Source: Lachnospiraceae bacterium (lineage in GTDB: Bacteria; Bacillota; Clostridia; Lachnospirales; Lachnospiraceae). Taken from it: 64,000 bases of DNA. Positions 1-64,000 of the stretch are shown here, one piece after another (within the stretch, counting starts at the first letter, position 1; every line of letters starts with the position of its first letter). The DNA is taken from NCBI GenBank assembly GCA_017936885.1, contig JAGBEO010000036.1, positions 62,001-126,000 of the forward strand, given 5' to 3'. A program made the translations under genes and the position numbers. The notes beneath the pieces were generated by a model. It did not search any database. It was not told the DNA's origin and saw only the letters and a program-made list of their open reading frames with translations.

Positions 1-1
1 G

Positions 2-1231
2 GGCAGTATCGTGAGGGATGCGGCTTACGAGAACGATATGTTAATGCTGGCGGGAATGATGTTAGGTGGTATCATATGCTGTGCAGTCATGGAAGTGATT
101 TACGAATTTGATTTGAAATGTATGTTTCGTCACTGGGTATCCAGTGGCGTGGCGGTTTTAGGTGTGCTGGCAGTATTTTGTATTTTTAAATTTGATTTGT
201 TAGGATATGATAGTTATATACCGGAAGTTGACCAGGTGAAAGATGTATTGATTGAGCCTGACGTGGATTATGAAAGTTACTGGGATGAGGAATTCCAATA
301 TATTTCAAATGCAGAGTTTTTGATGGAGCATATGCATCTTACTGCGGTGGAGGATATCATTACCCTTGCCAGAAAGGATCAGCAGGAATCTTATGAAACC
401 ATGGGTGATCCCAGAAGAGTGAAAGTTGTGTATCGTTTGAAATCCGGCAGGGATGTGGAGAGAGCTTTTTGGATCGATTTTGATAATCCTGCCAATGAAG
501 AATTATTAAATCATATCATTGGCAGTAAAGAATACCGGGAAGGCAGATACCAGATTACGCAGGATGAAACATCTTATGATAATGTGCAGACAATTACTTA
601 CAGTAACGGCAGTGTGGCGTGTATTCTTCCGCTGGAAGATGCACAGAAACTCAGGAATGCCTATCTGAAGGACTTGGAACAGATGGATTTCAGTATGCTG
701 AGAAATCATTTTGCCTGCGGAACACTTACTTTCAATTTTCAGAATTATATGAGTGCAGAGTACCCTATTTATGATAATTATACGAATATGCTTTCGTATC
801 TCAAGGAGCAGAATGTATATTATCCGGTTCAGTTAAATGCAGAGGATGTCGCAAGTATTACCGTTACCAATTACCATAATGAGGTATATGAGGATGGCGA
901 GATTACTATTGATGCGCCATATAATCAAGCAGCTTATAATCTTTATAGAGGGGCGGCAGCAGAGCGTGTTGATCCCGTATATGAAGATGTGACGGTAACG
1001 GAGACTTTTTATGAGCAGGAACAGATTGCGGAGATCCTGAAACATATTTACCCGGCTTATCTGCCGTATAACTGGCATAATAGTGAGGAATTTGATTCCA
1101 ATTACGATGTGACTATTGAATTTAAAAAGGATAGCGATTATCCTTATGACAGGACACAATATTATTTCAATTATAAGATATTTGCAGGGCAGGTGCCGGA
1201 GTTCGTAGTTGAGGCAACTGCGTTAGAGTAA
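2..1231 (+). CDS. ABC transporter permease with DUF6449 domain, 3' part only
   Basis: The frame is open from base 2, so the 5' end lies outside the window; a GTG at 11 is probably internal. About 409 residues are visible. Two hydrophobic segments come first (around MLAGMMLGGIICCAV and WVSSGVAVLGVLAVF), then some 320 mostly polar residues with no further membrane segment, presumably outside the membrane. This matches the C-terminal half of the DUF6449 ABC permeases of Lachnospiraceae. The stop codon touches the next gene, an ABC ATPase, so the two are probably co-transcribed and work as one transporter or as parts of a larger export system. The substrate is unknown. The family call is from recall, not a search. 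Confidence 0.7.
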   Translation, partial: GSIVRDAAYENDMLMLAGMMLGGIICCAVMEVIYEFDLKCMFRHWVSSGVAVLGVLAVFCIFKFDLLGYDSYIPEVDQVKDVLIEPDVDYESYWDEEFQYISNAEFLMEHMHLTAVEDIITLARKDQQESYETMGDPRRVKVVYRLKSGRDVERAFWIDFDNPANEELLNHIIGSKEYREGRYQITQDETSYDNVQTITYSNGSVACILPLEDAQKLRNAYLKDLEQMDFSMLRNHFACGTLTFNFQNYMSAEYPIYDNYTNMLSYLKEQNVYYPVQLNAEDVASITVTNYHNEVYEDGEITIDAPYNQAAYNLYRGAAAERVDPVYEDVTVTETFYEQEQIAEILKHIYPAYLPYNWHNSEEFDSNYDVTIEFKKDSDYPYDRTQYYFNYKIFAGQVPEFVVEATALE

Positions 1232-1243
1232 GTGGAGGAAGCT

Positions 1244-1993
1244 GTGGAGAAAGCAAAACAGGCAGAGCCTGTGATCAGCGTGAAAGATTTATATAAAATA
1301 TACCGTGTCGGAGAAGAAAAAGTTAGGGCATTAAACGGTGTCAGCTTTACCATCAACCGCGGCGATTTCTGTTCCATCGTGGGAACCTCAGGTTCGGGTA
1401 AGTCTACCCTGCTTAATATGCTTGCCGGATTGGAGAAGCCGACCAAAGGCGAGATCGTGATTGCCGGTGAGCATATGGAAACCAAAACCGAGAATCAGTT
1501 GGTTGCATTCAGGCGGGAGCATATCGGGTTTATCTTTCAATCTTTTAACCTGATGGGGACGATGAACGCTATAGAGAATGTGGCGCTTCCTCTTACTTTT
1601 CAGGGAATGGATAAGAAGAAGCGCAATGCCAGGGCCGAAGAAATGTTAGATCTGGTCGGGTTGACGAAGCATAAGAAACACAGGCCCAATCAGATGTCAG
1701 GCGGTCAGCAGCAGCGTGTTGGTGTGGCAAGGGCACTGGTGGTAGAACCGGAAATTATCTTTGCGGATGAGCCTACCGGTAACCTGGACTCCAATACATC
1801 AGTGGAAGTGATGAATCTGATGAAGAAAGTTGTGCGGGAGAAGAATCAGACTCTTGTCATGGTAACCCATGATAATTATCTGGCAAGCTTTGCGGATCTT
1901 GTGATTAGAATTGTGGATGGCAGAATCGTTGACACCGAGGACAGACGGGGACAGGAGATGCCGGATGAAATATGTGCCAGGGAAAAGGCATAG
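1244..1993 (+). CDS. ABC transporter ATP-binding protein, MacB/LolD type
   Basis: ATPase subunit of an FtsX/MacB-class exporter, about 249 residues. Visible motifs: Walker A GTSGSGKST, Q-loop in FIFQSFNLMG, signature MSGGQQQR, Walker B IIFADEPTGNLD and the H-loop VMVTHD. The start was placed at GTG 1244 because GGAGG at 1234-1238 sits 5 bases upstream; a GTG at 1232 is in frame but lacks a site. It follows the DUF6449 permease directly and precedes an exported CARDB-like protein and a MacB-type permease (4055-5392), so it may energise either permease. The LolD/MacB-type signature is typical of mechanotransmitting exporters rather than of transporters that move substrate through the membrane. 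Confidence 0.9.
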   Translation: MEKAKQAEPVISVKDLYKIYRVGEEKVRALNGVSFTINRGDFCSIVGTSGSGKSTLLNMLAGLEKPTKGEIVIAGEHMETKTENQLVAFRREHIGFIFQSFNLMGTMNAIENVALPLTFQGMDKKKRNARAEEMLDLVGLTKHKKHRPNQMSGGQQQRVGVARALVVEPEIIFADEPTGNLDSNTSVEVMNLMKKVVREKNQTLVMVTHDNYLASFADLVIRIVDGRIVDTEDRRGQEMPDEICAREKA

Positions 1994-2149
1994 CGTAAAT
2001 TGCGTCCCGGTCGGGGTATTTGTGCCGAAGCGTCACGGATATCCTGCACTTGCAGAGTAAAGCGGAGATCCGGATTTTGGGTTTTGCATGAAAACGCTTT
2101 GGAATGGATGGTCAAAATGAGAAAAGAATGGAACGAGGGGAAACAGATC

Positions 2150-3985
2150 ATGATTGGAAAGATGGGAAGAAAGGTTGCAGCGGGAATTGCATTTTGTATG
2201 GCGTGTATTGCGGCGATACCTGTATTTCCGCAGGGAAACGGGTCAGTGTCTTATGTTTATGCGGAGGAAATCAGCGGCAATTCCGTAACCTATCAGGAGC
2301 ATGTGTCTGATCGGTATATTACAGATGACGACAGGGCAGATGCCGATGCGGACATGCTGTATTACATGCAGAGCTTAGAGGTTCGCTATAAACTGGATCA
2401 GAGGGTTATGGAGAATTTACATAAGCTGTTCGACAGCGCGGTGTATTATATTGCCAACACTGAAATGAGTGTTACCGATCTGTGGTCTTATGTGTCCCAA
2501 ACGAAGGGCAACATGGAATCTACGGCGATAGCCAATGTGAGCATGACCACCAGCGAATTTCTGCAGGTGGGTGATAATTGGGAGACGCCTACGGTCAGTT
2601 ACGGACAGCAGGTATCGATTGTTCTTCCTGTAGTGAATTTCGGAACAGAGGAATTAAATGACCTGATTATCGAGCCTGCCACCTCTACGCTGGTAACGGA
2701 ATGGCCCTTTGAGCCGGATATGACTAATTATTTGCAGACAGAGCCGTACATTCCGGGGAATCAGACGAAGGATGCGGCGATGGCAAATCGCAGAGAGTTC
2801 ACTTTCAATTTTACGACCAGAAGTGATGTGATGAGCGGTTATTATCCGCTGAAATTTAAGATATGGTATACCAAGGCGGGAATTCGTTGTGAAGAACCGG
2901 CAGAGCTGACTGTTTATGTGAAGACCGTAGGTAAGCCCGGAAGCGGCATTATCGGCGGCAGCGGCCAGGAAGCCAGCGGTTCCAAACCGCGTATCGTAGT
3001 AACGGGATTTGAGACGAATCCGTCACAGGTTTTTGCGGGAGATACGTTCACACTGACGATTCATGTACAGAATACGGCGAAGGATACCGCTGTGACCAAT
3101 GTTCTTTTCGATATGCAGGCGGCACAGGAGGGCGAGGATAAGACCAATACCTATTCGGCATTTCTGCCTACTTCCGGGGCAAGTTCTGTCTATATGGACA
3201 AAATATCGGCGGATACCACTGCGGATATCAAGATTGAGATGACTGCCAAAGCGGATTTGGCTCAGAAACCTTATGTGCTGGATGTGAACATGAAATATGA
3301 TGCGGGTACGATGTTTGACTTAACTGATACGGCAAGTGTATCCATTCCGATCTATCAGGAAAGCCGTTTTGATACGAGCATTCCGGAGGTAGTACCGGCG
3401 GATATTACGGTAGGCTCTCAGTCCAATGTCATGTGCAGTATATATAACACAGGTAAAACTACATTGTACAATGTGCAGGTGAAATTCCATGCGGATTCCA
3501 TTGAAGAGGCATCTGCTTTTGTGGGTAATCTGCAGTCCGGTGCCACGGGAAATGTGGATGTGATGCTGACCGGGGCGGCAGCGACTATGGATGACGGTAC
3601 GATTACGATGGATATATCCTATGAGGATGATGCAGGTAATGTTACTTCCACAGAGAAAACAATTACACTGTTTGTATCGGAAGAGTTTTATGATGATGCC
3701 ATGATGGACGGCATGATGCCGGAAGATATGATGATGGAAGAGGAAGGCGGTTCCAAAACAGGGCTGGTTGTTGGTATCATCGTAACGGTAGTTGTGCTTG
3801 CGGCGGCTGCTCTTATAGTTTTCATGCAGATCCGCAAGAAGAAAAAGGCGGCTAAAGCTTTGGCAGATGAATTATCTGAGCTGGAAGAGGATTTGAAGAG
3901 CGAAACGGATGATAATGCCGTAAATGCAGGGAACACGGAGAATGCGGATTCTGATCAGGGTTCTCAGGGTGGCACGGATAATTAG
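2150..3985 (+). CDS. exported CARDB-like protein with C-terminal membrane anchor
   Basis: About 611 residues. The start at ATG 2150 is chosen because GAGGGG lies at 2135-2140 and the product then begins with a good signal peptide (MIGKMGRKVAAGIAFCMACI, end near YAEE). Longer in-frame starts give a non-secretory leader. The body has beta-rich segments resembling CARDB/COG1361 adhesion-type domains; one begins near PRIVVTGFETNPSQV and another near RFDTSIPEVVPADITVG. An acidic Met-rich stretch (MMDGMMPEDMMMEEE) precedes one transmembrane helix (about 537-562) and a short charged cytoplasmic tail. It sits between an ABC ATPase and a MacB-type permease, where a MacA/HlyD adaptor would usually be. 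It may be an extracytoplasmic partner of the transporter; this is inference. Confidence 0.75.
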   Translation: MIGKMGRKVAAGIAFCMACIAAIPVFPQGNGSVSYVYAEEISGNSVTYQEHVSDRYITDDDRADADADMLYYMQSLEVRYKLDQRVMENLHKLFDSAVYYIANTEMSVTDLWSYVSQTKGNMESTAIANVSMTTSEFLQVGDNWETPTVSYGQQVSIVLPVVNFGTEELNDLIIEPATSTLVTEWPFEPDMTNYLQTEPYIPGNQTKDAAMANRREFTFNFTTRSDVMSGYYPLKFKIWYTKAGIRCEEPAELTVYVKTVGKPGSGIIGGSGQEASGSKPRIVVTGFETNPSQVFAGDTFTLTIHVQNTAKDTAVTNVLFDMQAAQEGEDKTNTYSAFLPTSGASSVYMDKISADTTADIKIEMTAKADLAQKPYVLDVNMKYDAGTMFDLTDTASVSIPIYQESRFDTSIPEVVPADITVGSQSNVMCSIYNTGKTTLYNVQVKFHADSIEEASAFVGNLQSGATGNVDVMLTGAAATMDDGTITMDISYEDDAGNVTSTEKTITLFVSEEFYDDAMMDGMMPEDMMMEEEGGSKTGLVVGIIVTVVVLAAAALIVFMQIRKKKKAAKALADELSELEEDLKSETDDNAVNAGNTENADSDQGSQGGTDN

Positions 3986-4054
3986 ATCACAGAATCAAAC
4001 GAATGTGCTGCTGGTTTTATCGGCAGTTTGTAATACTTCGGAACGGAGGAGTAT

Positions 4055-5392
4055 ATGAAGTTCCTTGACTTGCTGCGGATGAGCAGCAGTAATTTATGGA
4101 AAAGAAAAGTTAGAACGGTATTGACAGTACTCGGCGTAGTGATCGGTGTAGCATCCATTGTGGTCATGGTATCACTGGGATTGGGGCTTAGCCGTTCCCT
4201 GATGGCACAGTATGAGTCCTACGGCAGTCTGACCCAGATTACGGTGCGTGAGCCGTGGGGCGGCGACGATCAGGAGGTGAAGAGACTGGACGATGCTTTG
4301 ATCAAAGAGATAGAAAGTCTGGAGCACGTAGAGTCTGTGGATCAGGTGATAGAAGTATCGGCACTTGCCAAATACGGAAGCTATGAGGGATATCTGCAGA
4401 TACGGGGCATGTCCAAAGACGCTATCGAGAGCCTGGGGATGGAAGTGGGAGAGGGGCAGCTTCCCGGTTCTGATAAAGAACTGACCTTTTTCTATGGCTG
4501 CGAAGTATTACAGAATTTCTATAATACCAAGGGAAACGGCGGTAGTTATTGGGAGACAGGGATTCTGCCTGACATTGATTTGATGAATGACCCGATCTTT
4601 GTTATTTTTGATACTGATGCTTATTATTCGTCACAGGGGACATCGGAAGACGGGCAGACCGTCAAACCTCCTAAAAAATATCTGATTCCAACCTGCGGTG
4701 TAGAGACTACGCCGGAGGATGGCTGGTCTCAGTATGGCTGGTATACGTACTGTGATATCGAGCAGTTGCTTCCGCAGCTTAAGAAGATATTCAAGAATAA
4801 GGTTATTCCGGGGCAGCCTTCTACGAAAACAGGCAAGCCTTATAAGGAGATTTTTTACAATGAACTGCATGTGAATGTAGAAAGCATGGATTATGTGATG
4901 GATGTGCAGAACTATCTGACGGAGCTTGGGTATGAGGCCTACAGCAATGCGGAATGGGTAGAATCCGAGCAGAAGACCATGGGCTACATTCAGGCGGTGC
5001 TTGGTGGTATCGGTGCAGTATCTTTGTTTGTAGCGGCGATCGGTATAACCAACACTATGATGATGTCTATTTACGAACGGACGAAGGAAATCGGCGTTAT
5101 GAAGGTGTTGGGGTGTGACCTTCGCAATATCCGCAGTCTGTTTTTGATGGAAGCGGGATTCATCGGTTTTATCGGCGGCGTGATCGGATTGATCCTGAGC
5201 TTTATCTTGTCTGTTGTTATCAATCATGTGGCGGCGAGTGCCAACGAATATATGACGGGAATTTCCTATATACCGTTTTGGCTGGTGTTGCTTTCCCTTG
5301 TTTTTGCGGTGATGGTAGGTATGCTGGCGGGATTCTTTCCGGCAAGAAGAGCTATGCGCTTAAGTCCGCTGGCAGCGATCAGGAATGAGTAG
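4055..5392 (+). CDS. MacB/FtsX-type ABC transporter permease
   Basis: About 445 residues with the MacB_PCD/FtsX layout. One N-terminal membrane helix (VLTVLGVVIGVASIVVMVSL) is followed by a large extracytoplasmic domain (about 60-310), then three C-terminal helices; the last ends in FFPARRAMRLSPLAAIRNE, the usual end of MacB permeases. The start has a strong site (GGAGG before ATG 4055). It is the likely membrane partner of the ATPase at 1244-1993, with the CARDB-like exported protein between them. Substrate unknown. MacB-class pumps in Firmicutes export peptides, antibiotics or signals. Confidence 0.88.
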   Translation: MKFLDLLRMSSSNLWKRKVRTVLTVLGVVIGVASIVVMVSLGLGLSRSLMAQYESYGSLTQITVREPWGGDDQEVKRLDDALIKEIESLEHVESVDQVIEVSALAKYGSYEGYLQIRGMSKDAIESLGMEVGEGQLPGSDKELTFFYGCEVLQNFYNTKGNGGSYWETGILPDIDLMNDPIFVIFDTDAYYSSQGTSEDGQTVKPPKKYLIPTCGVETTPEDGWSQYGWYTYCDIEQLLPQLKKIFKNKVIPGQPSTKTGKPYKEIFYNELHVNVESMDYVMDVQNYLTELGYEAYSNAEWVESEQKTMGYIQAVLGGIGAVSLFVAAIGITNTMMMSIYERTKEIGVMKVLGCDLRNIRSLFLMEAGFIGFIGGVIGLILSFILSVVINHVAASANEYMTGISYIPFWLVLLSLVFAVMVGMLAGFFPARRAMRLSPLAAIRNE

Positions 5393-5419
5393 CGGTATAC
5401 AAAAAAGTGGGGAGTTTGT

Positions 5420-6673
5420 ATGAATAAGAAGTATGTTATGGCAATAGGTATCGTATGTATGGGGCTGTTGTCCGGATGCGGCATAGGCAAAGGGACAGAA
5501 GCATACGGAGGGGCGGAACGTTCGGTAGAGGATGCTTTGATAACGGAGAATGGTACAAAAGAGGATATGTCAGATGATTCAAATCCGGCAGATGGACTGG
5601 ATGCGGCGGAAGAACAGAAGCAGACAGATGGGGTATCTGCGGAACAGGAACAAAGCGAAGGCGGTTCTTCTGAGAGCGGCAGCAGAGAACTGACGAAGGA
5701 AGAACTGGCAGAATATACGGAGTGGCTGAATCAGCGGGATAACTATGGTTTCCTGCTTTCTGACTGGAACACGCCTGAGAAAATCAATCTGTTGGAAGTA
5801 TTTTACAACGGCGCAGGTATTTCACAGCAAGCCACCGAAGAGCAGATACAGGTTTATTTAAAACAAAAGGGACAGGAGGAAATCTATACGGATTTCTGGG
5901 TGATCCCTCATGAGAAGATCAATGAATTTATGCTGGAGAAGCTGGGGTTGACCTACGATGAACTGACAGCCAAAGGCAATTTGAGTTTTGAGGATGCTTA
6001 TCTTGTCGGGGCAGATTGCTTTGCCATGGAGGTAGGAGATACCAACTATACACAGTTTGAGGCTGTATCCGGAACGGAGAATGCAGAAGGGACGATTATT
6101 ACCTTAAACTACCGGAATGCGCATATGGCCGGAGAGACCGTTGCATGGGTGGAAGCAGGAGAAGTCAGGATCATGAAAGACAGCCGTCTTTTTCTTTCCA
6201 ATCATATTTTGGAGGGTATGATTCTTGACGATTCATGGGAAGAGAGTGAATTTGTCGATAAGGAAGGTCTTGTCTGCCTGATCGAGGATGAAGTATTTCA
6301 GAATTTACATACCGATGCGGATGCTTCTGCGGTGGAAGGAACCTACACAGTAGGAGACTTTAGCAAAATCACAAAAGAAGCGCTGCAGGGAACCTGGTAT
6401 CATCATCCTTCCGGCGAAGGTGATAACACACAGTATGATGTGATTTTACGGTTCGATGGCGAGGGCGCTATCGTCTATTACCCTTCGGTGGATTTCTATG
6501 GAGATGCCCGTTACGAGTGGGATATCATAGACAGAAGTGACAGAGGGCTTTGCCCGGAACTTGCAATTTACTGGAATGGCAGGGACTGGGGTCCGCTGGC
6601 GTGGTATATTTTGGGGATTTCTGATGCGGGAGACTATTTCTGGTGTAACGGGGAAGTGTTTTACAGACAGTGA
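5420..6673 (+). CDS. lipoprotein of unknown function
   Basis: 417 residues with a type II signal peptide; lipobox LLSGC, Cys20 as the lipidated residue. Then comes an acidic, low-complexity linker (about 25-95, rich in E, S, G, Q) and a globular part (about 96-417) that I do not recognise. The C-terminal piece, from about 310, has a lipocalin-like or beta-barrel feel (GTWYHHPSGEGDN, VILRFDGEGAIVYYP), but no family can be named. The start is 27 bases after the permease stop, with GTGGGGAG just upstream, so it is probably the last gene of the exporter operon and anchored on the outer face of the membrane. Confidence 0.7.
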   Translation: MNKKYVMAIGIVCMGLLSGCGIGKGTEAYGGAERSVEDALITENGTKEDMSDDSNPADGLDAAEEQKQTDGVSAEQEQSEGGSSESGSRELTKEELAEYTEWLNQRDNYGFLLSDWNTPEKINLLEVFYNGAGISQQATEEQIQVYLKQKGQEEIYTDFWVIPHEKINEFMLEKLGLTYDELTAKGNLSFEDAYLVGADCFAMEVGDTNYTQFEAVSGTENAEGTIITLNYRNAHMAGETVAWVEAGEVRIMKDSRLFLSNHILEGMILDDSWEESEFVDKEGLVCLIEDEVFQNLHTDADASAVEGTYTVGDFSKITKEALQGTWYHHPSGEGDNTQYDVILRFDGEGAIVYYPSVDFYGDARYEWDIIDRSDRGLCPELAIYWNGRDWGPLAWYILGISDAGDYFWCNGEVFYRQ

Positions 6674-6680
6674 AATTGCA

Positions 6681-6770
6681 AAGTTCCTATGAAAAATGCA
6701 AGAAAAATACAAAAGTTCCTATGAAAAACGCAAGAAAAATGCAAAAGTTCCTATGAAAAATGCAAATATT
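6681..6770 (+). repeat. 32-bp direct tandem repeat, about 2.8 copies
   Basis: The core AAGTTCCTATGAAAAA begins at 6681, 6713 and 6745, an exact 32-base period. Units differ by one or two bases (AATGC/AACGC, AATAC/AATGC). The array starts right after the lipoprotein stop and ends before the promoter region of the AAA ATPase. There are no spacers, so it is not CRISPR. Function unknown. Confidence 0.85.
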
Positions 6771-6817
6771 TTAGGGCTGTTTATTGAAAAAACGGTGTAA
6801 GAATGCTAAAATTTCCA

Positions 6818-6823
6818 TATAAT
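6818..6823 (+). promoter_or_regulatory. possible -10 element for the AAA ATPase gene
   Basis: Perfect TATAAT 26 bases upstream of the ATG at 6849. The hexamer 17 bases upstream is a poor -35, so this is a weak promoter call. Confidence 0.35.
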
Positions 6824-6848
6824 ACGAATTGGAAAGGCGGTTCGTTGT

Positions 6849-9627
<2,779 letters not shown>

Positions 9628-9753
9628 ACAGGGAAATTATCTTCAATAGGGATTTTCCAAGTTAGAAAGCATTGATTCAAAAGGATTGCGTATCGGTTAA
9701 ATGATGTCGCTATAATAAGGACAAAGTTAGAAAAAACCAGTAAAATCAACGGG

Positions 9754-9782
9754 TTGACTAATTTAGTCCTTATTTTTATACC
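9754..9782 (+). promoter_or_regulatory. possible sigma-A promoter upstream of the DUF6485 gene
   Basis: TTGACT (9754-9759), 17 bases, TATACC (9777-9782). It lies within an imperfect inverted repeat AATAAGGAC (9714-9722) / GTCCTTATT (9766-9774) followed by T-rich DNA, which could be an enolase terminator. The roles cannot be separated by eye. Confidence 0.35.
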
Positions 9783-9816
9783 TGTAAATATGGTATTTGA
9801 ACAAAGGAGAACAAGA

Positions 9817-9900
9817 GTGCGAACAGGAGCTGAACAGGAGCACCCTGAAATGTCAGCAGCCAAATCCGAAAAAAATAATACCAAATCCGCAAAGAACTGA
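9817..9900 (+). CDS. possible 27-residue leader peptide
   Basis: GTG 9817 follows AAAGGAG (9804-9810) at good spacing and reads 27 codons to TGA 9898-9900: a polar Lys/Glu/Asn-rich peptide with no signal sequence. It lies just after the TTGACT/TATACC promoter and overlaps the proposed LytTR operator at 9860-9891. The matching operator at 15390 is not in an equivalent ORF and differs at second codon positions, so the conservation is more likely at DNA level. Weak call. Confidence 0.22.
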   Translation: MRTGAEQEHPEMSAAKSEKNNTKSAKN

Positions 9901-9926
9901 GATCCCTGAAAGATAATTGATAAAAT
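9860..9926 (+). promoter_or_regulatory. putative LytTR operator-promoter for the DUF6485/nucleotidase genes
   Basis: Direct half-sites CCAAATCCG start at 9860 and 9881, exactly 21 bases apart. A -10-like TAAAAT is at 9921-9926, 40 bases after the second half-site starts. The 38 bases from 9860 match those from 15390 at 32 positions, and the -10 distance is the same. Two direct repeats two helical turns apart, in front of a promoter with no good -35, is the known LytTR activator layout. A LytTR regulator is encoded at 14570-15316. Confidence 0.6.
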
Positions 9927-10054
9927 ACAAAAGATTATGGCGAATTGCGACCTGAGTTTTTACTCTGTTGATAGAAATAAAAATTTGTATAGAAATAAAA
10001 ATATTTAAGAAGAGAAATTCTTAAGAAAAATTTTTCAAGAAAAATGGAGGATAA

Positions 10055-10249
10055 ATGATGAACCCTTGTGACAACAACAGACCCTGCCCGTGTACATATG
10101 ACTGCTCTCGTCATGGGAAATGCTGCGCCTGCGTAGCGCACCACCGTGACCACAATGAAGGGGTTCCCGGCTGCTTCTTTTCCAAAGAAGCGGAAGCGAC
10201 TTATGACAGGAGTATTGAAAACCTGGCAAGGGATTATGGTTTACTGTGA
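10055..10249 (+). CDS. small Cys-rich DUF6485-family protein
   Basis: 64 residues, start ATG 10055 (or 10058) with GGAGG at 10046-10050. It carries eight Cys, mostly near the N-terminus (PCPCTYDCSRHGKCCACVAHH) and a Cys/His pattern suggesting metal binding, then FSKEAEATYDRSIENL near the end. I recognise this as the DUF6485 family of small clostridial proteins; its function is unknown. It is the first gene after the putative LytTR promoter at 9860-9926 and is followed closely by the nucleotidase gene, so the two may be expressed together. No signal peptide or membrane segment. Confidence 0.8.
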   Translation: MMNPCDNNRPCPCTYDCSRHGKCCACVAHHRDHNEGVPGCFFSKEAEATYDRSIENLARDYGLL

Positions 10250-10283
10250 CGCAAAATTATATCAGAACGTTGAGGTAAAAAGA

Positions 10284-11966
10284 ATGAATTTTCGGTCTTT
10301 TAAACCGCAGTACCAGCGCCTTCCCGCCCTTATGTTTGCGGCTGTGGTATTGATAAGCGGTTGTGGAATTTCAAAGAGTACAATAGAAGCGCAAGACATT
10401 ATCATTTTATATACCAATGATGTACATTGTGCCGTGCGTGATGATATTGGTTACGCCGGACTTGCGGCTTATAAGGAATGGTGCGGGGAAAAGACGCCCT
10501 ATGTCACGCTGGTGGACTGCGGGGACGCCTTGCAGGGAGATGTGATCGGAACCATCTCTCAGGGGGAATATCCGGTAGAGATCATGAACCGTGTGGGATA
10601 TGATTATGCAGTGCTTGGCAATCATGAGTTTGACTATGGCATGGAACGGCTTTCCGAGTTGCTGGAACAAAGCAATGCAAAGTATCTTGGCTGCAATATC
10701 CGTTATACCGGAAGTGATCAGACTTTTCTTTCCCGGCTGGCGGCTTATGAGATTGTTACTTATGGCGATGTTAAGGTGGGATTGATCGGTGTGTCAACGC
10801 CGGAGAGCATCGTCAAATCCGTCCCGGCATACTTCTGCGATGAAAATGGAAACTATGTCTATGATTTTTGCGGGGAAAGCGGAGAGGAATTATATGAATG
10901 TGTGCAGGAAAATGTGGATGCCTGTATAGAGGAAGGCGCGGACTATGTGGTGGTTTTGGCGCACTTGGGAACAGATGAGGCTTCTTCGCCTTTTTCATCA
11001 GTTGATCTGATCGCGAATACGAATGGCATTGATGTGTTGTTGGACGGACATTCCCATAGCGTGATTTCCTGTGATGTGGTGAAGAATGCGGGCGGTGGGA
11101 ATGTACTTTTGTCTTCCACTGGCACAGGTCTTAATAATATCGGACGCCTTACCATCACCGCGGACGGCAATATACAGACAGGCCTGATCGGGGAGTATCC
11201 GGAGACGGACAGCGAAGTGTTAAGCTATATAGAAAGCATGGAAGAGGCATATGAATCCGAACTGGATCAAAGCATTGCTGTTACTGATGTACCGCTTACG
11301 ATAAGCTCTGATTCCGGTGTGCGGTTGATCAGAAACCGGGAAACCAATCTGGGAGATTTCTGTGCGGATGCCTACCGGGCTGTGTCAGGGGCGGAGATTG
11401 CCCTTGTAAATGGCGGCGGCATCCGGGCAGATCTGGAAGCCGGAGAGATTACCTATGGGGACATTCTTGGCGTACATCCCTATGGGAATACGCTCTGTGT
11501 TGCAAAAGCTACCGGACAGGAGATATGGGACGCTTTGGAGATGGCGAGTCGTCTGACCTTTTCGGATGTAAGTGACGGAGAGAATGCGATAGGCGAAAAT
11601 GGCGGGTTCCTGCAAGTGTCGGGCTTGCAATATACGATCGACACCAGTGTGGAATCTATGGTAGAAGTGGATGCACAGGGAAATTTCATATCTTGTGGAG
11701 ATAACCGACGGGTAAAGGATGTGATGGTCTTACAGGAAAACGGCAGCTACACAAATTTGGAGCCGGATAAGATTTATACAGTAGCCTCCCACAATTACCT
11801 GATCAAAGAAGGCGGGGATGGGTTGAATATGTTTATGGATAATGAACTGATCGTTGATGAAGGTATGCTGGATTATCAGATACTTATGACATATCTCACG
11901 GATCATCTTGGAGGTACGGTGGGAAGTGAATATGCCGGACCGCAGGGACGGATTACGGTTGAATAA
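10284..11966 (+). CDS. lipoprotein 5'-nucleotidase / metallophosphoesterase (UshA-like)
   Basis: About 560 residues. Start ATG 10284 is preferred over the longer frame because TGAGG lies at 10271-10275 and a lipobox follows (VLISGC, Cys27). The N-terminal calcineurin-like metallophosphatase domain shows all metal motifs: YTNDVHC, DCGDALQGD, LGNHEFDYG, VLAHLGTD and LDGHSHS. The C-terminal 5'-nucleotidase domain (about 300-560) has the substrate loop VNGGGIRADL and GDILGVHPYGN. The enzyme should hydrolyse extracellular nucleotides to nucleosides for uptake, anchored on the outer membrane face. It is convergent with the GHKL kinase gene 11 bases downstream and sits behind the putative LytTR promoter. 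Confidence 0.92.
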   Translation: MNFRSFKPQYQRLPALMFAAVVLISGCGISKSTIEAQDIIILYTNDVHCAVRDDIGYAGLAAYKEWCGEKTPYVTLVDCGDALQGDVIGTISQGEYPVEIMNRVGYDYAVLGNHEFDYGMERLSELLEQSNAKYLGCNIRYTGSDQTFLSRLAAYEIVTYGDVKVGLIGVSTPESIVKSVPAYFCDENGNYVYDFCGESGEELYECVQENVDACIEEGADYVVVLAHLGTDEASSPFSSVDLIANTNGIDVLLDGHSHSVISCDVVKNAGGGNVLLSSTGTGLNNIGRLTITADGNIQTGLIGEYPETDSEVLSYIESMEEAYESELDQSIAVTDVPLTISSDSGVRLIRNRETNLGDFCADAYRAVSGAEIALVNGGGIRADLEAGEITYGDILGVHPYGNTLCVAKATGQEIWDALEMASRLTFSDVSDGENAIGENGGFLQVSGLQYTIDTSVESMVEVDAQGNFISCGDNRRVKDVMVLQENGSYTNLEPDKIYTVASHNYLIKEGGDGLNMFMDNELIVDEGMLDYQILMTYLTDHLGGTVGSEYAGPQGRITVE

Positions 11967-11977
11967 GCAATAAGCTC

Positions 11978-13264
11978 TCACAGGGTAACCACAATTTTAA
12001 ACCAGCCCTCTTCAGCAGTAAAAGCATAAAAGGCATTATGTTTTTCACAGAAAGCCATAATGGAGCGTGTGCCGATTCCGTGACCGGTTTCCGGAGATTG
12101 CGGGAGCCCGTTTTTTCCAAAAGTGATCCGTCCCTTATAAGGATTTGCAATTTCAAACATGAATGTGGGTTTATGGATACATTTGACGATAATTTTTCTC
12201 TCATTCTTAGGGAGTTTTTCACAGGCTTTTATGGCATTTTCCAAAGCATTCGCAAAGCAGATGCTAAGCTCGGCGGAATCAACGGGGAGCGTTTGGGGAA
12301 AAGCAAGATGGAGTTCCACTGTAATACCGGAGTTTTTCGCCCGGTCAAGATAAGTGGTAAGCGTAGCATTTAAAATGGGATCGCTGCAGTAGCAGGCGGG
12401 AGCGGTTGCATTGTTCAGTGCAGAGGCTTCGGCTACAAATTGAAGGATGGCTTCGGCATTTCCCGCTTCTGCAAGCATGGCGATACCGGACAGCATGTGA
12501 TGGGTGTCCTGCCAGACCTTCCTGACTTCTTCCGCTTTTCTTTTTTCATCTTTGGCATGATTTTTTATGCTCTGTATCTGTAATTCCAGAATTTCCCGGT
12601 TCTGCTCCTCCATCCGGTATTGATACTGCGTCCATAGATTCTGAAAAATTGCATAGTAAATGATGAGGATGACGGCGCCTAATATGTAGAATATGAGGGG
12701 GAAGGACGGGTTTTGTGTATAATGCAGCGGATAGACTCCGACCACGAATGCAAGAAGAAAAAAGGAACAGGGGATCAAAGCGAGAATACCCCAGCCTTTC
12801 GTAATCGTTCCCGCAATCGTTAAGAAGATATTTCTCACAAAGAAAAATTCCAGCAAGATCATAATAAGATAGGCAAGCAGGAGCAATATGGCGTTTGACA
12901 GCAAAGTACCGCCCAAGAATGTATTGATCAATGTCAGACTGATGATCAGATAGAGTGAAAACAAAAGCTGCGACAGACTATTAAAGATATGTCTTGAGAG
13001 GGATGTATCCGAAATCACATAACTTATGATCACACCGGGTATGGAGATTGTAAACACAGCGCTTCGTAAAAAAGACAGGAATCCCAGAAAACGTATGGAA
13101 ACGAAAGTGACAACAATGGCATAAACAGCATATCCGCCCAAAATAAGCAGATTTCTCTTAGGGTTTCCCTTCATTGGGGTGGTGGTGGCAAACATGCCCA
13201 GCGTACAAAATATGGCGACAAGGATTCTGTAAGTCTGGTATGCTGTATTGTTATCAAAAATCAT
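11978..13264 (-). CDS. GHKL sensor kinase lacking the phospho-acceptor His (kinase A)
   Basis: 428 residues: about six N-terminal membrane helices (1-205), a coiled-coil-like linker (about 210-245), a dimerisation helix and a GHKL (HATPase_c_5) domain. In this family the phosphorylated His lies in an RHD motif; here the site reads VWQDTHHML, with Gln252 where His is expected. The paralogue next door reads IIRHDTRHML. The ATP-binding features look intact: N-box NALENAIKAC and glycine box GHGIG (394-398). It is third in the minus-strand operon regulator - kinase B - kinase A, 23 bases after kinase B, with AAGG before ATG 13264. Probably catalytically able but unable to carry the phosphate itself. 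Confidence 0.88.
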   Translation of the reverse strand: MIFDNNTAYQTYRILVAIFCTLGMFATTTPMKGNPKRNLLILGGYAVYAIVVTFVSIRFLGFLSFLRSAVFTISIPGVIISYVISDTSLSRHIFNSLSQLLFSLYLIISLTLINTFLGGTLLSNAILLLLAYLIMILLEFFFVRNIFLTIAGTITKGWGILALIPCSFFLLAFVVGVYPLHYTQNPSFPLIFYILGAVILIIYYAIFQNLWTQYQYRMEEQNREILELQIQSIKNHAKDEKRKAEEVRKVWQDTHHMLSGIAMLAEAGNAEAILQFVAEASALNNATAPACYCSDPILNATLTTYLDRAKNSGITVELHLAFPQTLPVDSAELSICFANALENAIKACEKLPKNERKIIVKCIHKPTFMFEIANPYKGRITFGKNGLPQSPETGHGIGTRSIMAFCEKHNAFYAFTAEEGWFKIVVTL

Positions 13265-13287
13265 AGTATCTGTCCTTCTTTCATTCC

Positions 13288-14580
13288 CTATAATGCAACC
13301 GTAACCTTAAACCAACCGTTTTCCGCCGTGAACGTATAAAAGGCATCATGCTTTTCACAGAATGCTATAATAGAACGGATGCCGATTTTGATGCTGCTTT
13401 CCGATGATTGCGGAAGATTGTTCCTGTCAAATGTAATCTTGCCTTTATATGGATTGGCAATCTCAAACATCAGCTTTGGTTTGTAAATACATTTGACAAT
13501 GATTTTTCTTTCCTCTTCCGGAAGCTTTTCGCAGCACTTTATGGCATTTCCCAGAGCGTTGGCAAAACAGATGGCAAGCTCGGCAGAATCGACAGGCAGG
13601 TGATCCGGAATAGAAAATGAGGTTTCAAGTGTAATGCCGGATTCTTCCGCAGATTTAAGATAACTGGAAAGCGTGGCATCCAGAAGGGGGTCATTGCAGT
13701 AATGGAGAGATTCCGGAAGATCAGGAATCTTAGCAGTGGTCTTTATAAAATCAAGTATTGCCTGCATGTCTTTGTTCTCCGCAAGGGCAGCAATCGTGGA
13801 AAGCATGTGGCGGGTGTCATGCCGGATGATCTTTGTCTGTTCTGTCAGATTTTCAATATTCGCAGTTTTTCTTTGTATGTTCTGAACCTGCCATTCCAAG
13901 ATTTCCCTGTTCTGTTCTGCTGAAAGCCTGTGATACTGTATGGACAGATAGAAGCCGATCGCAGAGTAAATAATGACAATGACAGCGCCAAGCAGATAAA
14001 TCATCACAATGCTTGCCGGTCTTTTGGCATAATGCTCCGGATAAAAAGCAATCGTTACAGCAAGAATGATAAATGCACAGGGAATCAGCGAAAGCGTCCC
14101 CCAGCCTTTTCTGATCGTGCTGATCAGATTCAGATAGATGCGCCGTACAAAGTAAAAATCAAACAGGATAATCAGCAGATAGATCAGCAGACGCAGTAAA
14201 ATATCCGACAGCTCTGTTCCATGCAGGGCGGTATTCAACAAAGTGACGGTGGCGGCGATATACAGGGAAATCAATATATGTGTTGCACGGGTGAATACAA
14301 GACGTGGGAATGGCTCGTCAGAAATATTATGCAGCAGAAAGACTGCAGGGCAGGATATGGTAAGGAGAAATACCCGCAGAAAATGCGCATAATCAAGGAA
14401 ATAAATGATAGCATAAGTAGAAAGTACAACATACAGGGAATAAATTCCAAAGATCACAATACTTACGAACTTTCTTTTGACGAATCTGAAATCTGTTGTG
14501 GAAATCATCATGCCTATCGTACCTGCGAAGGTGATCAGGACTTTCAGCACCAAAAAAATAATATTTTCTTCAAAAAGCAT
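13288..14580 (-). CDS. GHKL sensor kinase with RHD His but degenerate ATP-binding box (kinase B)
   Basis: About 430 residues, start at ATG 14580 with GGAGG at 14588-14592; an upstream in-frame ATG at 14595 is less likely. Six N-terminal membrane helices, a linker, then a GHKL-type region. The acceptor motif IIRHDTRHML is intact (His254). The nucleotide-binding part is not: where kinase A and the family have GHGIG, this protein has SIKIG (396-400), and the N-box reads NALGNAIKCC with Gly in place of the acidic residue. It overlaps the end of the response regulator gene by 11 bases, so translation is probably coupled. It is an obvious tandem paralogue of kinase A, with near-identical C-terminal stretches. 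Confidence 0.88.
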   Translation of the reverse strand: MLFEENIIFLVLKVLITFAGTIGMMISTTDFRFVKRKFVSIVIFGIYSLYVVLSTYAIIYFLDYAHFLRVFLLTISCPAVFLLHNISDEPFPRLVFTRATHILISLYIAATVTLLNTALHGTELSDILLRLLIYLLIILFDFYFVRRIYLNLISTIRKGWGTLSLIPCAFIILAVTIAFYPEHYAKRPASIVMIYLLGAVIVIIYSAIGFYLSIQYHRLSAEQNREILEWQVQNIQRKTANIENLTEQTKIIRHDTRHMLSTIAALAENKDMQAILDFIKTTAKIPDLPESLHYCNDPLLDATLSSYLKSAEESGITLETSFSIPDHLPVDSAELAICFANALGNAIKCCEKLPEEERKIIVKCIYKPKLMFEIANPYKGKITFDRNNLPQSSESSIKIGIRSIIAFCEKHDAFYTFTAENGWFKVTVAL

Positions 14581-15316
14581 GGTATCTGCCTCCATTCAGC
14601 CAAAAACTTGCCCATTCTTTTTTGACAGCTTCGTACATACGGCGGGGAACCGGGACATGCAGATTCCCGGTCAGGATCAGGTCTGATTTGGTAACTTCCG
14701 TAACATGGGATAAATTTACCACATAGGAGGAACCTACGAGGAGCATTCCTTTATGCGTCAGCAGGTCTGCCACGGCGTTTTGAAAAGAACTGTTGAATGT
14801 GATACTGGATATGACAGTATTATCTGTAAGGTAGTAATAAATCTGTTTCTCAATGCGTTCCGCATACCGTATGTCACAAACGGGAATCATGCGGATGCTG
14901 TCGGCAGTTTTCACGGAAACCACTTCCTGCATGATCTGGGAAAAAGAGCGGTAAGCCTTATCGAGACTTTGGAAAAACAGGTTTTGATCCACAGGCTTTA
15001 ACAGATAATCAAAAGCATCTACCCGGTAAGAGTTCAATGCAAAATCAGGGGATGTGGTAAGGTAGAGCAGAATACCTGCGTCGTCACGCTTGCGCAGGGC
15101 GCTCCCAAGTTCTATGCCGTTCATTTTCGGCATGATACAGTCCAGAATATAGAGGTCAAAGCCGCCGTATTCGTCAACATGGTTTAACAGCGCTTTGCCG
15201 GAGGTAAAAGAGGACAGGGAAAGGGAGCGGTCAGGATTGGTCTGCTTATATTGTCTGATAAGCTCTTTTATTGTTTCATGGTATGTTTTTTCATCATCAC
15301 ATAAGGCAATCTGCAA
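14570..15316 (-). CDS. LytTR-family response regulator
   Basis: 248 residues. N-terminal receiver domain with acidic pocket CDDE, phospho-acceptor Asp59 (LYILDCIMP), Thr in YLTTS and Lys in YLLKPVD. C-terminal LytTR DNA-binding domain (about 140-240) with the typical GSSYVVNLSHV strand and PVPRRMYEAVKKEW helix. The start is TTG 15316, with AAAAGGGG 8 bases upstream; a TATAAT-like -10 is on the minus strand at 15347-15342. First gene of an operon with two GHKL kinases. Two matching direct-repeat operators nearby (9860 and 15390) are good candidates for its targets. Confidence 0.93.
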   Translation of the reverse strand: MQIALCDDEKTYHETIKELIRQYKQTNPDRSLSLSSFTSGKALLNHVDEYGGFDLYILDCIMPKMNGIELGSALRKRDDAGILLYLTTSPDFALNSYRVDAFDYLLKPVDQNLFFQSLDKAYRSFSQIMQEVVSVKTADSIRMIPVCDIRYAERIEKQIYYYLTDNTVISSITFNSSFQNAVADLLTHKGMLLVGSSYVVNLSHVTEVTKSDLILTGNLHVPVPRRMYEAVKKEWASFWLNGGRYHAF

Positions 15317-15389
15317 GGCTGCTACCCCTTTTCAATAATTTATTATAGTGTAACAAAGAAGAATGCATGAGTCAACGAAACCGGATCAA

Positions 15390-15456
15390 CCAAATTCGCA
15401 CAAAAAAATACCAAATTCGCAATGAACCGTTTCAAAAGCTTGGATTCTGGTATATT
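15390..15456 (+). promoter_or_regulatory. putative LytTR operator-promoter for the giant surface protein
   Basis: Half-sites CCAAATTCGCA start at 15390 and 15411, 21 bases apart. A -10-like TATATT lies at 15451-15456, 40 bases after the second half-site starts, the same geometry as at 9860-9926. No clear -35 is present, as expected for an activator-dependent promoter. The site lies in the divergent region between the regulator gene and the surface-protein gene. Confidence 0.62.
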
Positions 15457-15516
15457 GCATCTGCAGAGGATCATTGAAAATAAAAGCAAAACAGAATGAA
15501 ATTGAAGGTAAACATT

Positions 15517-18500
15517 ATGGAGAAACGGATATCAAAAAAAGAACAGTATGAAAAACTGAGTGCAGCCTGCGAACCATTCAGAAAGGCGAAAACGGAAACG
15601 ATACATACAGTTGCGGGAATTGGGCGGAAACATAAATTGTTGCGTTATCCGGTCATGATAGCATTGGTGGTGTTTATTTTTATTTATAATGTGATCTTAT
15701 ACGGCTGCATCCAGCTAAAAGTCAGGGAGAAATTCGCAAAGAGTGTGGCACTTGTTATGACCATAGTCCTTGTGTTTACCGGTGTGGATCTCGCCGCATT
15801 TGCAACAACAGAAAATGCCGATGACGAAGCGCAGAACATAGGTGTGATCACAGCCTTTAGCGGACTGGACGAGTCAGTCGCAGAGCAGTCATTGCCTGTT
15901 GGAGCCGAGGAAAGTGAGATAAACTTTCCGGATACTCTTACGGTGACGCTGGAAACAGAGAGCGAGGAGGAACAGACAGAAGCGGAAGAAGGAACGGAGC
16001 CGGAAGAAGGAACGGAGCCGGAAGAAGAAACAGAGCCGGAAGAGGGAACAGAGCCGGAAGAGGGAACAGAACCGGAAGAGGGAACAGAACCGGAAGAAGA
16101 AACAGAACCGGAAGAGGGAACAGAGCCGGAAGAAGGAGCAGTGCCGGAAGAAGGAACAGAGCCGGAAGAGGGAACAGAACCGGAAGAAGGAACAGAGCCG
16201 GAAGAGGGAACAGAACCGGAAGAGGGAACAGAGCCGGAAGAAGGAGCAGTGCCGGAAGAAGGAACGGAGCCGGAAGAGGGAACAACACCGGAAGAAGGTA
16301 CAACTCCGGCGGAGGATACAACATCGGAAGAAAGCACAGAATCAGAAGAAAATACATCTGAGGAAAACAAAGAACAGACATCGGAAGAAAGTGCAGTATC
16401 TGCTGTTCTCGACTTTTTTCTGCCTGAGCCTATGGTAGTCTATGCGGCAGAACTTGACGAAACGGAAAATTCTATTGATGTGATAGAAATTTCCATTGGA
16501 GTAACATGGTGTTTAGATACAGCCGCAAGTACATCAGAGACCTTCGATTCTTCCGAAGCAGGGAGCAGGTATGTCTATGTGCCTGTCATTCCGGACGGAT
16601 ACACAGTAGCGGAGGGGGTCAGTCTTCCACAGATCATAGTCACAGTCATAGATAAGGAGCAGACAACTACACCGCAGATCATCGGATGGCAGTTCGGAGA
16701 AGAAGATGTTTATCCGGAAGGGGCGTTATTTTATGATGACGGAAGCTACAGTCTTGTATTGGCAGGGGGCGACAGTGAAGTACAAATTCCTTTTGAAGAA
16801 ATCTTATCCTGTTTACCGGAAAATGTGATCGTAAAATATGCAGATGAAGATATGGATGATGAGGTCCTGCCTATTTATGGATGGAACTGCCCGGAATATA
16901 TCACGGATGAGGAAGGAAATCTGCCTTACAGCGGAAGCTTTTTCTTTACGGCTCTGCTGACAGAGAACGAAGAAGAAGGGGCGTATGTCTTTTCCGAGGA
17001 TGTGGAGCCCATAGGCGTGTGGGTAATCTTTGATGTGCCAATGGCAGCTTCCGTAACCGCTGCACCCGGCACCATAACCTCCGATCAGGAATGGGAAGCG
17101 CAGACACTGTCCGCCGGTACTTATATCATCAATGAGGGGGTAACCGTGACGGTCTCGGGAAGACTTACGGTTAATGGAGAAGTCATGATCAAGGGAGGCG
17201 GAAAGCTTGTACGGTCCGACAGCTATGCGGGAGTAAGCGGTGCCGGTTCCAATAATGCCCTGCTGTATGTTACCGGGGGCAGTCTGACGCTTGAGAATAT
17301 TACCATAGACGGCAATTTTGTGGAGGCATATGGACCGGCTGTCTATATAAGCTCCGGAACCGTAACGATGAACAGCGGTGCGGTCATTCAGAATAACCAT
17401 AATATGAATACCAGCGGCGGTGCGGGTACTTATGCAGCGGGAGGCATCTATTGTGCCGGGACGTTAAATATAAACGGCGGGACCATTCAAAGTTGCAGGA
17501 CAAACGGAGAAATAGCGAGTAGTGCTTATGGTCATGCAGGCGGAGGCATCTATCTGAAGGGAATCTGTAATATGACCTCCGGCAGTATTAAGGACAATTA
17601 TGCTTCTAATGGCGGCGGAATATATCTTGCCTCAGGAGCAACGCTTGATTTGACCGGCGGCATAATTTCCGGTAATTCTGCAAATGGTAATGGAAACGGG
17701 ATTTATTATTCAACAGTAAATAATACAAACGGCATATTAAAGATCGGAGGGGATGTTAATATTTCAGATACTACCTATCTGGATATTACGACAGGAATAC
17801 TGTATCCTCTGATTACCTCCGAACTCCATTATAAACTGACGCTTGACTGCAGTACCTCAGAGGAAGGAAAGGTTTTGGCAGGAGGCAGCGGTTATACGCT
17901 TACTAGTGTGGATGCCAGCAAGATTTATTTGGAGAATTCAGGACTTTATTCCGTACTGGATAAAGAAAATAATCAGATTATTTTAAGCACCGTTGAGGAA
18001 GCGGAAGCAGCATGGCAGGAGACGTCGGGGGGAGAGTGGAAGACCGGTAAATTTACGACGGCGCTGGAGAATGTGTATTCTGGGGGAACGATCAAGCTGC
18101 TGAAGGATATCGTATTTACAGAAAAGGTGGAAATAACAAAAACTGTCACGATCACCAGTAATGATACCTCCAATCCGTGCACGATCACGAGAATGCCGTC
18201 CGGAACATATGGGAATATTACACTTACAGGAAGCGGTAATCTGACGCTGACCGGCATCATTTATGATGGAAACCGGGATTATGTCAGCGGCGGTGGGGAA
18301 TCCCAATCGCTGATCAAAGTTGGTGATACAGGTAATCAGGGAACGGTTTTGACATTGGGAAACGGCTGTATTATCCGTAACGGCTATAAATCCGGCGGTT
18401 CCGGCGTTATTGCGGTATATGGAACGATGGCAATGGAGTCCGGCGCGGTCATTGAAAACTGTGAGGTAACCGGTACCGGCGGCGCGGTCTGGGTCTCTTC

Positions 18501-21500
18501 CTCCGGCAGCTTTATCATGAATGGAGGAACGATTCAAAACTGTACAGCAGGGGACGGCGGTTCTGCTGTTTCTGTGGATGGAACGTGCTTACTGAATGGC
18601 GGCAGTATTACAGGAAATACGGATACATCCGATAAGCCATGTGCCGTCTATCTGCGGTCAAGCGGAAGCGGCAGCCTGACCTTAAACGGTGTAGCCATTT
18701 CCGGCAATACATACAGTGTCTATAATGAGGGAAAGAACGTGACGATTACAGGGGATTCCGCGCTTTTGGGCAGTATTTATACAACAAATGCAGTTACGGC
18801 AAGCGGAACCGGTGTGAGTGGTCTGACGAAAACCTATACCATTACGATGAGTTCCGTCACAAATGGAACGATAGTGGTTACAGGCAGTACGGATAGTACC
18901 CATTATCAGCTTGATTCCTCTGAGTATGTGCTGGCAGCTAATGGAACGAACCTTTGGGCAGCAAAAAAATATACAGTTACCTATGATTACAGCATGAATG
19001 GCGGCACTTGTGCCACAAAAACTTCCGATATGTTTGGGGCAGGTAATAAGGTAGACTTAACACCGACAGCCACAAAAGACGGCTGGGAATTTGTGGGCTG
19101 GAATACGGATAAGGATGCCAAAACGGGTCTTGATTCCCTGACAATGGGAACGGAGGACATGACATTATACGCAGTCTATAAGAAGACGCTGACGCTCACC
19201 TGCTATTCCGGCAGTGCGGGAGATAAGCAGACAGGAACAGTAACGATTTATAACAATGATACGAAAGGTTCCATAAAAGTACCGGCTGCAAAAGCGTGGA
19301 GCGTATCGGATGAAAATTATTGGTTCTATAGTTATGTACTGGGTCCGGATAAATTCGAGGGAACGTTATATGGTGGCAACAGTACGATTTCCTTGTCGGA
19401 AGACACCAGTCTTTATGCATGGTATAGAAAAACAATCACGATTTCCTATGAAGCCAATGAGGGAAGCGGAAGCGTGGCAGATAAAAAAATCTACCGGAGC
19501 GCGAATGTGTCAGATATCGTTACCTATAAGGAAGCTTCTGCTACGCTGCCGGAGGGCACAGGCTTTACACGTGCCGGGTACACCTTTAACGGCTGGATAG
19601 AAGGAAGCAGTACAGGAACTGTTATAGCGGCAGGGACTTCGGTGACACCCACAGCAGATACCACCTATTACGCAAGCTGGACGCCGAATACTTATTTGGT
19701 TGAACTGCATTTAAATGGAGGAAGCGGGGGGACGAGCCTGACTTCCTACACCTATGGGACAGGTGCGGCACTTCCGATGGACTGGACAAAAACAGGTTAC
19801 ACGTTTGGAGGCTGGTATGACAATGCGGACTGTACAGGAACAGCGGTAACGGGTATTTCCGCTGCGGATACAGGAAATAAGGAATACTGGGCGGAATGGA
19901 TAGACGATATTGCTCCTGTAATCGGTACGCTTTCCTACAGCTATGAGCCGAAAAACCTGTGGCAATGGCTGATTGGAAGGGAAAGCTTGATTATCACGGT
20001 GCCTGTGACAGAGGAGGGCAGCGGGGCAGATGAAATTACCTATACCGTGATACCGGAGGGGAGCACAGCAAGTACGGACACATCGGAGATTAAGGACGGT
20101 GTGGCAGAGATTACTGTTTCAGCAGATTTTGAGGGAACGATTGTCCTGACATGCACCGATAAGGAGGGCAATACCTCATCATGTGTGACGGTTGGAACAG
20201 CCATGAACGGAATTATTATTGAGGACAATGCACCGGAGATTACTTTTAAAGCGGACAATAGTCAGGTATTGGCAAGCGAATATGAAGCAGCTCCTGAAAT
20301 TATCGTGACGGTAACGGATGATGAGAACAATGCCATTTCTGCCGGTCTTGCTTCCGTGACATATCAGATCGGGGACGATGCGGTAACCGAAGTACAGCAG
20401 GATTTCGTGTCAAGCATGAAAAACCAGGTCAGCTTTACCATAGCAGCGGCACAGATTCCGGCTGGCGAGACGGAAATTATCGTGAAAGCCACAGACAATG
20501 CTGGAAATTCATCGGAAAAGAAGTTGACCGTGAAAGTACATATCCACAGTGGAAACCTTGTGACTGCAAAGGCAGCGACCTGTACGGAGGACGGACATAG
20601 TGCCTATTATATCTGCAACTGCGGCAGGTGGTTTTCGGACAGCGGCTGTACAAATGAAGTGACGGCGCAGGAAGTGGCAATCCCGGCAGCCGGGCATACG
20701 GAAGTGACGGATGAAGCGAAAGCGGCGACCTGTACCAAAACGGGATTGACGGAGGGCAGCCATTGCTCCGTGTGCGGAACCATAATCGTGAAGCAGGAAA
20801 CAACAGCGGAACTAGGACATGATTACAGCGGAAGCTATCTGTATGATGCAGAGGGACATTGGAAAGTATGCAGCCGATGCGGTGTGGAGGATACAAAACA
20901 CAACCATATCTATGACAATGACAGGGATGCTGTATGTAATGACTGCGGCTACGAAAGGGCAGTAAAGAATCCGGATACAGACGAAGACGAACCTGAGACA
21001 CCAAAGCCGGCGGGCCCATCGGAGCCGTCAAGTCCGGCGGATTCATCGGGAACGCTGCAGCCGTCCGATCCGACAGATTCATCGGAAACGCCGCAGCCCG
21101 CCGATCCGACAGATACACCGGAAACACCGCAGCCAACCAATCTGCCGGAGGATACACCGGAAACACTGCAGCCAATCAATCTGCCGAAGGACAAAACAGC
21201 AACGACACCGGGTACACGGAATAACAGGCAGCCGGAGGATGATAAAGAACCGGAAGGTACAGAAGCAACGGTGCAGAATACAGAGGAATCTTCCGGTACG
21301 GAGAAAGTGCAGCTGCCGGAGGAAGAAGGTGTACAGACCATACCGGCATCAACAGATAACGGTAAGATAACCATATCGGGTGAATCGGTGGCAACGGGCA
21401 ATGTGGATGGGATGACAAGCACACGCACGGCTCTGAATCTGGGAGGTGGGGCGGTCATCATAACGGTTGTCTGTGAGGAGCAGGAGTATACGGCAGGAAT

Positions 21501-22086
21501 AGCAGATACGGTGGCAGTGGCAAACGCAGTTCTGACAGCGGAGCAGATACAGCTCGTGTCGGACGGAGAAACCATAGAAATACGGATAGATGTGACGGAT
21601 ATTTCCGATAAAGTAACGCCGCAGGATCGGGAAATCATTGAGGGCGGTATCAAAGCATACCAAAATGAACTGCCCACGCTGATGCTCGGAATGTATGTTG
21701 ACATCTCCATGTTCATCAAGATCGGAGCGGGAGATTGGAATGCCGTTACCAATACGCAGGAGCTCATAGAGGTGGTCATCAGTATTCCTGAGAAACTGCA
21801 GAGTGATGGCAGAGACTATTACATTATCCGATCCCATGAAGGGGAATGTACCCTCTTGACGGATATGGATGACGATCCGGATACCATAACCGTCAGTACG
21901 GATATGTTCTCCGCCTATGCGATCGCATACGAAGAGGCAGATGGAGCGGAGGTAAGTGTAAAATGTGGCTTGTGCCATATCTGCCCGACATTTCTCGGTA
22001 TATGTTATTTTATCTGGCTGGCGATCATCATTGCAGCATTTTTGATCATCTGGATTGTCATTCGGAGAAAAAGAGTGGTAACGTAA
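15517..22086 (+). CDS. giant multidomain surface protein (~2190 residues)
   Basis: Start at ATG 15517, with GAAGG at 15504-15508; an ATG at 15496 is also possible. Two hydrophobic segments near the N-terminus (about 45-65 and 77-97, ending DLAAFA) look like a leader with an extra membrane helix. Then: E/P/T/G hexapeptide repeats (about 154-267); an unrecognised region (268-520); a Gly/Asn-rich right-handed beta-helix, pectate-lyase-like (about 530-1150; GGGIYL and SGGTV-type turns); three or four InlB-type (Flg_new, Listeria-Bacteroides) repeats ending in GWNTD/GWYDN/AEW (about 1150-1465); Ig-like beta domains (1465-1670); a CxxC-rich region (1674-1817); a Pro/Thr-rich spacer (1818-1942); and a C-terminal domain followed by one membrane helix and RRKR. 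There is no LPxTG. Probably membrane-anchored and exposed, perhaps adhesive. Confidence 0.88.
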   Translation: MEKRISKKEQYEKLSAACEPFRKAKTETIHTVAGIGRKHKLLRYPVMIALVVFIFIYNVILYGCIQLKVREKFAKSVALVMTIVLVFTGVDLAAFATTENADDEAQNIGVITAFSGLDESVAEQSLPVGAEESEINFPDTLTVTLETESEEEQTEAEEGTEPEEGTEPEEETEPEEGTEPEEGTEPEEGTEPEEETEPEEGTEPEEGAVPEEGTEPEEGTEPEEGTEPEEGTEPEEGTEPEEGAVPEEGTEPEEGTTPEEGTTPAEDTTSEESTESEENTSEENKEQTSEESAVSAVLDFFLPEPMVVYAAELDETENSIDVIEISIGVTWCLDTAASTSETFDSSEAGSRYVYVPVIPDGYTVAEGVSLPQIIVTVIDKEQTTTPQIIGWQFGEEDVYPEGALFYDDGSYSLVLAGGDSEVQIPFEEILSCLPENVIVKYADEDMDDEVLPIYGWNCPEYITDEEGNLPYSGSFFFTALLTENEEEGAYVFSEDVEPIGVWVIFDVPMAASVTAAPGTITSDQEWEAQTLSAGTYIINEGVTVTVSGRLTVNGEVMIKGGGKLVRSDSYAGVSGAGSNNALLYVTGGSLTLENITIDGNFVEAYGPAVYISSGTVTMNSGAVIQNNHNMNTSGGAGTYAAGGIYCAGTLNINGGTIQSCRTNGEIASSAYGHAGGGIYLKGICNMTSGSIKDNYASNGGGIYLASGATLDLTGGIISGNSANGNGNGIYYSTVNNTNGILKIGGDVNISDTTYLDITTGILYPLITSELHYKLTLDCSTSEEGKVLAGGSGYTLTSVDASKIYLENSGLYSVLDKENNQIILSTVEEAEAAWQETSGGEWKTGKFTTALENVYSGGTIKLLKDIVFTEKVEITKTVTITSNDTSNPCTITRMPSGTYGNITLTGSGNLTLTGIIYDGNRDYVSGGGESQSLIKVGDTGNQGTVLTLGNGCIIRNGYKSGGSGVIAVYGTMAMESGAVIENCEVTGTGGAVWVSSSGSFIMNGGTIQNCTAGDGGSAVSVDGTCLLNGGSITGNTDTSDKPCAVYLRSSGSGSLTLNGVAISGNTYSVYNEGKNVTITGDSALLGSIYTTNAVTASGTGVSGLTKTYTITMSSVTNGTIVVTGSTDSTHYQLDSSEYVLAANGTNLWAAKKYTVTYDYSMNGGTCATKTSDMFGAGNKVDLTPTATKDGWEFVGWNTDKDAKTGLDSLTMGTEDMTLYAVYKKTLTLTCYSGSAGDKQTGTVTIYNNDTKGSIKVPAAKAWSVSDENYWFYSYVLGPDKFEGTLYGGNSTISLSEDTSLYAWYRKTITISYEANEGSGSVADKKIYRSANVSDIVTYKEASATLPEGTGFTRAGYTFNGWIEGSSTGTVIAAGTSVTPTADTTYYASWTPNTYLVELHLNGGSGGTSLTSYTYGTGAALPMDWTKTGYTFGGWYDNADCTGTAVTGISAADTGNKEYWAEWIDDIAPVIGTLSYSYEPKNLWQWLIGRESLIITVPVTEEGSGADEITYTVIPEGSTASTDTSEIKDGVAEITVSADFEGTIVLTCTDKEGNTSSCVTVGTAMNGIIIEDNAPEITFKADNSQVLASEYEAAPEIIVTVTDDENNAISAGLASVTYQIGDDAVTEVQQDFVSSMKNQVSFTIAAAQIPAGETEIIVKATDNAGNSSEKKLTVKVHIHSGNLVTAKAATCTEDGHSAYYICNCGRWFSDSGCTNEVTAQEVAIPAAGHTEVTDEAKAATCTKTGLTEGSHCSVCGTIIVKQETTAELGHDYSGSYLYDAEGHWKVCSRCGVEDTKHNHIYDNDRDAVCNDCGYERAVKNPDTDEDEPETPKPAGPSEPSSPADSSGTLQPSDPTDSSETPQPADPTDTPETPQPTNLPEDTPETLQPINLPKDKTATTPGTRNNRQPEDDKEPEGTEATVQNTEESSGTEKVQLPEEEGVQTIPASTDNGKITISGESVATGNVDGMTSTRTALNLGGGAVIITVVCEEQEYTAGIADTVAVANAVLTAEQIQLVSDGETIEIRIDVTDISDKVTPQDREIIEGGIKAYQNELPTLMLGMYVDISMFIKIGAGDWNAVTNTQELIEVVISIPEKLQSDGRDYYIIRSHEGECTLLTDMDDDPDTITVSTDMFSAYAIAYEEADGAEVSVKCGLCHICPTFLGICYFIWLAIIIAAFLIIWIVIRRKRVVT
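15976..16315 (+). repeat. 18-bp tandem repeat encoding EPEEGT hexapeptides
   Basis: About 19 in-frame 18-base units inside the giant surface-protein gene, encoding mainly TEPEEG with variants TEPEEE, AVPEEG and TTPEEG. The AVPEEG variant occurs twice exactly 108 bases apart (GGAGCAG at 16135 and 16243), showing that a block of six units was duplicated. Strand bias is strong: the + strand is purine-rich. Repeat number is likely to vary between strains. Confidence 0.9.
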
Positions 22087-22103
22087 TAGTTGCCACTCTT
22101 TTT
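22068..22103 (+). terminator. rho-independent terminator of the surface-protein gene
   Basis: AAAAAGAGTGG (22068-22078) and CCACTCTTTTT (22093-22103) form a stem with the stop codon TAA (22084-22086) in its loop region, followed by T-rich DNA. It ends the gene inside its own last codons. Confidence 0.8.
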
Positions 22104-22178
22104 CTGGTTTTCAAAGAAAGATTAAAAACTATCAGGATATTTATGAGAAGATTTTCCCATTCTGCAAACAGGTTATGG

Positions 22179-22184
22179 TATAAT
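22179..22184 (+). promoter_or_regulatory. extended -10 promoter element for hemZ
   Basis: TATAAT preceded by TGG gives an extended -10 (TGnTATAAT). It lies about 48 bases before the hemZ ATG. No strong -35 is seen, which is usual for extended -10 promoters. Confidence 0.55.
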
Positions 22185-22231
22185 GAAAGGACTTGTTTTA
22201 CAAATATTTATATCTTGAAAGGAACAGCAGA

Positions 22232-23815
22232 ATGTTAATCGTTCAAACCAATAAAGCCCAGTATGAATACGACATACATTCTCTGGTGAAAGCCTTTTAC
22301 CCGGAACAGGAAGTGAAGGTTTTGACACCGGAATCAGTGATCAAAGACAGAAAAATAAAAGAAATCGAACCGATAATGGAGCTTGTATTCGGTGAGTCAA
22401 AGGTATTACTGAAAATACGGAATGAAACGGGAGAAAATGGTTTACATAACACCAAAACCCCTTCTGTGAAATCTGATTCTTTGAGTAATGGAGATACGCA
22501 AAAAGACGAACCTAAGCGGACAGAAGAGAATGGCTGGCATGTGTATACATGGACGAACACTGACCGGGTATCGGATTCTGACTATAAGAACGCCTTCAAA
22601 CGCTTCCTCTATACATCCCTGCGGGAAGCAACAGGCATTTCCCTGCCATGGGGTAATCTGACCGGAATCCGTCCGACGAAGATCGCCATGACCATGATGG
22701 AACAGGGAAGAAGTGAGGAGGAGATTGACGCCTTTTTGCGGGAGAAGCATCTGGTGAGCAAAGAGAAAACTAAGCTGGGTATCGACATTGCAAAAAGAGA
22801 GAAAGCTCTGTTAGACCAGCTTCATTACGAGGATGGCTACAGTCTGTATATCGGGATTCCCTTTTGTCCCACCACCTGTCTGTACTGTTCTTTTACCTCT
22901 TTTCCGATTTGTGTATGGAAGGATAGGGTAGCGGATTATCTGAGCGCATTGGACAAAGAGATTGATAATATTGCCGAGATTTACCGGGAGAAAAAACTGG
23001 ATACGATATACATCGGCGGTGGCACGCCAAGCTCTCTGTCTGCGGAGGAGCTTGACCGGCTTTTAACCAAGATCAAAACAACGCTGGATTTTACTTATGT
23101 GAAAGAATTTACGGTAGAGGCGGGGCGTGCGGACAGCATCACCAAAGAAAAACTGCAGGTGTTATATCAGCACGGCGTAACCAGAATTTCCGTCAATCCC
23201 CAGACCATGAAGCAGGCGACCCTTGATTTTATCGGCAGACGGCACACGGTTGAGCAGGTGATCGATGCCTTTGCCATGGCAAGAGAAGTCGGATTTGATA
23301 ATATCAATATGGATATTATATTAGGACTGCCGGGAGAAACGGCGGCGGATGTGCAGGCAACTGTTGAAGCGATTAAAGAACTGGAGCCGGACAGCCTGAC
23401 CGTTCATTCGCTGGCGGTGAAGAGGGCTTCCAAGCTTCGCAGCTGGATCGAGCAAAACGGCATCGCCATGATAAACAACACGGAAGAAATGATGCAGATT
23501 GCGGCGCAGGGGGCAGCCGATATGGGAATGTTTCCGTATTACCTGTATCGCCAAAAAAACATGTCCGGCAATTTTGAGAATGTGGGATATGCCAAGGACG
23601 GAAAATACGGTATTTACAATATTCTCATTATGGAAGAGAAACAGACTATCGTGGCATTAGGTGCAGGCAGCATCACGAAGAGGGTTTTTACTGACGGAAG
23701 GATTGAGCGTTGTGATAATGTGAAGGATGTGGCTCTTTACATAGAAAAAATCGACGAAATGATTGAGAGGAAACGGAAACTTTTAGAAACAGATAAAAGT
23801 GGTGATGCGCAATGA
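22232..23815 (+). CDS. hemZ: oxygen-independent coproporphyrinogen III dehydrogenase-like radical SAM protein HemZ
   Basis: About 527 residues from ATG 22232, chosen because AAAGGA lies 6-11 bases upstream. The radical SAM cluster motif CPTTCLYC is followed by SFTSF and GGGTPSSL, and a HemN-type C-terminal region contains NMDIILGLPGE and YYLYRQKNMSGNFENVGY. The N-terminal ~160 residues, before the radical SAM core, are the HemZ-specific extension with ISLPWGNLTGIRPTK, typical of clostridial HemZ. The expected role is anaerobic coproporphyrinogen oxidation in haem synthesis, although many Clostridia carry hemZ without a full pathway, so the true substrate may differ. The 3' end overlaps the next gene by 4 bases. 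Confidence 0.93.
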   Translation: MLIVQTNKAQYEYDIHSLVKAFYPEQEVKVLTPESVIKDRKIKEIEPIMELVFGESKVLLKIRNETGENGLHNTKTPSVKSDSLSNGDTQKDEPKRTEENGWHVYTWTNTDRVSDSDYKNAFKRFLYTSLREATGISLPWGNLTGIRPTKIAMTMMEQGRSEEEIDAFLREKHLVSKEKTKLGIDIAKREKALLDQLHYEDGYSLYIGIPFCPTTCLYCSFTSFPICVWKDRVADYLSALDKEIDNIAEIYREKKLDTIYIGGGTPSSLSAEELDRLLTKIKTTLDFTYVKEFTVEAGRADSITKEKLQVLYQHGVTRISVNPQTMKQATLDFIGRRHTVEQVIDAFAMAREVGFDNINMDIILGLPGETAADVQATVEAIKELEPDSLTVHSLAVKRASKLRSWIEQNGIAMINNTEEMMQIAAQGAADMGMFPYYLYRQKNMSGNFENVGYAKDGKYGIYNILIMEEKQTIVALGAGSITKRVFTDGRIERCDNVKDVALYIEKIDEMIERKRKLLETDKSGDAQ

Positions 23816-24234
23816 ATGAAATGTTCTTCCGAATTTCGTCTATTCAAAGGAAAATGGAAGCAAATAATAACTTACAAACAATAATAAAAGTGATAACGGG
23901 ATTACTTGTATTTACGATTTTCTTTTGCAGTTTAAATCAGGCTAACGCAATGAATGTGGCTTGGATAATATCAATGCTCGTTATTGTTTTGTTATTTATC
24001 TTTGATTCCTATTATGTAAAAAATAATAAAAAGTACGAACCCCAAATTTATCAATTAGAAGTTGATGAGTTAACACATAAAAAAGAAGTAGCAAAGATTA
24101 TAGGAGAGCCTTTGTCAGACGTGGTATTAATTCGTGAGATTAAGAAAACAATGGAGGATGTTTCATTACCCATTTTGTATTATGCAATTATGTTGATATT
24201 GGATATTATAATTAAAATTATAATGATTCATTAA
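23812..24234 (+). CDS. small membrane protein, unknown
   Basis: 140 residues; ATG overlaps the hemZ stop by 4 bases, with GGTGATG upstream. Three hydrophobic helices: about 26-44, 48-66 and 117-138. Between the second and third is a charged, probably cytoplasmic segment of about 50 residues. I do not recognise the family. Codon use and base composition are clearly more AT-rich than hemZ (long A/T runs, AAA/ATT/TTA codons), so it may be a later arrival despite the translational overlap. Confidence 0.6.
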   Translation: MNEMFFRISSIQRKMEANNNLQTIIKVITGLLVFTIFFCSLNQANAMNVAWIISMLVIVLLFIFDSYYVKNNKKYEPQIYQLEVDELTHKKEVAKIIGEPLSDVVLIREIKKTMEDVSLPILYYAIMLILDIIIKIIMIH

Positions 24235-24498
24235 ATTTCGATTTGCAGCTTGCCATTAGGAGAGTTGACAATGGGGAAATTATACCATTATGTTTTTCAT
24301 ATAACATAACAAAAGCAATCAATGGAAGCGTTAGCAAAAAAGTTAGACTTATTTTAGTAAATAATATATAGTATTGGAGAGTCCTTTAGGACATCCCAGT
24401 ACATTAATCGTATAAGAATAGTATCCGATAATATGATGTTTCCCACGAAATGGAAAAGTAGGGTATAGTTTTAATAAGTGGGTTGCGAATTTCAATGT
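24235..24498 (+). other. AT-rich intergenic stretch
   Basis: No convincing gene. TTGACA occurs at 24265-24270, but no good -10 follows at 17 bases (TTATGT). A short inverted repeat GTCC-TTTA-GGAC lies near 24380. A second -10-like TATAGT is near 24465. The promoter of the PDDEXK gene is probably in here but cannot be fixed. Confidence 0.4.
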
Positions 24499-24515
24499 GG
24501 CACACAGTGTGTGCC
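24499..24515 (+). promoter_or_regulatory. 17-bp perfect palindrome upstream of the PDDEXK gene
   Basis: GGCACACAGTGTGTGCC is a perfect palindrome around a central G; with its flanks it extends to 19 bp as TGG...CCA. It lies 35 bases before the TTG start. The identical 17 bp occurs again inside the gene at 24845-24861. It could be an operator, an RNA hairpin, or a nuclease recognition site. Confidence 0.5.
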
Positions 24516-24549
24516 ATTTTACAGAATAGATATTCAGGAGGTTTTTATT

Positions 24550-25605
24550 TTGGGTAAAAAAGATATATTTGCTGTTTCTAATGGTGAATTTCCAGAGTAT
24601 GATGAAATAAGAAAGGCAATATTAGAAGCAAGGGAAAAAGTAGCGGTTACAGTTAATGCAGCTATGGTAGCTGCATACTGGATGATCGGGAAACAACTTT
24701 ACGAAGCTCAAAATAGTGTTGATTCTACTTATGGAAAAAATTTGATAAAATATGCTTCCGAGAAATTGCAAAATGAATTTGGTGCAGGTTTTACGGAAAG
24801 AAATCTGCGTAATATGCGGCAGTTTTATGAGTGCTTTCCTAAATGGCACACAGTGTGTGCCGAATTGAGTTGGTCACATTACAGGTTGTTAATTCGGATA
24901 AAAGAGCTAGAAAAACGCCAATATTATATGAAGGAATGTGCTGAATGCGCATGGAGTGTCAGACAGTTAGAACGACAGATAAATTCTTTTTATTATGAAA
25001 GAATTTTAGCCACCAGCGAAGGTAAAAGGGCAGAAGTGAGGGGAGAAATACAAACGCTTGAACCCAACACAGAACCAAAACATTTGATAAAAGATCCATA
25101 TATCTTGGAGTTTTTAGGGCTGGAGGAAAACAAGGCATATCTGGAGAAGGAGTTAGAGCAGGGATTGATTGATAACCTGCAACATTTTTTACTTGAATTG
25201 GGAAAAGGTTTTTGCTTTGTAGCCAGGCAAAAAAGAATTACCATTGATGGAGATCATTACTACATTGACTTGGTTTTTTATAACTATATTCTAAAGTGTT
25301 TTGTGCTGATTGACTTAAAAACTCACAAGCTTACATATCAGGATGTTGGACAGATAGACTTTTATGTGAAGTATTTTGAAGAAAACATCAAGACAGAGGG
25401 GGATAACCCAACGATTGGAATTATTCTCTGTTCGGAAAAGAATGAAACAATGGTTAAATATTCTATATTGAATGAAAATGACCATTTATTTGCTTCAAAA
25501 TACAAGCTCTATATACCTTCTGAAGAAGAATTGAAGAAGGAAATAGAGAGGGAACGATTTAATATTGAGCAGAGATTAGAGGATAAAGAAAATAACAAGC
25601 AATAA
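24550..25605 (+). CDS. PDDEXK nuclease-domain protein (DUF1016, YhcG-like)
   Basis: About 351 residues. The start is TTG 24550, since AGGAGG (24536-24541) sits 8 bases upstream; the GTG at 24478 has no site and gives an unrelated leader. The N-terminal DUF1016_N helical domain contains AAYWMIGKQL and ELSWSHYRLLIRI; the C-terminal nuclease domain contains YYIDLVFYNYILKCFVLIDLK, whose Asp and D-x-K residues fit a PD-(D/E)xK site. The YhcG family is found as solitary genes and near mobile or restriction loci; its biological target is not settled. The gene is AT-rich relative to its neighbours. A 17-bp palindrome within it (24845-24861) duplicates one upstream. Confidence 0.88.
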   Translation: MGKKDIFAVSNGEFPEYDEIRKAILEAREKVAVTVNAAMVAAYWMIGKQLYEAQNSVDSTYGKNLIKYASEKLQNEFGAGFTERNLRNMRQFYECFPKWHTVCAELSWSHYRLLIRIKELEKRQYYMKECAECAWSVRQLERQINSFYYERILATSEGKRAEVRGEIQTLEPNTEPKHLIKDPYILEFLGLEENKAYLEKELEQGLIDNLQHFLLELGKGFCFVARQKRITIDGDHYYIDLVFYNYILKCFVLIDLKTHKLTYQDVGQIDFYVKYFEENIKTEGDNPTIGIILCSEKNETMVKYSILNENDHLFASKYKLYIPSEEELKKEIERERFNIEQRLEDKENNKQ

Positions 25606-25703
25606 CGATAAGAGCAGTCTTTTAATAAACTACCTGCTATGCAGGTGTGCCCACAGACAGTTTAAGGATTTCTGATACTGCACGGAGTTTTTCAAAGGAG
25701 TCC

Positions 25704-25844
25704 ATGGATGCATTGATAGACAAAAGTGCGAATATTTCTACCAGTGAATTGGCTTATTATTTTGCAAATTATAATAATTCAAGTGCTATTCTGGATGCGA
25801 TCAATTTTGGGGAGAATGTTTCCTGCGGATATAATTCTGATTAA
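25704..25844 (+). CDS. possible small protein (46 residues), unknown
   Basis: ATG 25704 preceded by AAAGGAG (25694-25700). The product is acidic to neutral and Asn/Ser-rich, with no membrane segment or family I recognise. The surrounding 25606-25942 stretch has no other gene. It could be a real small gene or a remnant of a larger one. AT-rich like the two genes before it. Confidence 0.3.
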   Translation: MDALIDKSANISTSELAYYFANYNNSSAILDAINFGENVSCGYNSD

Positions 25845-25942
25845 GCAGATTTAACACTCTACAAGAAATAGATATGAAAATTAAATATTGTTTACCATAA
25901 TGATTGAATTATCAGAATGAGTGGTTGCTAGGAGGCGCAAAA

Positions 25943-26626
25943 ATGTATCGCATTTTTATGATAGAGGACGATAGAGGAATATTAGATGCTGTGAAAAACA
26001 GTGCAGAAAAATGGGAATTACAGATTTTCGGGGTGAAAAATTTCAGGAATATTCTTTCGGAATTTTCTGAAATGCAGCCGCATTTAGTGATTATGGACGT
26101 GGGACTTCCGGCTTTTGATGGGTATCACTGGTGTAAGGAAATCCGGAAAATATCCAATGTGCCAATCCTGTTTTTATCTTCTGCTTCTGACAATATGAAT
26201 ATGGTTATGGCTATGAATATGGGCGGAGATGACTTTGTGGCGAAACCATTTGATACAGATGTACTGCTCGCCAAGATTCAGGCATTGCTTCGCAGAGCAT
26301 ACAATTTTGCTGCCAATATGCACATCCTGGAATATGAAGGGGCTTTTTTGAATACGGAAAACTGTTCCCTGACCTATGAGGATGAGACGATCGGACTCAC
26401 AAAAAATGAGAACAGAATATTGTCTTTGCTGTTGGAGAATAAAGGGAAGATTGTCAGCCGTGAGCGTTTGATGGATGCATTGTGGGAGACGGATTCCTAT
26501 GTGGATGATAATACTTTGACTGTCAACATAGGACGTCTTCGGAAAAAGCTGGACGCAAAGGGGCTTTCTGATTTTATCCGAACCAAATTCGGTGTGGGAT
26601 ATTATATTGGGGAGGAAGAAATATGA
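25943..26626 (+). CDS. OmpR-family response regulator, BceR-like
   Basis: 227 residues from ATG 25943; AGGAGG lies at 25930-25935. The receiver domain has EDD near the N-terminus, the phospho-acceptor Asp in VIMDVGLPAFDG and Lys in FVAKPFDTD. The C-terminal winged helix (about 130-227) ends with TVNIGRLRKKLDAKG and a GVGYYIG hairpin. With the kinase, ATPase and permease that follow it forms a Bce-type peptide-antibiotic sensing and resistance module. A TTACA-N4-TGTAA box upstream of the transporter genes (27604-27619) is the expected target. Confidence 0.93.
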   Translation: MYRIFMIEDDRGILDAVKNSAEKWELQIFGVKNFRNILSEFSEMQPHLVIMDVGLPAFDGYHWCKEIRKISNVPILFLSSASDNMNMVMAMNMGGDDFVAKPFDTDVLLAKIQALLRRAYNFAANMHILEYEGAFLNTENCSLTYEDETIGLTKNENRILSLLLENKGKIVSRERLMDALWETDSYVDDNTLTVNIGRLRKKLDAKGLSDFIRTKFGVGYYIGEEEI

Positions 26627-27600
26627 TATTTACATTCCGATACTTATGGGAACGCCGGACTCTCATTTTCATGCAATTTTTATTTTGCGGAATATTTATG
26701 ATGACTTTTTATTTATATCATCTGCCGCTTTCTGCTGTTTTGTATCCGACATTTATATGCTTTTTAATAGGTTCCTTTTTTATAGGCTGGTCTGTTTATC
26801 GTGCATATGAGAAACACAAAAAACTGTTGTCCATGCAGTCTTTGCATATGAATGTGTTACAGGATGCGTTTGCAGAAAATGTGGGAACACAGGAAAAAGA
26901 TTATCAGCAGATTATTTTGAAACTGTGTCAGGAAATGCAGATGGCGGAAGATAAAATGTCGAACTCTTACAAAGAGATGATAGATTACTTTACAGTATGG
27001 GTACATCAGATCAAAACACCGATTGCATCCATGCGGCTGCATTTGGAAACAGAAGATTCTAAATTGGCACGAAGGCTTAAGTCAGATTTACTCCATATTG
27101 AGCAGTATGTAGAGATGGTTTTGACGTATATTCGGATGGAATCAAATTCTTCTGATTATGTCTTTCGCCAGATTAAACTGGATAAAATCATGCGGGAGAA
27201 TATTCGAAAACTTCGTGGAGATTTTATTATGAAGAAGCTGAATTTGAAGTATGAGCCGATAGAGGAAACGGTTGTATCGGATGAAAAATGGCTTTCCTTT
27301 GTGGTGGAGCAGATTCTTTCCAATGCACTCAAATATACGAATGAAGGCTCTGTAACAATAATGCTTGAAAAGCCTAAGACACTTTGTATCAGTGATACAG
27401 GAATAGGTATTGCATCAGAAGATATTCCACGGATTTTTGAAAAGGGGTACACTGGCGGTAATGGACGTGAGGATAAGCGGGCAAGTGGCTTAGGGTTATA
27501 TCTGTGCAAACAGATATGTAACCGACTTGGGTTTGTAATCTCTGTGTCATCAGAGGTGGAAATCGGAACAGTGGTCAGGATTGATCTAAGTAAAAATTAA
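26623..27600 (+). CDS. intramembrane-sensing histidine kinase, BceS-like
   Basis: 325 residues; overlaps the regulator by 4 bases. Two N-terminal membrane helices (about 13-35 and 38-58) with almost no loop between them, the layout of kinases that sense through a Bce permease rather than by their own extracellular domain. The phospho-acceptor motif is VHQIKTPIASM. The ATPase domain has N-box EQILSNALKYT, G1 DTGIGIASEDIPRIFEKG and G2 ASGLGLYLCK. Expected to be activated by the BceB-like permease at 28473-30617 when a peptide antibiotic is being handled. Confidence 0.93.
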   Translation: MIFTFRYLWERRTLIFMQFLFCGIFMMTFYLYHLPLSAVLYPTFICFLIGSFFIGWSVYRAYEKHKKLLSMQSLHMNVLQDAFAENVGTQEKDYQQIILKLCQEMQMAEDKMSNSYKEMIDYFTVWVHQIKTPIASMRLHLETEDSKLARRLKSDLLHIEQYVEMVLTYIRMESNSSDYVFRQIKLDKIMRENIRKLRGDFIMKKLNLKYEPIEETVVSDEKWLSFVVEQILSNALKYTNEGSVTIMLEKPKTLCISDTGIGIASEDIPRIFEKGYTGGNGREDKRASGLGLYLCKQICNRLGFVISVSSEVEIGTVVRIDLSKN

Positions 27601-27603
27601 AAT

Positions 27604-27619
27604 CTTACAAAAATGTAAG
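27604..27619 (+). promoter_or_regulatory. BceR-type operator
   Basis: CTTACAAAAATGTAAG, a perfect TTACA-N4-TGTAA inverted repeat as known for BceR-like regulators. It starts 4 bases after the kinase stop. A TATAAT at 27672-27677 lacks a good -35, consistent with an activated promoter for the ATPase/permease pair. Confidence 0.75.
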
Positions 27620-27628
27620 AAGTCAGAG

Positions 27629-27677
27629 GGAAATGTAAGGAAATTCGAGGGATTACATTTCCTTCTTTTACTATAAT
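27629..27677 (+). promoter_or_regulatory. second inverted repeat and -10 upstream of the Bce transporter
   Basis: GGAAATGTAA (27629-27638) and TTACATTTCC (27653-27662) form a 10-bp inverted repeat with a 14-base gap. Its inner ends repeat the TGTAA/TTACA half-sites of the upstream box in opposite orientation. TATAAT follows at 27672-27677. It may be a second regulator site, or a hairpin ending the two-component transcript. Confidence 0.5.
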
Positions 27678-27711
27678 GGTGTCACAAAACAATATAAGGA
27701 GGCATCAATAT

Positions 27712-28476
27712 ATGAGTATATTGGAAGTAAACGCATTAAAAAAAGTATACACAACACGTTTTGGCGGGAATCAGGTCACAGCGCTTAAAAATGTGAACTT
27801 TTCGGTAGAGCGGGGCGAATATGTGGCTATTATGGGCGAATCCGGATCAGGAAAGACTACTCTGTTAAATATTTTGGCAGCTTTAGACAAGCCAACTAAT
27901 GGGACAGTATTGCTGGATGGAAAAGACATTACAAAGATACCGGAGGAGAAAATGGCGGAGTTTCGTCGGGATAATCTGGGCTTTGTATTTCAGGATTTTA
28001 ATTTGCTGGACACCTTTACTTTGGAGGATAATATCTATCTTCCCTTAGTATTGGCAAGTAAGCCATATCAGGAAATGAATAAGCGGCTTTTGCCGATTGC
28101 AGAAATGCTCGGTATCGGGGAACTGCTGAAAAAGTACCCCTATGAGGTGTCTGGTGGTCAGAAACAGCGCGTTGCTGTTGCGAGGGCGTTGATTACCAAT
28201 CCGCATATCATACTCGCAGATGAGCCTACCGGCGCTCTGGATTCCCGATCATCGGATGAATTGTTGCGGTTGTTTGCATCGGTCAATAGGTCCGGTCAGA
28301 CCATTCTGATGGTGACCCATTCTACTGCGGCTGCAAGTAGAGCAGGGCGTGTCTTATTCATCAAGGATGGTGAGGTGTATCATCAGCTCTATCGTGGAAA
28401 AGATAGTGACGATCAGTTGTATCAAAAGATTACGGATACGCTGACCGTGCTGATGACAGGAGGTGAGCGTAAGTGA
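27712..28476 (+). CDS. ABC transporter ATP-binding protein, BceA-like
   Basis: About 254 residues from ATG 27712, with AAGGAGG at 27697-27703. Motifs: Walker A GESGSGKTT, signature VSGGQKQR, Walker B IILADEPTGALD and the H-loop MVTHS. ATPase of a BceAB-type exporter, which frees cell-wall precursors from bound peptide antibiotics (for example bacitracin or lantibiotics in known systems); the specific drug here is unknown. It overlaps the permease gene by 4 bases. Confidence 0.93.
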   Translation: MSILEVNALKKVYTTRFGGNQVTALKNVNFSVERGEYVAIMGESGSGKTTLLNILAALDKPTNGTVLLDGKDITKIPEEKMAEFRRDNLGFVFQDFNLLDTFTLEDNIYLPLVLASKPYQEMNKRLLPIAEMLGIGELLKKYPYEVSGGQKQRVAVARALITNPHIILADEPTGALDSRSSDELLRLFASVNRSGQTILMVTHSTAAASRAGRVLFIKDGEVYHQLYRGKDSDDQLYQKITDTLTVLMTGGERK

Positions 28477-30617
28477 ATAGGGCATTGTATCGAAAATTTG
28501 CATGGAATGGAATCGAAAAAAACAAACAGCTTTATATTCCGTATTTGATTGCCGGGGGTACTATGGTGGCGGTTTTCTACATTCTGTCCTTTCTTGCATC
28601 ATCTGATGTGGTGCATAGTCTGAAGGGCGGTACTCCGATTACCATGATGCTCAGGTATGCGTCAGTGGGGAGTGGATTATTTTCAGTTCCATTTCTCTTT
28701 TATACCAATTCTACTCTGATCAAACACAGAAGAAAAGAATTAGGACTATATAACATTTTGGGTATGAACAAGAAAAACCTGTTTTCTGTTTTGATTTGGG
28801 AAACTTTGATTTCCTTCGGGATTGTAGCGATAGGTGGTGTTATTTGCGGTATTGTGCTTTCCAAAATAGCAGAACTTGTGCTTGTCAATATTATGGGACA
28901 GGACGTCAATTATCAGATTTATGTGGACCTTAAATCAGCACTTTTGACGATTAGGTTATATGCTATAATCTATCTGCTGATTCTTATCAATAGCTTACGG
29001 CGGATAAAGGAGAATAATCCCATTGAACTATTGCATAGTGAAGCTGTAGGAGAACGTCCGCCCAAAGCCCGTTGGTTTTTAGCGCTGTTGGGAATGTTCT
29101 TTCTTGTGGCTGGATATTATATGGCAAATACCATTTACTCATCCATGTTCAAGATGGCATTCTCGGATATGCCTGAGATTATAACCTACGGGACTCAGCG
29201 AAGCTTTTACTCCGTGGGAGCAATTCTGATCGGCACCTTTCTCATATTTCTCTGTGCCTCGGTAGCGATTTGCAAGCTGTTACAACGAAACAAGCATTAT
29301 TATTATAAAACCAGTCATTTTGTAACGGTGTCCTCCATGGCATTTCGCATGAAGCGCAATGGAGCCAGTCTTGCATCAATCTGTGTTCTGATTACTGCTG
29401 TTATTACTATGTTTACGTTTACCGTCGCTTTTCGCCTGGGAATCCGGGATATAATGGCAGCAAAATATCCATATGACATCGGTGTTACGATGGAGATACC
29501 GTCTAATCGTATGCTGGAAGAAGTGAAAACAGGCAATGATCGAACCATTTATCGGCAGCAGCTTCAGAGCACTCTTGCATCGCAGACTTCAGGAGCATTA
29601 GAGAAAGAGACCGACCAAATCATACTCTTTGGCTATATGGAGAATGGGATGATTGATCTTAGTGTAGATACTCGTGATATATGGGATGGAACTGCGAGTT
29701 TTGAATGGGTCAATAACGTCGTTCTGGAACAAGGAAAAGAAATAGTCAGCATTCGCATCATCTCCGCAGACGATTATAATGAAATGTGTGGAACAAATAT
29801 CCAACTTTCTGATGGGGAGTATTTATTCGCTTACACTGATTGGGATTATAGCCCGGAGAGTTTTATTCTTCCGGACGGTACACAAGCAAATCTCCAAAAC
29901 AAGACAAAGGTCGCACCGTTAAAGTCCCTTATTACATTTGATAAAAACGGACACGATGTTTCGGACAGCATCAAGTTTGTTAATTTGATAGTTCCGAATC
30001 TTCGGAATTTTCTGCTTGATGATTATAAGTTGGCTGACCATATTGGTAGCAACCATATCCTATATCAGTGGGAATGGGGAGTAGATATCACGGAAAACTA
30101 TGATCGTGTCGAGGAAATACATGCTGCCATATCTGCGGCAGCAAAAGAAGCATATCAGGAGACGAATACGGAAAAACTCAATAGTTATACTCGTGCTGAA
30201 CGGGCGGACAACGCAAACGGACTGACTGGTGGATTGATGTTCATAATGATAGTTTTAAATATTTTATTGCTTTTTGTAACTGCACTGATCATGTATTACA
30301 AACAGATTTCTGAAGGATATGAGGACCGGCGCCGATTTGTGATTATGCGAAAAATTGGAATGACAACAAAGGAGATACGAAGAAGCGTTAATTCCCAGGT
30401 CCTTATCGTCTTTGGATTGCCATTGATGATAGCAGGCATTCATTCTGTGTTTCTCATTTCGGTGGTAAATTTCCTTTTGAGCGTTGCTACTGTAGATGAC
30501 AGGCATCTTGCCGCAAAAATGACACTTTTTAGTTTTGGATTGTTTACCATCGTATATGCCGTCATATACATGGTGACTTCACGAGTATATTTTAAGATTA
30601 TAAATCGTTCGGAATGA
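28473..30617 (+). CDS. BceB-like ABC transporter permease
   Basis: 714 residues with the BceB layout: four N-terminal helices, two more, then about 220 extracytoplasmic residues (roughly 345-575) between helices 7 and 8, and three C-terminal helices (from about 585). Two FtsX-type membrane modules can be seen. The extracytoplasmic loop is the drug-sensing region in studied members and is the variable part that defines specificity. It also acts as the sensor for the adjacent kinase in known systems. No clear terminator follows; the next 220 bases hold the promoter region of another exporter. Confidence 0.92.
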   Translation: MNRALYRKFAWNGIEKNKQLYIPYLIAGGTMVAVFYILSFLASSDVVHSLKGGTPITMMLRYASVGSGLFSVPFLFYTNSTLIKHRRKELGLYNILGMNKKNLFSVLIWETLISFGIVAIGGVICGIVLSKIAELVLVNIMGQDVNYQIYVDLKSALLTIRLYAIIYLLILINSLRRIKENNPIELLHSEAVGERPPKARWFLALLGMFFLVAGYYMANTIYSSMFKMAFSDMPEIITYGTQRSFYSVGAILIGTFLIFLCASVAICKLLQRNKHYYYKTSHFVTVSSMAFRMKRNGASLASICVLITAVITMFTFTVAFRLGIRDIMAAKYPYDIGVTMEIPSNRMLEEVKTGNDRTIYRQQLQSTLASQTSGALEKETDQIILFGYMENGMIDLSVDTRDIWDGTASFEWVNNVVLEQGKEIVSIRIISADDYNEMCGTNIQLSDGEYLFAYTDWDYSPESFILPDGTQANLQNKTKVAPLKSLITFDKNGHDVSDSIKFVNLIVPNLRNFLLDDYKLADHIGSNHILYQWEWGVDITENYDRVEEIHAAISAAAKEAYQETNTEKLNSYTRAERADNANGLTGGLMFIMIVLNILLLFVTALIMYYKQISEGYEDRRRFVIMRKIGMTTKEIRRSVNSQVLIVFGLPLMIAGIHSVFLISVVNFLLSVATVDDRHLAAKMTLFSFGLFTIVYAVIYMVTSRVYFKIINRSE

Positions 30618-30727
30618 TAATAAGATAATCTGTAACAGGGGGAATAAGACATAAAAATTGTTCCATACATATTTGAACAGAAGTAAGTTTACCATTTACT
30701 TTAAGGTAGACTTAAGAATTATGTGTG

Positions 30728-30754
30728 CTTTTCTTAAGAAAAGTTTGTTATAAA
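30728..30754 (+). promoter_or_regulatory. palindrome and -10 upstream of the MacAB-like operon
   Basis: CTTTTCTTAAGAAAAG (30728-30743) is a perfect 16-bp palindrome followed by TATAAA at 30749-30754, so it covers the -35/spacer zone. A second CTTAAG lies at 30711-30716. This is a likely operator for the exporter operon starting at 30841; no regulator gene is adjacent. Confidence 0.45.
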
Positions 30755-30840
30755 TGCTGTATGTAGTTTTCATGATTTTTAATTTTTTGAAGATAAAAGG
30801 CGGGGTGTTTCGTTAAAGAGTCAGTAAGGAGGCAGACATT

Positions 30841-31542
30841 GTGGATACATTAGTAGAACTTAGGGATATTTGCAAAATATATAATCCCGGAGAAAATGAG
30901 GTAAAAGCCCTTGACCATGTAAGCCTGACAATCCGGGAAAGAGAGTTCGTGGCTATTATCGGGCACTCCGGTTCGGGCAAATCGACACTGATGAATGTAT
31001 TGGGGTGTCTTGATGTGCCCACTAGTGGGAACTATTATCTGCATGGGCATGATGTGGCAGGTATGACAGATGATGAATTGTCGGATATCCGTAATCAGGA
31101 AATCGGCTTTATTTTTCAGGGGTTTAACCTGATTCCCAACCTGACGGCATTAGAAAATGTGGAGCTGCCGCTGATCTACCGGGGTGTGGGAAAGCGGGAG
31201 CGCATGGAACTGTCGAAGGCAGCGCTGGACAAGGTAGGCTTGGAAAAAAGAAAGACACATAAGCCTTCTGAGATGTCCGGCGGACAGCAGCAGAGGGTGG
31301 CTATTGCCAGAGCCATCGCGCAGGCACCGCCGATCATTCTGGCGGATGAGCCTACGGGTAATCTGGATTCCAATTCTACCAGAGAGATTATGGATATTTT
31401 AAGGGCACTTCATGAAGAAGGCAGAACAGTCATTCTGATTACCCATGACAATGATATCGCGGCAAAGGCGAAACGGGTGATCAAGATCATGGACGGAAAG
31501 ATTGAGGAGGATTACATCAATGTCACAGATAACGGCGAATAA
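30841..31542 (+). CDS. ABC transporter ATP-binding protein, MacB/YknY type
   Basis: 233 residues from GTG 30841, with AAGGAGG 8 bases upstream. Walker A GHSGSGKST, Q-loop FIFQGFNLIP, signature MSGGQQQR, Walker B IILADEPTGNLD, H-loop LITHDND. It forms, with the HlyD-type adaptor and the MacB-type permease downstream, a complete three-part exporter like YknXYZ of Bacillus. The end overlaps the adaptor gene by 23 bases, suggesting coupled translation. Confidence 0.93.
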   Translation: MDTLVELRDICKIYNPGENEVKALDHVSLTIREREFVAIIGHSGSGKSTLMNVLGCLDVPTSGNYYLHGHDVAGMTDDELSDIRNQEIGFIFQGFNLIPNLTALENVELPLIYRGVGKRERMELSKAALDKVGLEKRKTHKPSEMSGGQQQRVAIARAIAQAPPIILADEPTGNLDSNSTREIMDILRALHEEGRTVILITHDNDIAAKAKRVIKIMDGKIEEDYINVTDNGE

Positions 31543-33340
31543 AGAGGAAAACACAGGAATGACTAAAATAGTCAATGACCGGACGGCATCAGAAAACACT
31601 GGAACGGAGACAGAAACCATGAGCGCAGAGAAAGAATCCATTGATGAGAAGACGGAAAAGACTGCTATGGAGACGAACATTACGGGTACAGAAATTACTG
31701 ATATGGAGACAGAAATGACTGGTACAGAAGCAGTAATGATTGATACAGAAACAGAAATAATTGACAAGACCAAACATAAGAAGTGGAAAAAAAGAGAGAA
31801 AAAAGAAAAGCAGCCTATGGACAAGGCAAAGAAGAAAAAAATGCGCCGCCGTATTGCAGCTTTTGTAGCAGTTGTCCTGATAGCGGTATTTTTTATCCGA
31901 AACTCTATTGTGGCAAAAAATACCAATCCGGTGGTCTACACCATGGAGGCATCAGTAGAAGATGTGGAGCAGACTTTGCGCACGGGTGGCACTGTGAAGA
32001 GTATGGAGTCAAAGAGCTACTTCGCGTCAGTAGCGGCACCGGTGAGTGAAGTCATGGTGTCTGCGGGAGATAAGGTAAAGAAGGGAGACGTGCTCTTAAA
32101 ATATGATGAAGCTGCTCTTGCACAGACCAGACAGGAGGCAGAGTTAAAGCTTGCGTCAAACGAAGGCAATTATGACAGCTCCATTTACAAAAATGATCAG
32201 TACATAGCCGACCTTTCCGAGGCAAACACGAACCTGGATGTGCTGGATCAGCAGATATCAGACAATGAAAACTATCTCAAAGAACTGCAGAAAAAAATAG
32301 AAGATAAGAAAGCATGGTATGCCAATCAGGGGGCGCTTCTGCAAGTGTCGCTCTTAGAGTGGGAGAAGACCATACAGGATGAAAAACAGGCGTTGAATGA
32401 GCGAAATGCCGAGGAAGCACAGAGAGATATGAATGATAAGGAGAAGCGGGAAAAAGAGGAAAAAGACGATGCTGCCAAGTCACAGATCGATTCAGATGAA
32501 GAGGTATATTTAGGACTGCAGCAGGAAGTGCAGTATAACGCTTATGAACAGCAGAATAATCAGGAAATACGTGATTTACAAAGAGAGGCGGCAGATGTTG
32601 AGGCACTGATTGCAGACTACAAGGAGTACCGTGCAGAGATGGTATCCCAGAAGACGACATCGGAGAACGGCGTGCTGGATGCGGGCAGCAAGGATAAGCT
32701 GGAGGCTGATACGGCGCTGCAAAAGCTGGAGAACGGAGAAACCCTGGCAGCAGTGGATGCGGTGAAGGATGGTGTCCTTGCTGACTTCGCAGGGGTGGTC
32801 ACAGAAGTGGAGATCGTGGAGGGCGCTACCCCTGCTGAGAACAGCAAACTGTTGGTTTTGGAGAGCATGGAGAAGGTTCTGGTGAGAGTCAACGTGTCTA
32901 AATATGATTTGGAGAAACTTGCCGTGGGACAGCGTGCCGAAGTGGATATTGCAGGCAGGACTTATGAAGGAGAAGTGGCCAAGATAGACGGTATGGCAAC
33001 AGTCAACAGCAACGGCTCCGCGGTGGTAGGTGTGGACATCACCATCGACAATCCCGATGAGGGAATTTTCTTAGGTGTGGAGGCAAAGGTTACCGTGCAC
33101 ACGGCACTTGCCGAGGGTGTGGTAGCTATTCCGATGGAACTGATCAACAGTGACAGAGAAGGAGACTTCGTCTATGTGGAAGACAACGGGATCGTGGCGA
33201 AGAGACGGGTCACTGTGGGTATCTCCTCCGAGAGCGTTTGTGAGATTAAGGACGGTCTGGCAGCAGGCGAGAAGGTGATCTTGTCAAACGGAGAGGAACT
33301 GGAGGAAGGTATGCCTGTGACGGCGGTTTTGCAGGAATAA
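31520..33340 (+). CDS. HlyD/MacA-type efflux adaptor with long acidic cytoplasmic N-terminus
   Basis: 606 residues from ATG 31520; GAGGAGG at 31504-31510 supports this over the start at 31502. The first ~105 residues are rich in Thr and Glu with repeating MET/GTE elements, then a Lys/Arg-rich segment and one membrane helix (about 109-125). Outside: a first lipoyl half (VSEVMVSAGDKVKKGDVLLKYD), a long coiled coil (about 200-375, with NAEEAQRDMNDKEKREKEEK), the second lipoyl half and beta-barrel domains (LVRVNVSKYDLEKLAVGQ). It links the ATPase/permease to the outside. The N-terminal extension is unusual for the family, where the helix normally starts within the first 30 residues. Confidence 0.9.
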   Translation: MSQITANKEENTGMTKIVNDRTASENTGTETETMSAEKESIDEKTEKTAMETNITGTEITDMETEMTGTEAVMIDTETEIIDKTKHKKWKKREKKEKQPMDKAKKKKMRRRIAAFVAVVLIAVFFIRNSIVAKNTNPVVYTMEASVEDVEQTLRTGGTVKSMESKSYFASVAAPVSEVMVSAGDKVKKGDVLLKYDEAALAQTRQEAELKLASNEGNYDSSIYKNDQYIADLSEANTNLDVLDQQISDNENYLKELQKKIEDKKAWYANQGALLQVSLLEWEKTIQDEKQALNERNAEEAQRDMNDKEKREKEEKDDAAKSQIDSDEEVYLGLQQEVQYNAYEQQNNQEIRDLQREAADVEALIADYKEYRAEMVSQKTTSENGVLDAGSKDKLEADTALQKLENGETLAAVDAVKDGVLADFAGVVTEVEIVEGATPAENSKLLVLESMEKVLVRVNVSKYDLEKLAVGQRAEVDIAGRTYEGEVAKIDGMATVNSNGSAVVGVDITIDNPDEGIFLGVEAKVTVHTALAEGVVAIPMELINSDREGDFVYVEDNGIVAKRRVTVGISSESVCEIKDGLAAGEKVILSNGEELEEGMPVTAVLQE

Positions 33341-33342
33341 GA

Positions 33343-34575
33343 ATGGAGATTGATATGGCACAGATATGGGAATATATTAAAATTGCCTTAATGAATATTA
33401 AAAGTAACAAGGGACGTTCCATCCTTACTATGCTGGGCATCATCATCGGCATTGCCTCCGTCATTATGATTATTTCCATCGGGAACGGCATGCGCGGCTC
33501 GATCAATGAAGAACTGGAAAATATGGGAGGAGGCTTGATCGCACTCTACACCAACAGCAATACGGATGGCAATGAGGTGGTATTTACAGAGGATGACTTT
33601 GAACTGATTGAGGAGAAAGTGGAGAATGTCAAAGGCGTCACAGCTGAATATAGTGTGTGGGGTGTCACGGCAATTGGAAGGAAGGGCGAGTTTGACACCA
33701 CACTCTATGGAGGTAACGAGGCACTGCAGTACTGCGTGGGGAAGGAGCCCATCGTTAAGGGCAGATACTTTTCACAAAATGAGTATGACGCCGGCTCCAT
33801 GGTCTGCGTCATCAATGAAACCAGCGCAAGGACACTTTTTGGGACAACAGATGTGGTTGGCATGGACTTCGAGATGAATCTGTGGGGTGTGACACAGGAG
33901 GTTAGTATCGTAGGGATCAGACAGGACAGCAAGGCAGGTATCATCTCTGCTTTAAACGGCGGCGGCTATCTGCAGGTGGAGATGCCGCTCTCGGCAATGG
34001 GAGCAGGGTTTGGCTTCTGGGTAGAGGATTTCACGGACCTGTACATTGTGGCGGAAAGCTCAGAGGATTCCGCCCAGGTGGCGGCAGATGCCATTACCCT
34101 TTTGGAGAACAAATTTAACGTGCGCGGAGAGAATAAGATCCTGATGGAGAGTTTTGCGGATTATCAGGCGCAATATGACAGCATCTTAGGTGTGATCACG
34201 CTCTTTATTTCTTTCGTGGCGGCTATCTCTTTGCTGGTAGGAGGAATCGGTGTCATGAACATCATGCTGGTGTCCGTGACGGAGCGAACCAGAGAAATAG
34301 GAATCCGTAAATCCCTGGGTGCAAGAACCCGTTCCATTCTGCTGCAGTTTCTGGCGGAGGCTGGTATCATTACGTTGATCGGCGGTCTGATCGGGATTGT
34401 AATCGGGGGACTGGGCGCTGTGCTTCTCTGTAATTCTTTCGGCTTCTCGGCACAGGTGAAGATCTCAACGGTGGCATTTGCGACGCTCTTTTCTTCGGCA
34501 GTAGGAATTTTCTTTGGAATCTATCCGGCAAGGAAGGCAGCCAGACTCAGTCCCATCGAAGCACTCAGGTTTTGA
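33343..34575 (+). CDS. MacB-type ABC transporter permease
   Basis: 410 residues (406 if ATG 33355 is used; both starts have a purine-rich site). One N-terminal helix (ILTMLGIIIGIASVIMIISI), an extracytoplasmic MacB_PCD domain (about 55-285), then three helices and the typical C-terminus FFGIYPARKAARLSPIEALRF. It starts 2 bases after the adaptor stop. A perfect terminator (34697-34739) closes the operon. Substrate unknown. Confidence 0.93.
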   Translation: MEIDMAQIWEYIKIALMNIKSNKGRSILTMLGIIIGIASVIMIISIGNGMRGSINEELENMGGGLIALYTNSNTDGNEVVFTEDDFELIEEKVENVKGVTAEYSVWGVTAIGRKGEFDTTLYGGNEALQYCVGKEPIVKGRYFSQNEYDAGSMVCVINETSARTLFGTTDVVGMDFEMNLWGVTQEVSIVGIRQDSKAGIISALNGGGYLQVEMPLSAMGAGFGFWVEDFTDLYIVAESSEDSAQVAADAITLLENKFNVRGENKILMESFADYQAQYDSILGVITLFISFVAAISLLVGGIGVMNIMLVSVTERTREIGIRKSLGARTRSILLQFLAEAGIITLIGGLIGIVIGGLGAVLLCNSFGFSAQVKISTVAFATLFSSAVGIFFGIYPARKAARLSPIEALRF

Positions 34576-34696
34576 GCAGGCGTCGGTGTAAGAGTTTGTA
34601 TTATGATGATATATAAGTTTCCTAATAAGATAATATATAAGAAAATATAATATATAAGATTGCAGACAAGATATTCAGGCATATGAAAGGCGTGTG

Positions 34697-34739
34697 ACAC
34701 TCAGGCAGGATAGATTTTGATCCTGCCTGAGTGTTTTTC
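34697..34739 (+). terminator. rho-independent terminator of the MacAB-like operon
   Basis: ACACTCAGGCAGGAT (34697-34711) pairs perfectly with ATCCTGCCTGAGTGT (34720-34734), followed by five T. A 15-bp stem with an 8-base loop. Confidence 0.92.
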
Positions 34740-34740
34740 T

Positions 34741-35149
34741 ATACTAATCACATGATAAAAGTGTCAACATTCTGTTTTTCCGCATACTGTCCATCATGTT
34801 TTTTCACACCGATCGTATGATAAAGCTGACAGTTGACAAGTCGGCATTATAAAAAGTGCTTGATGTGGAGAATGACCAAAAGTATAATGGTCTGTGAAGA
34901 TTTGGCAATGCGGAATGTATTTCTTTTGAAAAAACGCTTGCAATGATGAACAGATGTGACAGTTCAGACCCCATCGTAAACTTAAGGTCGTAAACATAAG
35001 GCATCAGATAGTCTTGAAAAACACCGAAAAACAGTGTAGAATTTAACAAGCTGGGAAAACGTTGAAGTTTGAAAAGAGACTTCGTACCAGAAGAAGAAAT
35101 TCGAGCCTGCATGATAAGCCGGCAGGTGAGAGGAAGGCATGGTTAACAT
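34741..35149 (+). other. long leader region before hisS
   Basis: About 400 bases without a convincing gene. A plausible promoter is CTGACA (34826-34831), 16 bases, TATAAA (34848-34853), giving a leader of about 290 bases. I looked for a T-box (AGGGTGGNACCGCG) and found none. A small hairpin GCCTGC/GCAGG is near 35105-35127. The leader may be regulatory, but no known class is recognised. Confidence 0.4.
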
Positions 35150-36412
35150 ATGGCACTTAGTAAGAAACCGGTTACCGGTATGAAAGATATTTTGCCGGAG
35201 GAAATGGAGATCCGCGACTACGTCATGGGCGTGATCAAAGAGACCTACGGCAATTTCGGATTTACTTCCATCGAAACCCCCTGTGTGGAGAACATTGCGA
35301 ATCTAAACTGCAAGGCAGGCGGCGAGAATGAGAAGCTGATCTTTAAGATCTTAAAAAGAGGTGAGAAACTCCGTCTGGAGGACGCAAAGAGTGAGGAAGA
35401 TCTGGTGGACGGCGGTCTGCGTTATGATCTGACGGTTCCCCTGGTTCGTTATTATTCCAATCACGCCAATGAGCTTCCGGCACCCTTTAAGGCGTTGCAG
35501 ATGGGCAATGTATGGAGAGCGGACAGACCTCAGAGGGGACGTTACCGCCAGTTCATGCAGTGTGACATTGATATTTTAGGCGAAGCGAGTAATCTGGCAG
35601 AAATTGAATTGATCCTCGCTACGACTACTACACTCGGCAAGCTGGGATTTAAGAATTTCCAGATTCGCATTAACGACAGGCAGATTCTGAAAGCCATGGC
35701 AGCATACAGCGGTTTCGCCGAGGAAGATTACGATCAGGTCTTTATCACGTTAGATAAAATGGATAAGATCGGCATCGAGGGCGTGGAGGCAGAACTTTTG
35801 GAAGCCGGATACGCACAGGACAGTGTGAGGAAATATATGGAGCTGTTTAAAGGAATCGAGACAGCAGACAACGCGATTGCATATATTACGGACAAGATCG
35901 CAGATGTACTTCCGGAGGGCGTGAAAGAAAGCTTCCAGGAAATCATTGACAGTGTGGAAGCTACCAAGGGAGATTTCTTTGATCTGGTGTTTGATCCCAC
36001 ACTGGTTCGCGGCATGTCTTACTATACAGGAACGATTTTCGAAATCGCCATGCCGGAGTTCGGCGGAAGCTGCGGTGGTGGCGGCAGATACGACAAGATG
36101 GTCGGGAAGTTTACCGGCAATGACGTGCCGGCGTGCGGTTTCTCCATCGGCTTTGAACGTATCATACTACTGCTGATGGAAAGCGGCTTCAAAGTACCCA
36201 AGGAAGGAAAGAAGATTGCTTACCTGATGGAGAAAGGACTTCCTTCCGAAAGATTATGTGCCGTAATGCAGGAGGCACAGGAAGAGCGCGCTAAAGGCAA
36301 CCAAATTCTGGTGGCACGCATGAATAAGAATAAGAAGTTCCAGAAGGAGCAGCTTACCGCACAGGGATATGAGGAATTTAAGGAGTTTTACAAGGAAGAG
36401 TTGAAGCGGTAG
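35150..36412 (+). CDS. hisS: histidine--tRNA ligase
   Basis: 420 residues. Class II synthetase; motif 1 region near FTSIETPC, motif 2 in MGNVWRADRPQRGRYRQFMQCDID, His-specific block LVRGMSYYTGTIFE and GGGRYDKM, motif 3 GFSIGFERI. The C-terminal anticodon-binding domain (about 330-420) is shorter than in E. coli but present. Charges tRNA-His in the cytoplasm. Followed 41 bases later by aspS, the usual hisS-aspS order in Firmicutes. The site GAGAGGAAGG lies upstream of ATG 35150. Confidence 0.96.
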   Translation: MALSKKPVTGMKDILPEEMEIRDYVMGVIKETYGNFGFTSIETPCVENIANLNCKAGGENEKLIFKILKRGEKLRLEDAKSEEDLVDGGLRYDLTVPLVRYYSNHANELPAPFKALQMGNVWRADRPQRGRYRQFMQCDIDILGEASNLAEIELILATTTTLGKLGFKNFQIRINDRQILKAMAAYSGFAEEDYDQVFITLDKMDKIGIEGVEAELLEAGYAQDSVRKYMELFKGIETADNAIAYITDKIADVLPEGVKESFQEIIDSVEATKGDFFDLVFDPTLVRGMSYYTGTIFEIAMPEFGGSCGGGGRYDKMVGKFTGNDVPACGFSIGFERIILLLMESGFKVPKEGKKIAYLMEKGLPSERLCAVMQEAQEERAKGNQILVARMNKNKKFQKEQLTAQGYEEFKEFYKEELKR

Positions 36413-36453
36413 GAAATAATAGTTTAAAATTCAGACATGAGGAGGAAAACACA

Positions 36454-38262
36454 ATGGCAGAGTCCATGAAGGGATGGAAGAGATCCCATCGATGTGCAGA
36501 ACTGTCTACACAGAATGTAGGCGAAGAAGTAACCGTCATGGGATGGGTACAGAAACAGAGAAATAAAGGCGGTATCATATTCGTAGATTTAAGAGACCGC
36601 TCCGGTATCTTACAGATTATTTTCGAGGAGAATGACTGCGGTGCAGAAGCTTTTGCCAAGGCAGAGAAGATGCGAAGCGAGTTCGTTATTGCCGTAGTCG
36701 GCAAAGTAGAGAAACGTTCCGGCGCAGTCAATGAAAACCTGGCAACCGGCGAAATCGAGATCCGTGCCAAAGAGGTGCGTATCTTATCCGAGTCCGAGAC
36801 ACCGCCGTTTCCGGTAGAAGCAGATTCTAAGACGAAGGAAGAGATTCGTTTAAAATACCGTTACTTGGATTTAAGAAGACCCGACTTACAGGAGAAAATG
36901 ATTCTGAGAAGCAAGATCGCATCGGAAATGCGTGCTTTTATGGCGAAGGAAGGCTTCCTTGAGATCGAGACACCGATCCTGTGTAAATCCACACCGGAAG
37001 GAGCCAGAGATTATCTGGTGCCCAGCCGTGTGCATCCGGGCAGCTTCTACGCTCTGCCCCAGTCTCCGCAGCTTTATAAACAGCTTTTGATGTGTTCCGG
37101 TTATGACAGATATTTCCAGATCGCAAGATGTTTCCGTGATGAAGACCTGCGTGCCGACAGACAGCCGGAATTTACCCAGGCAGATATGGAATTATCTTTC
37201 GTAGATGTGGATGATGTCATTGAAGTCAATGAGAGACTGATTCAGCATGTCTGCAAAGAGGCGATCGGTCTTGACGTACAGCTTCCCCTGCCGCGTATGA
37301 CATGGCAGGAGGCTATGGACCGCTACGGTTCCGATAAGCCGGATACCCGTTTCGAGATGGAATTAGTGGATGTATCTGACGTGGTGGCAGGATGCGGTTT
37401 CGGCGTATTTACGTCCGCATTGGAGAACGGCGGTTCCGTCCGCGGCTTGAATGTCAAGGGACAGGCTGCCATGCCCCGCAAGAAGATCGATGCGCTGGTT
37501 GATTTTGCTAAGGGCTACGGCGCCAAAGGTCTGGCTTATTTAAGTGTGCAGGAAGACGGCACTTATAAGTCTTCTTTTGCCAAATTCATGACAGAGGAAG
37601 AGTTAGACCGTTTAGTGAAAGCAATGAGCGGTGAGAAGGGAGACCTGCTTCTCTTCGCAGCCGATAAGAAGAATATCGTATACAGCGTGCTTGGTGCACT
37701 GCGTGTAGAATTAGGCAAACAGTTAGGACTGATCGATGAATCGAAATTCAACTTCTTGTGGGTGGTAGAGTTCCCGCTGCTTGAGTGGAGCGAGGAAGAG
37801 AACCGTTTCATGGCAATGCACCATCCTTTTACCATGCCGATGGAAGAGGACTGGCAGTACATTGATTCTGATCCGGGACGTGTCCGTGCCAAGGCATATG
37901 ATATCGTCTTAAACGGTGTAGAACTTGGCGGCGGTTCTGTCAGAATCCATCAGGATGATATTCAGGAGAAAATGTTTGAGGTATTGGGCTTTACCAAAGA
38001 GAAGGCATGGGAGCAGTTCGGCTTCCTGTTAAGCGCGTTTAAGTACGGTGTACCGCCTCACGCAGGCTTGGCTTACGGTCTTGACCGTTTCGTTATGCTT
38101 CTGGTACATGCCGACAGCATCCGTGAAGTGATCGCGTTCCCGAAGGTGAAGGATGCATCCTGCCTGATGACAGAAGCACCCGGCACGGTAGACGCAAAGC
38201 AGCTTGAAGAACTGCAGATTGCCATTACGGAGGCACCGAAGAAGGAAGAGGAGGAAGCCTGA
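36454..38262 (+). CDS. aspS: aspartate--tRNA ligase
   Basis: 602 residues, the bacterial-type length. N-terminal OB-fold anticodon-binding domain (VTVMGWVQKQRNKGGIIFVDLRDRSG), class II core with motif 2 CFRDEDLRADRQPEFTQADME, a GAD insertion domain (about 285-420), and motif 3 GLAYGLDRFVML near the C-terminus. AGGAGG precedes ATG 36454. Whether it is discriminating (Asp only) or also charges tRNA-Asn cannot be decided by eye. The stop overlaps the next gene's ATG by one base. Confidence 0.97.
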   Translation: MAESMKGWKRSHRCAELSTQNVGEEVTVMGWVQKQRNKGGIIFVDLRDRSGILQIIFEENDCGAEAFAKAEKMRSEFVIAVVGKVEKRSGAVNENLATGEIEIRAKEVRILSESETPPFPVEADSKTKEEIRLKYRYLDLRRPDLQEKMILRSKIASEMRAFMAKEGFLEIETPILCKSTPEGARDYLVPSRVHPGSFYALPQSPQLYKQLLMCSGYDRYFQIARCFRDEDLRADRQPEFTQADMELSFVDVDDVIEVNERLIQHVCKEAIGLDVQLPLPRMTWQEAMDRYGSDKPDTRFEMELVDVSDVVAGCGFGVFTSALENGGSVRGLNVKGQAAMPRKKIDALVDFAKGYGAKGLAYLSVQEDGTYKSSFAKFMTEEELDRLVKAMSGEKGDLLLFAADKKNIVYSVLGALRVELGKQLGLIDESKFNFLWVVEFPLLEWSEEENRFMAMHHPFTMPMEEDWQYIDSDPGRVRAKAYDIVLNGVELGGGSVRIHQDDIQEKMFEVLGFTKEKAWEQFGFLLSAFKYGVPPHAGLAYGLDRFVMLLVHADSIREVIAFPKVKDASCLMTEAPGTVDAKQLEELQIAITEAPKKEEEEA

Positions 38263-38504
38263 TGAATTTGCAGAATCCGGCAGCGCTTTTTCAGATCATG
38301 AATCTGTGGAACCGCTTTCAGAAGAATCACCCTAAATTCCCGAAATTCCTGAAAGCGGTGGTACAGAACGGAATCAGGGAAGGAAGTATTATAGAAATTA
38401 AGGTAACGACTGCCGATGGGGAGAATTTCGATTCTAATCTGAAAATCAATGCAGACGATATGGAAATGATTGAGCAGATAAAGAATATGACTATAAATCC
38501 GTAG
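38262..38504 (+). CDS. small conserved-looking protein, unknown
   Basis: 80 residues; ATG overlaps the aspS stop codon (TGATG), so translation is coupled. GAGGAGG is upstream within the aspS end. Mixed helical N-terminus (LFQIMNLWNRFQKNHPKFPKFL) then a beta-like segment. No signal peptide or membrane helix. I recall small genes of this type after aspS in Lachnospiraceae, but cannot name a function. Confidence 0.75.
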   Translation: MNLQNPAALFQIMNLWNRFQKNHPKFPKFLKAVVQNGIREGSIIEIKVTTADGENFDSNLKINADDMEMIEQIKNMTINP

Positions 38505-38557
38505 ATTCTTTAGGCAGGAAGTTAATAACAGAAAATTTAAAGCAGAGATAAGTAAGA

Positions 38558-38604
38558 ACCCTTTGGGATGATATCGCGTAAGGTGTATCCCAAAGGGTGT
38601 TTTA
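38558..38604 (+). terminator. rho-independent terminator after the hisS-aspS operon
   Basis: ACCCTTTGGGAT (38558-38569) pairs with ATCCCAAAGGGT (38587-38598), followed by GTTTT. Loop of 17 bases. Confidence 0.82.
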
Positions 38605-38641
38605 TCAAATATGCAGACCAACGAGAAAGGTATTTATCAGT

Positions 38642-39784
38642 ATGGCGAAGGAATATTATTTTATTTTTTACAGTGCACTTGCCGTGATCCTGCTGATCGG
38701 AGCGCAGATGGCAGGGAAAGGCAGATGGCGGGAGGAAGCTTTATCATTTGGTTCCTCTAAGGGTCTGCTTGGTTTTTGTGCGGTCGGGATCATGCTTCAT
38801 CACATGTCGCAGACGATCTATTTTGCAGGGGAGGATACGGGAATCCTCTATTTTATGGTGGATATCGGTGTGTGCTTTGTGGGAATGTTTTTCTTTTTTT
38901 CCGGCTATGGACTATATACCAGTCTGCGGGATAAACCGGATTATCTAAAAGGTTTCCTGAAAAAAAGGCTGTCATCTGTTTTGATACCGTTTTATATGTG
39001 TAATTTTGTTTTTATTCTGGGTTCCTTTCTGTGGGGGTATGAATTTAAGAAGGGCGAGCTTTGGCCGTATGTGACGGGAGTGATTCTGATGAATTCCCAG
39101 ATGTGGTATATTGTGGAGATATTCATTTTATATCTGTTGTTCTATCTCGTATTTCGCCTGATTAGAAACCGGGATGCAGCGTGCATCCTGTACGGTATCT
39201 GTGTATTTGTCATGATGGTTGGAAGTCTTTTGTTGGGGCATGACACGAAGACTCCTACGCTGGGACTATGGTTTCACGGAGAATGGTGGTACAATGCCAC
39301 CGCACTAATCTGGGTGGGGATACTCTTTGCCAGATGGGAGAAACAGATTCTTGGCTTTGTGCGCAGATATTACAGGATGGTTTTGGTTGTTATGTTGTGT
39401 TTTACCGTATTCTTCTATCATAAAACCATGTATATGCTGCAGCATGTCGGTTACTGGTATGAATGGGACGGTTATGCAGGCTATAAGGAAAAGTTTCAGA
39501 CACTTGGCATACAGGTACCTTTTATTCTCTTTGTTGTTCTGACGGTGGTAGTGATTTTGCAGAAGATAGAATTTGGCAATAAGATTATGCGTTTTTTGGG
39601 ATCCATTGCCATAGAGTTATATCTGATTCATAATTTGTTTATTCTGTATCTTCCTATCCGCAACCGTGTGTTCTATATGATAGGAGTGTATGCCGCTTCT
39701 GTCGTGACGGCGTGGATACTGCATATGATGGATCAGAAACTGATCGGAATGGTAATGAAGATTGGCAGAAAAGAAAAACTCTGA
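38642..39784 (+). CDS. acyltransferase 3 family membrane protein
   Basis: About 380 residues from ATG 38642, preferred over the earlier in-frame ATG 38597, which lies within the preceding terminator. Around ten membrane helices in the OafA/acyltransferase-3 layout: His-rich motif GIMLHHMSQTIYF after helix 1-2, FFFSGYGLY, KRLSSVLIPFYMC, and QMWYIVEIFILYLL. Such proteins transfer acetyl or other acyl groups to sugars of envelope glycans across the membrane. The acceptor is unknown. It is not near the glycan cluster at 58702-63668. Confidence 0.82.
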   Translation: MAKEYYFIFYSALAVILLIGAQMAGKGRWREEALSFGSSKGLLGFCAVGIMLHHMSQTIYFAGEDTGILYFMVDIGVCFVGMFFFFSGYGLYTSLRDKPDYLKGFLKKRLSSVLIPFYMCNFVFILGSFLWGYEFKKGELWPYVTGVILMNSQMWYIVEIFILYLLFYLVFRLIRNRDAACILYGICVFVMMVGSLLLGHDTKTPTLGLWFHGEWWYNATALIWVGILFARWEKQILGFVRRYYRMVLVVMLCFTVFFYHKTMYMLQHVGYWYEWDGYAGYKEKFQTLGIQVPFILFVVLTVVVILQKIEFGNKIMRFLGSIAIELYLIHNLFILYLPIRNRVFYMIGVYAASVVTAWILHMMDQKLIGMVMKIGRKEKL

Positions 39785-39821
39785 TATACTGTATAAAGCA
39801 GAAAAGGAAAAGGAGTCAGAT

Positions 39822-40760
39822 ATGGCAGATAATCATAAATTTGATAACAGTAAGCTGGAAGAGGCTTTGGAAGAATTTGTAAAGGACAGACAGAAGGAAA
39901 AATATGCAGGGGTCATGGAGATACTGGAAAAATCAGTGGTGCTTGTGCCGACTATGCCGCCTAAGGATCTGGATGAAGAGACACAGAAGTTAATGCAGGA
40001 AGGAAAGCCGGTGCAGCTTCCCAAGGATGCTAAAATATTACCCTGTCTGCTACGAAAAGAGAGCGGAGAGATGGCGCTTCCGATTTTTACTTCTCCGGCA
40101 CAGATTCCGCAGGATAAAAAAAGTCCGGCAGTTCTTGCTATGCCGTTTTTCGGGGTGATCGGCATGGTGATGGCGAATCAGGAGAAGATTGAGGCGGTGG
40201 TACTGAATCCATTTACCCACAGTATGGTATTGACCAAGGCTATTCTGGAAGTGGCTAAGAAGCGCAAGGACGCTTTGAGTAAGCCGCAGACCAAGACGAT
40301 TAAGGTGACTGAGAAACAGTTCCAGAATCTTGCACATAACAGAGTGGCAATGTATTTACTGCCCAAATACCTGTTTGAGAATAAGGAAGAAGGTTTACAG
40401 AAGCTTCAGAAGGAAGAAGGAGAATTTCTGCTGCATTTCTATGACGAAGTATATCCGGAAGGAAGAAGAACCGCTTTTACAGAGGATGATTTTTCCGTTA
40501 TGACATTGAATATCACGGATACGGTACAGTTGACGCGGGTGGACATGCCGGATGAAGCAATGAAAAAGGGTATGTGCTATCGGGTTTATGCTGTCTGGGA
40601 AAGAGATACGCAGGAAGTATCTTATTATACACTGGAGAAGACCGAACAGGGAAACTATATCGGCAGGATCTGGGCTGACGGAAGACATGAGCTGGTAGAG
40701 CAGGCGCCGGATAACGGAGCGGAGATTGAAGCCGTTATGAGTCTGGTTACCAAAATGTAG
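39822..40760 (+). CDS. SseB-like protein
   Basis: About 312 residues from ATG 39822, where AAGGAG lies 6 bases upstream; the reading frame overlaps the acyltransferase end if earlier codons are used. The N-terminal third (LEEALEEFVKDRQ, VVLVPTMPP, LPIFTSPAQIP, AVVLNPFTHSMVLTK) matches the SseB N-terminal domain. The rest is less conserved. Family function is poorly known (named from a serine-sensitivity phenotype in E. coli). Cytoplasmic, no membrane segment. Confidence 0.75.
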   Translation: MADNHKFDNSKLEEALEEFVKDRQKEKYAGVMEILEKSVVLVPTMPPKDLDEETQKLMQEGKPVQLPKDAKILPCLLRKESGEMALPIFTSPAQIPQDKKSPAVLAMPFFGVIGMVMANQEKIEAVVLNPFTHSMVLTKAILEVAKKRKDALSKPQTKTIKVTEKQFQNLAHNRVAMYLLPKYLFENKEEGLQKLQKEEGEFLLHFYDEVYPEGRRTAFTEDDFSVMTLNITDTVQLTRVDMPDEAMKKGMCYRVYAVWERDTQEVSYYTLEKTEQGNYIGRIWADGRHELVEQAPDNGAEIEAVMSLVTKM

Positions 40761-40777
40761 GAAAGTGGGAATTCTTT

Positions 40778-43000
40778 ATGGTTGAACTGTTATTCTTAAG
40801 TATCTTTGGTTTTGCAGTCATTACTTTCTGTATTGGATTTTCTATCGCACAGAAGGGAATAAAAAAAGATAGAATAGATTTACTTTGTTTCCTGCTGGCC
40901 ATAAGCAGCGGATGGTGGAGCTTGTTTTTCGGCTTGGTGTTAAAACAGACCGATCCGGATATGGCGGCGTGGATGCGGACAGTGGGAATGATTGGCGTGT
41001 TTGCGTTGATGATTTGTATTACCTATATGATGGTATACTGGTCCGGCATCCGGGGCAGAATGCGCCGCTGGGTCATAGGCTTTGCATGGCTGGGAGTGCC
41101 TTTGTATCCCTTTACGGTACAGAAGAGCAATATCACATTCGAGATGACCAACTACGGTATGTCTTACCAGATGAGCAGCGGAATATGGAGTTTTGCATAT
41201 ACGTTGTATTATGTGGTAGTGGCGCTTAATATGCTGTTTCTTGCGATTCATCTGCTTCGAAGAAGCATTCGGAGAAGAGAGAAGATTATGGCACACAATC
41301 TGATTTCCTGTATTTTTATTGTGGTGCTTGGAAGCATATTGGATACGGTAATGCCTATGGTTGGAATCTCAGCCTTTCCGGGAAGTACCATAGGACAGTT
41401 TGTTGGCGTAATTGCCCTGTACCAGACATATCTTTTCTATAAGAAATCACAGATGAATCTGGAGAATATGTCTCAGTTTGTATATTACTCCGTGGACGAG
41501 CCTGTATTTTTGTTTGATGAAGCGGAGAGTCTGTGTATTGTGAACAATGGTGCAGCAGTGTTTCTGGAGATGAGTGCGGAAGAGTGCTGTAAGTTACGTC
41601 TGAATGAGATTTTTGAACTGAACAGGGATGTATTCCGGTTTCAGGGCGGAAAGAACAGAGTGGAGGCACGCTGTATTCAGAACCAAAATATCTGCAGTGT
41701 CAGTATTGATAAGATTTATGATGATTATAAGGATATTATCGGTTACATTGTGATTGTGCACGATATCACGGAACGGGTACATATGATGGAGAAATTAGAT
41801 CTGGAGAAACAGCGCGCCGATAAAGCAAATGAGGCGAAGGGTGTATTCCTTGCCAATATGTCTCACGAGATCAGAACGCCGATCAATGCCGTGATGGGTA
41901 TGAATGAGATGATTATCCGTGAGTGTGAGGATAATGCGATTCTTGAGTATGCACAGAATATCCGGGATGCCAGCAAGACGCTTCTTGCCCTGATTAATGA
42001 TATTCTGGATTTCTCAAAGATAGAATCCGGTATGATGGAAGTGGTGGAAGAAGCATATTCCCTTAAGGCGATGCTCAAGGCTCTGGAGAAAGAATGCAGC
42101 ATGAGAGCGGAGGCGAAGGGGCTGGCACTTAAGTTTGTCGTGCCTGAGGACACCCCGAATGTTTTGCTGGGTGATGAGGTAAGAGTGCGGCAGATTCTGC
42201 TTAATATCCTGACCAATGCCATTAAGTATACTATTAAAGGCAGTGTGACTATGACATTGTCTTATGAAAAGAAGGAAAATAAGAAGATTCAGCTTATCTT
42301 TGCGGTTGCGGATACCGGGATCGGAATCAAAGAGGAGAATATTGACCGCCTGTTCGATAAGTTTGACAGAGTCAATGAGGAGCAGATCCATTCGATTGAA
42401 GGCTCCGGTCTGGGATTAAGTATTGTAGACAGATTGTTAAAGCTGATGCACGGTACAGTGGAAATAGAGAGCAAATTTGGAGAGGGTTCTACCTTTACCG
42501 TTTCACTGACGCAGCAGATTATAGAAGATCAGCCTATCGGCATCCTGCGTGAAGATAAGAAAGTGCATGAGGAACGGACGCGGTATGTACCGCAGTTTAT
42601 AGCACCGGAGGTAAAGGTTCTGGTGGTGGATGACAATAGAGTAAATCTTACAGTGGTCAAGGGGCTTTTGCGTAAGACCCGGATGCAGATTACCTGTGTC
42701 TTGAGCGGTAAGGAATGTCTGGAAGCTGTCCGTCAGGAGGAATATCATATTATTTTACTGGATTATATGATGCCGGAGATGGACGGTGCCGAAACCTTAG
42801 AGAATCTTAAAACGATGTCTGATAACAGGAGTAAGGATGCGGCGGTGATAGTGCTTACAGCTAATGCCATGGCCGGAATGAAGGAGATGTATCTGGAGCA
42901 GGGCTTTGATGCCTATATTTCCAAGCCCATTGACGGAACTGCCTTAGAGCAGCTTTTGATGGGATATATTCCGAAGGAATATCTGGGCAGTCCTGCATAG
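40778..43000 (+). CDS. hybrid sensor histidine kinase with 7TM-type N-terminus and receiver domain
   Basis: 740 residues. Seven hydrophobic helices (about 1-215) resemble the histidine-kinase 7TM N-terminal region. A PAS-like domain follows (about 235-335; ends YIVIVHDITERVHMMEKL). HisKA acceptor motif NMSHEIRTPINAVM (about 365). ATPase domain (about 465-585) with N-box NILTNAIKYT, DTGIGIKEENIDRLF, GSGLGLSIV. C-terminal receiver (about 615-735) with DDN, Asp in LLDYMMPEMDG, and Lys in YISKPIDG. No separate output gene is adjacent, so the phosphorelay partner is elsewhere. It starts 17 bases after the SseB-like gene. Confidence 0.92.
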   Translation: MVELLFLSIFGFAVITFCIGFSIAQKGIKKDRIDLLCFLLAISSGWWSLFFGLVLKQTDPDMAAWMRTVGMIGVFALMICITYMMVYWSGIRGRMRRWVIGFAWLGVPLYPFTVQKSNITFEMTNYGMSYQMSSGIWSFAYTLYYVVVALNMLFLAIHLLRRSIRRREKIMAHNLISCIFIVVLGSILDTVMPMVGISAFPGSTIGQFVGVIALYQTYLFYKKSQMNLENMSQFVYYSVDEPVFLFDEAESLCIVNNGAAVFLEMSAEECCKLRLNEIFELNRDVFRFQGGKNRVEARCIQNQNICSVSIDKIYDDYKDIIGYIVIVHDITERVHMMEKLDLEKQRADKANEAKGVFLANMSHEIRTPINAVMGMNEMIIRECEDNAILEYAQNIRDASKTLLALINDILDFSKIESGMMEVVEEAYSLKAMLKALEKECSMRAEAKGLALKFVVPEDTPNVLLGDEVRVRQILLNILTNAIKYTIKGSVTMTLSYEKKENKKIQLIFAVADTGIGIKEENIDRLFDKFDRVNEEQIHSIEGSGLGLSIVDRLLKLMHGTVEIESKFGEGSTFTVSLTQQIIEDQPIGILREDKKVHEERTRYVPQFIAPEVKVLVVDDNRVNLTVVKGLLRKTRMQITCVLSGKECLEAVRQEEYHIILLDYMMPEMDGAETLENLKTMSDNRSKDAAVIVLTANAMAGMKEMYLEQGFDAYISKPIDGTALEQLLMGYIPKEYLGSPA

Positions 43001-43099
43001 GAAAAGAAATATGCCCTGATTGCAGTGCCAAATCTGGGATTTGGCTCGTGTATCTTTCGCGATAAATTGCTTCGGAACAGAGGATTAAAATGAAAGGTC

Positions 43100-43780
43100 A
43101 TGATGATGCAGAAGATAGATACTGTAGTTTTTGATTTGGACGGAACCTTGCTTAATACATTGGAAGATCTGGCAGACAGCGTGAATTATGCCATGAGACA
43201 GTATGGCTTGCCGGAACATACTTTGGAGGAAGTGCGTGCCTATGTGGGAAATGGTGTTGCAAAGCTGATAGAAAGATCGATTCCGCATGGAACAGATCAT
43301 CCGTATTATGAGCAGATACTGGATAGCTTTAAGACGCATTATGCACTTCATTGCGAGGATAAAACCTGTCCTTATGAAGGGATCATGGAGCTTCTTTCAC
43401 AGTTAAAAGAGCAAAACTTCCGTATGGCGATTGTATCGAATAAATTTGACGGGGCAGTGAAAAAGCTGAATAAAAAATATTTTAACCGGTTTATTTCTGT
43501 GGCAATCGGTGAGAGCGCAACGGTACAAAGAAAGCCAGCACCTGATACCGTGTATCAGGCACTGGCTGAGCTTAACGCTGATGCGTCCCAGGCAGTGTAT
43601 GTAGGTGACTCTGAGGTGGACAGGCAGACGGCAGCCAATGTGCCTATGACCTGTATCAGCGTTACCTGGGGATTCCGCACGAGAGAGCAGTTACTGGAAT
43701 CCGGTGCAAGCGATGCGTGTATGATTAAGACTCCGCAGGAGCTTCTTCCTCTGTTGCTTCGTCTGCAGCAGGAATGGTAA
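43100..43780 (+). CDS. HAD-family phosphoglycolate phosphatase-like hydrolase
   Basis: 226 residues (224 if the third ATG, 43106, is used; AAAGG at 43093-43097 suits it better). HAD motifs: I VFDLDGTLLNT, II IVSNKF, III Lys in QRKPAPDTVY and IV VGDSEVDRQTA. The helical cap (about 15-80) is as in Gph/PGP phosphatases. It probably dephosphorylates phosphoglycolate or a similar small phosphate. The last 56 bases are shared, on the opposite strand, with the end of the CorC/HlyC gene; both frames look genuine. Confidence 0.9.
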   Translation: MMMQKIDTVVFDLDGTLLNTLEDLADSVNYAMRQYGLPEHTLEEVRAYVGNGVAKLIERSIPHGTDHPYYEQILDSFKTHYALHCEDKTCPYEGIMELLSQLKEQNFRMAIVSNKFDGAVKKLNKKYFNRFISVAIGESATVQRKPAPDTVYQALAELNADASQAVYVGDSEVDRQTAANVPMTCISVTWGFRTREQLLESGASDACMIKTPQELLPLLLRLQQEW

Positions 43781-45029
43781 TCAAAACTTTCAGGATACGG
43801 TTATCCTGAATGCCGCATGCCTGCAATGATATTCCGTTATCTAACAGGATACTCTCCTGATCCTGAGGCAGGCGTTCCAGCTTCTCGATCATAAGACCGC
43901 CGACAGAGTCATAGTCCTCAGATTCCATTTCAATATCCAGGGCATCATTGATATCGTCCAGCTTCATACCGCCTTCTACCAGATACTTGCCGTCCTCAGT
44001 TTCCTGAATCAGTTCTTCCTCGTCATCATCGTACTCGTCACGAATCTCACCGACTAATTCTTCCATCATATCTTCCATCGTAATCATACCGACGGTGGTT
44101 CCGTATTCGCTTAGTACGAAGGCGATGTTGTAGGATTTTTCACGTATCTCCATCAACAGATCCGATATCTTCTTATATTCATAAGTATAATAGGCATCTC
44201 TGAGAATTTTCTTAATCTGGAATTTTTCTTTATCTTTTACCAAAATAAAATCTTTTACGTTGACCAGGCCGATGATGTGATCGGGATCACCGTCATATAC
44301 CGGAATTCGTGTGAACATGGATTCCTGGAAGGTGGATAAGAGTTCCTGATACGTGGCATCAATGGGAACCGTGGTCATCTGGATTCTCGGAATCATGATG
44401 TCTTTGGCAACGGTATCTCCGAAATCAAAGATATTATAGATCATTTCCCGTTCTTCCGATTCGATGGCGCCGCCCTCGTGACTTACGTCTACATAAGTTT
44501 TTAATTCTGTTTCGCTGATGCTCATATTGTTGCCGTCAGCATTGATATGTAGAAGGCGCAGGATACAGCCGGAAATTTTATCAACCAGAAAGATCACAGG
44601 AGTCAGAACTGTCATCAGCATACTGATCAGACCGCTGTACAGTAAGGTGATGGATTCTGCTTTCTGCATTGCCCAGGTCTTCGGTACGATTTCGCCAAAC
44701 ATTAAGATGACGAGAGTCAGCACACCGGTTACGATACCCACCGCGTGACTTCCCCAAAGCTTGATGGCGAGTGTAGTAGCAACAGAGGATGCGGACAAAT
44801 TAACAATATTATTGCCGATCAGGACTGCACTCAGCATTTTACCATACTGATCCAGTATATGCAGTACCCGGATGGCTCCCTTGTGGTCTTCCTGGGCAAG
44901 TGTACGAAGCCGTACACGGTTGACTGTCGAGAATGCTGTCTCGGCAGAAGAGAAAAATGATGATAAAATAATAAGAATAACTAAAGCTGCGATTTGTATG
45001 ACACCTGTGGTATCCAATGAAATATTCAC
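43725..45029 (-). CDS. CNNM/CorC-HlyC family transporter-associated protein
   Basis: 434 residues. CNNM (DUF21) membrane domain with about four helices (1-190; starts IQIAALVILIILSSFFSSAETAFS), a CBS pair (about 205-325; IPRIQMTTVPIDA, RIPVYDGDPDHIIGLVNVKDF) and a C-terminal CorC_HlyC domain (about 340-425; DDINDALDIEME). Related proteins take part in Mg2+/Co2+ movement or haemolysin-like phenotypes; the exact ion is unknown. AGGAGT lies upstream of ATG 45029 on the minus strand. The 3' end overlaps tail-to-tail with the HAD phosphatase by 56 bases. Confidence 0.93.
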   Translation of the reverse strand: MNISLDTTGVIQIAALVILIILSSFFSSAETAFSTVNRVRLRTLAQEDHKGAIRVLHILDQYGKMLSAVLIGNNIVNLSASSVATTLAIKLWGSHAVGIVTGVLTLVILMFGEIVPKTWAMQKAESITLLYSGLISMLMTVLTPVIFLVDKISGCILRLLHINADGNNMSISETELKTYVDVSHEGGAIESEEREMIYNIFDFGDTVAKDIMIPRIQMTTVPIDATYQELLSTFQESMFTRIPVYDGDPDHIIGLVNVKDFILVKDKEKFQIKKILRDAYYTYEYKKISDLLMEIREKSYNIAFVLSEYGTTVGMITMEDMMEELVGEIRDEYDDDEEELIQETEDGKYLVEGGMKLDDINDALDIEMESEDYDSVGGLMIEKLERLPQDQESILLDNGISLQACGIQDNRILKVLITIPAADEATEEEAPAES

Positions 45030-45298
45030 TCCTTATTGATATGATATGAGTCTGTGATATCCGCATCAGGTGCAACGGCAGATGTTTCCTCCCATAAACA
45101 CACAGATCGTGAATACATAGACTTCTTAGTAGAAAATATTACTATGGAATATAAGATTATGTCAAGTTTTTCTGCGGTGCGGAATATATTTTAAGGAAAA
45201 GTTTATTACAGTTTTAGAATTGCAAAGCCAAACAGAATATTTGGACCGTGATTTTGCAGTGATAAACTGCTTTGGAATGGAAAATGTAAGGGGGAAGT

Positions 45299-45673
45299 AT
45301 GGGAAAAAAGGAGATTTATACGGAAAAAGTAATCTTTATCACAAAGTGTATGCTGATGGCGTATATCCTGACGGCAGGTCTGCTGTTGCTGCTTGCTTTT
45401 ATGCTGTATCGGTTTGGTCTGTCTGAAAAAGTAGTGTCAATCTGTATCATTGCGATTTACATAGCCGTCACATTTCTGGCGGGACTGATTGCCGGAAAAA
45501 GAGCCGGAAAGAGAAGGTTTTTGTGGGGACTGGCCATGGGAGTTACGTATTATGTGATTCTGGTTATCGTGTCTGTGATTGTGAACAGAGGCGCAGAAGC
45601 CGTGGCAGGAAATATGGTGACCGTTTTCTTCCTGTGTGCCGGAAGCGGGATGATGGGCGGTATGTTAAGCTGA
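45299..45673 (+). CDS. TIGR04086-type membrane protein
   Basis: 124 residues, ATG 45299 after AAGGGGG. Four hydrophobic helices fill most of the length; conserved-looking Gly-rich turn LAGLIAGKRAGKRRFLWG and ending GSGMMGGMLS, as in the TIGR04086 family of clostridial membrane proteins, which often lies just upstream of the SCIFF gene. Function unknown. The next gene here is scfA, consistent with that known synteny. Confidence 0.85.
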   Translation: MGKKEIYTEKVIFITKCMLMAYILTAGLLLLLAFMLYRFGLSEKVVSICIIAIYIAVTFLAGLIAGKRAGKRRFLWGLAMGVTYYVILVIVSVIVNRGAEAVAGNMVTVFFLCAGSGMMGGMLS

Positions 45674-45817
45674 TTGCTATAGGGCCGGCTAAAAAAATTT
45701 ATAAAAATACTTTTCGTATAGAAAAAACTATGGTATACTACATAAAGTTATGAGAATAATCCGCGTATGGTATCGGAAGATATGATATTGCTGAGGGACA
45801 TAAGGAGGATAAATCGC

Positions 45818-45961
45818 ATGAAACATATTAAGACCTTAACAACAAGAGATTTAAAAGAATCCATGAAAAAGGGCGGCTGCGGTGAGTGCCAGACATCTTG
45901 CCAGTCCGCTTGCAAGACTTCTTGTACAGTAGGCAATCAGAGCTGTGAAAAGGCAAGATAA
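45818..45961 (+). CDS. scfA: six-cysteine peptide SCIFF (ranthipeptide precursor)
   Basis: 47 residues from ATG 45818, with AAGGAGG 9 bases upstream (an in-frame codon at 45767 is unlikely). Six Cys in the C-terminal half (GGCGECQTSCQSACKTSC, then one near QSCEK) identify the six-cysteine-in-forty-five peptide, conserved across Clostridia. The leader HIKTLTTRDLKESMKKGG is typical. The radical SAM enzyme ScfB, encoded next, adds Cys-to-Thr-type thioether links in studied members. The final function of the mature peptide is not established. Confidence 0.96.
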   Translation: MKHIKTLTTRDLKESMKKGGCGECQTSCQSACKTSCTVGNQSCEKAR

Positions 45962-45996
45962 CAGATCTTATCATCAGCTTATAAAGATGGGAAATA

Positions 45997-46022
45997 TAAG
46001 CAGCGATTCAGGTCGCTGCTTA
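45997..46022 (+). terminator. hairpin between scfA and scfB
   Basis: TAAGCAGCGA (45997-46006) and TCGCTGCTTA (46013-46022) form a perfect 10-bp stem with a 6-base loop. The T-run after it is weak (TTATG), so it probably stabilises the scfA message or allows partial read-through, giving more precursor than enzyme. Confidence 0.65.
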
Positions 46023-46112
46023 TTATGCGTATAGAAGCAGAGTCGGGACATAGATGATAAGACGGTTTGGATGCCGGGGAAAGATTTATAGTTGTTAGTT
46101 AGGAGAATGTAA

Positions 46113-47504
46113 GTGATACACCAATATATTAGCAATGGATATCGCATTGTGCTGGATGTGAACAGCGGCTGTGTTCATGTGGTGGACGAGCTGGCATATC
46201 GTGCGATTCCAATCGTAGAAGAACTGCTTAAGCAGAAGGTGGAAGCAGAAGATAAGATCACGGAGGAAACAGCCGGACAGTTAGGTATGGATGTTTCTCA
46301 AGTGGCGGAAACCGTAAAAGAGATTTTGGAATTAAAAGAAGCGGGAATGCTTTTTACAGAAGATATTTATGAAAAATATATCGGAGAGTTCAAGGACAGA
46401 CAGACGGTGGTTAAGGCACTGTGCCTGCATATAGCCCATGACTGCAATCTTGCCTGCAAATATTGTTTTGCGGAAGAGGGAGAGTATCATGGAAGACGGG
46501 CCTTGATGAGCTTTGAAGTGGGGAAGAAAGCTTTGGATTTTCTGGTGGCGAATTCCGGCAACCGTGTGAATCTGGAAGTGGATTTCTTCGGCGGCGAGCC
46601 GTTAATGAACTGGCAGGTGGTGAAAGATCTGGTAGCCTACGGCAGAAGCTTAGAGGAACCCCATCATAAGAAATTCCGTTTTACGCTGACCACGAACGGT
46701 GTTCTGTTGAATGATGAAATCTTAGAGTTTGCCAACAAAGAGATGGCTAACATCGTACTGAGCATTGACGGGCGCAAAGAGATCCACGATCTGATGCGTC
46801 CTCACAGAGGCGGTCAGGGAAGCTATGACGAGGTAGTGCCTAAATATAAGAAGGTTGCCGGGAGCAGAAACCAGATGAATTACTATGTGAGAGGTACCTT
46901 TACCAGAAACAATCTGGACTTCACAGAGGATGTGAAGCATCTGGCTGACGAGGGCTTTGAGCAGATCTCCGTGGAACCGGTGGTAGCCGCAGACACAGAG
47001 GATTATGCCATCAGACAGGAAGATGTTCCGGCAATTCTTGCGGAGTACGATAAGCTGGCGCTGGAATATATTAAGAGGAAAAAGGAAGGAAAAGGTTTTA
47101 ATTTCTTCCATTTTATGATAGATTTAGAGGGTGGTCCCTGTGTGGCGAAGAGACTTTCCGGCTGCGGTTCCGGTACGGAATATCTGGCTGTGACGCCCTG
47201 GGGAGATTTCTATCCCTGTCATCAGTTCGTCGGGCAGGAAGAGTTCCTGATGGGAAATGTGGATGAAGGCATTATCCGCACAGACATCCGGGATACGTTT
47301 AAGACTTGTAATGTCTATGCGAAGGAACATTGCAGGGACTGCTTCGCAAAGTTTTACTGCAGCGGCGGCTGTGCTGCCAATGCGTATAATTTCAGCGGCA
47401 GCATCAACGGTTCGTATGAGATTGGCTGTGAATTGCAGAGAAAGCGAATTGAATGTGCAATTATGATAAAAGCGGCACTTGCCGATGAGGAAAAGGAGAA
47501 TTAA
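46113..47504 (+). CDS. scfB: SCIFF maturase ScfB, radical SAM/SPASM enzyme
   Basis: 463 residues. Start GTG 46113 with AGGAG 7 bases upstream. An N-terminal RRE-like precursor-binding region (1-95), then the radical SAM motif CNLACKYC (about residue 110), DFFGGEPLMNW, and a Cys-rich SPASM region (FYPCHQF, CNVYAKEHCRDCFAKFYCSGGC) for two auxiliary Fe-S clusters. Forms thioether links in the ScfA peptide. The gene is followed 2 bases after its stop by secDF. Confidence 0.96.
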   Translation: MIHQYISNGYRIVLDVNSGCVHVVDELAYRAIPIVEELLKQKVEAEDKITEETAGQLGMDVSQVAETVKEILELKEAGMLFTEDIYEKYIGEFKDRQTVVKALCLHIAHDCNLACKYCFAEEGEYHGRRALMSFEVGKKALDFLVANSGNRVNLEVDFFGGEPLMNWQVVKDLVAYGRSLEEPHHKKFRFTLTTNGVLLNDEILEFANKEMANIVLSIDGRKEIHDLMRPHRGGQGSYDEVVPKYKKVAGSRNQMNYYVRGTFTRNNLDFTEDVKHLADEGFEQISVEPVVAADTEDYAIRQEDVPAILAEYDKLALEYIKRKKEGKGFNFFHFMIDLEGGPCVAKRLSGCGSGTEYLAVTPWGDFYPCHQFVGQEEFLMGNVDEGIIRTDIRDTFKTCNVYAKEHCRDCFAKFYCSGGCAANAYNFSGSINGSYEIGCELQRKRIECAIMIKAALADEEKEN

Positions 47505-47506
47505 TT

Positions 47507-49795
47507 ATGAAAAAGAGCAGAGCGGTTGTAAGCCTGATTGTGTTCGTTCTGATCCTTGGGCTGTTGGGCTATACGGCAGTCTTCGGTGTGGGTTCTGACC
47601 AGTCGGGTTCGGCTTCCAGTATTAAGCTGGGACTTGATCTGGCAGGCGGTGTCAGCATCACCTATCAGGTAGTGGGAGATGAAGAACCCAGTGCCGAGGA
47701 TATGAGTGATACGATCTATAAGCTGCAGCAGCGTGTAGATAACTACAGCACCGAAGCACAGGTATATCAGGAGGGCAGCGACAGAATCAATATTGAGATT
47801 CCCGGTGTCTCCGATGCAAATCAGATTTTGGAAGAGCTTGGCAAGCCGGGCAGTCTGTATTTTATCTCACAGACAGACAGCGAAGGAAATGCCAATTACG
47901 AGATGACTACCTATGAAATCGATGAAGACGGTATTTTAAGACCTGCCTATGAGTTGAAGAAAACGTTGGAAGAATTACAGGCAGACGGATCTATCGTATT
48001 ATCCGGTACAGAGGTGGAAAGTGCACAGGCAAGAACACAGCAGGACTCCATGGGTAATCTTGAGAACGTAGTCAGCCTGACCTTTAATGAGGAAGGTACG
48101 AAGGCTTTCGCAGAGGCAACTACCAAGGCATATGCGAACGGAGAAACGATTGCGATTTATTATGATAATGAGTTCGTCAGCGTGCCGAATGTACAGGCTG
48201 CCATCACAGACGGCAATGCGGTGATTACAGGACAGGACAGTGCGGCAGAGGCAGAACAGCTTGCTTCCACGATTCGTATCGGCGGCCTGAAACTGGAACT
48301 GGAAGAACTTCGTTCCAATGTAGTAGGTGCACAGCTTGGCTCCGCAGCGATAGATTCCAGCCTGATTGCAGCGGCAGTTGGTTTCGCACTGGTTGTTGTG
48401 TTTATGATAGCAGTATATTATGTTGCAGGTCTGGCAGCTTCCTTAGCGCTTGTCTTATATACAGAGTTAATGGTAATTCTGTTATATGCATTTGAGGCGA
48501 CACTGACACTGCCTGGTATCGCCGGTATTATCCTCAGCGTGGGTATGGCGGTGGATGCCAACGTTATTATTTTCGCCCGTATCCGTGAGGAATTAGCGAC
48601 AGGCAAGACTGTACAGTCTGCTATTAAGATTGGTTTCAACAAAGCATTATCGGCTATTTTGGATGGAAATATCACGACCTTTATTGCAGCGATCGTACTT
48701 TATGTTATGGGAAGCGGTACGATTAAGGGCTTCTCCATCACATTAATGCTTGGTATTGTATTGTCCATGTTTACGGCGCTTGTTGTTACGAAATTCCTGA
48801 TGAATGTATTCTATGCGCTGGGTATCCAGAGTGAGAAGGCATACGGTGTCGGCAAGGAGAAGAAGACCATTAATTTCTTATCCAGAAGATATGTATTCTT
48901 CGGGCTTTCCGTTGCAGTGATTCTGGCAGGCTTCGTAGTGATGGGAGTGAACAAATCCCAGATCGGCATGCCTTTAAATTACAGCTTAGACTTCGTGGGC
49001 GGTACTTCTACTACCATGACGCTCAATGAGGATATGAGCATTGAGGAGATTGATGCACAGATCGTTCCTTACGTGGAAGACATCACAGGTGACGGTAACG
49101 TACAGACAACGAAGGTGGCCGGTTCTAATCAGGTGATTATTAAGACAAGAACCCTGAATGTGGATGAAAGAGAAGAATTTGCTAATGTAATGGTAAATAA
49201 TTTCGGTGTAGATGAGAGTAGTATCACAGCCGAGACCATCAGTGCGACGATCAGTTCTGAGATGCAGACAGGTGCAGTCAAAGCGATTATTGTAGCTACA
49301 GTGCTGATGCTTCTTTATATCTGGTTTAGATTTAAGGATATCCGTTTTGGTGCAAGCAGTGTGATCGCATTGCTTCATGATGTATTGGTTGTGCTCGCAT
49401 TCTATGCGGTTGCAAGGGTATCCGTAGGAAATACCTTTATCGCATGTATGCTGACGATCGTAGGTTACTCCATTAATGCGACAATCGTTATCTTCGACCG
49501 TATCCGTGAGAACATGGCAGGGATGAGAAATAAAGAAGACTTGCAGAACATGGTCAACGCAAGTATCTCACAGACATTGTCCAGAAGTATCTTTACTTCC
49601 CTGACGACTTTCTTCATGGTAGCGGCTTTGGAAGTGTTTGGCGTTTCCTCGATCAGAGAATTTGCACTTCCTCTGATGGTAGGTATCGTATGCGGTACGT
49701 ATTCCTCCATCTGCCTGACCGGTGCTATGTGGTTCGTATTCCGTACGAAGTTTGGTAAGACAGGCAATAAGGGTAAAAAAGCGGCAGCTAAATAG
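47507..49795 (+). CDS. secDF: SecDF protein-export subunit fusion
   Basis: 762 residues, ATG 47507 with AAGGAG upstream. SecD half: one helix, a large extracytoplasmic domain beginning KLGLDLAGGVSITYQV, then five helices with GMAVDANVIIFARIREEL. SecF half from about 445: LDFVGGTSTTM and GYSINATIVIFDRIRENM, ending in six helices. Uses the proton gradient to help complete protein secretion. Fused SecDF and its place directly after scfB are common in Clostridia. Confidence 0.96.
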   Translation: MKKSRAVVSLIVFVLILGLLGYTAVFGVGSDQSGSASSIKLGLDLAGGVSITYQVVGDEEPSAEDMSDTIYKLQQRVDNYSTEAQVYQEGSDRINIEIPGVSDANQILEELGKPGSLYFISQTDSEGNANYEMTTYEIDEDGILRPAYELKKTLEELQADGSIVLSGTEVESAQARTQQDSMGNLENVVSLTFNEEGTKAFAEATTKAYANGETIAIYYDNEFVSVPNVQAAITDGNAVITGQDSAAEAEQLASTIRIGGLKLELEELRSNVVGAQLGSAAIDSSLIAAAVGFALVVVFMIAVYYVAGLAASLALVLYTELMVILLYAFEATLTLPGIAGIILSVGMAVDANVIIFARIREELATGKTVQSAIKIGFNKALSAILDGNITTFIAAIVLYVMGSGTIKGFSITLMLGIVLSMFTALVVTKFLMNVFYALGIQSEKAYGVGKEKKTINFLSRRYVFFGLSVAVILAGFVVMGVNKSQIGMPLNYSLDFVGGTSTTMTLNEDMSIEEIDAQIVPYVEDITGDGNVQTTKVAGSNQVIIKTRTLNVDEREEFANVMVNNFGVDESSITAETISATISSEMQTGAVKAIIVATVLMLLYIWFRFKDIRFGASSVIALLHDVLVVLAFYAVARVSVGNTFIACMLTIVGYSINATIVIFDRIRENMAGMRNKEDLQNMVNASISQTLSRSIFTSLTTFFMVAALEVFGVSSIREFALPLMVGIVCGTYSSICLTGAMWFVFRTKFGKTGNKGKKAAAK

Positions 49796-49902
49796 GATAG
49801 TAAACAGGAAGAGATAAGAAAGATACAAAATGCATCATTAGATATTGACAAAGTAATGGTATGGATGTATTATTGTATACAACAAAGAAAAAGAAGTGAA
49901 CG

Positions 49903-49935
49903 AAGGCGTTCTGCGAGAAGCAGGACGCCTTTTTT
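49903..49935 (+). terminator. rho-independent terminator after secDF
   Basis: AAGGCGTTCTGC (49903-49914) pairs with GCAGGACGCCTT (49920-49931; one mismatch), followed by TTTT and more T. It lies about 110 bases after the secDF stop. Confidence 0.82.
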
Positions 49936-50007
49936 GCGCGCATAAGCAGAGTCAGAAGGCTTGCGAATCTGCTTATGGCACAAGAGTGAGAAATGGGAGG
50001 AATGTCT

Positions 50008-51327
50008 ATGTATGATTTGGATTTGTTGGAGCACACGGATACCGTGAATGAATTGCTGGCACGGTACGGCGTGAAATTCGGTATTTATAAAAATAATACC
50101 TTTAAGGAACAGTTGTTTCCTTTTGATGCGATTCCCCGTGTGATAGAGAAGGAAGAGTTTGGTTATCTGGAAAAGGGATTGAAACAGAGAGTGGTGGCGC
50201 TCAATCTTTTCCTGAAAGATATATACAGTAAGAAACAAATCGTGAAGGATAAGGTAGTGCCGGAAGATTTTATCTATGCATCCAGCGGATATATGGCAGA
50301 GTGCGAGGGAATTTGCCCGCCGAAGGATATTTATTCCCACATTTCCGGTATTGATCTGGTGCAGGGTAAGGATAAGGAATGGTATATTCTGGAAGATAAC
50401 CTGCGGGTGCCCTCAGGCGCTTCTTATCCGATGATTGCCAGAGATCTGTGCAGGCGAAGCAGCCCCCTTACGTTCCAGAACACGAAGCTGGAGGACAACC
50501 GCAATTATGCCAAACTTCTCAGACGTACCCTGGATCATGTCAATGTGGGCGGACATACGGTAATTCTTACACCGGGCAGATACAATGCTGCTTACTTTGA
50601 ACATTCCTATCTGGCGGAAAAAACAGGAGCACATCTGGTAAACGGTTCGGAGCTTAAAGTAGTGGATGATAAGCTGTATTATGTGACATACAGCGGGGAG
50701 TTGGAGCGTGTAGGCGCCGTGTACCGGAGAATTTCGGATGAATATTTAGATCCCATGAACTTCAATCCTGAGTCAGTGATCGGTATTCCTCATATTTATG
50801 ATGTGTACCGCAAGGGAAATGTGGCGCTTTTAAACGCACCGGGCAACGGTGTGGCTGATGATAAGGGAATCTATTACTTTGTGCCGAAGATGATTCAGTA
50901 TTATCTGGGTGAGGAACCGATTTTACATAATGCACCGACATACCTTCCGTTCTATGAAGAGGATATGAAGTATGTTCTGGAAAACTTCGATAAACTGGTA
51001 TTAAAGGACGTGGCGGAAGCAGGAGGCTACGGCGTGGTATTCGGATCGTCCATGAGCGCGAAGCAGAAGGAGGATTTCATCGCACTGCTTAAGGCAGAGC
51101 CGAGACGATTCATTGCACAGGAAGTGATAGATTTTCTGGATATTGATATCCTGGAGGGCAGCGATTCGGTGCCGCGTAAGGCAGACCTCAGGGCTTTTGT
51201 GCTGATGGCAGATGAGCCCCTTGTCTGGAAAAGCGGACTGACCAGATTTTCCAGAAATCCGGATTCATTTATTGTTAATTCATCTCAGGGAGGAGGATTT
51301 AAAGATACATGGGTATTATCTCAGTAG
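50008..51327 (+). CDS. circularly permuted ATP-grasp protein
   Basis: About 439 residues; ATG 50008 has GGGAGG (49995-50000) 7 bases before it. I recognise the circularly permuted ATP-grasp family (CP_ATPgrasp) from YILEDNLRVPSGASYPMIARDLCR, TPGRYNAAYFEHSYLAEKTG, VYRRISDEYLDPMNF, NAPGNGVADDKGIYYFVPKM and the C-terminal LVLKDVAEAGGYGVVFG. ATP-grasp enzymes join a carboxylate to an amine through an acyl phosphate. First gene of an operon with Alpha-E and transglutaminase proteins, a set proposed to build or modify a peptide or amino-acid conjugate. Substrate unknown. Confidence 0.88.
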   Translation: MYDLDLLEHTDTVNELLARYGVKFGIYKNNTFKEQLFPFDAIPRVIEKEEFGYLEKGLKQRVVALNLFLKDIYSKKQIVKDKVVPEDFIYASSGYMAECEGICPPKDIYSHISGIDLVQGKDKEWYILEDNLRVPSGASYPMIARDLCRRSSPLTFQNTKLEDNRNYAKLLRRTLDHVNVGGHTVILTPGRYNAAYFEHSYLAEKTGAHLVNGSELKVVDDKLYYVTYSGELERVGAVYRRISDEYLDPMNFNPESVIGIPHIYDVYRKGNVALLNAPGNGVADDKGIYYFVPKMIQYYLGEEPILHNAPTYLPFYEEDMKYVLENFDKLVLKDVAEAGGYGVVFGSSMSAKQKEDFIALLKAEPRRFIAQEVIDFLDIDILEGSDSVPRKADLRAFVLMADEPLVWKSGLTRFSRNPDSFIVNSSQGGGFKDTWVLSQ

Positions 51328-51977
51328 AACAGGCAGACAGGTTATTTTGGCTCGGCAGGTATTCCGAGCGGGTATATACGACACTTCGGTTGTATTCCAA
51401 CAGCTTCGATACCATGATTGATGAGATCACGGACAGTTATCAGAAGTTCTGTAAAGACATTGATATTCCGGATATCTATGGTTCGAAAGAAGCGTTTAAG
51501 GAGCATTATCCTTTTGACGAGGACAATCCGGATTCGATTTTCAGTAATCTGAACAGGGCTTATGATAACGCGGTAGTGCTTCGGGAAGAGATCGGATCGG
51601 AGACTTTATCCTATATCCAGTTAGCGATCTATGATATGAATAAGGCGCGGATCAGCCGTGCACCATTGATCGAGATGCAGCGGGTCATTGACAATATTCT
51701 TGCTTTTTGGGGAATCGCAGATGACAGTATTGATTCACCGCAGGTCAGAAACCTGATCAAGACAGGCAAGAGAATCGAACGCATTGACCTTTATGCCAGA
51801 CTCGGAATCAAAAGAAATGAGCTGGTGCGGGAGATTAACCGTCTGGCGCACCGGATTCTCCGCTGCCAGGTAGAATACGACGCGGCAAAGGTAGAAGAAT
51901 TAAAACAACTTGTAGACACTCCTGAAATAGATTACTATAAGATTGTGGAAGTAGTGGAGGCTATTTTCCCAACATAA
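51309..51977 (+). CDS. Alpha-E domain protein
   Basis: 222 residues, entirely helical, of the Alpha-E (DUF403) family: starts MGIISVEQADRLFWLGRYSERVYTTLRLY, and the ERVYTT/RLF pattern is typical. The usual family length is about 300, so this is a short version. Overlaps the ATP-grasp gene by 19 bases; AGGAGG lies within that gene's end. The family nearly always travels with CP-ATP-grasp and transglutaminase genes; its biochemical role is unknown, perhaps a scaffold or substrate carrier. Confidence 0.88.
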   Translation: MGIISVEQADRLFWLGRYSERVYTTLRLYSNSFDTMIDEITDSYQKFCKDIDIPDIYGSKEAFKEHYPFDEDNPDSIFSNLNRAYDNAVVLREEIGSETLSYIQLAIYDMNKARISRAPLIEMQRVIDNILAFWGIADDSIDSPQVRNLIKTGKRIERIDLYARLGIKRNELVREINRLAHRILRCQVEYDAAKVEELKQLVDTPEIDYYKIVEVVEAIFPT

Positions 51978-51999
51978 TAAGACAGACAGGAGCAGAACA

Positions 52000-52788
52000 G
52001 TGAAAAGGTTATCTTTCGACTATTATATGCACATAGCGTTTTCAGAGATCGTAACCCAGTGTCACTACACTATCAAATGTATTCCGATGAATACAGAGAA
52101 TCAGCAATTAGAGACATTACAGGTTGAGATTGAGCCGAAGGACACGATGAGCAGAGGCGAGGATTCTTTTGGAAATCAGTATTTATATGGAAGTGTGGAT
52201 CAGAACCATGAGGAATTTTACTTCCATATAACAGGAGAAGTCATAACGGGTATGACTACGTGGCAGGATGGTGTAGCGGATCATATGGCGGGAATGTATC
52301 GTTATGCTTCAAGATATACGCAGATGGGAGAGGCATTAGAGGATTACTATTCTATAGCTGCACCTAAGGCGGAGGAAGATACATATGCCTATGCAGTCCG
52401 GCTGATGCACAGGCTGCATGAGGAGTTTGTTTATGAAAAAAATGTGACAGACGTTTCTACCACGGCAGAAGAAGCTTGGAAACTGGAAAGAGGCGTCTGT
52501 CAGGATTATGCCCATATCATGATTGCCCTTTGCCGCAGGGCGGGAATTATGGCGCGGTATGTGGCGGGTATGATGATCGGAGAAGGTGCAAGCCATGCAT
52601 GGGTGGAGATAGCTTACGAAGGCAAGTGGTATGCCTTTGATCCCACCAATGATAAGCTGGTAGATGACACCTATATCAAGCTGGGGGTCGGCAGGGATGC
52701 TGCTGACTGCCAGATTAACCGCGGACTTTTGCGGGGCGGCGGCACGCAGACACAGACTGTGGATGTGAAGGTGACGGTCTGTGAATAA
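52000..52788 (+). CDS. transglutaminase-like protein
   Basis: 262 residues from GTG 52000 (AGGAG 7 bases upstream). An N-terminal beta-rich bacterial transglutaminase-N domain (1-115), then the papain-fold transglutaminase core with Cys in GVCQDYAHIMIALCR, His in ASHAWVEI and Asp in AFDPTND, the full catalytic triad. No signal peptide, so cytoplasmic. Probably a peptidase or amide-transferase acting with the ATP-grasp/Alpha-E pair. A hairpin terminator follows at 52803-52840. Confidence 0.9.
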   Translation: MKRLSFDYYMHIAFSEIVTQCHYTIKCIPMNTENQQLETLQVEIEPKDTMSRGEDSFGNQYLYGSVDQNHEEFYFHITGEVITGMTTWQDGVADHMAGMYRYASRYTQMGEALEDYYSIAAPKAEEDTYAYAVRLMHRLHEEFVYEKNVTDVSTTAEEAWKLERGVCQDYAHIMIALCRRAGIMARYVAGMMIGEGASHAWVEIAYEGKWYAFDPTNDKLVDDTYIKLGVGRDAADCQINRGLLRGGGTQTQTVDVKVTVCE

Positions 52789-52802
52789 TAGCGTGTGGAT
52801 GG

Positions 52803-52840
52803 AACGTTTGTGTGGAAGCGGCACAAATGTTACGTTTTTT
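52803..52840 (+). terminator. rho-independent terminator after the transglutaminase gene
   Basis: AACGTTTGTG (52803-52812) pairs with CACAAATGTT (52822-52831; one G-T), then ACG and six T. It separates the ATP-grasp operon from the M14 genes, which may have their own promoter. Confidence 0.75.
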
Positions 52841-52912
52841 CTATGATAGTAGAAGAGTCAGCCGGCTGGCGGGAGATTTTGGTGATAGAACGCTTCGGAA
52901 TGGAAGGTAGTT

Positions 52913-53863
52913 ATGATAGAGACAGTTGCGTCTGTAGGGCTTCCGGTGGGAGAAGTTCTGGAGATTAAGAAGAACAGGATTGTTCCTGAATATGGTGATG
53001 AGAAAGTATGGAAGCGGATCAGCATTGTCACCGGTATCCATGGGGATGAACTGGAAGGACAGTATGTATGTTTCGAACTGCTCCGGCGGATTGCGGCACA
53101 GCAGGATAAGCTGAGTGGTATTGTAGATGTGTATCCGGCGATGAATCCGCTCGGTATCGATTCTATTACAAGAGGGGTTCCGGCATTCGATCTGGACATG
53201 AACCGTCTTTTCCCGGGAGATATAAACGGCAATATGACGGAGTATCTGGCGGCTAAGATCGTAGAGGATATCACAGGTTCCGATCTGTGTGTGGATATTC
53301 ATGCCAGCAATATTTATCTGACGGAGATCCCGCAGATCAGAATCAATGAATTACATAAGGATACGTTAGTTCCTCTTGCCATGAAGGCTAATGTAGACTT
53401 TATCTGGGTGCACGGCGCCAGCACGGTATTGGAATCCACGCTGGCATACAGCTTAAACAGCAGGGACGTCCCCACACTGGTGGTGGAGATGGGAGTAGGT
53501 ATGCGTATCACGAAGACCTATTGCGACCAGATGGTGGACGGTATCTTTTCTCTTATGAAGGAACTTGGTATCTGGCAGGGAGATGTGCCGGAACCAAGAA
53601 AGCCTATTATTTCAGAAGATGAAGAGGATGTCTGCTTCTTAAATGCTGCCACATCCGGTATCTTTGTGCAGCAGGTAAAACATTGGGAACGGCTGAAAAA
53701 GGGAGATATGGTCGGACAGATCATAGATCCTTTAAACGGTAAGGTGCTGGATGATGTGGTGTCTCCGGTAAACGGAATCCTTTTTACCATCAGGGAATAT
53801 CCGGTGGTGGATGCCGGATCACTGTTGGGAAGGCTTCTGCGGGAGGAAATTTTGGACAGGTGA
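52913..53863 (+). CDS. M14-family succinylglutamate desuccinylase/aspartoacylase-like hydrolase
   Basis: 316 residues. Zinc site complete: His43 and Glu46 in GIHGDELEG, His130 in VDIHAS; catalytic Glu192 in LVVEMGVG; substrate-binding NR in DMNRLFPGD. A C-terminal lipoyl-like beta-barrel (about 230-316; GIFVQQ, GDMVGQIIDPLNG) is typical of this branch. Expected to hydrolyse an N-acyl amino acid or a C-terminal amide in the cytoplasm. It starts 124 bases after the transglutaminase gene, past a terminator, and has a closely related but degenerate partner next door. Confidence 0.88.
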   Translation: MIETVASVGLPVGEVLEIKKNRIVPEYGDEKVWKRISIVTGIHGDELEGQYVCFELLRRIAAQQDKLSGIVDVYPAMNPLGIDSITRGVPAFDLDMNRLFPGDINGNMTEYLAAKIVEDITGSDLCVDIHASNIYLTEIPQIRINELHKDTLVPLAMKANVDFIWVHGASTVLESTLAYSLNSRDVPTLVVEMGVGMRITKTYCDQMVDGIFSLMKELGIWQGDVPEPRKPIISEDEEDVCFLNAATSGIFVQQVKHWERLKKGDMVGQIIDPLNGKVLDDVVSPVNGILFTIREYPVVDAGSLLGRLLREEILDR

Positions 53864-53879
53864 ATCAGTTGCACCTGTC
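53855..53879 (+). terminator. hairpin after the first M14 gene
   Basis: GACAGGTG (53855-53862) and CACCTGTC (53872-53879) with the stop codon in the stem, followed by ATGATTTTT. A weak terminator or message-stabilising hairpin. Confidence 0.5.
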
Positions 53880-53971
53880 ATGATTTTTGACCGGAACTGT
53901 CTGACACAGAAGAAAGGGTACCAGGAATACCAAGTCAGAGACAGAAATTAAGAAGAAATGGGTAATGGTAA

Positions 53972-54904
53972 ATGGAAAAGAAAGTATTATATGAAATAAA
54001 AGCATTATACCGGGATGATCTGCGTGTGATGGGATATGAATTCGGAGAAGGGGAAGAGACCCTCTGTATTCTGGGCAGCCTTCGGGGAAATGAAGTACAG
54101 CAGCTCTATGTATGTTCCCAGCTTGTGAAACGGTTCACAGAACTGGAGAAGCAGGGCAGGATTCATGCAGGACACAAAATACTGATCATTCCTACTGCCA
54201 ATCCCTATTCCGTGAACATCAAGAAACGGTTCTGGCCTACGGACAATACCGATATTAACCGCATGTTTCCCGGATATGATCTGGGTGAGACAACACAGCG
54301 GATCGCGGCCGGTATTTTTGATCAGATTAAGAATTATAAGTACGGGATTCAGTTTACGTCTTTCTATATGCCGGGCAATTTTGAACCCCATGTGCGCATG
54401 ATGAAGACCGGCTTTGAGGATGTGGAGATGGCGAAGCGGTTCGGTATGCCTTATGTGGTGATCAGGGAGACAAGACCGTATGATACGACTACTCTTAATT
54501 ATAACTGGCAGATTTGGGAAACCCATGCGTTTAGTATTTATACCACGACGACAGAATCTATCGACAAGGAAAGTGCCCAGATGGCGGTGCGGAGTATTCT
54601 GACGTTCCTTGCCAAAGAGGGCGTGGTGGATTACAAGGGACATGACGGCTATCTTTCCCAGGTGGTCATTGATACGGATATGGTGCCGGTGAGGACGAAA
54701 GTGTCAGGAATCTTCGAGCCGAAGGTGAAGGTGGGCGAAGAAGTTGTGAAGGGGCAGGTGATGGCAGAGACGATTGATCCCTATGAGGGAAATGTGACAG
54801 AGGTTTTAACTGCGCCGGTGGACGGGATGGTTTTCTTTGCGCATAATGAGCCGCTGACTTATGCGAATACGGCGGTGTTTAAGCTGGTGATTAGGGAGGA
54901 GTAG
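53972..54904 (+). CDS. degenerate M14-family (aspartoacylase-like) protein, likely pseudoenzyme
   Basis: 310 residues, related to the preceding protein over its whole length (DINRMFPG; the C-terminal barrel with GIFEPKVKVGEEVVKGQ). The zinc site is not kept: GSLRGNEVQQ has Arg38 in place of the first His and Asn for Asp; the second His is replaced (Thr129 in IQFTSF); and the catalytic Glu region reads SIYTTTT. The NR substrate motif and Glu41 remain. So it probably binds the ligand without zinc hydrolysis, perhaps as regulator or partner of the active copy. The frame is intact and its codon use is normal, so it is not a decayed gene. Confidence 0.85.
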   Translation: MEKKVLYEIKALYRDDLRVMGYEFGEGEETLCILGSLRGNEVQQLYVCSQLVKRFTELEKQGRIHAGHKILIIPTANPYSVNIKKRFWPTDNTDINRMFPGYDLGETTQRIAAGIFDQIKNYKYGIQFTSFYMPGNFEPHVRMMKTGFEDVEMAKRFGMPYVVIRETRPYDTTTLNYNWQIWETHAFSIYTTTTESIDKESAQMAVRSILTFLAKEGVVDYKGHDGYLSQVVIDTDMVPVRTKVSGIFEPKVKVGEEVVKGQVMAETIDPYEGNVTEVLTAPVDGMVFFAHNEPLTYANTAVFKLVIREE

Positions 54905-54954
54905 GGAAGGATTCCGACAGATGATATCATTGCGCAGTTTAAGCTGTGCATCAT

Positions 54955-54990
54955 AAAAAAGCTTCATGTCAAGTGATATGAGGCTTTTTT
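54955..54990 (+). terminator. rho-independent terminator after the second M14 gene
   Basis: AAGCTTCAT (54959-54967) pairs with ATGAGGCTT (54978-54986; one G-U in RNA), flanked by six A and followed by TTTT. Confidence 0.8.
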
Positions 54991-55142
54991 GCGTGTAAAG
55001 TTTTATGATTTCGGGAGATGATGGTTGGTATGGTAGCATAGAAAAACAATATTGCTATTGAAAATAGCAAATAAAAGCGATAAAATAAGGATTAAATTGT
55101 GTTACTAATTAAGTTGCGCAGAAAGAGAGGATATGTCTGCGT

Positions 55143-56558
55143 ATGAAAGAAAAAATAGGTAAGTTGGGATACCGCGGTATCTTTACAATGATTGTTATTA
55201 TGGCTATGATGCTTCTGCCCTTTGGGAAGGAGTACTTTTTGATGGCATGTACGCTGGTGTGGATGGCTGTCCAAAGCATAACCGTAATCAGGGGAAAAGA
55301 AAGCGTACGGAAGAAATATCACAAGTTGGATTTGTTAATTTTGATTTTTCTTGTATATGAAATTCTGCATATGATCTGCCGGATGATTTGGGCAGACGAA
55401 GGGAAGGGGATTGATTATAACCGGAACATTTTATTGATCTCTTTGGCATTGTTATATTTTCTGTGTGCGGAGGCCAAATTCTTTAGTCTGATATATTTGG
55501 ATGTCATTGTATATGCCGGATTGATTGCGATGGGTGTGTTGCTGTATTTATATACCTGTGATATGTCTGTAGCTTTTTTGTTGGGCGGATTGACAGAGGA
55601 TACAGCAGGATTGGCAGCTTTTCTGATGTTACCGGGAATGGTAAGTGTATTATTGTATTGCAGATGCCGTAATGATATGCAGAAATGGTTTTATGGGGCA
55701 AGTGCAGGGATTAGTTTCTTTTTACTGTTAATCAATCACAACAGGGTTAGCTTATGGTTGATGGTTTTCTTTTTTATGATGGTGCCGATCTGTATCAGAC
55801 CTACGGCAGAGTTGATTAAAAGAGATATGCAGATGTTCTTGCTGTATGCGTTGATGCTTTGCAATATGAGTCTTTTGTGTAATTATACGAATTTGCTATT
55901 GGTGGATATTTCTTATGATTTGGAACAGAGCGTGTATTTAGAATTGGTGTTGGCAGCGGGAGCGTTGTTCTTTTTCCACTACTGGGATCGGATGCCGGAA
56001 GGATTTCCGTTGGATCGTATAGTGCTTAGAAGACTATATAGAAAGTATCAGTTTGTTGTATGCATTATGTTCTGTTTCTTTGTGTTTATGTTGTTAGGCA
56101 GCAATGGGTGGAGTTCGCTAACGGGAGATAAAGGAATTGCGTTACTTAGTAATTTTGCAAAACCTTTAGGTGAAGAGATCGCACAAAGCAGATCATTTCT
56201 GTATGTTTGTACAGAAGAACAAGGGCTTCTGACTTTGGCAGGATTATTACTGATTTTGGTGAGTGTAATCATCAGGATGAGAAAGAATATTGGATGGGAT
56301 AAGCCGATAACTACCAGCCTATATTTAATTGTTATATTTGGAATTGTGCAGTGCTTTATATGGAATCTATGTGTAAATGTACTGCCGGTATACTTGATTC
56401 TGGCGGTTGATGCTATGAATTATAAAGAAGAGAAAGTACGGTTTGCAGGAATAAAAGTCAGGGAACTCAAACGGTTGGAAGATCAGTTGAAACAGAAAAA
56501 TGAAGAAGAAGGGGAAAAGGATGAAAAAAAAGATAATCAAAAAGAAAAGTGTGTTTAA
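55143..56558 (+). CDS. polytopic membrane protein, O-antigen ligase/polymerase-like in layout
   Basis: 471 residues with about 11-12 hydrophobic helices, a longer loop late in the protein (about 325-355) and a charged C-terminal tail (KQKNEEEGEKDEKKDNQKEK). The layout resembles Wzy/WaaL polymerases or ligases, but no diagnostic motif can be claimed. GAGAGG lies upstream of ATG 55143, at a rather long distance. The 3' end overlaps the next gene by about 38 bases. It sits near envelope and glycan genes, so a role in surface polymer assembly is plausible. Confidence 0.65.
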   Translation: MKEKIGKLGYRGIFTMIVIMAMMLLPFGKEYFLMACTLVWMAVQSITVIRGKESVRKKYHKLDLLILIFLVYEILHMICRMIWADEGKGIDYNRNILLISLALLYFLCAEAKFFSLIYLDVIVYAGLIAMGVLLYLYTCDMSVAFLLGGLTEDTAGLAAFLMLPGMVSVLLYCRCRNDMQKWFYGASAGISFFLLLINHNRVSLWLMVFFFMMVPICIRPTAELIKRDMQMFLLYALMLCNMSLLCNYTNLLLVDISYDLEQSVYLELVLAAGALFFFHYWDRMPEGFPLDRIVLRRLYRKYQFVVCIMFCFFVFMLLGSNGWSSLTGDKGIALLSNFAKPLGEEIAQSRSFLYVCTEEQGLLTLAGLLLILVSVIIRMRKNIGWDKPITTSLYLIVIFGIVQCFIWNLCVNVLPVYLILAVDAMNYKEEKVRFAGIKVRELKRLEDQLKQKNEEEGEKDEKKDNQKEKCV

Positions 56559-57210
56559 ATTATGGATATTGATGGCGATGGTTTTGTGCTTCTTAGGAAA
56601 CAGTCCGCTGCTTTTACAGGTCAGGGCACAGGAACAGACGGTAGAAGAGAAAAATCAGATTATGACTGCCAAAGACAGTATTGAAGCGTTGGCAGAGCCG
56701 GTAGAGCAGGCAGAGTCAGTGCACACCTATGAAGCTGGAGATTCTGTATTTGTAACGGGAGAGACAGCCAATGGTTGGTATCAGGTTACCTATCAGAATG
56801 TGATAGGATATGTGCCGGTTAGCAGTTTGACAGAGATGGAACTGGATGTGGAAGGGCTTGATGAAGAATTTCGTGTGGAAGAAGAGGAAGGTAAGCTGGT
56901 TGTGGAGGTTGTAGAAAGAAAACGTGCCGAAATTAAACGAGCCAGAATCTGGGGGACGATTATCGTGGTGTTGGTAATCGGCATTTTTGCATTGGGTATC
57001 TTCTCAGCAATCAAAGCGAACAAAGCAGACAAAGAAGAGCAGGATGGAGATAAGATAAAGGAACCTGCAATTAATGAAACTAAAGAGACAGGGAAGAGTG
57101 ATGCAGAAGGCACCAGGGAAGATAGTATGGAAACAGAGTTGAAAACCGATCAAACAGAAAACAAAAAGTCTGAGATTACAGATGAGATAATGGATTTAGA
57201 TCAGGAATAA
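56521..57210 (+). CDS. exported SH3-domain membrane protein
   Basis: About 229 residues from ATG 56521 (AAGGGG 7-12 bases upstream; ATG 56500 also in frame). Signal-like segment (FKLWILMAMVLCFLG, ending LQVRAQ), a bacterial SH3-type domain (about 60-105; YEAGDSVFVTGETANGWYQV, NVIGYVPVSSL), an acidic linker, one membrane helix (about 143-163; WGTIIVVLVIGIFALGIFSA) and a charged cytoplasmic tail. SH3b domains usually bind cell-wall peptides. It is translated with the upstream membrane protein. Confidence 0.75.
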   Translation: MKKKIIKKKSVFKLWILMAMVLCFLGNSPLLLQVRAQEQTVEEKNQIMTAKDSIEALAEPVEQAESVHTYEAGDSVFVTGETANGWYQVTYQNVIGYVPVSSLTEMELDVEGLDEEFRVEEEEGKLVVEVVERKRAEIKRARIWGTIIVVLVIGIFALGIFSAIKANKADKEEQDGDKIKEPAINETKETGKSDAEGTREDSMETELKTDQTENKKSEITDEIMDLDQE

Positions 57211-57234
57211 AGTATAAGCATATTAGACCGCGAT

Positions 57235-57253
57235 GGGGATGATTCTCATCCCC
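57235..57253 (+). terminator. shared terminator between convergent genes
   Basis: GGGGATGA (57235-57242) and TCATCCCC (57246-57253) with a 3-base loop. It overlaps the stop codon of the minus-strand XRE gene and can serve both strands, although T-runs are weak. Confidence 0.5.
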
Positions 57254-57698
57254 TCCTTTCGTTTAAATATTTTATCTTCATAAAGGCTAAAATATCTTCC
57301 TGATTGCGGCGATCTAATTGATCATAATAATATAGAAAAAATTTTTCATTATGATTGAGAAGTTTAAATTTTTTCGTATTCTCAGGTGCATTGATATATT
57401 CGAGAAAGGAAGATAAATCATCTTGCTGAATGGAAGTGGATTCATATGTAGAAGGCTTTCTGACAAAATCATCATTGATATTATAAGTAACAATCCTTTC
57501 CATAAGTTTTTCTGTGGAAATACCATATAATCTGGCAAGATTATAAAGAGAATTGGTCGGCGGCGTTATGCGCCCTGTTTCATAATGGGAATAAGTTTGT
57601 CTTGTAATATTCAGGTGTGAGGCTACGAATTCTTGCGAGTAATTATAGGAATTGCGGAGCTTTTTTAAATATTGTCCCAGATTCTTTTCATTAGACAT
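57246..57698 (-). CDS. XRE-family helix-turn-helix regulator
   Basis: 150 residues. The N-terminal HTH (about 8-65): LGQYLKKLRNSYNYSQEFVASHLNITRQTYSHYETGR, with the typical recognition helix RQTYSHYE. The C-terminal ~85 residues are polar and helical with no recognised domain. AAAGGA precedes ATG 57698. It is divergent from the secreted-protein gene at 57927; the 228-base region between them contains GTGATAGC twice (57798 and 57829, 31 bases apart), a candidate operator. AT-rich. Confidence 0.9.
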   Translation of the reverse strand: MSNEKNLGQYLKKLRNSYNYSQEFVASHLNITRQTYSHYETGRITPPTNSLYNLARLYGISTEKLMERIVTYNINDDFVRKPSTYESTSIQQDDLSSFLEYINAPENTKKFKLLNHNEKFFLYYYDQLDRRNQEDILAFMKIKYLNERRG

Positions 57699-57797
57699 CA
57701 GAATTACGTCCTTTCTTCTGTATAGTTTGTATATTTTGACTCAAAAGAGGATTCTTTTAACTAAATTTTATTGAAATTTTCACTTGAAAATATATTT

Positions 57798-57836
57798 GTG
57801 ATAGCATATTATATTTATAATGATATTAGTGATAGC
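57798..57836 (+). promoter_or_regulatory. direct repeat and -10 between the XRE and secreted-protein genes
   Basis: GTGATAGC at 57798-57805 and 57829-57836, flanking a TATAAT at 57816-57821. Either could be an XRE binding site controlling one or both divergent genes. Confidence 0.4.
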
Positions 57837-57926
57837 TATTAATGGTAGTGGATTATCAATATTGGCGTTTACATAAAAGAATTAATCTTTTATGTCGCAA
57901 ATAAAATTCATCAATGAGGAGGAAAA

Positions 57927-58625
57927 ATGATGAAAGCTAAATTAGCAAAAAGAATTATGACAGTTGCTTTAGCTGGAACTCTGATGCTTGCTTCTTCTGT
58001 TAGTGTTTTCGCTTATGGTGATTCATACGGCGATTCTTCTAGTGGATCTTCTAGTAAGTCCGATGAGGAAAAAGTGGTAGAGATTATCACAGCAAGCATT
58101 GAGAGTGATGGTGAGAGCGCAGGTGTTGCATCTGTTGCAGAGTTACCTAATCTGAATGCAGCAGGCGGAACAGCATCTTCTTTAGCTGGTGTGTACATTG
58201 CAACAAACGTGAACGGTACCGCTATTACAACCGGACTTGACACAATTGCAAGCGGCTATGCATTAGTAGCAGGAGAGAAGCCTTACGCAAGAATCTACAA
58301 TATGGATGGTAAGAAGAGCCCTCTTGCACAGGCAGCTATCGACAGTGCAGCAGCATCTTTAGGTGCAGTAGTTGGACCGGCTATCAATGTTGAGATCGGT
58401 AAGATGTCCAGCGGTAAGTTCAGTTTACTTCCTTCTGACGGAGCTGCTGTTACTCTTAAGGTTGGTATTCCGAAGTCCTTTGCACAGGACGGCAAGACAT
58501 TTGCAGTAGTAGCTGTACGTCCGGGCGGTGCTGTATCTATTTTAACAGATACAGATGCTGATCCTAACACAGTAACATTCAGCACAACTGCTGGTCAGGG
58601 CGCATACGCTTTGATTAAGTACTAA
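57927..58625 (+). CDS. secreted protein sharing a C-terminal module with the giant surface protein
   Basis: 232 residues; AGGAGG at 57917-57922 before ATG 57927 (or 57930). Signal peptide RIMTVALAGTLMLASSVSVFA with cleavage before YG, then a Ser/Gly/Asp linker and a small globular body. The last ~55 residues (IPKSFAQDGKTF, then LTDTDADPNTVTFST and GAYALIKY) closely resemble the end of the giant protein's C-terminal domain (IPEKLQSDGRDYY, LLTDMDDDPDTITVST, SAYAIAYE). Codon use is strongly biased to highly expressed forms. Probably an abundant secreted protein; function unknown. Divergent from an XRE regulator. Confidence 0.82.
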   Translation: MMKAKLAKRIMTVALAGTLMLASSVSVFAYGDSYGDSSSGSSSKSDEEKVVEIITASIESDGESAGVASVAELPNLNAAGGTASSLAGVYIATNVNGTAITTGLDTIASGYALVAGEKPYARIYNMDGKKSPLAQAAIDSAAASLGAVVGPAINVEIGKMSSGKFSLLPSDGAAVTLKVGIPKSFAQDGKTFAVVAVRPGGAVSILTDTDADPNTVTFSTTAGQGAYALIKY

Positions 58626-58649
58626 TCTAGGCATTACAGAAACCAAATG

Positions 58650-58676
58650 TTGGAAGGAGCGCTATACTCCTTCCAA
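58650..58676 (+). terminator. inverted repeat after the secreted-protein gene
   Basis: TTGGAAGGAG (58650-58659) and CTCCTTCCAA (58667-58676), a perfect 10-bp stem with a 7-base loop, followed by TATTTATG. A likely terminator; read-through could reach the next gene, whose site starts about 10 bases later. Confidence 0.7.
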
Positions 58677-58701
58677 TATTTATGTTCAGGAGGAGGAATC
58701 C

Positions 58702-60408
58702 ATGAATTTCTGTCGAAGGAGAAACGTTTTTCTCTTCTGCTTTATGCTCATTTTATGGGGGATTTATGGATATGGTATTGAACGGATTTATGGATTTTCC
58801 GTTTTTCAGGATGAATTCGGATATTGGGCGAATGCGGCAAGTATCGCTGGATATGACTGGAGCGGATGCGCAGGGCTTTATTCTTATTATTCGTATGGTT
58901 ACAGCTTGCTGTTGGCTGTTGTTCTTAAACTATTTCAAGACAGTATGACGGCATATCGGGCGGCGATTGCCTTAAATGTTATTCTGTTGTGTATTACCAC
59001 GATCATGATTTGGAAAATTGTGGACAGCTTGTTTACCGAAGCGGGTGAGGGCAAGAAGATTTTCAGTCTTGGAGTGGCAGTGTTCTATCCGGTTACCACT
59101 TTTTATATGCAGATGACGCTGACCGAAAGTTTGTTGACATTTTTATATGTATTAATTTGTTATTTGGTTTTGTGTTTTTGTGAGAGTGAGAAAGTTTCAA
59201 CGGCAGTCAGTCTGGCTGTTATTCTTGTTTATATATTTGTTGTACATATGCGCGCTGCCGGAGTTGTGGGTGCGTGTGTACTTGTGCTTGGATGGCGGGG
59301 GTATCGGCAACGCTCAGGTAGAAAAGCATTGCTGATCGGTGCGGTTGTCTTTGTATTATGTATGATTTTGGGGATGCATTTCAAAGGATTTTTTGAAGAT
59401 ACGGTTTATGGCAGTACATCTCAGGAAATGTTAGTGCTCAATGATGTAACAGGACAGGTCGGAAAAATAAAAACTTTTTTTTCCGTGGACGGTATTTACA
59501 ATTTTCTCCATAGTGTATTAGGTAAACTGTTCTATTTGGGCATGGCGACTTGGGGAACCTTATATTTTGCCATTACCTATTGCATCAGGCACTGTCGGAA
59601 GACTATTATGCAGTTTATTCTTCTTTCTGCTACGGCACAGTTTTTAGTTTCAGCACTTTATATGTCGTCACCCGGAAGAATTGATACGGTTGTTTATGGC
59701 AGATACAATGACTATCTGATGCCTTTACTCATTGTAATTGGGATATTGGAGATGATATCCGGCAGATACCTGTATCGTAAGACGGCGGCCGTTATCGTAG
59801 GCAACGGTATTGCCATGGGTGTTCTTATCAGATATATGAGGCAGGAGGATTTGTATTTACTGAAGGGGTATTTTGCCGCAGGTATGGGATACGTGTGGAA
59901 AGCAAGAAAGTCATGGGATACAGATATTGATGTGGCATGGGAGATGGGAAAAGCATATCTGGTATGTGCGGTTCTTATTGTTTTATTGGTGTTATGTGTA
60001 GAGATTATCAGACATATCAGAAATACAGAATGGGTGCTATGCGGGTTTATCTGTGTTGAAATTATACTTAGTATGGTGCTGAGCAGCAAATACACGTTTC
60101 TGTTTAATGATATAAATTACGGATGCCTGAGAGTGGTTGATTATCTTCAGGAAAATGATAAGAAGCAGGTGCTATATATTGATGAAGGAGGTTTTCCCTA
60201 TATAGATTTGGTACAGTTCTATATGCGGGATTTATCTATAGATATTTGGAAAGCTGATGCAGAGACAGACTGGGAGCAGCTTCTGGATGAGAATGCATGT
60301 TTATTAGTCAATGAAGATTGCAGTTATTTAGAAGAATTGGAAATGATGAAGGAACCGTGCATACAAAGCGGGAGTTTAATTGTGTTTGATTGGGAACATG
60401 AGAAATAG
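58702..60408 (+). CDS. polytopic membrane protein, probable GT-C type glycosyltransferase
   Basis: 568 residues. The first helix is followed by FQDEFGYWANA, an acidic motif in the first extracytoplasmic loop as in GT-C/ArnT-PMT enzymes that use polyprenyl-phosphate sugars. About 11-12 helices, then a ~115-residue C-terminal soluble part (DYLQENDKKQVLYIDEG). AGGAGG before ATG 58702. Followed by a DPM1-like family 2 glycosyltransferase that could make its lipid-linked donor. Acceptor unknown. Confidence 0.72.
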   Translation: MNFCRRRNVFLFCFMLILWGIYGYGIERIYGFSVFQDEFGYWANAASIAGYDWSGCAGLYSYYSYGYSLLLAVVLKLFQDSMTAYRAAIALNVILLCITTIMIWKIVDSLFTEAGEGKKIFSLGVAVFYPVTTFYMQMTLTESLLTFLYVLICYLVLCFCESEKVSTAVSLAVILVYIFVVHMRAAGVVGACVLVLGWRGYRQRSGRKALLIGAVVFVLCMILGMHFKGFFEDTVYGSTSQEMLVLNDVTGQVGKIKTFFSVDGIYNFLHSVLGKLFYLGMATWGTLYFAITYCIRHCRKTIMQFILLSATAQFLVSALYMSSPGRIDTVVYGRYNDYLMPLLIVIGILEMISGRYLYRKTAAVIVGNGIAMGVLIRYMRQEDLYLLKGYFAAGMGYVWKARKSWDTDIDVAWEMGKAYLVCAVLIVLLVLCVEIIRHIRNTEWVLCGFICVEIILSMVLSSKYTFLFNDINYGCLRVVDYLQENDKKQVLYIDEGGFPYIDLVQFYMRDLSIDIWKADAETDWEQLLDENACLLVNEDCSYLEELEMMKEPCIQSGSLIVFDWEHEK

Positions 60409-60432
60409 AGTGCAGGGAGAGAAAAATCAAAG

Positions 60433-61464
60433 ATGAAGCTTATTATTCAGATACCGTGTTATAACGAGGCAGAAACTTTAGAAATCGCATTAAATGATTT
60501 GCCAAAGAAGTTAGATGGAATAGATGAAATTGAATATTTGATTATCAACGACGGCAGTCAGGATAATACGGTAGAAGTGGCTAAGAACTGGGGGGTTCAT
60601 CATGTCGTGAACTTTAAGCAGAACAAGGGCTTGGCGAAAGGTTTTATGGCAGGTCTGGACGGCTGCCTTAGAAACGGTGCGGATATTATTGTCAATACCG
60701 ATGCTGATAATCAATATTGTGGAGAGGATATTCAGAAATTGATTCAGCCGATTCTGGACGGTAAGGCAGATATGGTGATCGGTGCAAGACCGATTGATGA
60801 GACGGAGCATTTTTCTTTTATTAAGAAAAAGCTGCAGCACTTCGGAAGCTGGGTAGTGCGGAAAGCTTCTAATACGGATATTCCCGATGCACCAAGCGGG
60901 TTTCGGGCTTTCTCCCGGGAAGCGGCGATGCGGATCAATGTGGTGAATGATTACACCTATACTTTGGAGACAATTGTGCAGGCGGGAAGAGAAAAAATGG
61001 CGATTACCAGTGTGCCGATCCGTACAAACGGTGAGCTTCGTCCATCAAGGCTTTTCCATAGTATCTGGGGATATGTGAAGAAGAGTATGCTGACGATTCT
61101 GCGGGCGTATATGATGTATAAGCCGCTGAAATGCTTTACATATCTGGCGAGCGTGCCTGTTACAGTGGGTATATTGATTGGACTCCGGTTTCTGTACTAT
61201 ATGGCAATTGGACGATCCGGCGGTCATGTACAGTCGCTGATATTAGCTTGTACTCTAATTATTATGGGATTTCTGACCTTTATGATAGGTTTGGTCGCAG
61301 ATGTGATTGCCGCCAACAGGAAACTTTTACAGGACACCCAGTATCATGCGAGAAGATCGGAATATGAAGCGATCTATCTGCAGAAGAAGATGGAGAAAGA
61401 AGCGGTTAGAACCTATCGTATTATCAGCAATGAAGAGCGGGAAACGCTGGCGACGGAGAATTAA
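60433..61464 (+). CDS. family 2 glycosyltransferase, polyprenyl-phosphate sugar synthase-like
   Basis: 343 residues. N-terminal GT-A domain with IIQIPCYNEAETLE, IINDGSQDNTVEVA and a metal-binding DAD in IIVNTDADNQ; acceptor region SGFRAFSREAAMRI. Two C-terminal helices (about 235-255 and 268-290). The DPM1-like layout suggests transfer of a sugar to a polyprenyl phosphate on the inner membrane face. It lies 24 bases after the GT-C-like gene, consistent with a donor/user pair. Confidence 0.9.
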   Translation: MKLIIQIPCYNEAETLEIALNDLPKKLDGIDEIEYLIINDGSQDNTVEVAKNWGVHHVVNFKQNKGLAKGFMAGLDGCLRNGADIIVNTDADNQYCGEDIQKLIQPILDGKADMVIGARPIDETEHFSFIKKKLQHFGSWVVRKASNTDIPDAPSGFRAFSREAAMRINVVNDYTYTLETIVQAGREKMAITSVPIRTNGELRPSRLFHSIWGYVKKSMLTILRAYMMYKPLKCFTYLASVPVTVGILIGLRFLYYMAIGRSGGHVQSLILACTLIIMGFLTFMIGLVADVIAANRKLLQDTQYHARRSEYEAIYLQKKMEKEAVRTYRIISNEERETLATEN

Positions 61465-61479
61465 AATGGAGTATACAAC

Positions 61480-62613
61480 ATGGAAGAGACGATAAAAAGG
61501 AAAATTGTATTAATTGGTCCGGTATATCCTTATAAAGGAGGTATCGCGCACTATACAAGTTTGTTGTACCGGGCATTGTCGAAAAAATATGATGTGGAAA
61601 TGATATCGTATAAAATGCAGTATCCGAAATTCCTTTTTAAAAAGGAACAGAAGGATTTCAGCAATGATATGTTTCGGGTAGATGATGCCAAATTTTTGAT
61701 TCATACGGCTAATCCCTTCAATATCGTTAATGTTGGCAGAAAAATCAGAAAAGAACATCCGTATATGGTTATTATACAGTGGTGGCATCCTTATTTTGCA
61801 CCATGTTATTGGCTGTTAGAGAAAATGTTTGGTAAAAAGATAAAGAAAGTTTTTATCTGTCATAATGTATTTCCGCATGAACGTTTTCCAATGGACAGGT
61901 TTTTAACAAAGCTGGTTTTGAAAAACGGAGATGCATTTATTGTTCATTCTAAAAGTGACGGGGAAGATTTATTAACGATCAAACAGAATGCTGTGTTTAA
62001 GCAAAATCCTCATCCAACTTACAATGCGTTTAAAATAAAGAATCTGACTAAGGAACAGGCAAGGAAAGAACTTCATAAATCCAATGAGGAAAAAATATTA
62101 TTGTTCTTTGGATTTGTAAGGGAATATAAAGGTTTGAAACATCTTCTGTATGCAATGCCTCAGATAAGAGATCAGATTGCTCATGTAAAATTGCTTGTAG
62201 TGGGTTCTTTTGGGGATGATAAAGAAGCTTATATGCAGATTATTGAAGAACAAAAGATAACTGACTGCGTGGAAGTGATAGACGGCTATACTCCGGATGA
62301 TGAAGTGGAAAAATATTTTGCAGCATGTGATCTGGTTGTGTTGCCTTATGAGTCTGCGACACAAAGTGGAATTGTGCAGATTGCATGTGGATTCGAGAAA
62401 CCTGTAATTGTGACGAATGTCGGAGGATTGCCAGATGTGGTAGAGGATGGCAAGACAGGGTATGTGGTCGAACCTAAGAATCCGAAGGCACTTTCCGAAA
62501 AAATAGTGGATTACTTTGTTCAGAATAAGGAGACGGAGTTTGTGCGAAATGTAAGAGAAGAAGCGTATCGGTTTGATTGGGATAGAATGGTGGAGAAGAT
62601 AGAGGCACTTTAA
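61480..62613 (+). CDS. family 4 glycosyltransferase
   Basis: 377 residues, GT-B fold: N-terminal GPVYPYKGGIAHYT, C-terminal donor domain with FFGFVREYKGLKHLLYA, YTPDDEVEKYFAACDLVVLPYESATQSGIVQ and GLPDVVEDGKTGYVV. Retaining glycosyltransferase using a nucleotide sugar in the cytoplasm. GGAG lies 8 bases before ATG 61480. Part of the glycan cluster. Confidence 0.92.
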   Translation: MEETIKRKIVLIGPVYPYKGGIAHYTSLLYRALSKKYDVEMISYKMQYPKFLFKKEQKDFSNDMFRVDDAKFLIHTANPFNIVNVGRKIRKEHPYMVIIQWWHPYFAPCYWLLEKMFGKKIKKVFICHNVFPHERFPMDRFLTKLVLKNGDAFIVHSKSDGEDLLTIKQNAVFKQNPHPTYNAFKIKNLTKEQARKELHKSNEEKILLFFGFVREYKGLKHLLYAMPQIRDQIAHVKLLVVGSFGDDKEAYMQIIEEQKITDCVEVIDGYTPDDEVEKYFAACDLVVLPYESATQSGIVQIACGFEKPVIVTNVGGLPDVVEDGKTGYVVEPKNPKALSEKIVDYFVQNKETEFVRNVREEAYRFDWDRMVEKIEAL

Positions 62614-62666
62614 TGTTTATAGTGCATTAGTTGCTTGAGTAAATATATATTTTGTAGGAGAACAGA

Positions 62667-63668
62667 ATGAAAATATTAGTAACGGGGGCGACGGGATTTA
62701 TAGGAAATCATTTAATCAGAATGCTTCTTGATCAGGAGGAAAGTTTCGATATTACATGTTTGGTTCGAGACGATAATAAAGGGAAAGAAATACAGAAAAA
62801 GTATAACGTAAAATATGTAATAGGGGATATTACACAATATGAATCTCTAAATAAGCTAGATAAAGATTTTGATATTATTTTTCATTTAGCAGCAATGGGG
62901 CATGTATCAGCGACATCGGAAGAAGCATTACAGTCCTTTGTTAATGTGAATGAAGGCGGAACTAAGAATTTGATTCATTATTTCAAAGACAGTAAAAGCC
63001 TTAAAAAATTTATTCATTTTAGCAGTACGGCAGCAATGGGACCTATTGGAAAGCCGTATTTAGACGAGCAGTCGACACCTAATCCTGTAACCCCATATCA
63101 AATTAGTAAAAATCGTAGCGAGAAGTTATCTTTACAAGCATGTCATGACTTTGGATTTCCGACAGTTGTTATTCGTCCGTGTATGGTTTATGGAGTGGGT
63201 GGTTATGGAGAATTTTACAAATTCTGTAAATTAATGAAAAAGGGAGTTTTTCCTAAAGTGGGTTTGGGCAAAAATTTAACACCACTGGTATATGTGAGTG
63301 ATGTTGTACAGGGCGCAATTAACGCAATGTACTATGGTCAATGCGGTGAAGTATATATCATTGCTTCAGAGACATCAATTTGTATGGATAATCTTCATTC
63401 TATTATTATGAAGAATATTGGTAAAAAAGGAATATATCCGTTTGTTCCGTCAAGGATTGCATTACTAGCAGCGAAATGTTTGGAATATTTCTTTAATTTT
63501 CTGGGCAAGGAACCAATAGTTACATACAGAAATATAAAATCAACAGTAACGGATAGAACCTTTGTGATTCAAAAAGCAAAAAATGAGTTAAATTATAAGC
63601 CACAAGTATCATTTGAAAAGGGTATAAAGGAAACGATTGCGTGGTATAAAGCGGAAGGAAAATTATGA
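62667..63668 (+). CDS. NAD-dependent epimerase/dehydratase (extended SDR)
   Basis: 333 residues. Rossmann motif VTGATGFIGNHL, acidic DIT in the second strand region, HLAAMGHVS, catalytic Ser-Thr in FSSTAAMGP and YxxxK in PYQISK. It probably modifies a nucleotide-linked sugar (epimerisation, dehydration or reduction). TAGGAG before ATG 62667. The stop overlaps the next gene by 4 bases. More AT-rich than the genes upstream. Confidence 0.9.
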   Translation: MKILVTGATGFIGNHLIRMLLDQEESFDITCLVRDDNKGKEIQKKYNVKYVIGDITQYESLNKLDKDFDIIFHLAAMGHVSATSEEALQSFVNVNEGGTKNLIHYFKDSKSLKKFIHFSSTAAMGPIGKPYLDEQSTPNPVTPYQISKNRSEKLSLQACHDFGFPTVVIRPCMVYGVGGYGEFYKFCKLMKKGVFPKVGLGKNLTPLVYVSDVVQGAINAMYYGQCGEVYIIASETSICMDNLHSIIMKNIGKKGIYPFVPSRIALLAAKCLEYFFNFLGKEPIVTYRNIKSTVTDRTFVIQKAKNELNYKPQVSFEKGIKETIAWYKAEGKL

Positions 63669-64000
63669 AGAAAACAGATTTGTTTACAAAGATAGCACCA
63701 TATTTATTTGATTATAAAATGAACAGATGGTTCGGAAGACAAAAATTTAATCCTATGACGTTAACTTATTCAGTAACAGCAGCATGTCAATCCAGATGTA
63801 AGACCTGCCAGATTGGCGCAATGTTTTGTCAGGATCCGACAAGACCTCAGAAAGATTTGAAATTGGATGAAATTGAGAAGATTTTTTCGTCTATGCATCC
63901 TGTGTACTTTTTCAATATGAGCGGTGGAGAACCGTTTATGAGAGATGATTTACCTGAAATCGTAGAACTTGCATGTAAGTATCTTAAGCCAAGAGTAGTG
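63665..64000 (+). CDS. radical SAM protein, 5' part only
   Basis: 112 codons are visible; no stop before the window end. ATG 63665 overlaps the epimerase stop (ATGA). After ~40 residues comes CQSRCKTC, a CxxxCxxC radical SAM motif, then SGGEPFMRDDLPEIVELA, the GGEP motif of SPASM-type radical SAM enzymes. In a glycan cluster it may modify a sugar, lipid or peptide; the substrate is not visible. Confidence 0.88.
   Translation, partial: MKKTDLFTKIAPYLFDYKMNRWFGRQKFNPMTLTYSVTAACQSRCKTCQIGAMFCQDPTRPQKDLKLDEIEKIFSSMHPVYFFNMSGGEPFMRDDLPEIVELACKYLKPRVV

Follow-up and report, generated by a model that had tools for sequence, protein, structure and literature searches.

We propose that two adjacent membrane kinases of a Lachnospiraceae bacterium, here called A and B, together make up one AgrC-type kinase split between two proteins. 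Their genes lie next to that of a LytTR response regulator in the window, the 64,000-nucleotide stretch of DNA that we analysed. Kinase A has a glutamine at the position of the phospho-acceptor histidine, and kinase B has a lysine in place of a glycine of the G-box. We put at roughly three in four the probability that A and B form a heterodimer in which A phosphorylates B and B passes the phosphate to the regulator, and that the pair arose by tandem duplication with complementary losses. We base this reading on the residues themselves and the order of the genes, on their conservation under purifying selection between two genomes, on the sister relationship of A and B and, as the strongest evidence, on recurrence of the complementary arrangement elsewhere. 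Heterodimerisation of A with B, the absence of kinase activity in B and the phosphate route are the parts that we infer from these sequences.

In the proposed mechanism, the gene for an ordinary homodimeric kinase would have been duplicated in tandem, with each copy then losing a different function. A would contribute a working ATP-binding catalytic domain and would phosphorylate His259 in the DHp domain of B in trans. B would then hand the phosphate to Asp59 of the LytTR regulator.

Two kinases with complementary changes

The trio is encoded in the order regulator, kinase B, kinase A (Table 1). The regulator and B genes overlap, and the gap between the B stop and the A start is 23 bases. As read from the sequence, a tandem pair of AgrC-like kinases and a single LytTR regulator, all on the same strand, have the operon arrangement of a FasBCA-like three-component system. 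Both kinase ORFs are on the minus strand, a detail absent from the sequence-only reading of this DNA that preceded our analysis. The phospho-acceptor Asp59 and the conserved Lys107 of the regulator were both located in its sequence.

Table 1. Features of the kinase locus, in window coordinates
Feature	Position	Strand	Evidence
Kinase A (proposed catalytic subunit), with an uncertain number of membrane helices, a DHp that lacks the acceptor His and an intact HATPase_c_5	11978..13264	-	HATPase_c_5 51.1 bits
Intact G-box GHGIG of A, residues 394-398	12071..12085	-	sequence
CAG codon for Gln252, in the acceptor position of A	12509..12511	-	sequence
Kinase B (proposed acceptor subunit), with an uncertain number of membrane helices (model of low confidence), an RHD-bearing DHp and a degenerate HATPase_c_5	13288..14595, stop included	-	HATPase_c_5 40.3 bits
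Degenerate G-box of B, SIKIG: Gly403 to Lys, Gly405 kept	13381..13395	-	alignment; SLKIG in L030
N-box of B, NALGN (NALGNAI), window-specific E to G; NALEN in L030	13546..13560	-	sequence
Codon CAT, acceptor His259 of B (His254 from ATG 14580)	13819..13821	-	alignment with 237 kinase-like ORFs
Response regulator, REC and LytTR DNA-binding domain, 248 aa, TTG start	14570..15316	-	Pfam Response_reg 7.4e-15, LytTR 2.6e-08
Probable LytTR operator: two copies of ACCAAATTCGCA whose starts are 21 bases apart	15389..15421	.	repeat search, L030 equivalent

Kinase A is 428 aa long and 49% identical to B. The length of B is 430 aa if the ATG at 14580 is the start, and 435 aa if the start is another, in-frame ATG at 14595. 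At the acceptor site A reads KVWQDTHHML, with Trp immediately before Gln252 and DTHHML after it, and B reads IIRHDTRHML. The N-box of A, NALENAI, is intact. Both ORFs and the residues that the sequence-only reading had picked out (Gln252 encoded by CAG and preceded by Trp, GHGIG, RHD and SIKIG) were confirmed at the positions that it gave. Neither kinase combines an acceptor His with an intact GxG in one protein (A lacks the His and B lacks Gly403), and neither alone is a canonical AgrC-type kinase. The HATPase_c_5 domains of both score above the curated Pfam cut-off of 22 bits, our criterion for an AgrC-type GHKL receptor kinase.

AlphaFold models of A and B, built from 5 rows, had mean pLDDT values of 56.8 and 56.7 and are usable for the catalytic domain only; pLDDT in the A model is near 80 in that domain only. 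The best fold match of this low-confidence A model was the AgrC cytoplasmic domain 6e52, and the AgrC ATP-binding domain 4bxi ranked 15. Searches of solved structures by sequence gave no match at E<=0.01 with the profile, and only chance-level matches with A (best E 0.41).

One scan of named genome contigs found a sole orthologous trio, L030 (JAUNIU010000002.1, MAG Eubacteriales bacterium S29M_St_14). It is 93% identical to the window in the regulator, 86% in B and 82% in A. Its kinase A has both features of the window protein, VWQDTHHML and GHGIG, and its kinase B reads RHDTRHIL, NALENAI and SLKIG. Strain-specific decay, one outcome that would have undercut the sequence-only reading, was not seen: the one orthologous pair found, at 82-86% identity, keeps both losses. 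Conservation over two genomes is weak evidence for any single residue.

A survey of related kinases

How unusual are these changes? We searched 397 genomes of the family, 392 of the order and 338 of the phylum (presumably Bacillota), then 378 family genomes with a second profile (a set that overlaps the first) and two small genus-level sets, of 4 and of 10 genomes. The survey loci are those fetched from among the places listed, and in the large sets the best 4-5 candidates per genome were scored. The 296 loci and the window slice gave 332 kinase-like ORFs, 238 of them distinct, or 237 after one trimmed copy was dropped. By class, 207 have an acceptor His and GxG, 20 (including the trimmed copy) have the His and lack GxG or the catalytic domain, 8 lack the His and have GxG, and 3 were set aside (the fragments L208 and L096, and L097, which is unalignable in the DHp domain). 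L152/L227 and L153/L228 had appeared to lack the G-box through an alignment artefact of one gapped row; their sequences carry GHGLG and GHGMG, and the counts reported here use the alignment without that row.

In the acceptor column, 226 of the 237 ORFs have H, 3 have D, 2 have Q, 2 have E and 4 have a gap, and the two glutamines are those of A and its orthologue in L030. A shift of the acceptor site in A is unlikely: its +4 His falls in the column of the second RHDxRH His (H in 198 of the 237 ORFs). The alignment offers no alternative conserved acceptor, a second outcome that would have undercut the sequence-only reading. The additional His of A at +3 occupies the position of an Arg in B. Because the first glycine of GHGIG is variable (G in just 132 of 237), the telling change in B is that of the next glycine, in column 403, which is G in 218 ORFs, S in 7, K in 2, D in 1, H in 1 and a gap in 8. 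Lysine is confined there to B and its L030 orthologue. The Gly405 column is G in 226 of 237 ORFs, B among them. The sequence-only reading had the glycine box of B lost; this holds for Gly403, replaced by Lys, but not for the whole of GHGIG. It had also counted NALGNAI as part of the signature, a view we do not share: L030 has E at this position (E349), and G occurs in window B only among the 237 ORFs. The damage in B is therefore best described as G403K with a changed box, the N-box change being private to the window.

The strongest evidence comes from the neighbours of acceptor-less kinases. All eight lie beside an ORF that has the acceptor His and whose catalytic domain is damaged or missing (same strand, <=400 bases). 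Such a neighbour was found for none of the 207 normal kinases, 186 of which have >=900 bases of flank on both sides (8/8 versus 0/186, Fisher p 2e-14, uncorrected for relatedness). With the pairs that were already known and formed part of the first profile (window, L030, L026) left out, 5/5 remain (L099, L246, L249, L263, L288), in four lineages. The 20 ORFs with the His and no GxG or catalytic domain comprise 8 partners, 9 unpartnered ORFs and 3 rows (one a duplicate) of the L103 tandem, in which both kinases have the His and altered boxes. The unpartnered nine include L096, a stop-interrupted gene, and L290, with two stops; four (L109, L207, L225, L287) have Ser at Gly403. Hence, loss of Gly403 alone does not prove a split kinase. 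Three other tandems (L015, L057 and L072, the last with the regulator in between) have both sites intact in both kinases.

The pairs differ in how much of the acceptor partner is left. At L026, a regulator is followed by a kinase with an H-to-D change and GHGLG, and then by an RHD kinase with a deleted G-box. L099 encodes a regulator, an H-to-D kinase with GIG and a 314-aa RHD protein that ends after the DHp domain. At L246/L297 and L249/L298, two genomes of one genus of another family, a membrane-plus-DHp protein of 307 or 300 aa has a stop that overlaps the start of an acceptor-Glu kinase with GHGIG or GHGLG. At L263/L299, from another genus of that family and with a divergent regulator, an acceptor-Asp kinase with GHGIG is followed by a protein of 107 aa whose N-terminus is hydrophobic and which carries RHDLRHH. 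At L246, L249 and L263 the regulator is next to the pair on the opposite strand. Finally, L288/L300 encodes a regulator, an RHD kinase with a DSVG box and a kinase without the RHD helix. Pfam placed HATPase_c_5 in all four other catalytic partners scanned (L297, L299, L026, L300) and, at E<=0.01, in none of four acceptor partners scanned (L297, L299, L026, L099); those of L297 and L026 have a SPOB_a match below the cut-off. None of 14 pattern matches in viral contigs encoded a relative, and plasmid records gave 2 weak matches to the L297 catalytic partner.

Selection and alternative explanations

Divergence between the window and L030 corresponds to dS of 0.31-0.47 across the trio, and dN/dS is 0.11 for the regulator, 0.17 for B and 0.19 for A. 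By region, dN/dS is 0.09 in the catalytic domain of B, 0.13 in that of A and 0.31 in the DHp domain of A, the least constrained region of that protein. Both kinase genes are under purifying selection, and neither appears to be decaying. Within B, constraint is strongest in the altered catalytic domain. Given this constraint, the retention of Gly405 and of the N-box Asn, and a HATPase_c_5 score above the cut-off, B may retain ATP binding or weak activity.

These same features of B are what one would expect if B were functional as a homodimeric kinase, its altered lid still able to bind ATP, with A serving as a regulatory pseudo-acceptor that tunes it, for example through less active heterodimers. 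The single kinases with Ser at Gly403 and no nearby partner also fit this explanation. We nevertheless consider it unlikely. Lysine at Gly403 is restricted to B and its orthologue, and the fully intact, constrained catalytic domain of A would be hard to explain if A were merely inhibitory. Moreover, the acceptor partners of L099, L246, L249 and L263/L299 have no catalytic domain at all.

Alternatively, the main role of A could be to dephosphorylate or otherwise restrain the LytTR regulator, in a manner comparable to that of RetS on GacS. Inhibitory kinase heterodimers of this type do exist (PMC12189002), and the weak constraint on the DHp domain of A would suit such a role. A RetS-like inhibitory pseudo-kinase would have a partner that is active without it; here the partner, B, has a damaged G-box but may retain activity. 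We regard this explanation as quite improbable: it leaves unexplained the catalytic damage in the partner of each of the eight acceptor-less kinases, and with B dead and A inhibitory no local gene would phosphorylate the regulator. Ordinary decay of one or both duplicates, in keeping with the private N-box change and with the rarity of the pair (present only in the window's own genome among 77 of its genus), is barely credible and was rejected, since both genes are open and under purifying selection, both losses are kept in L030 at dS of about 0.4-0.5, and the arrangement recurs in other lineages.

Two other genomes of the genus set, G039 and G020, have one kinase each, 43 and 42% identical to A and with canonical RHD and GHGIG, beside regulators that are 52 and 58% identical to that of the window. 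G029 has two canonical kinases in tandem, at 28-29% identity.

Origins of the pairs

Complementary pairs appear to occur in about six lineages, the window's included. In a tree of 115 rows, from which the 107-aa partner of L263 was left out as too short, A and B are sisters within the clade of the window and L030 (SH-aLRT 97), and this clade falls with four single canonical kinases in a larger one (support 100). The partners are also sisters in L026 (94), L099 (85) and L246 with L249 (94). Those of L288 group with different kinases (97 and 100), which suggests that this pair was assembled or diverged differently. The acceptor-less kinase of L263 groups with a canonical kinase of the same genome. 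Counted against B rows only, the acceptor-less state requires at least five changes on well-supported branches. The tree, built by a quick method, has long branches and gives an approximate number of origins; it suggests that the pairs found here arose separately.

We consider it probable that these pairs mark a recurrent path within the phylum, from a homodimeric kinase of the peptide-receptor type to an obligate catalytic/acceptor heterodimer, with some 5-6 origins. In four of the six lineages the partners are sisters, as tandem duplication and complementary loss would give. The erosion would be graded, from point mutations in the window, through loss of the G-box and then of the whole catalytic domain, to a protein of 107 residues with little beyond a hydrophobic anchor and a DHp domain. 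On this reading the pairs would form a separate class of sensor, with two receptors and one regulator.

Relation to known systems

The closest known system, as far as the available parts of the literature go, is FasBCA of group A Streptococcus, whose ComE-like regulator, FasA, we take to be a LytTR regulator. A study of it (PMC12675982) reports that FasC needs His246 and can dispense with its catalytic domain, that FasB supplies the catalytic domain, with C-terminally truncated FasB failing to complement, and that in two-hybrid assays FasB and FasC interact with each other and neither with itself. That heterodimer, with the matching arrangement in about five other lineages, supports the catalytic/acceptor model that the sequence-only reading had put forward. 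As in FasBCA, the window operon encodes two kinase-like membrane proteins and one regulator; in the window both losses are seen as substitutions and the regulator gene comes first. The residues of A and B would fit a catalytic/acceptor division, but B keeps part of its box and may be active. In the same study (PMC12675982), FasC is proposed as a pseudokinase, and H241 or H284 is considered as FasB's own site; H241A still complements. By the published numbers, H241 and H284 of FasB (448 residues) lie 207 and 164 residues from the C-terminus, and His246 of FasC (427 residues) lies 181. In 170 canonical kinases of our survey this distance is 169-205, a range that includes the FasC site and excludes both FasB candidates. 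Judging from these position numbers, FasB may also be without a canonical acceptor.

Engineered acceptor-dead and ATP-dead mutants of AgrC reportedly complement each other in trans, in work attributed to George Cisar in 2009; the A/B pair would mirror this in nature. The functional sites of AgrC, given as His239 and Gly394/Gly396 (PMC6755735), correspond to the two sites considered here, and the fold matches 6e52 and 4bxi are also of this receptor kinase. AgrC carries both sites in one protein and forms a dimer with itself (PMC6755735, PMC12930874, PMC3841183); in the window the sites are divided between A and B. A review states that H239Q disrupts AgrC autophosphorylation (PMC12930874). The same substitution is found in A.

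Other split kinases are known. CheA3 and CheA4 of Rhodobacter sphaeroides belong to a different kinase class from the window pair. According to one report (PMC3591291), their catalytic and acceptor functions are on two proteins, neither of which autophosphorylates alone, and ultrasensitive or bistable responses are theoretically possible with split kinases. Unlike this chemotaxis kinase, which is split by domain loss, the window pair consists of two membrane receptors of nearly full length, both with an N-terminal membrane domain of their own. Our literature search covered top-ranked papers, with subscription journals mostly outside it; within that scope FasB/FasC was the only AgrC-like split pair recognised, and repeated, graded evolution of such pairs was not met. 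The latter is the new part of our analysis, the split kinase itself being a variant of the FasBC type.

What is the significance of such pairs? Histidine kinases are usually treated as homodimers, and A and B taken singly would pass for a normal kinase or a dead one. Should the pairs be obligate heterodimers, they would be natural trans-complementing receptors in which the role of each subunit is separately testable, and they would display in nature the stepwise passage from homodimer to heterodimer. Integration of two signals would be conceivable where two sensor domains supply a single phosphate path. An acceptor-less GHKL kinase adjoining one with a broken catalytic domain provides a sequence rule for finding more.

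A probable operator

A direct repeat of ACCAAATTCGCA lies between the regulator gene and a divergent gene for a 2196-aa protein at 15496, upstream of both. It was found once, versus 0 expected in 100 shuffles. The usual spacing of repeats in LytTR operators matches the 21-base start-to-start pattern, and from this spacing the repeat is probably the operator of the LytTR regulator. An exact-seed repeat search of L030 reported no ACCAAATTCGCA-type repeat; a mismatch scan located a counterpart at 4160-4192, upstream of the regulator, with 2 mismatches, and a weaker pair at 9859-9891 has 4. In L030 the divergent gene is not adjacent to the trio; the two genomes may therefore differ in their regulated targets.

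Kinases at other loci

Both tandem kinases of L103 retain RHD, and both have altered G-boxes (GNSTG, KGIW). Judged by these motifs, the tandem departs from the complementary pattern, in which an acceptor-less GHKL kinase lies beside an RHD kinase with a damaged or absent catalytic domain. In L299, the gene for an acceptor-less GHKL kinase overlaps that of a 107-aa protein for which a Pfam search gave no match at E ≤ 0.01; from its sequence, this protein is possibly a minimal acceptor subunit.

No acceptor-less partner was found among the ORFs near the Ser-bearing RHD kinases of L109, L207, L225 and L287. Either Ser is tolerated at the first Gly of GxG, or a partner is encoded elsewhere. The truncated kinase of L135 adjoins a LytTR regulator, and its neighbours include no acceptor-less kinase.

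Genes flanking the trio

The 2196-aa product carries both a long repeat of the EEGTEPEE type and Listeria-Bacteroides repeats, and its C-terminal segment is hydrophobic. At the L030 locus, which carries the orthologous trio, no counterpart of its gene adjoins the trio.

A weaker second copy of the 21-base-spaced repeat, with 4 mismatches, is located upstream of the 5ʹ-nucleotidase gene, which may be a second target of the LytTR regulator.

Features of the window and of fetched loci
Locus	Position	Feature
Window	9859-9891	second repeat copy
Window	10146-11966	5ʹ-nucleotidase gene
Window	15496-22086	probable surface protein, 2196 aa, divergent
L103 (G182)	104-1570; 1652-2965	tandem kinases, downstream of LytTR regulator
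L109	2997-4301	RHD kinase, first Gly of GxG to Ser
L207	2995-4308	as L109
L225	2944-4248	as L109
L287	1501-2856	as L109
L135 (G112:C33)	2938-4032	RHD kinase, 365 aa, stops directly past N-box
L299 (G1113)	7292-7615	107-aa protein, hydrophobic N-terminus, RHDLRHH DHp, without catalytic domain
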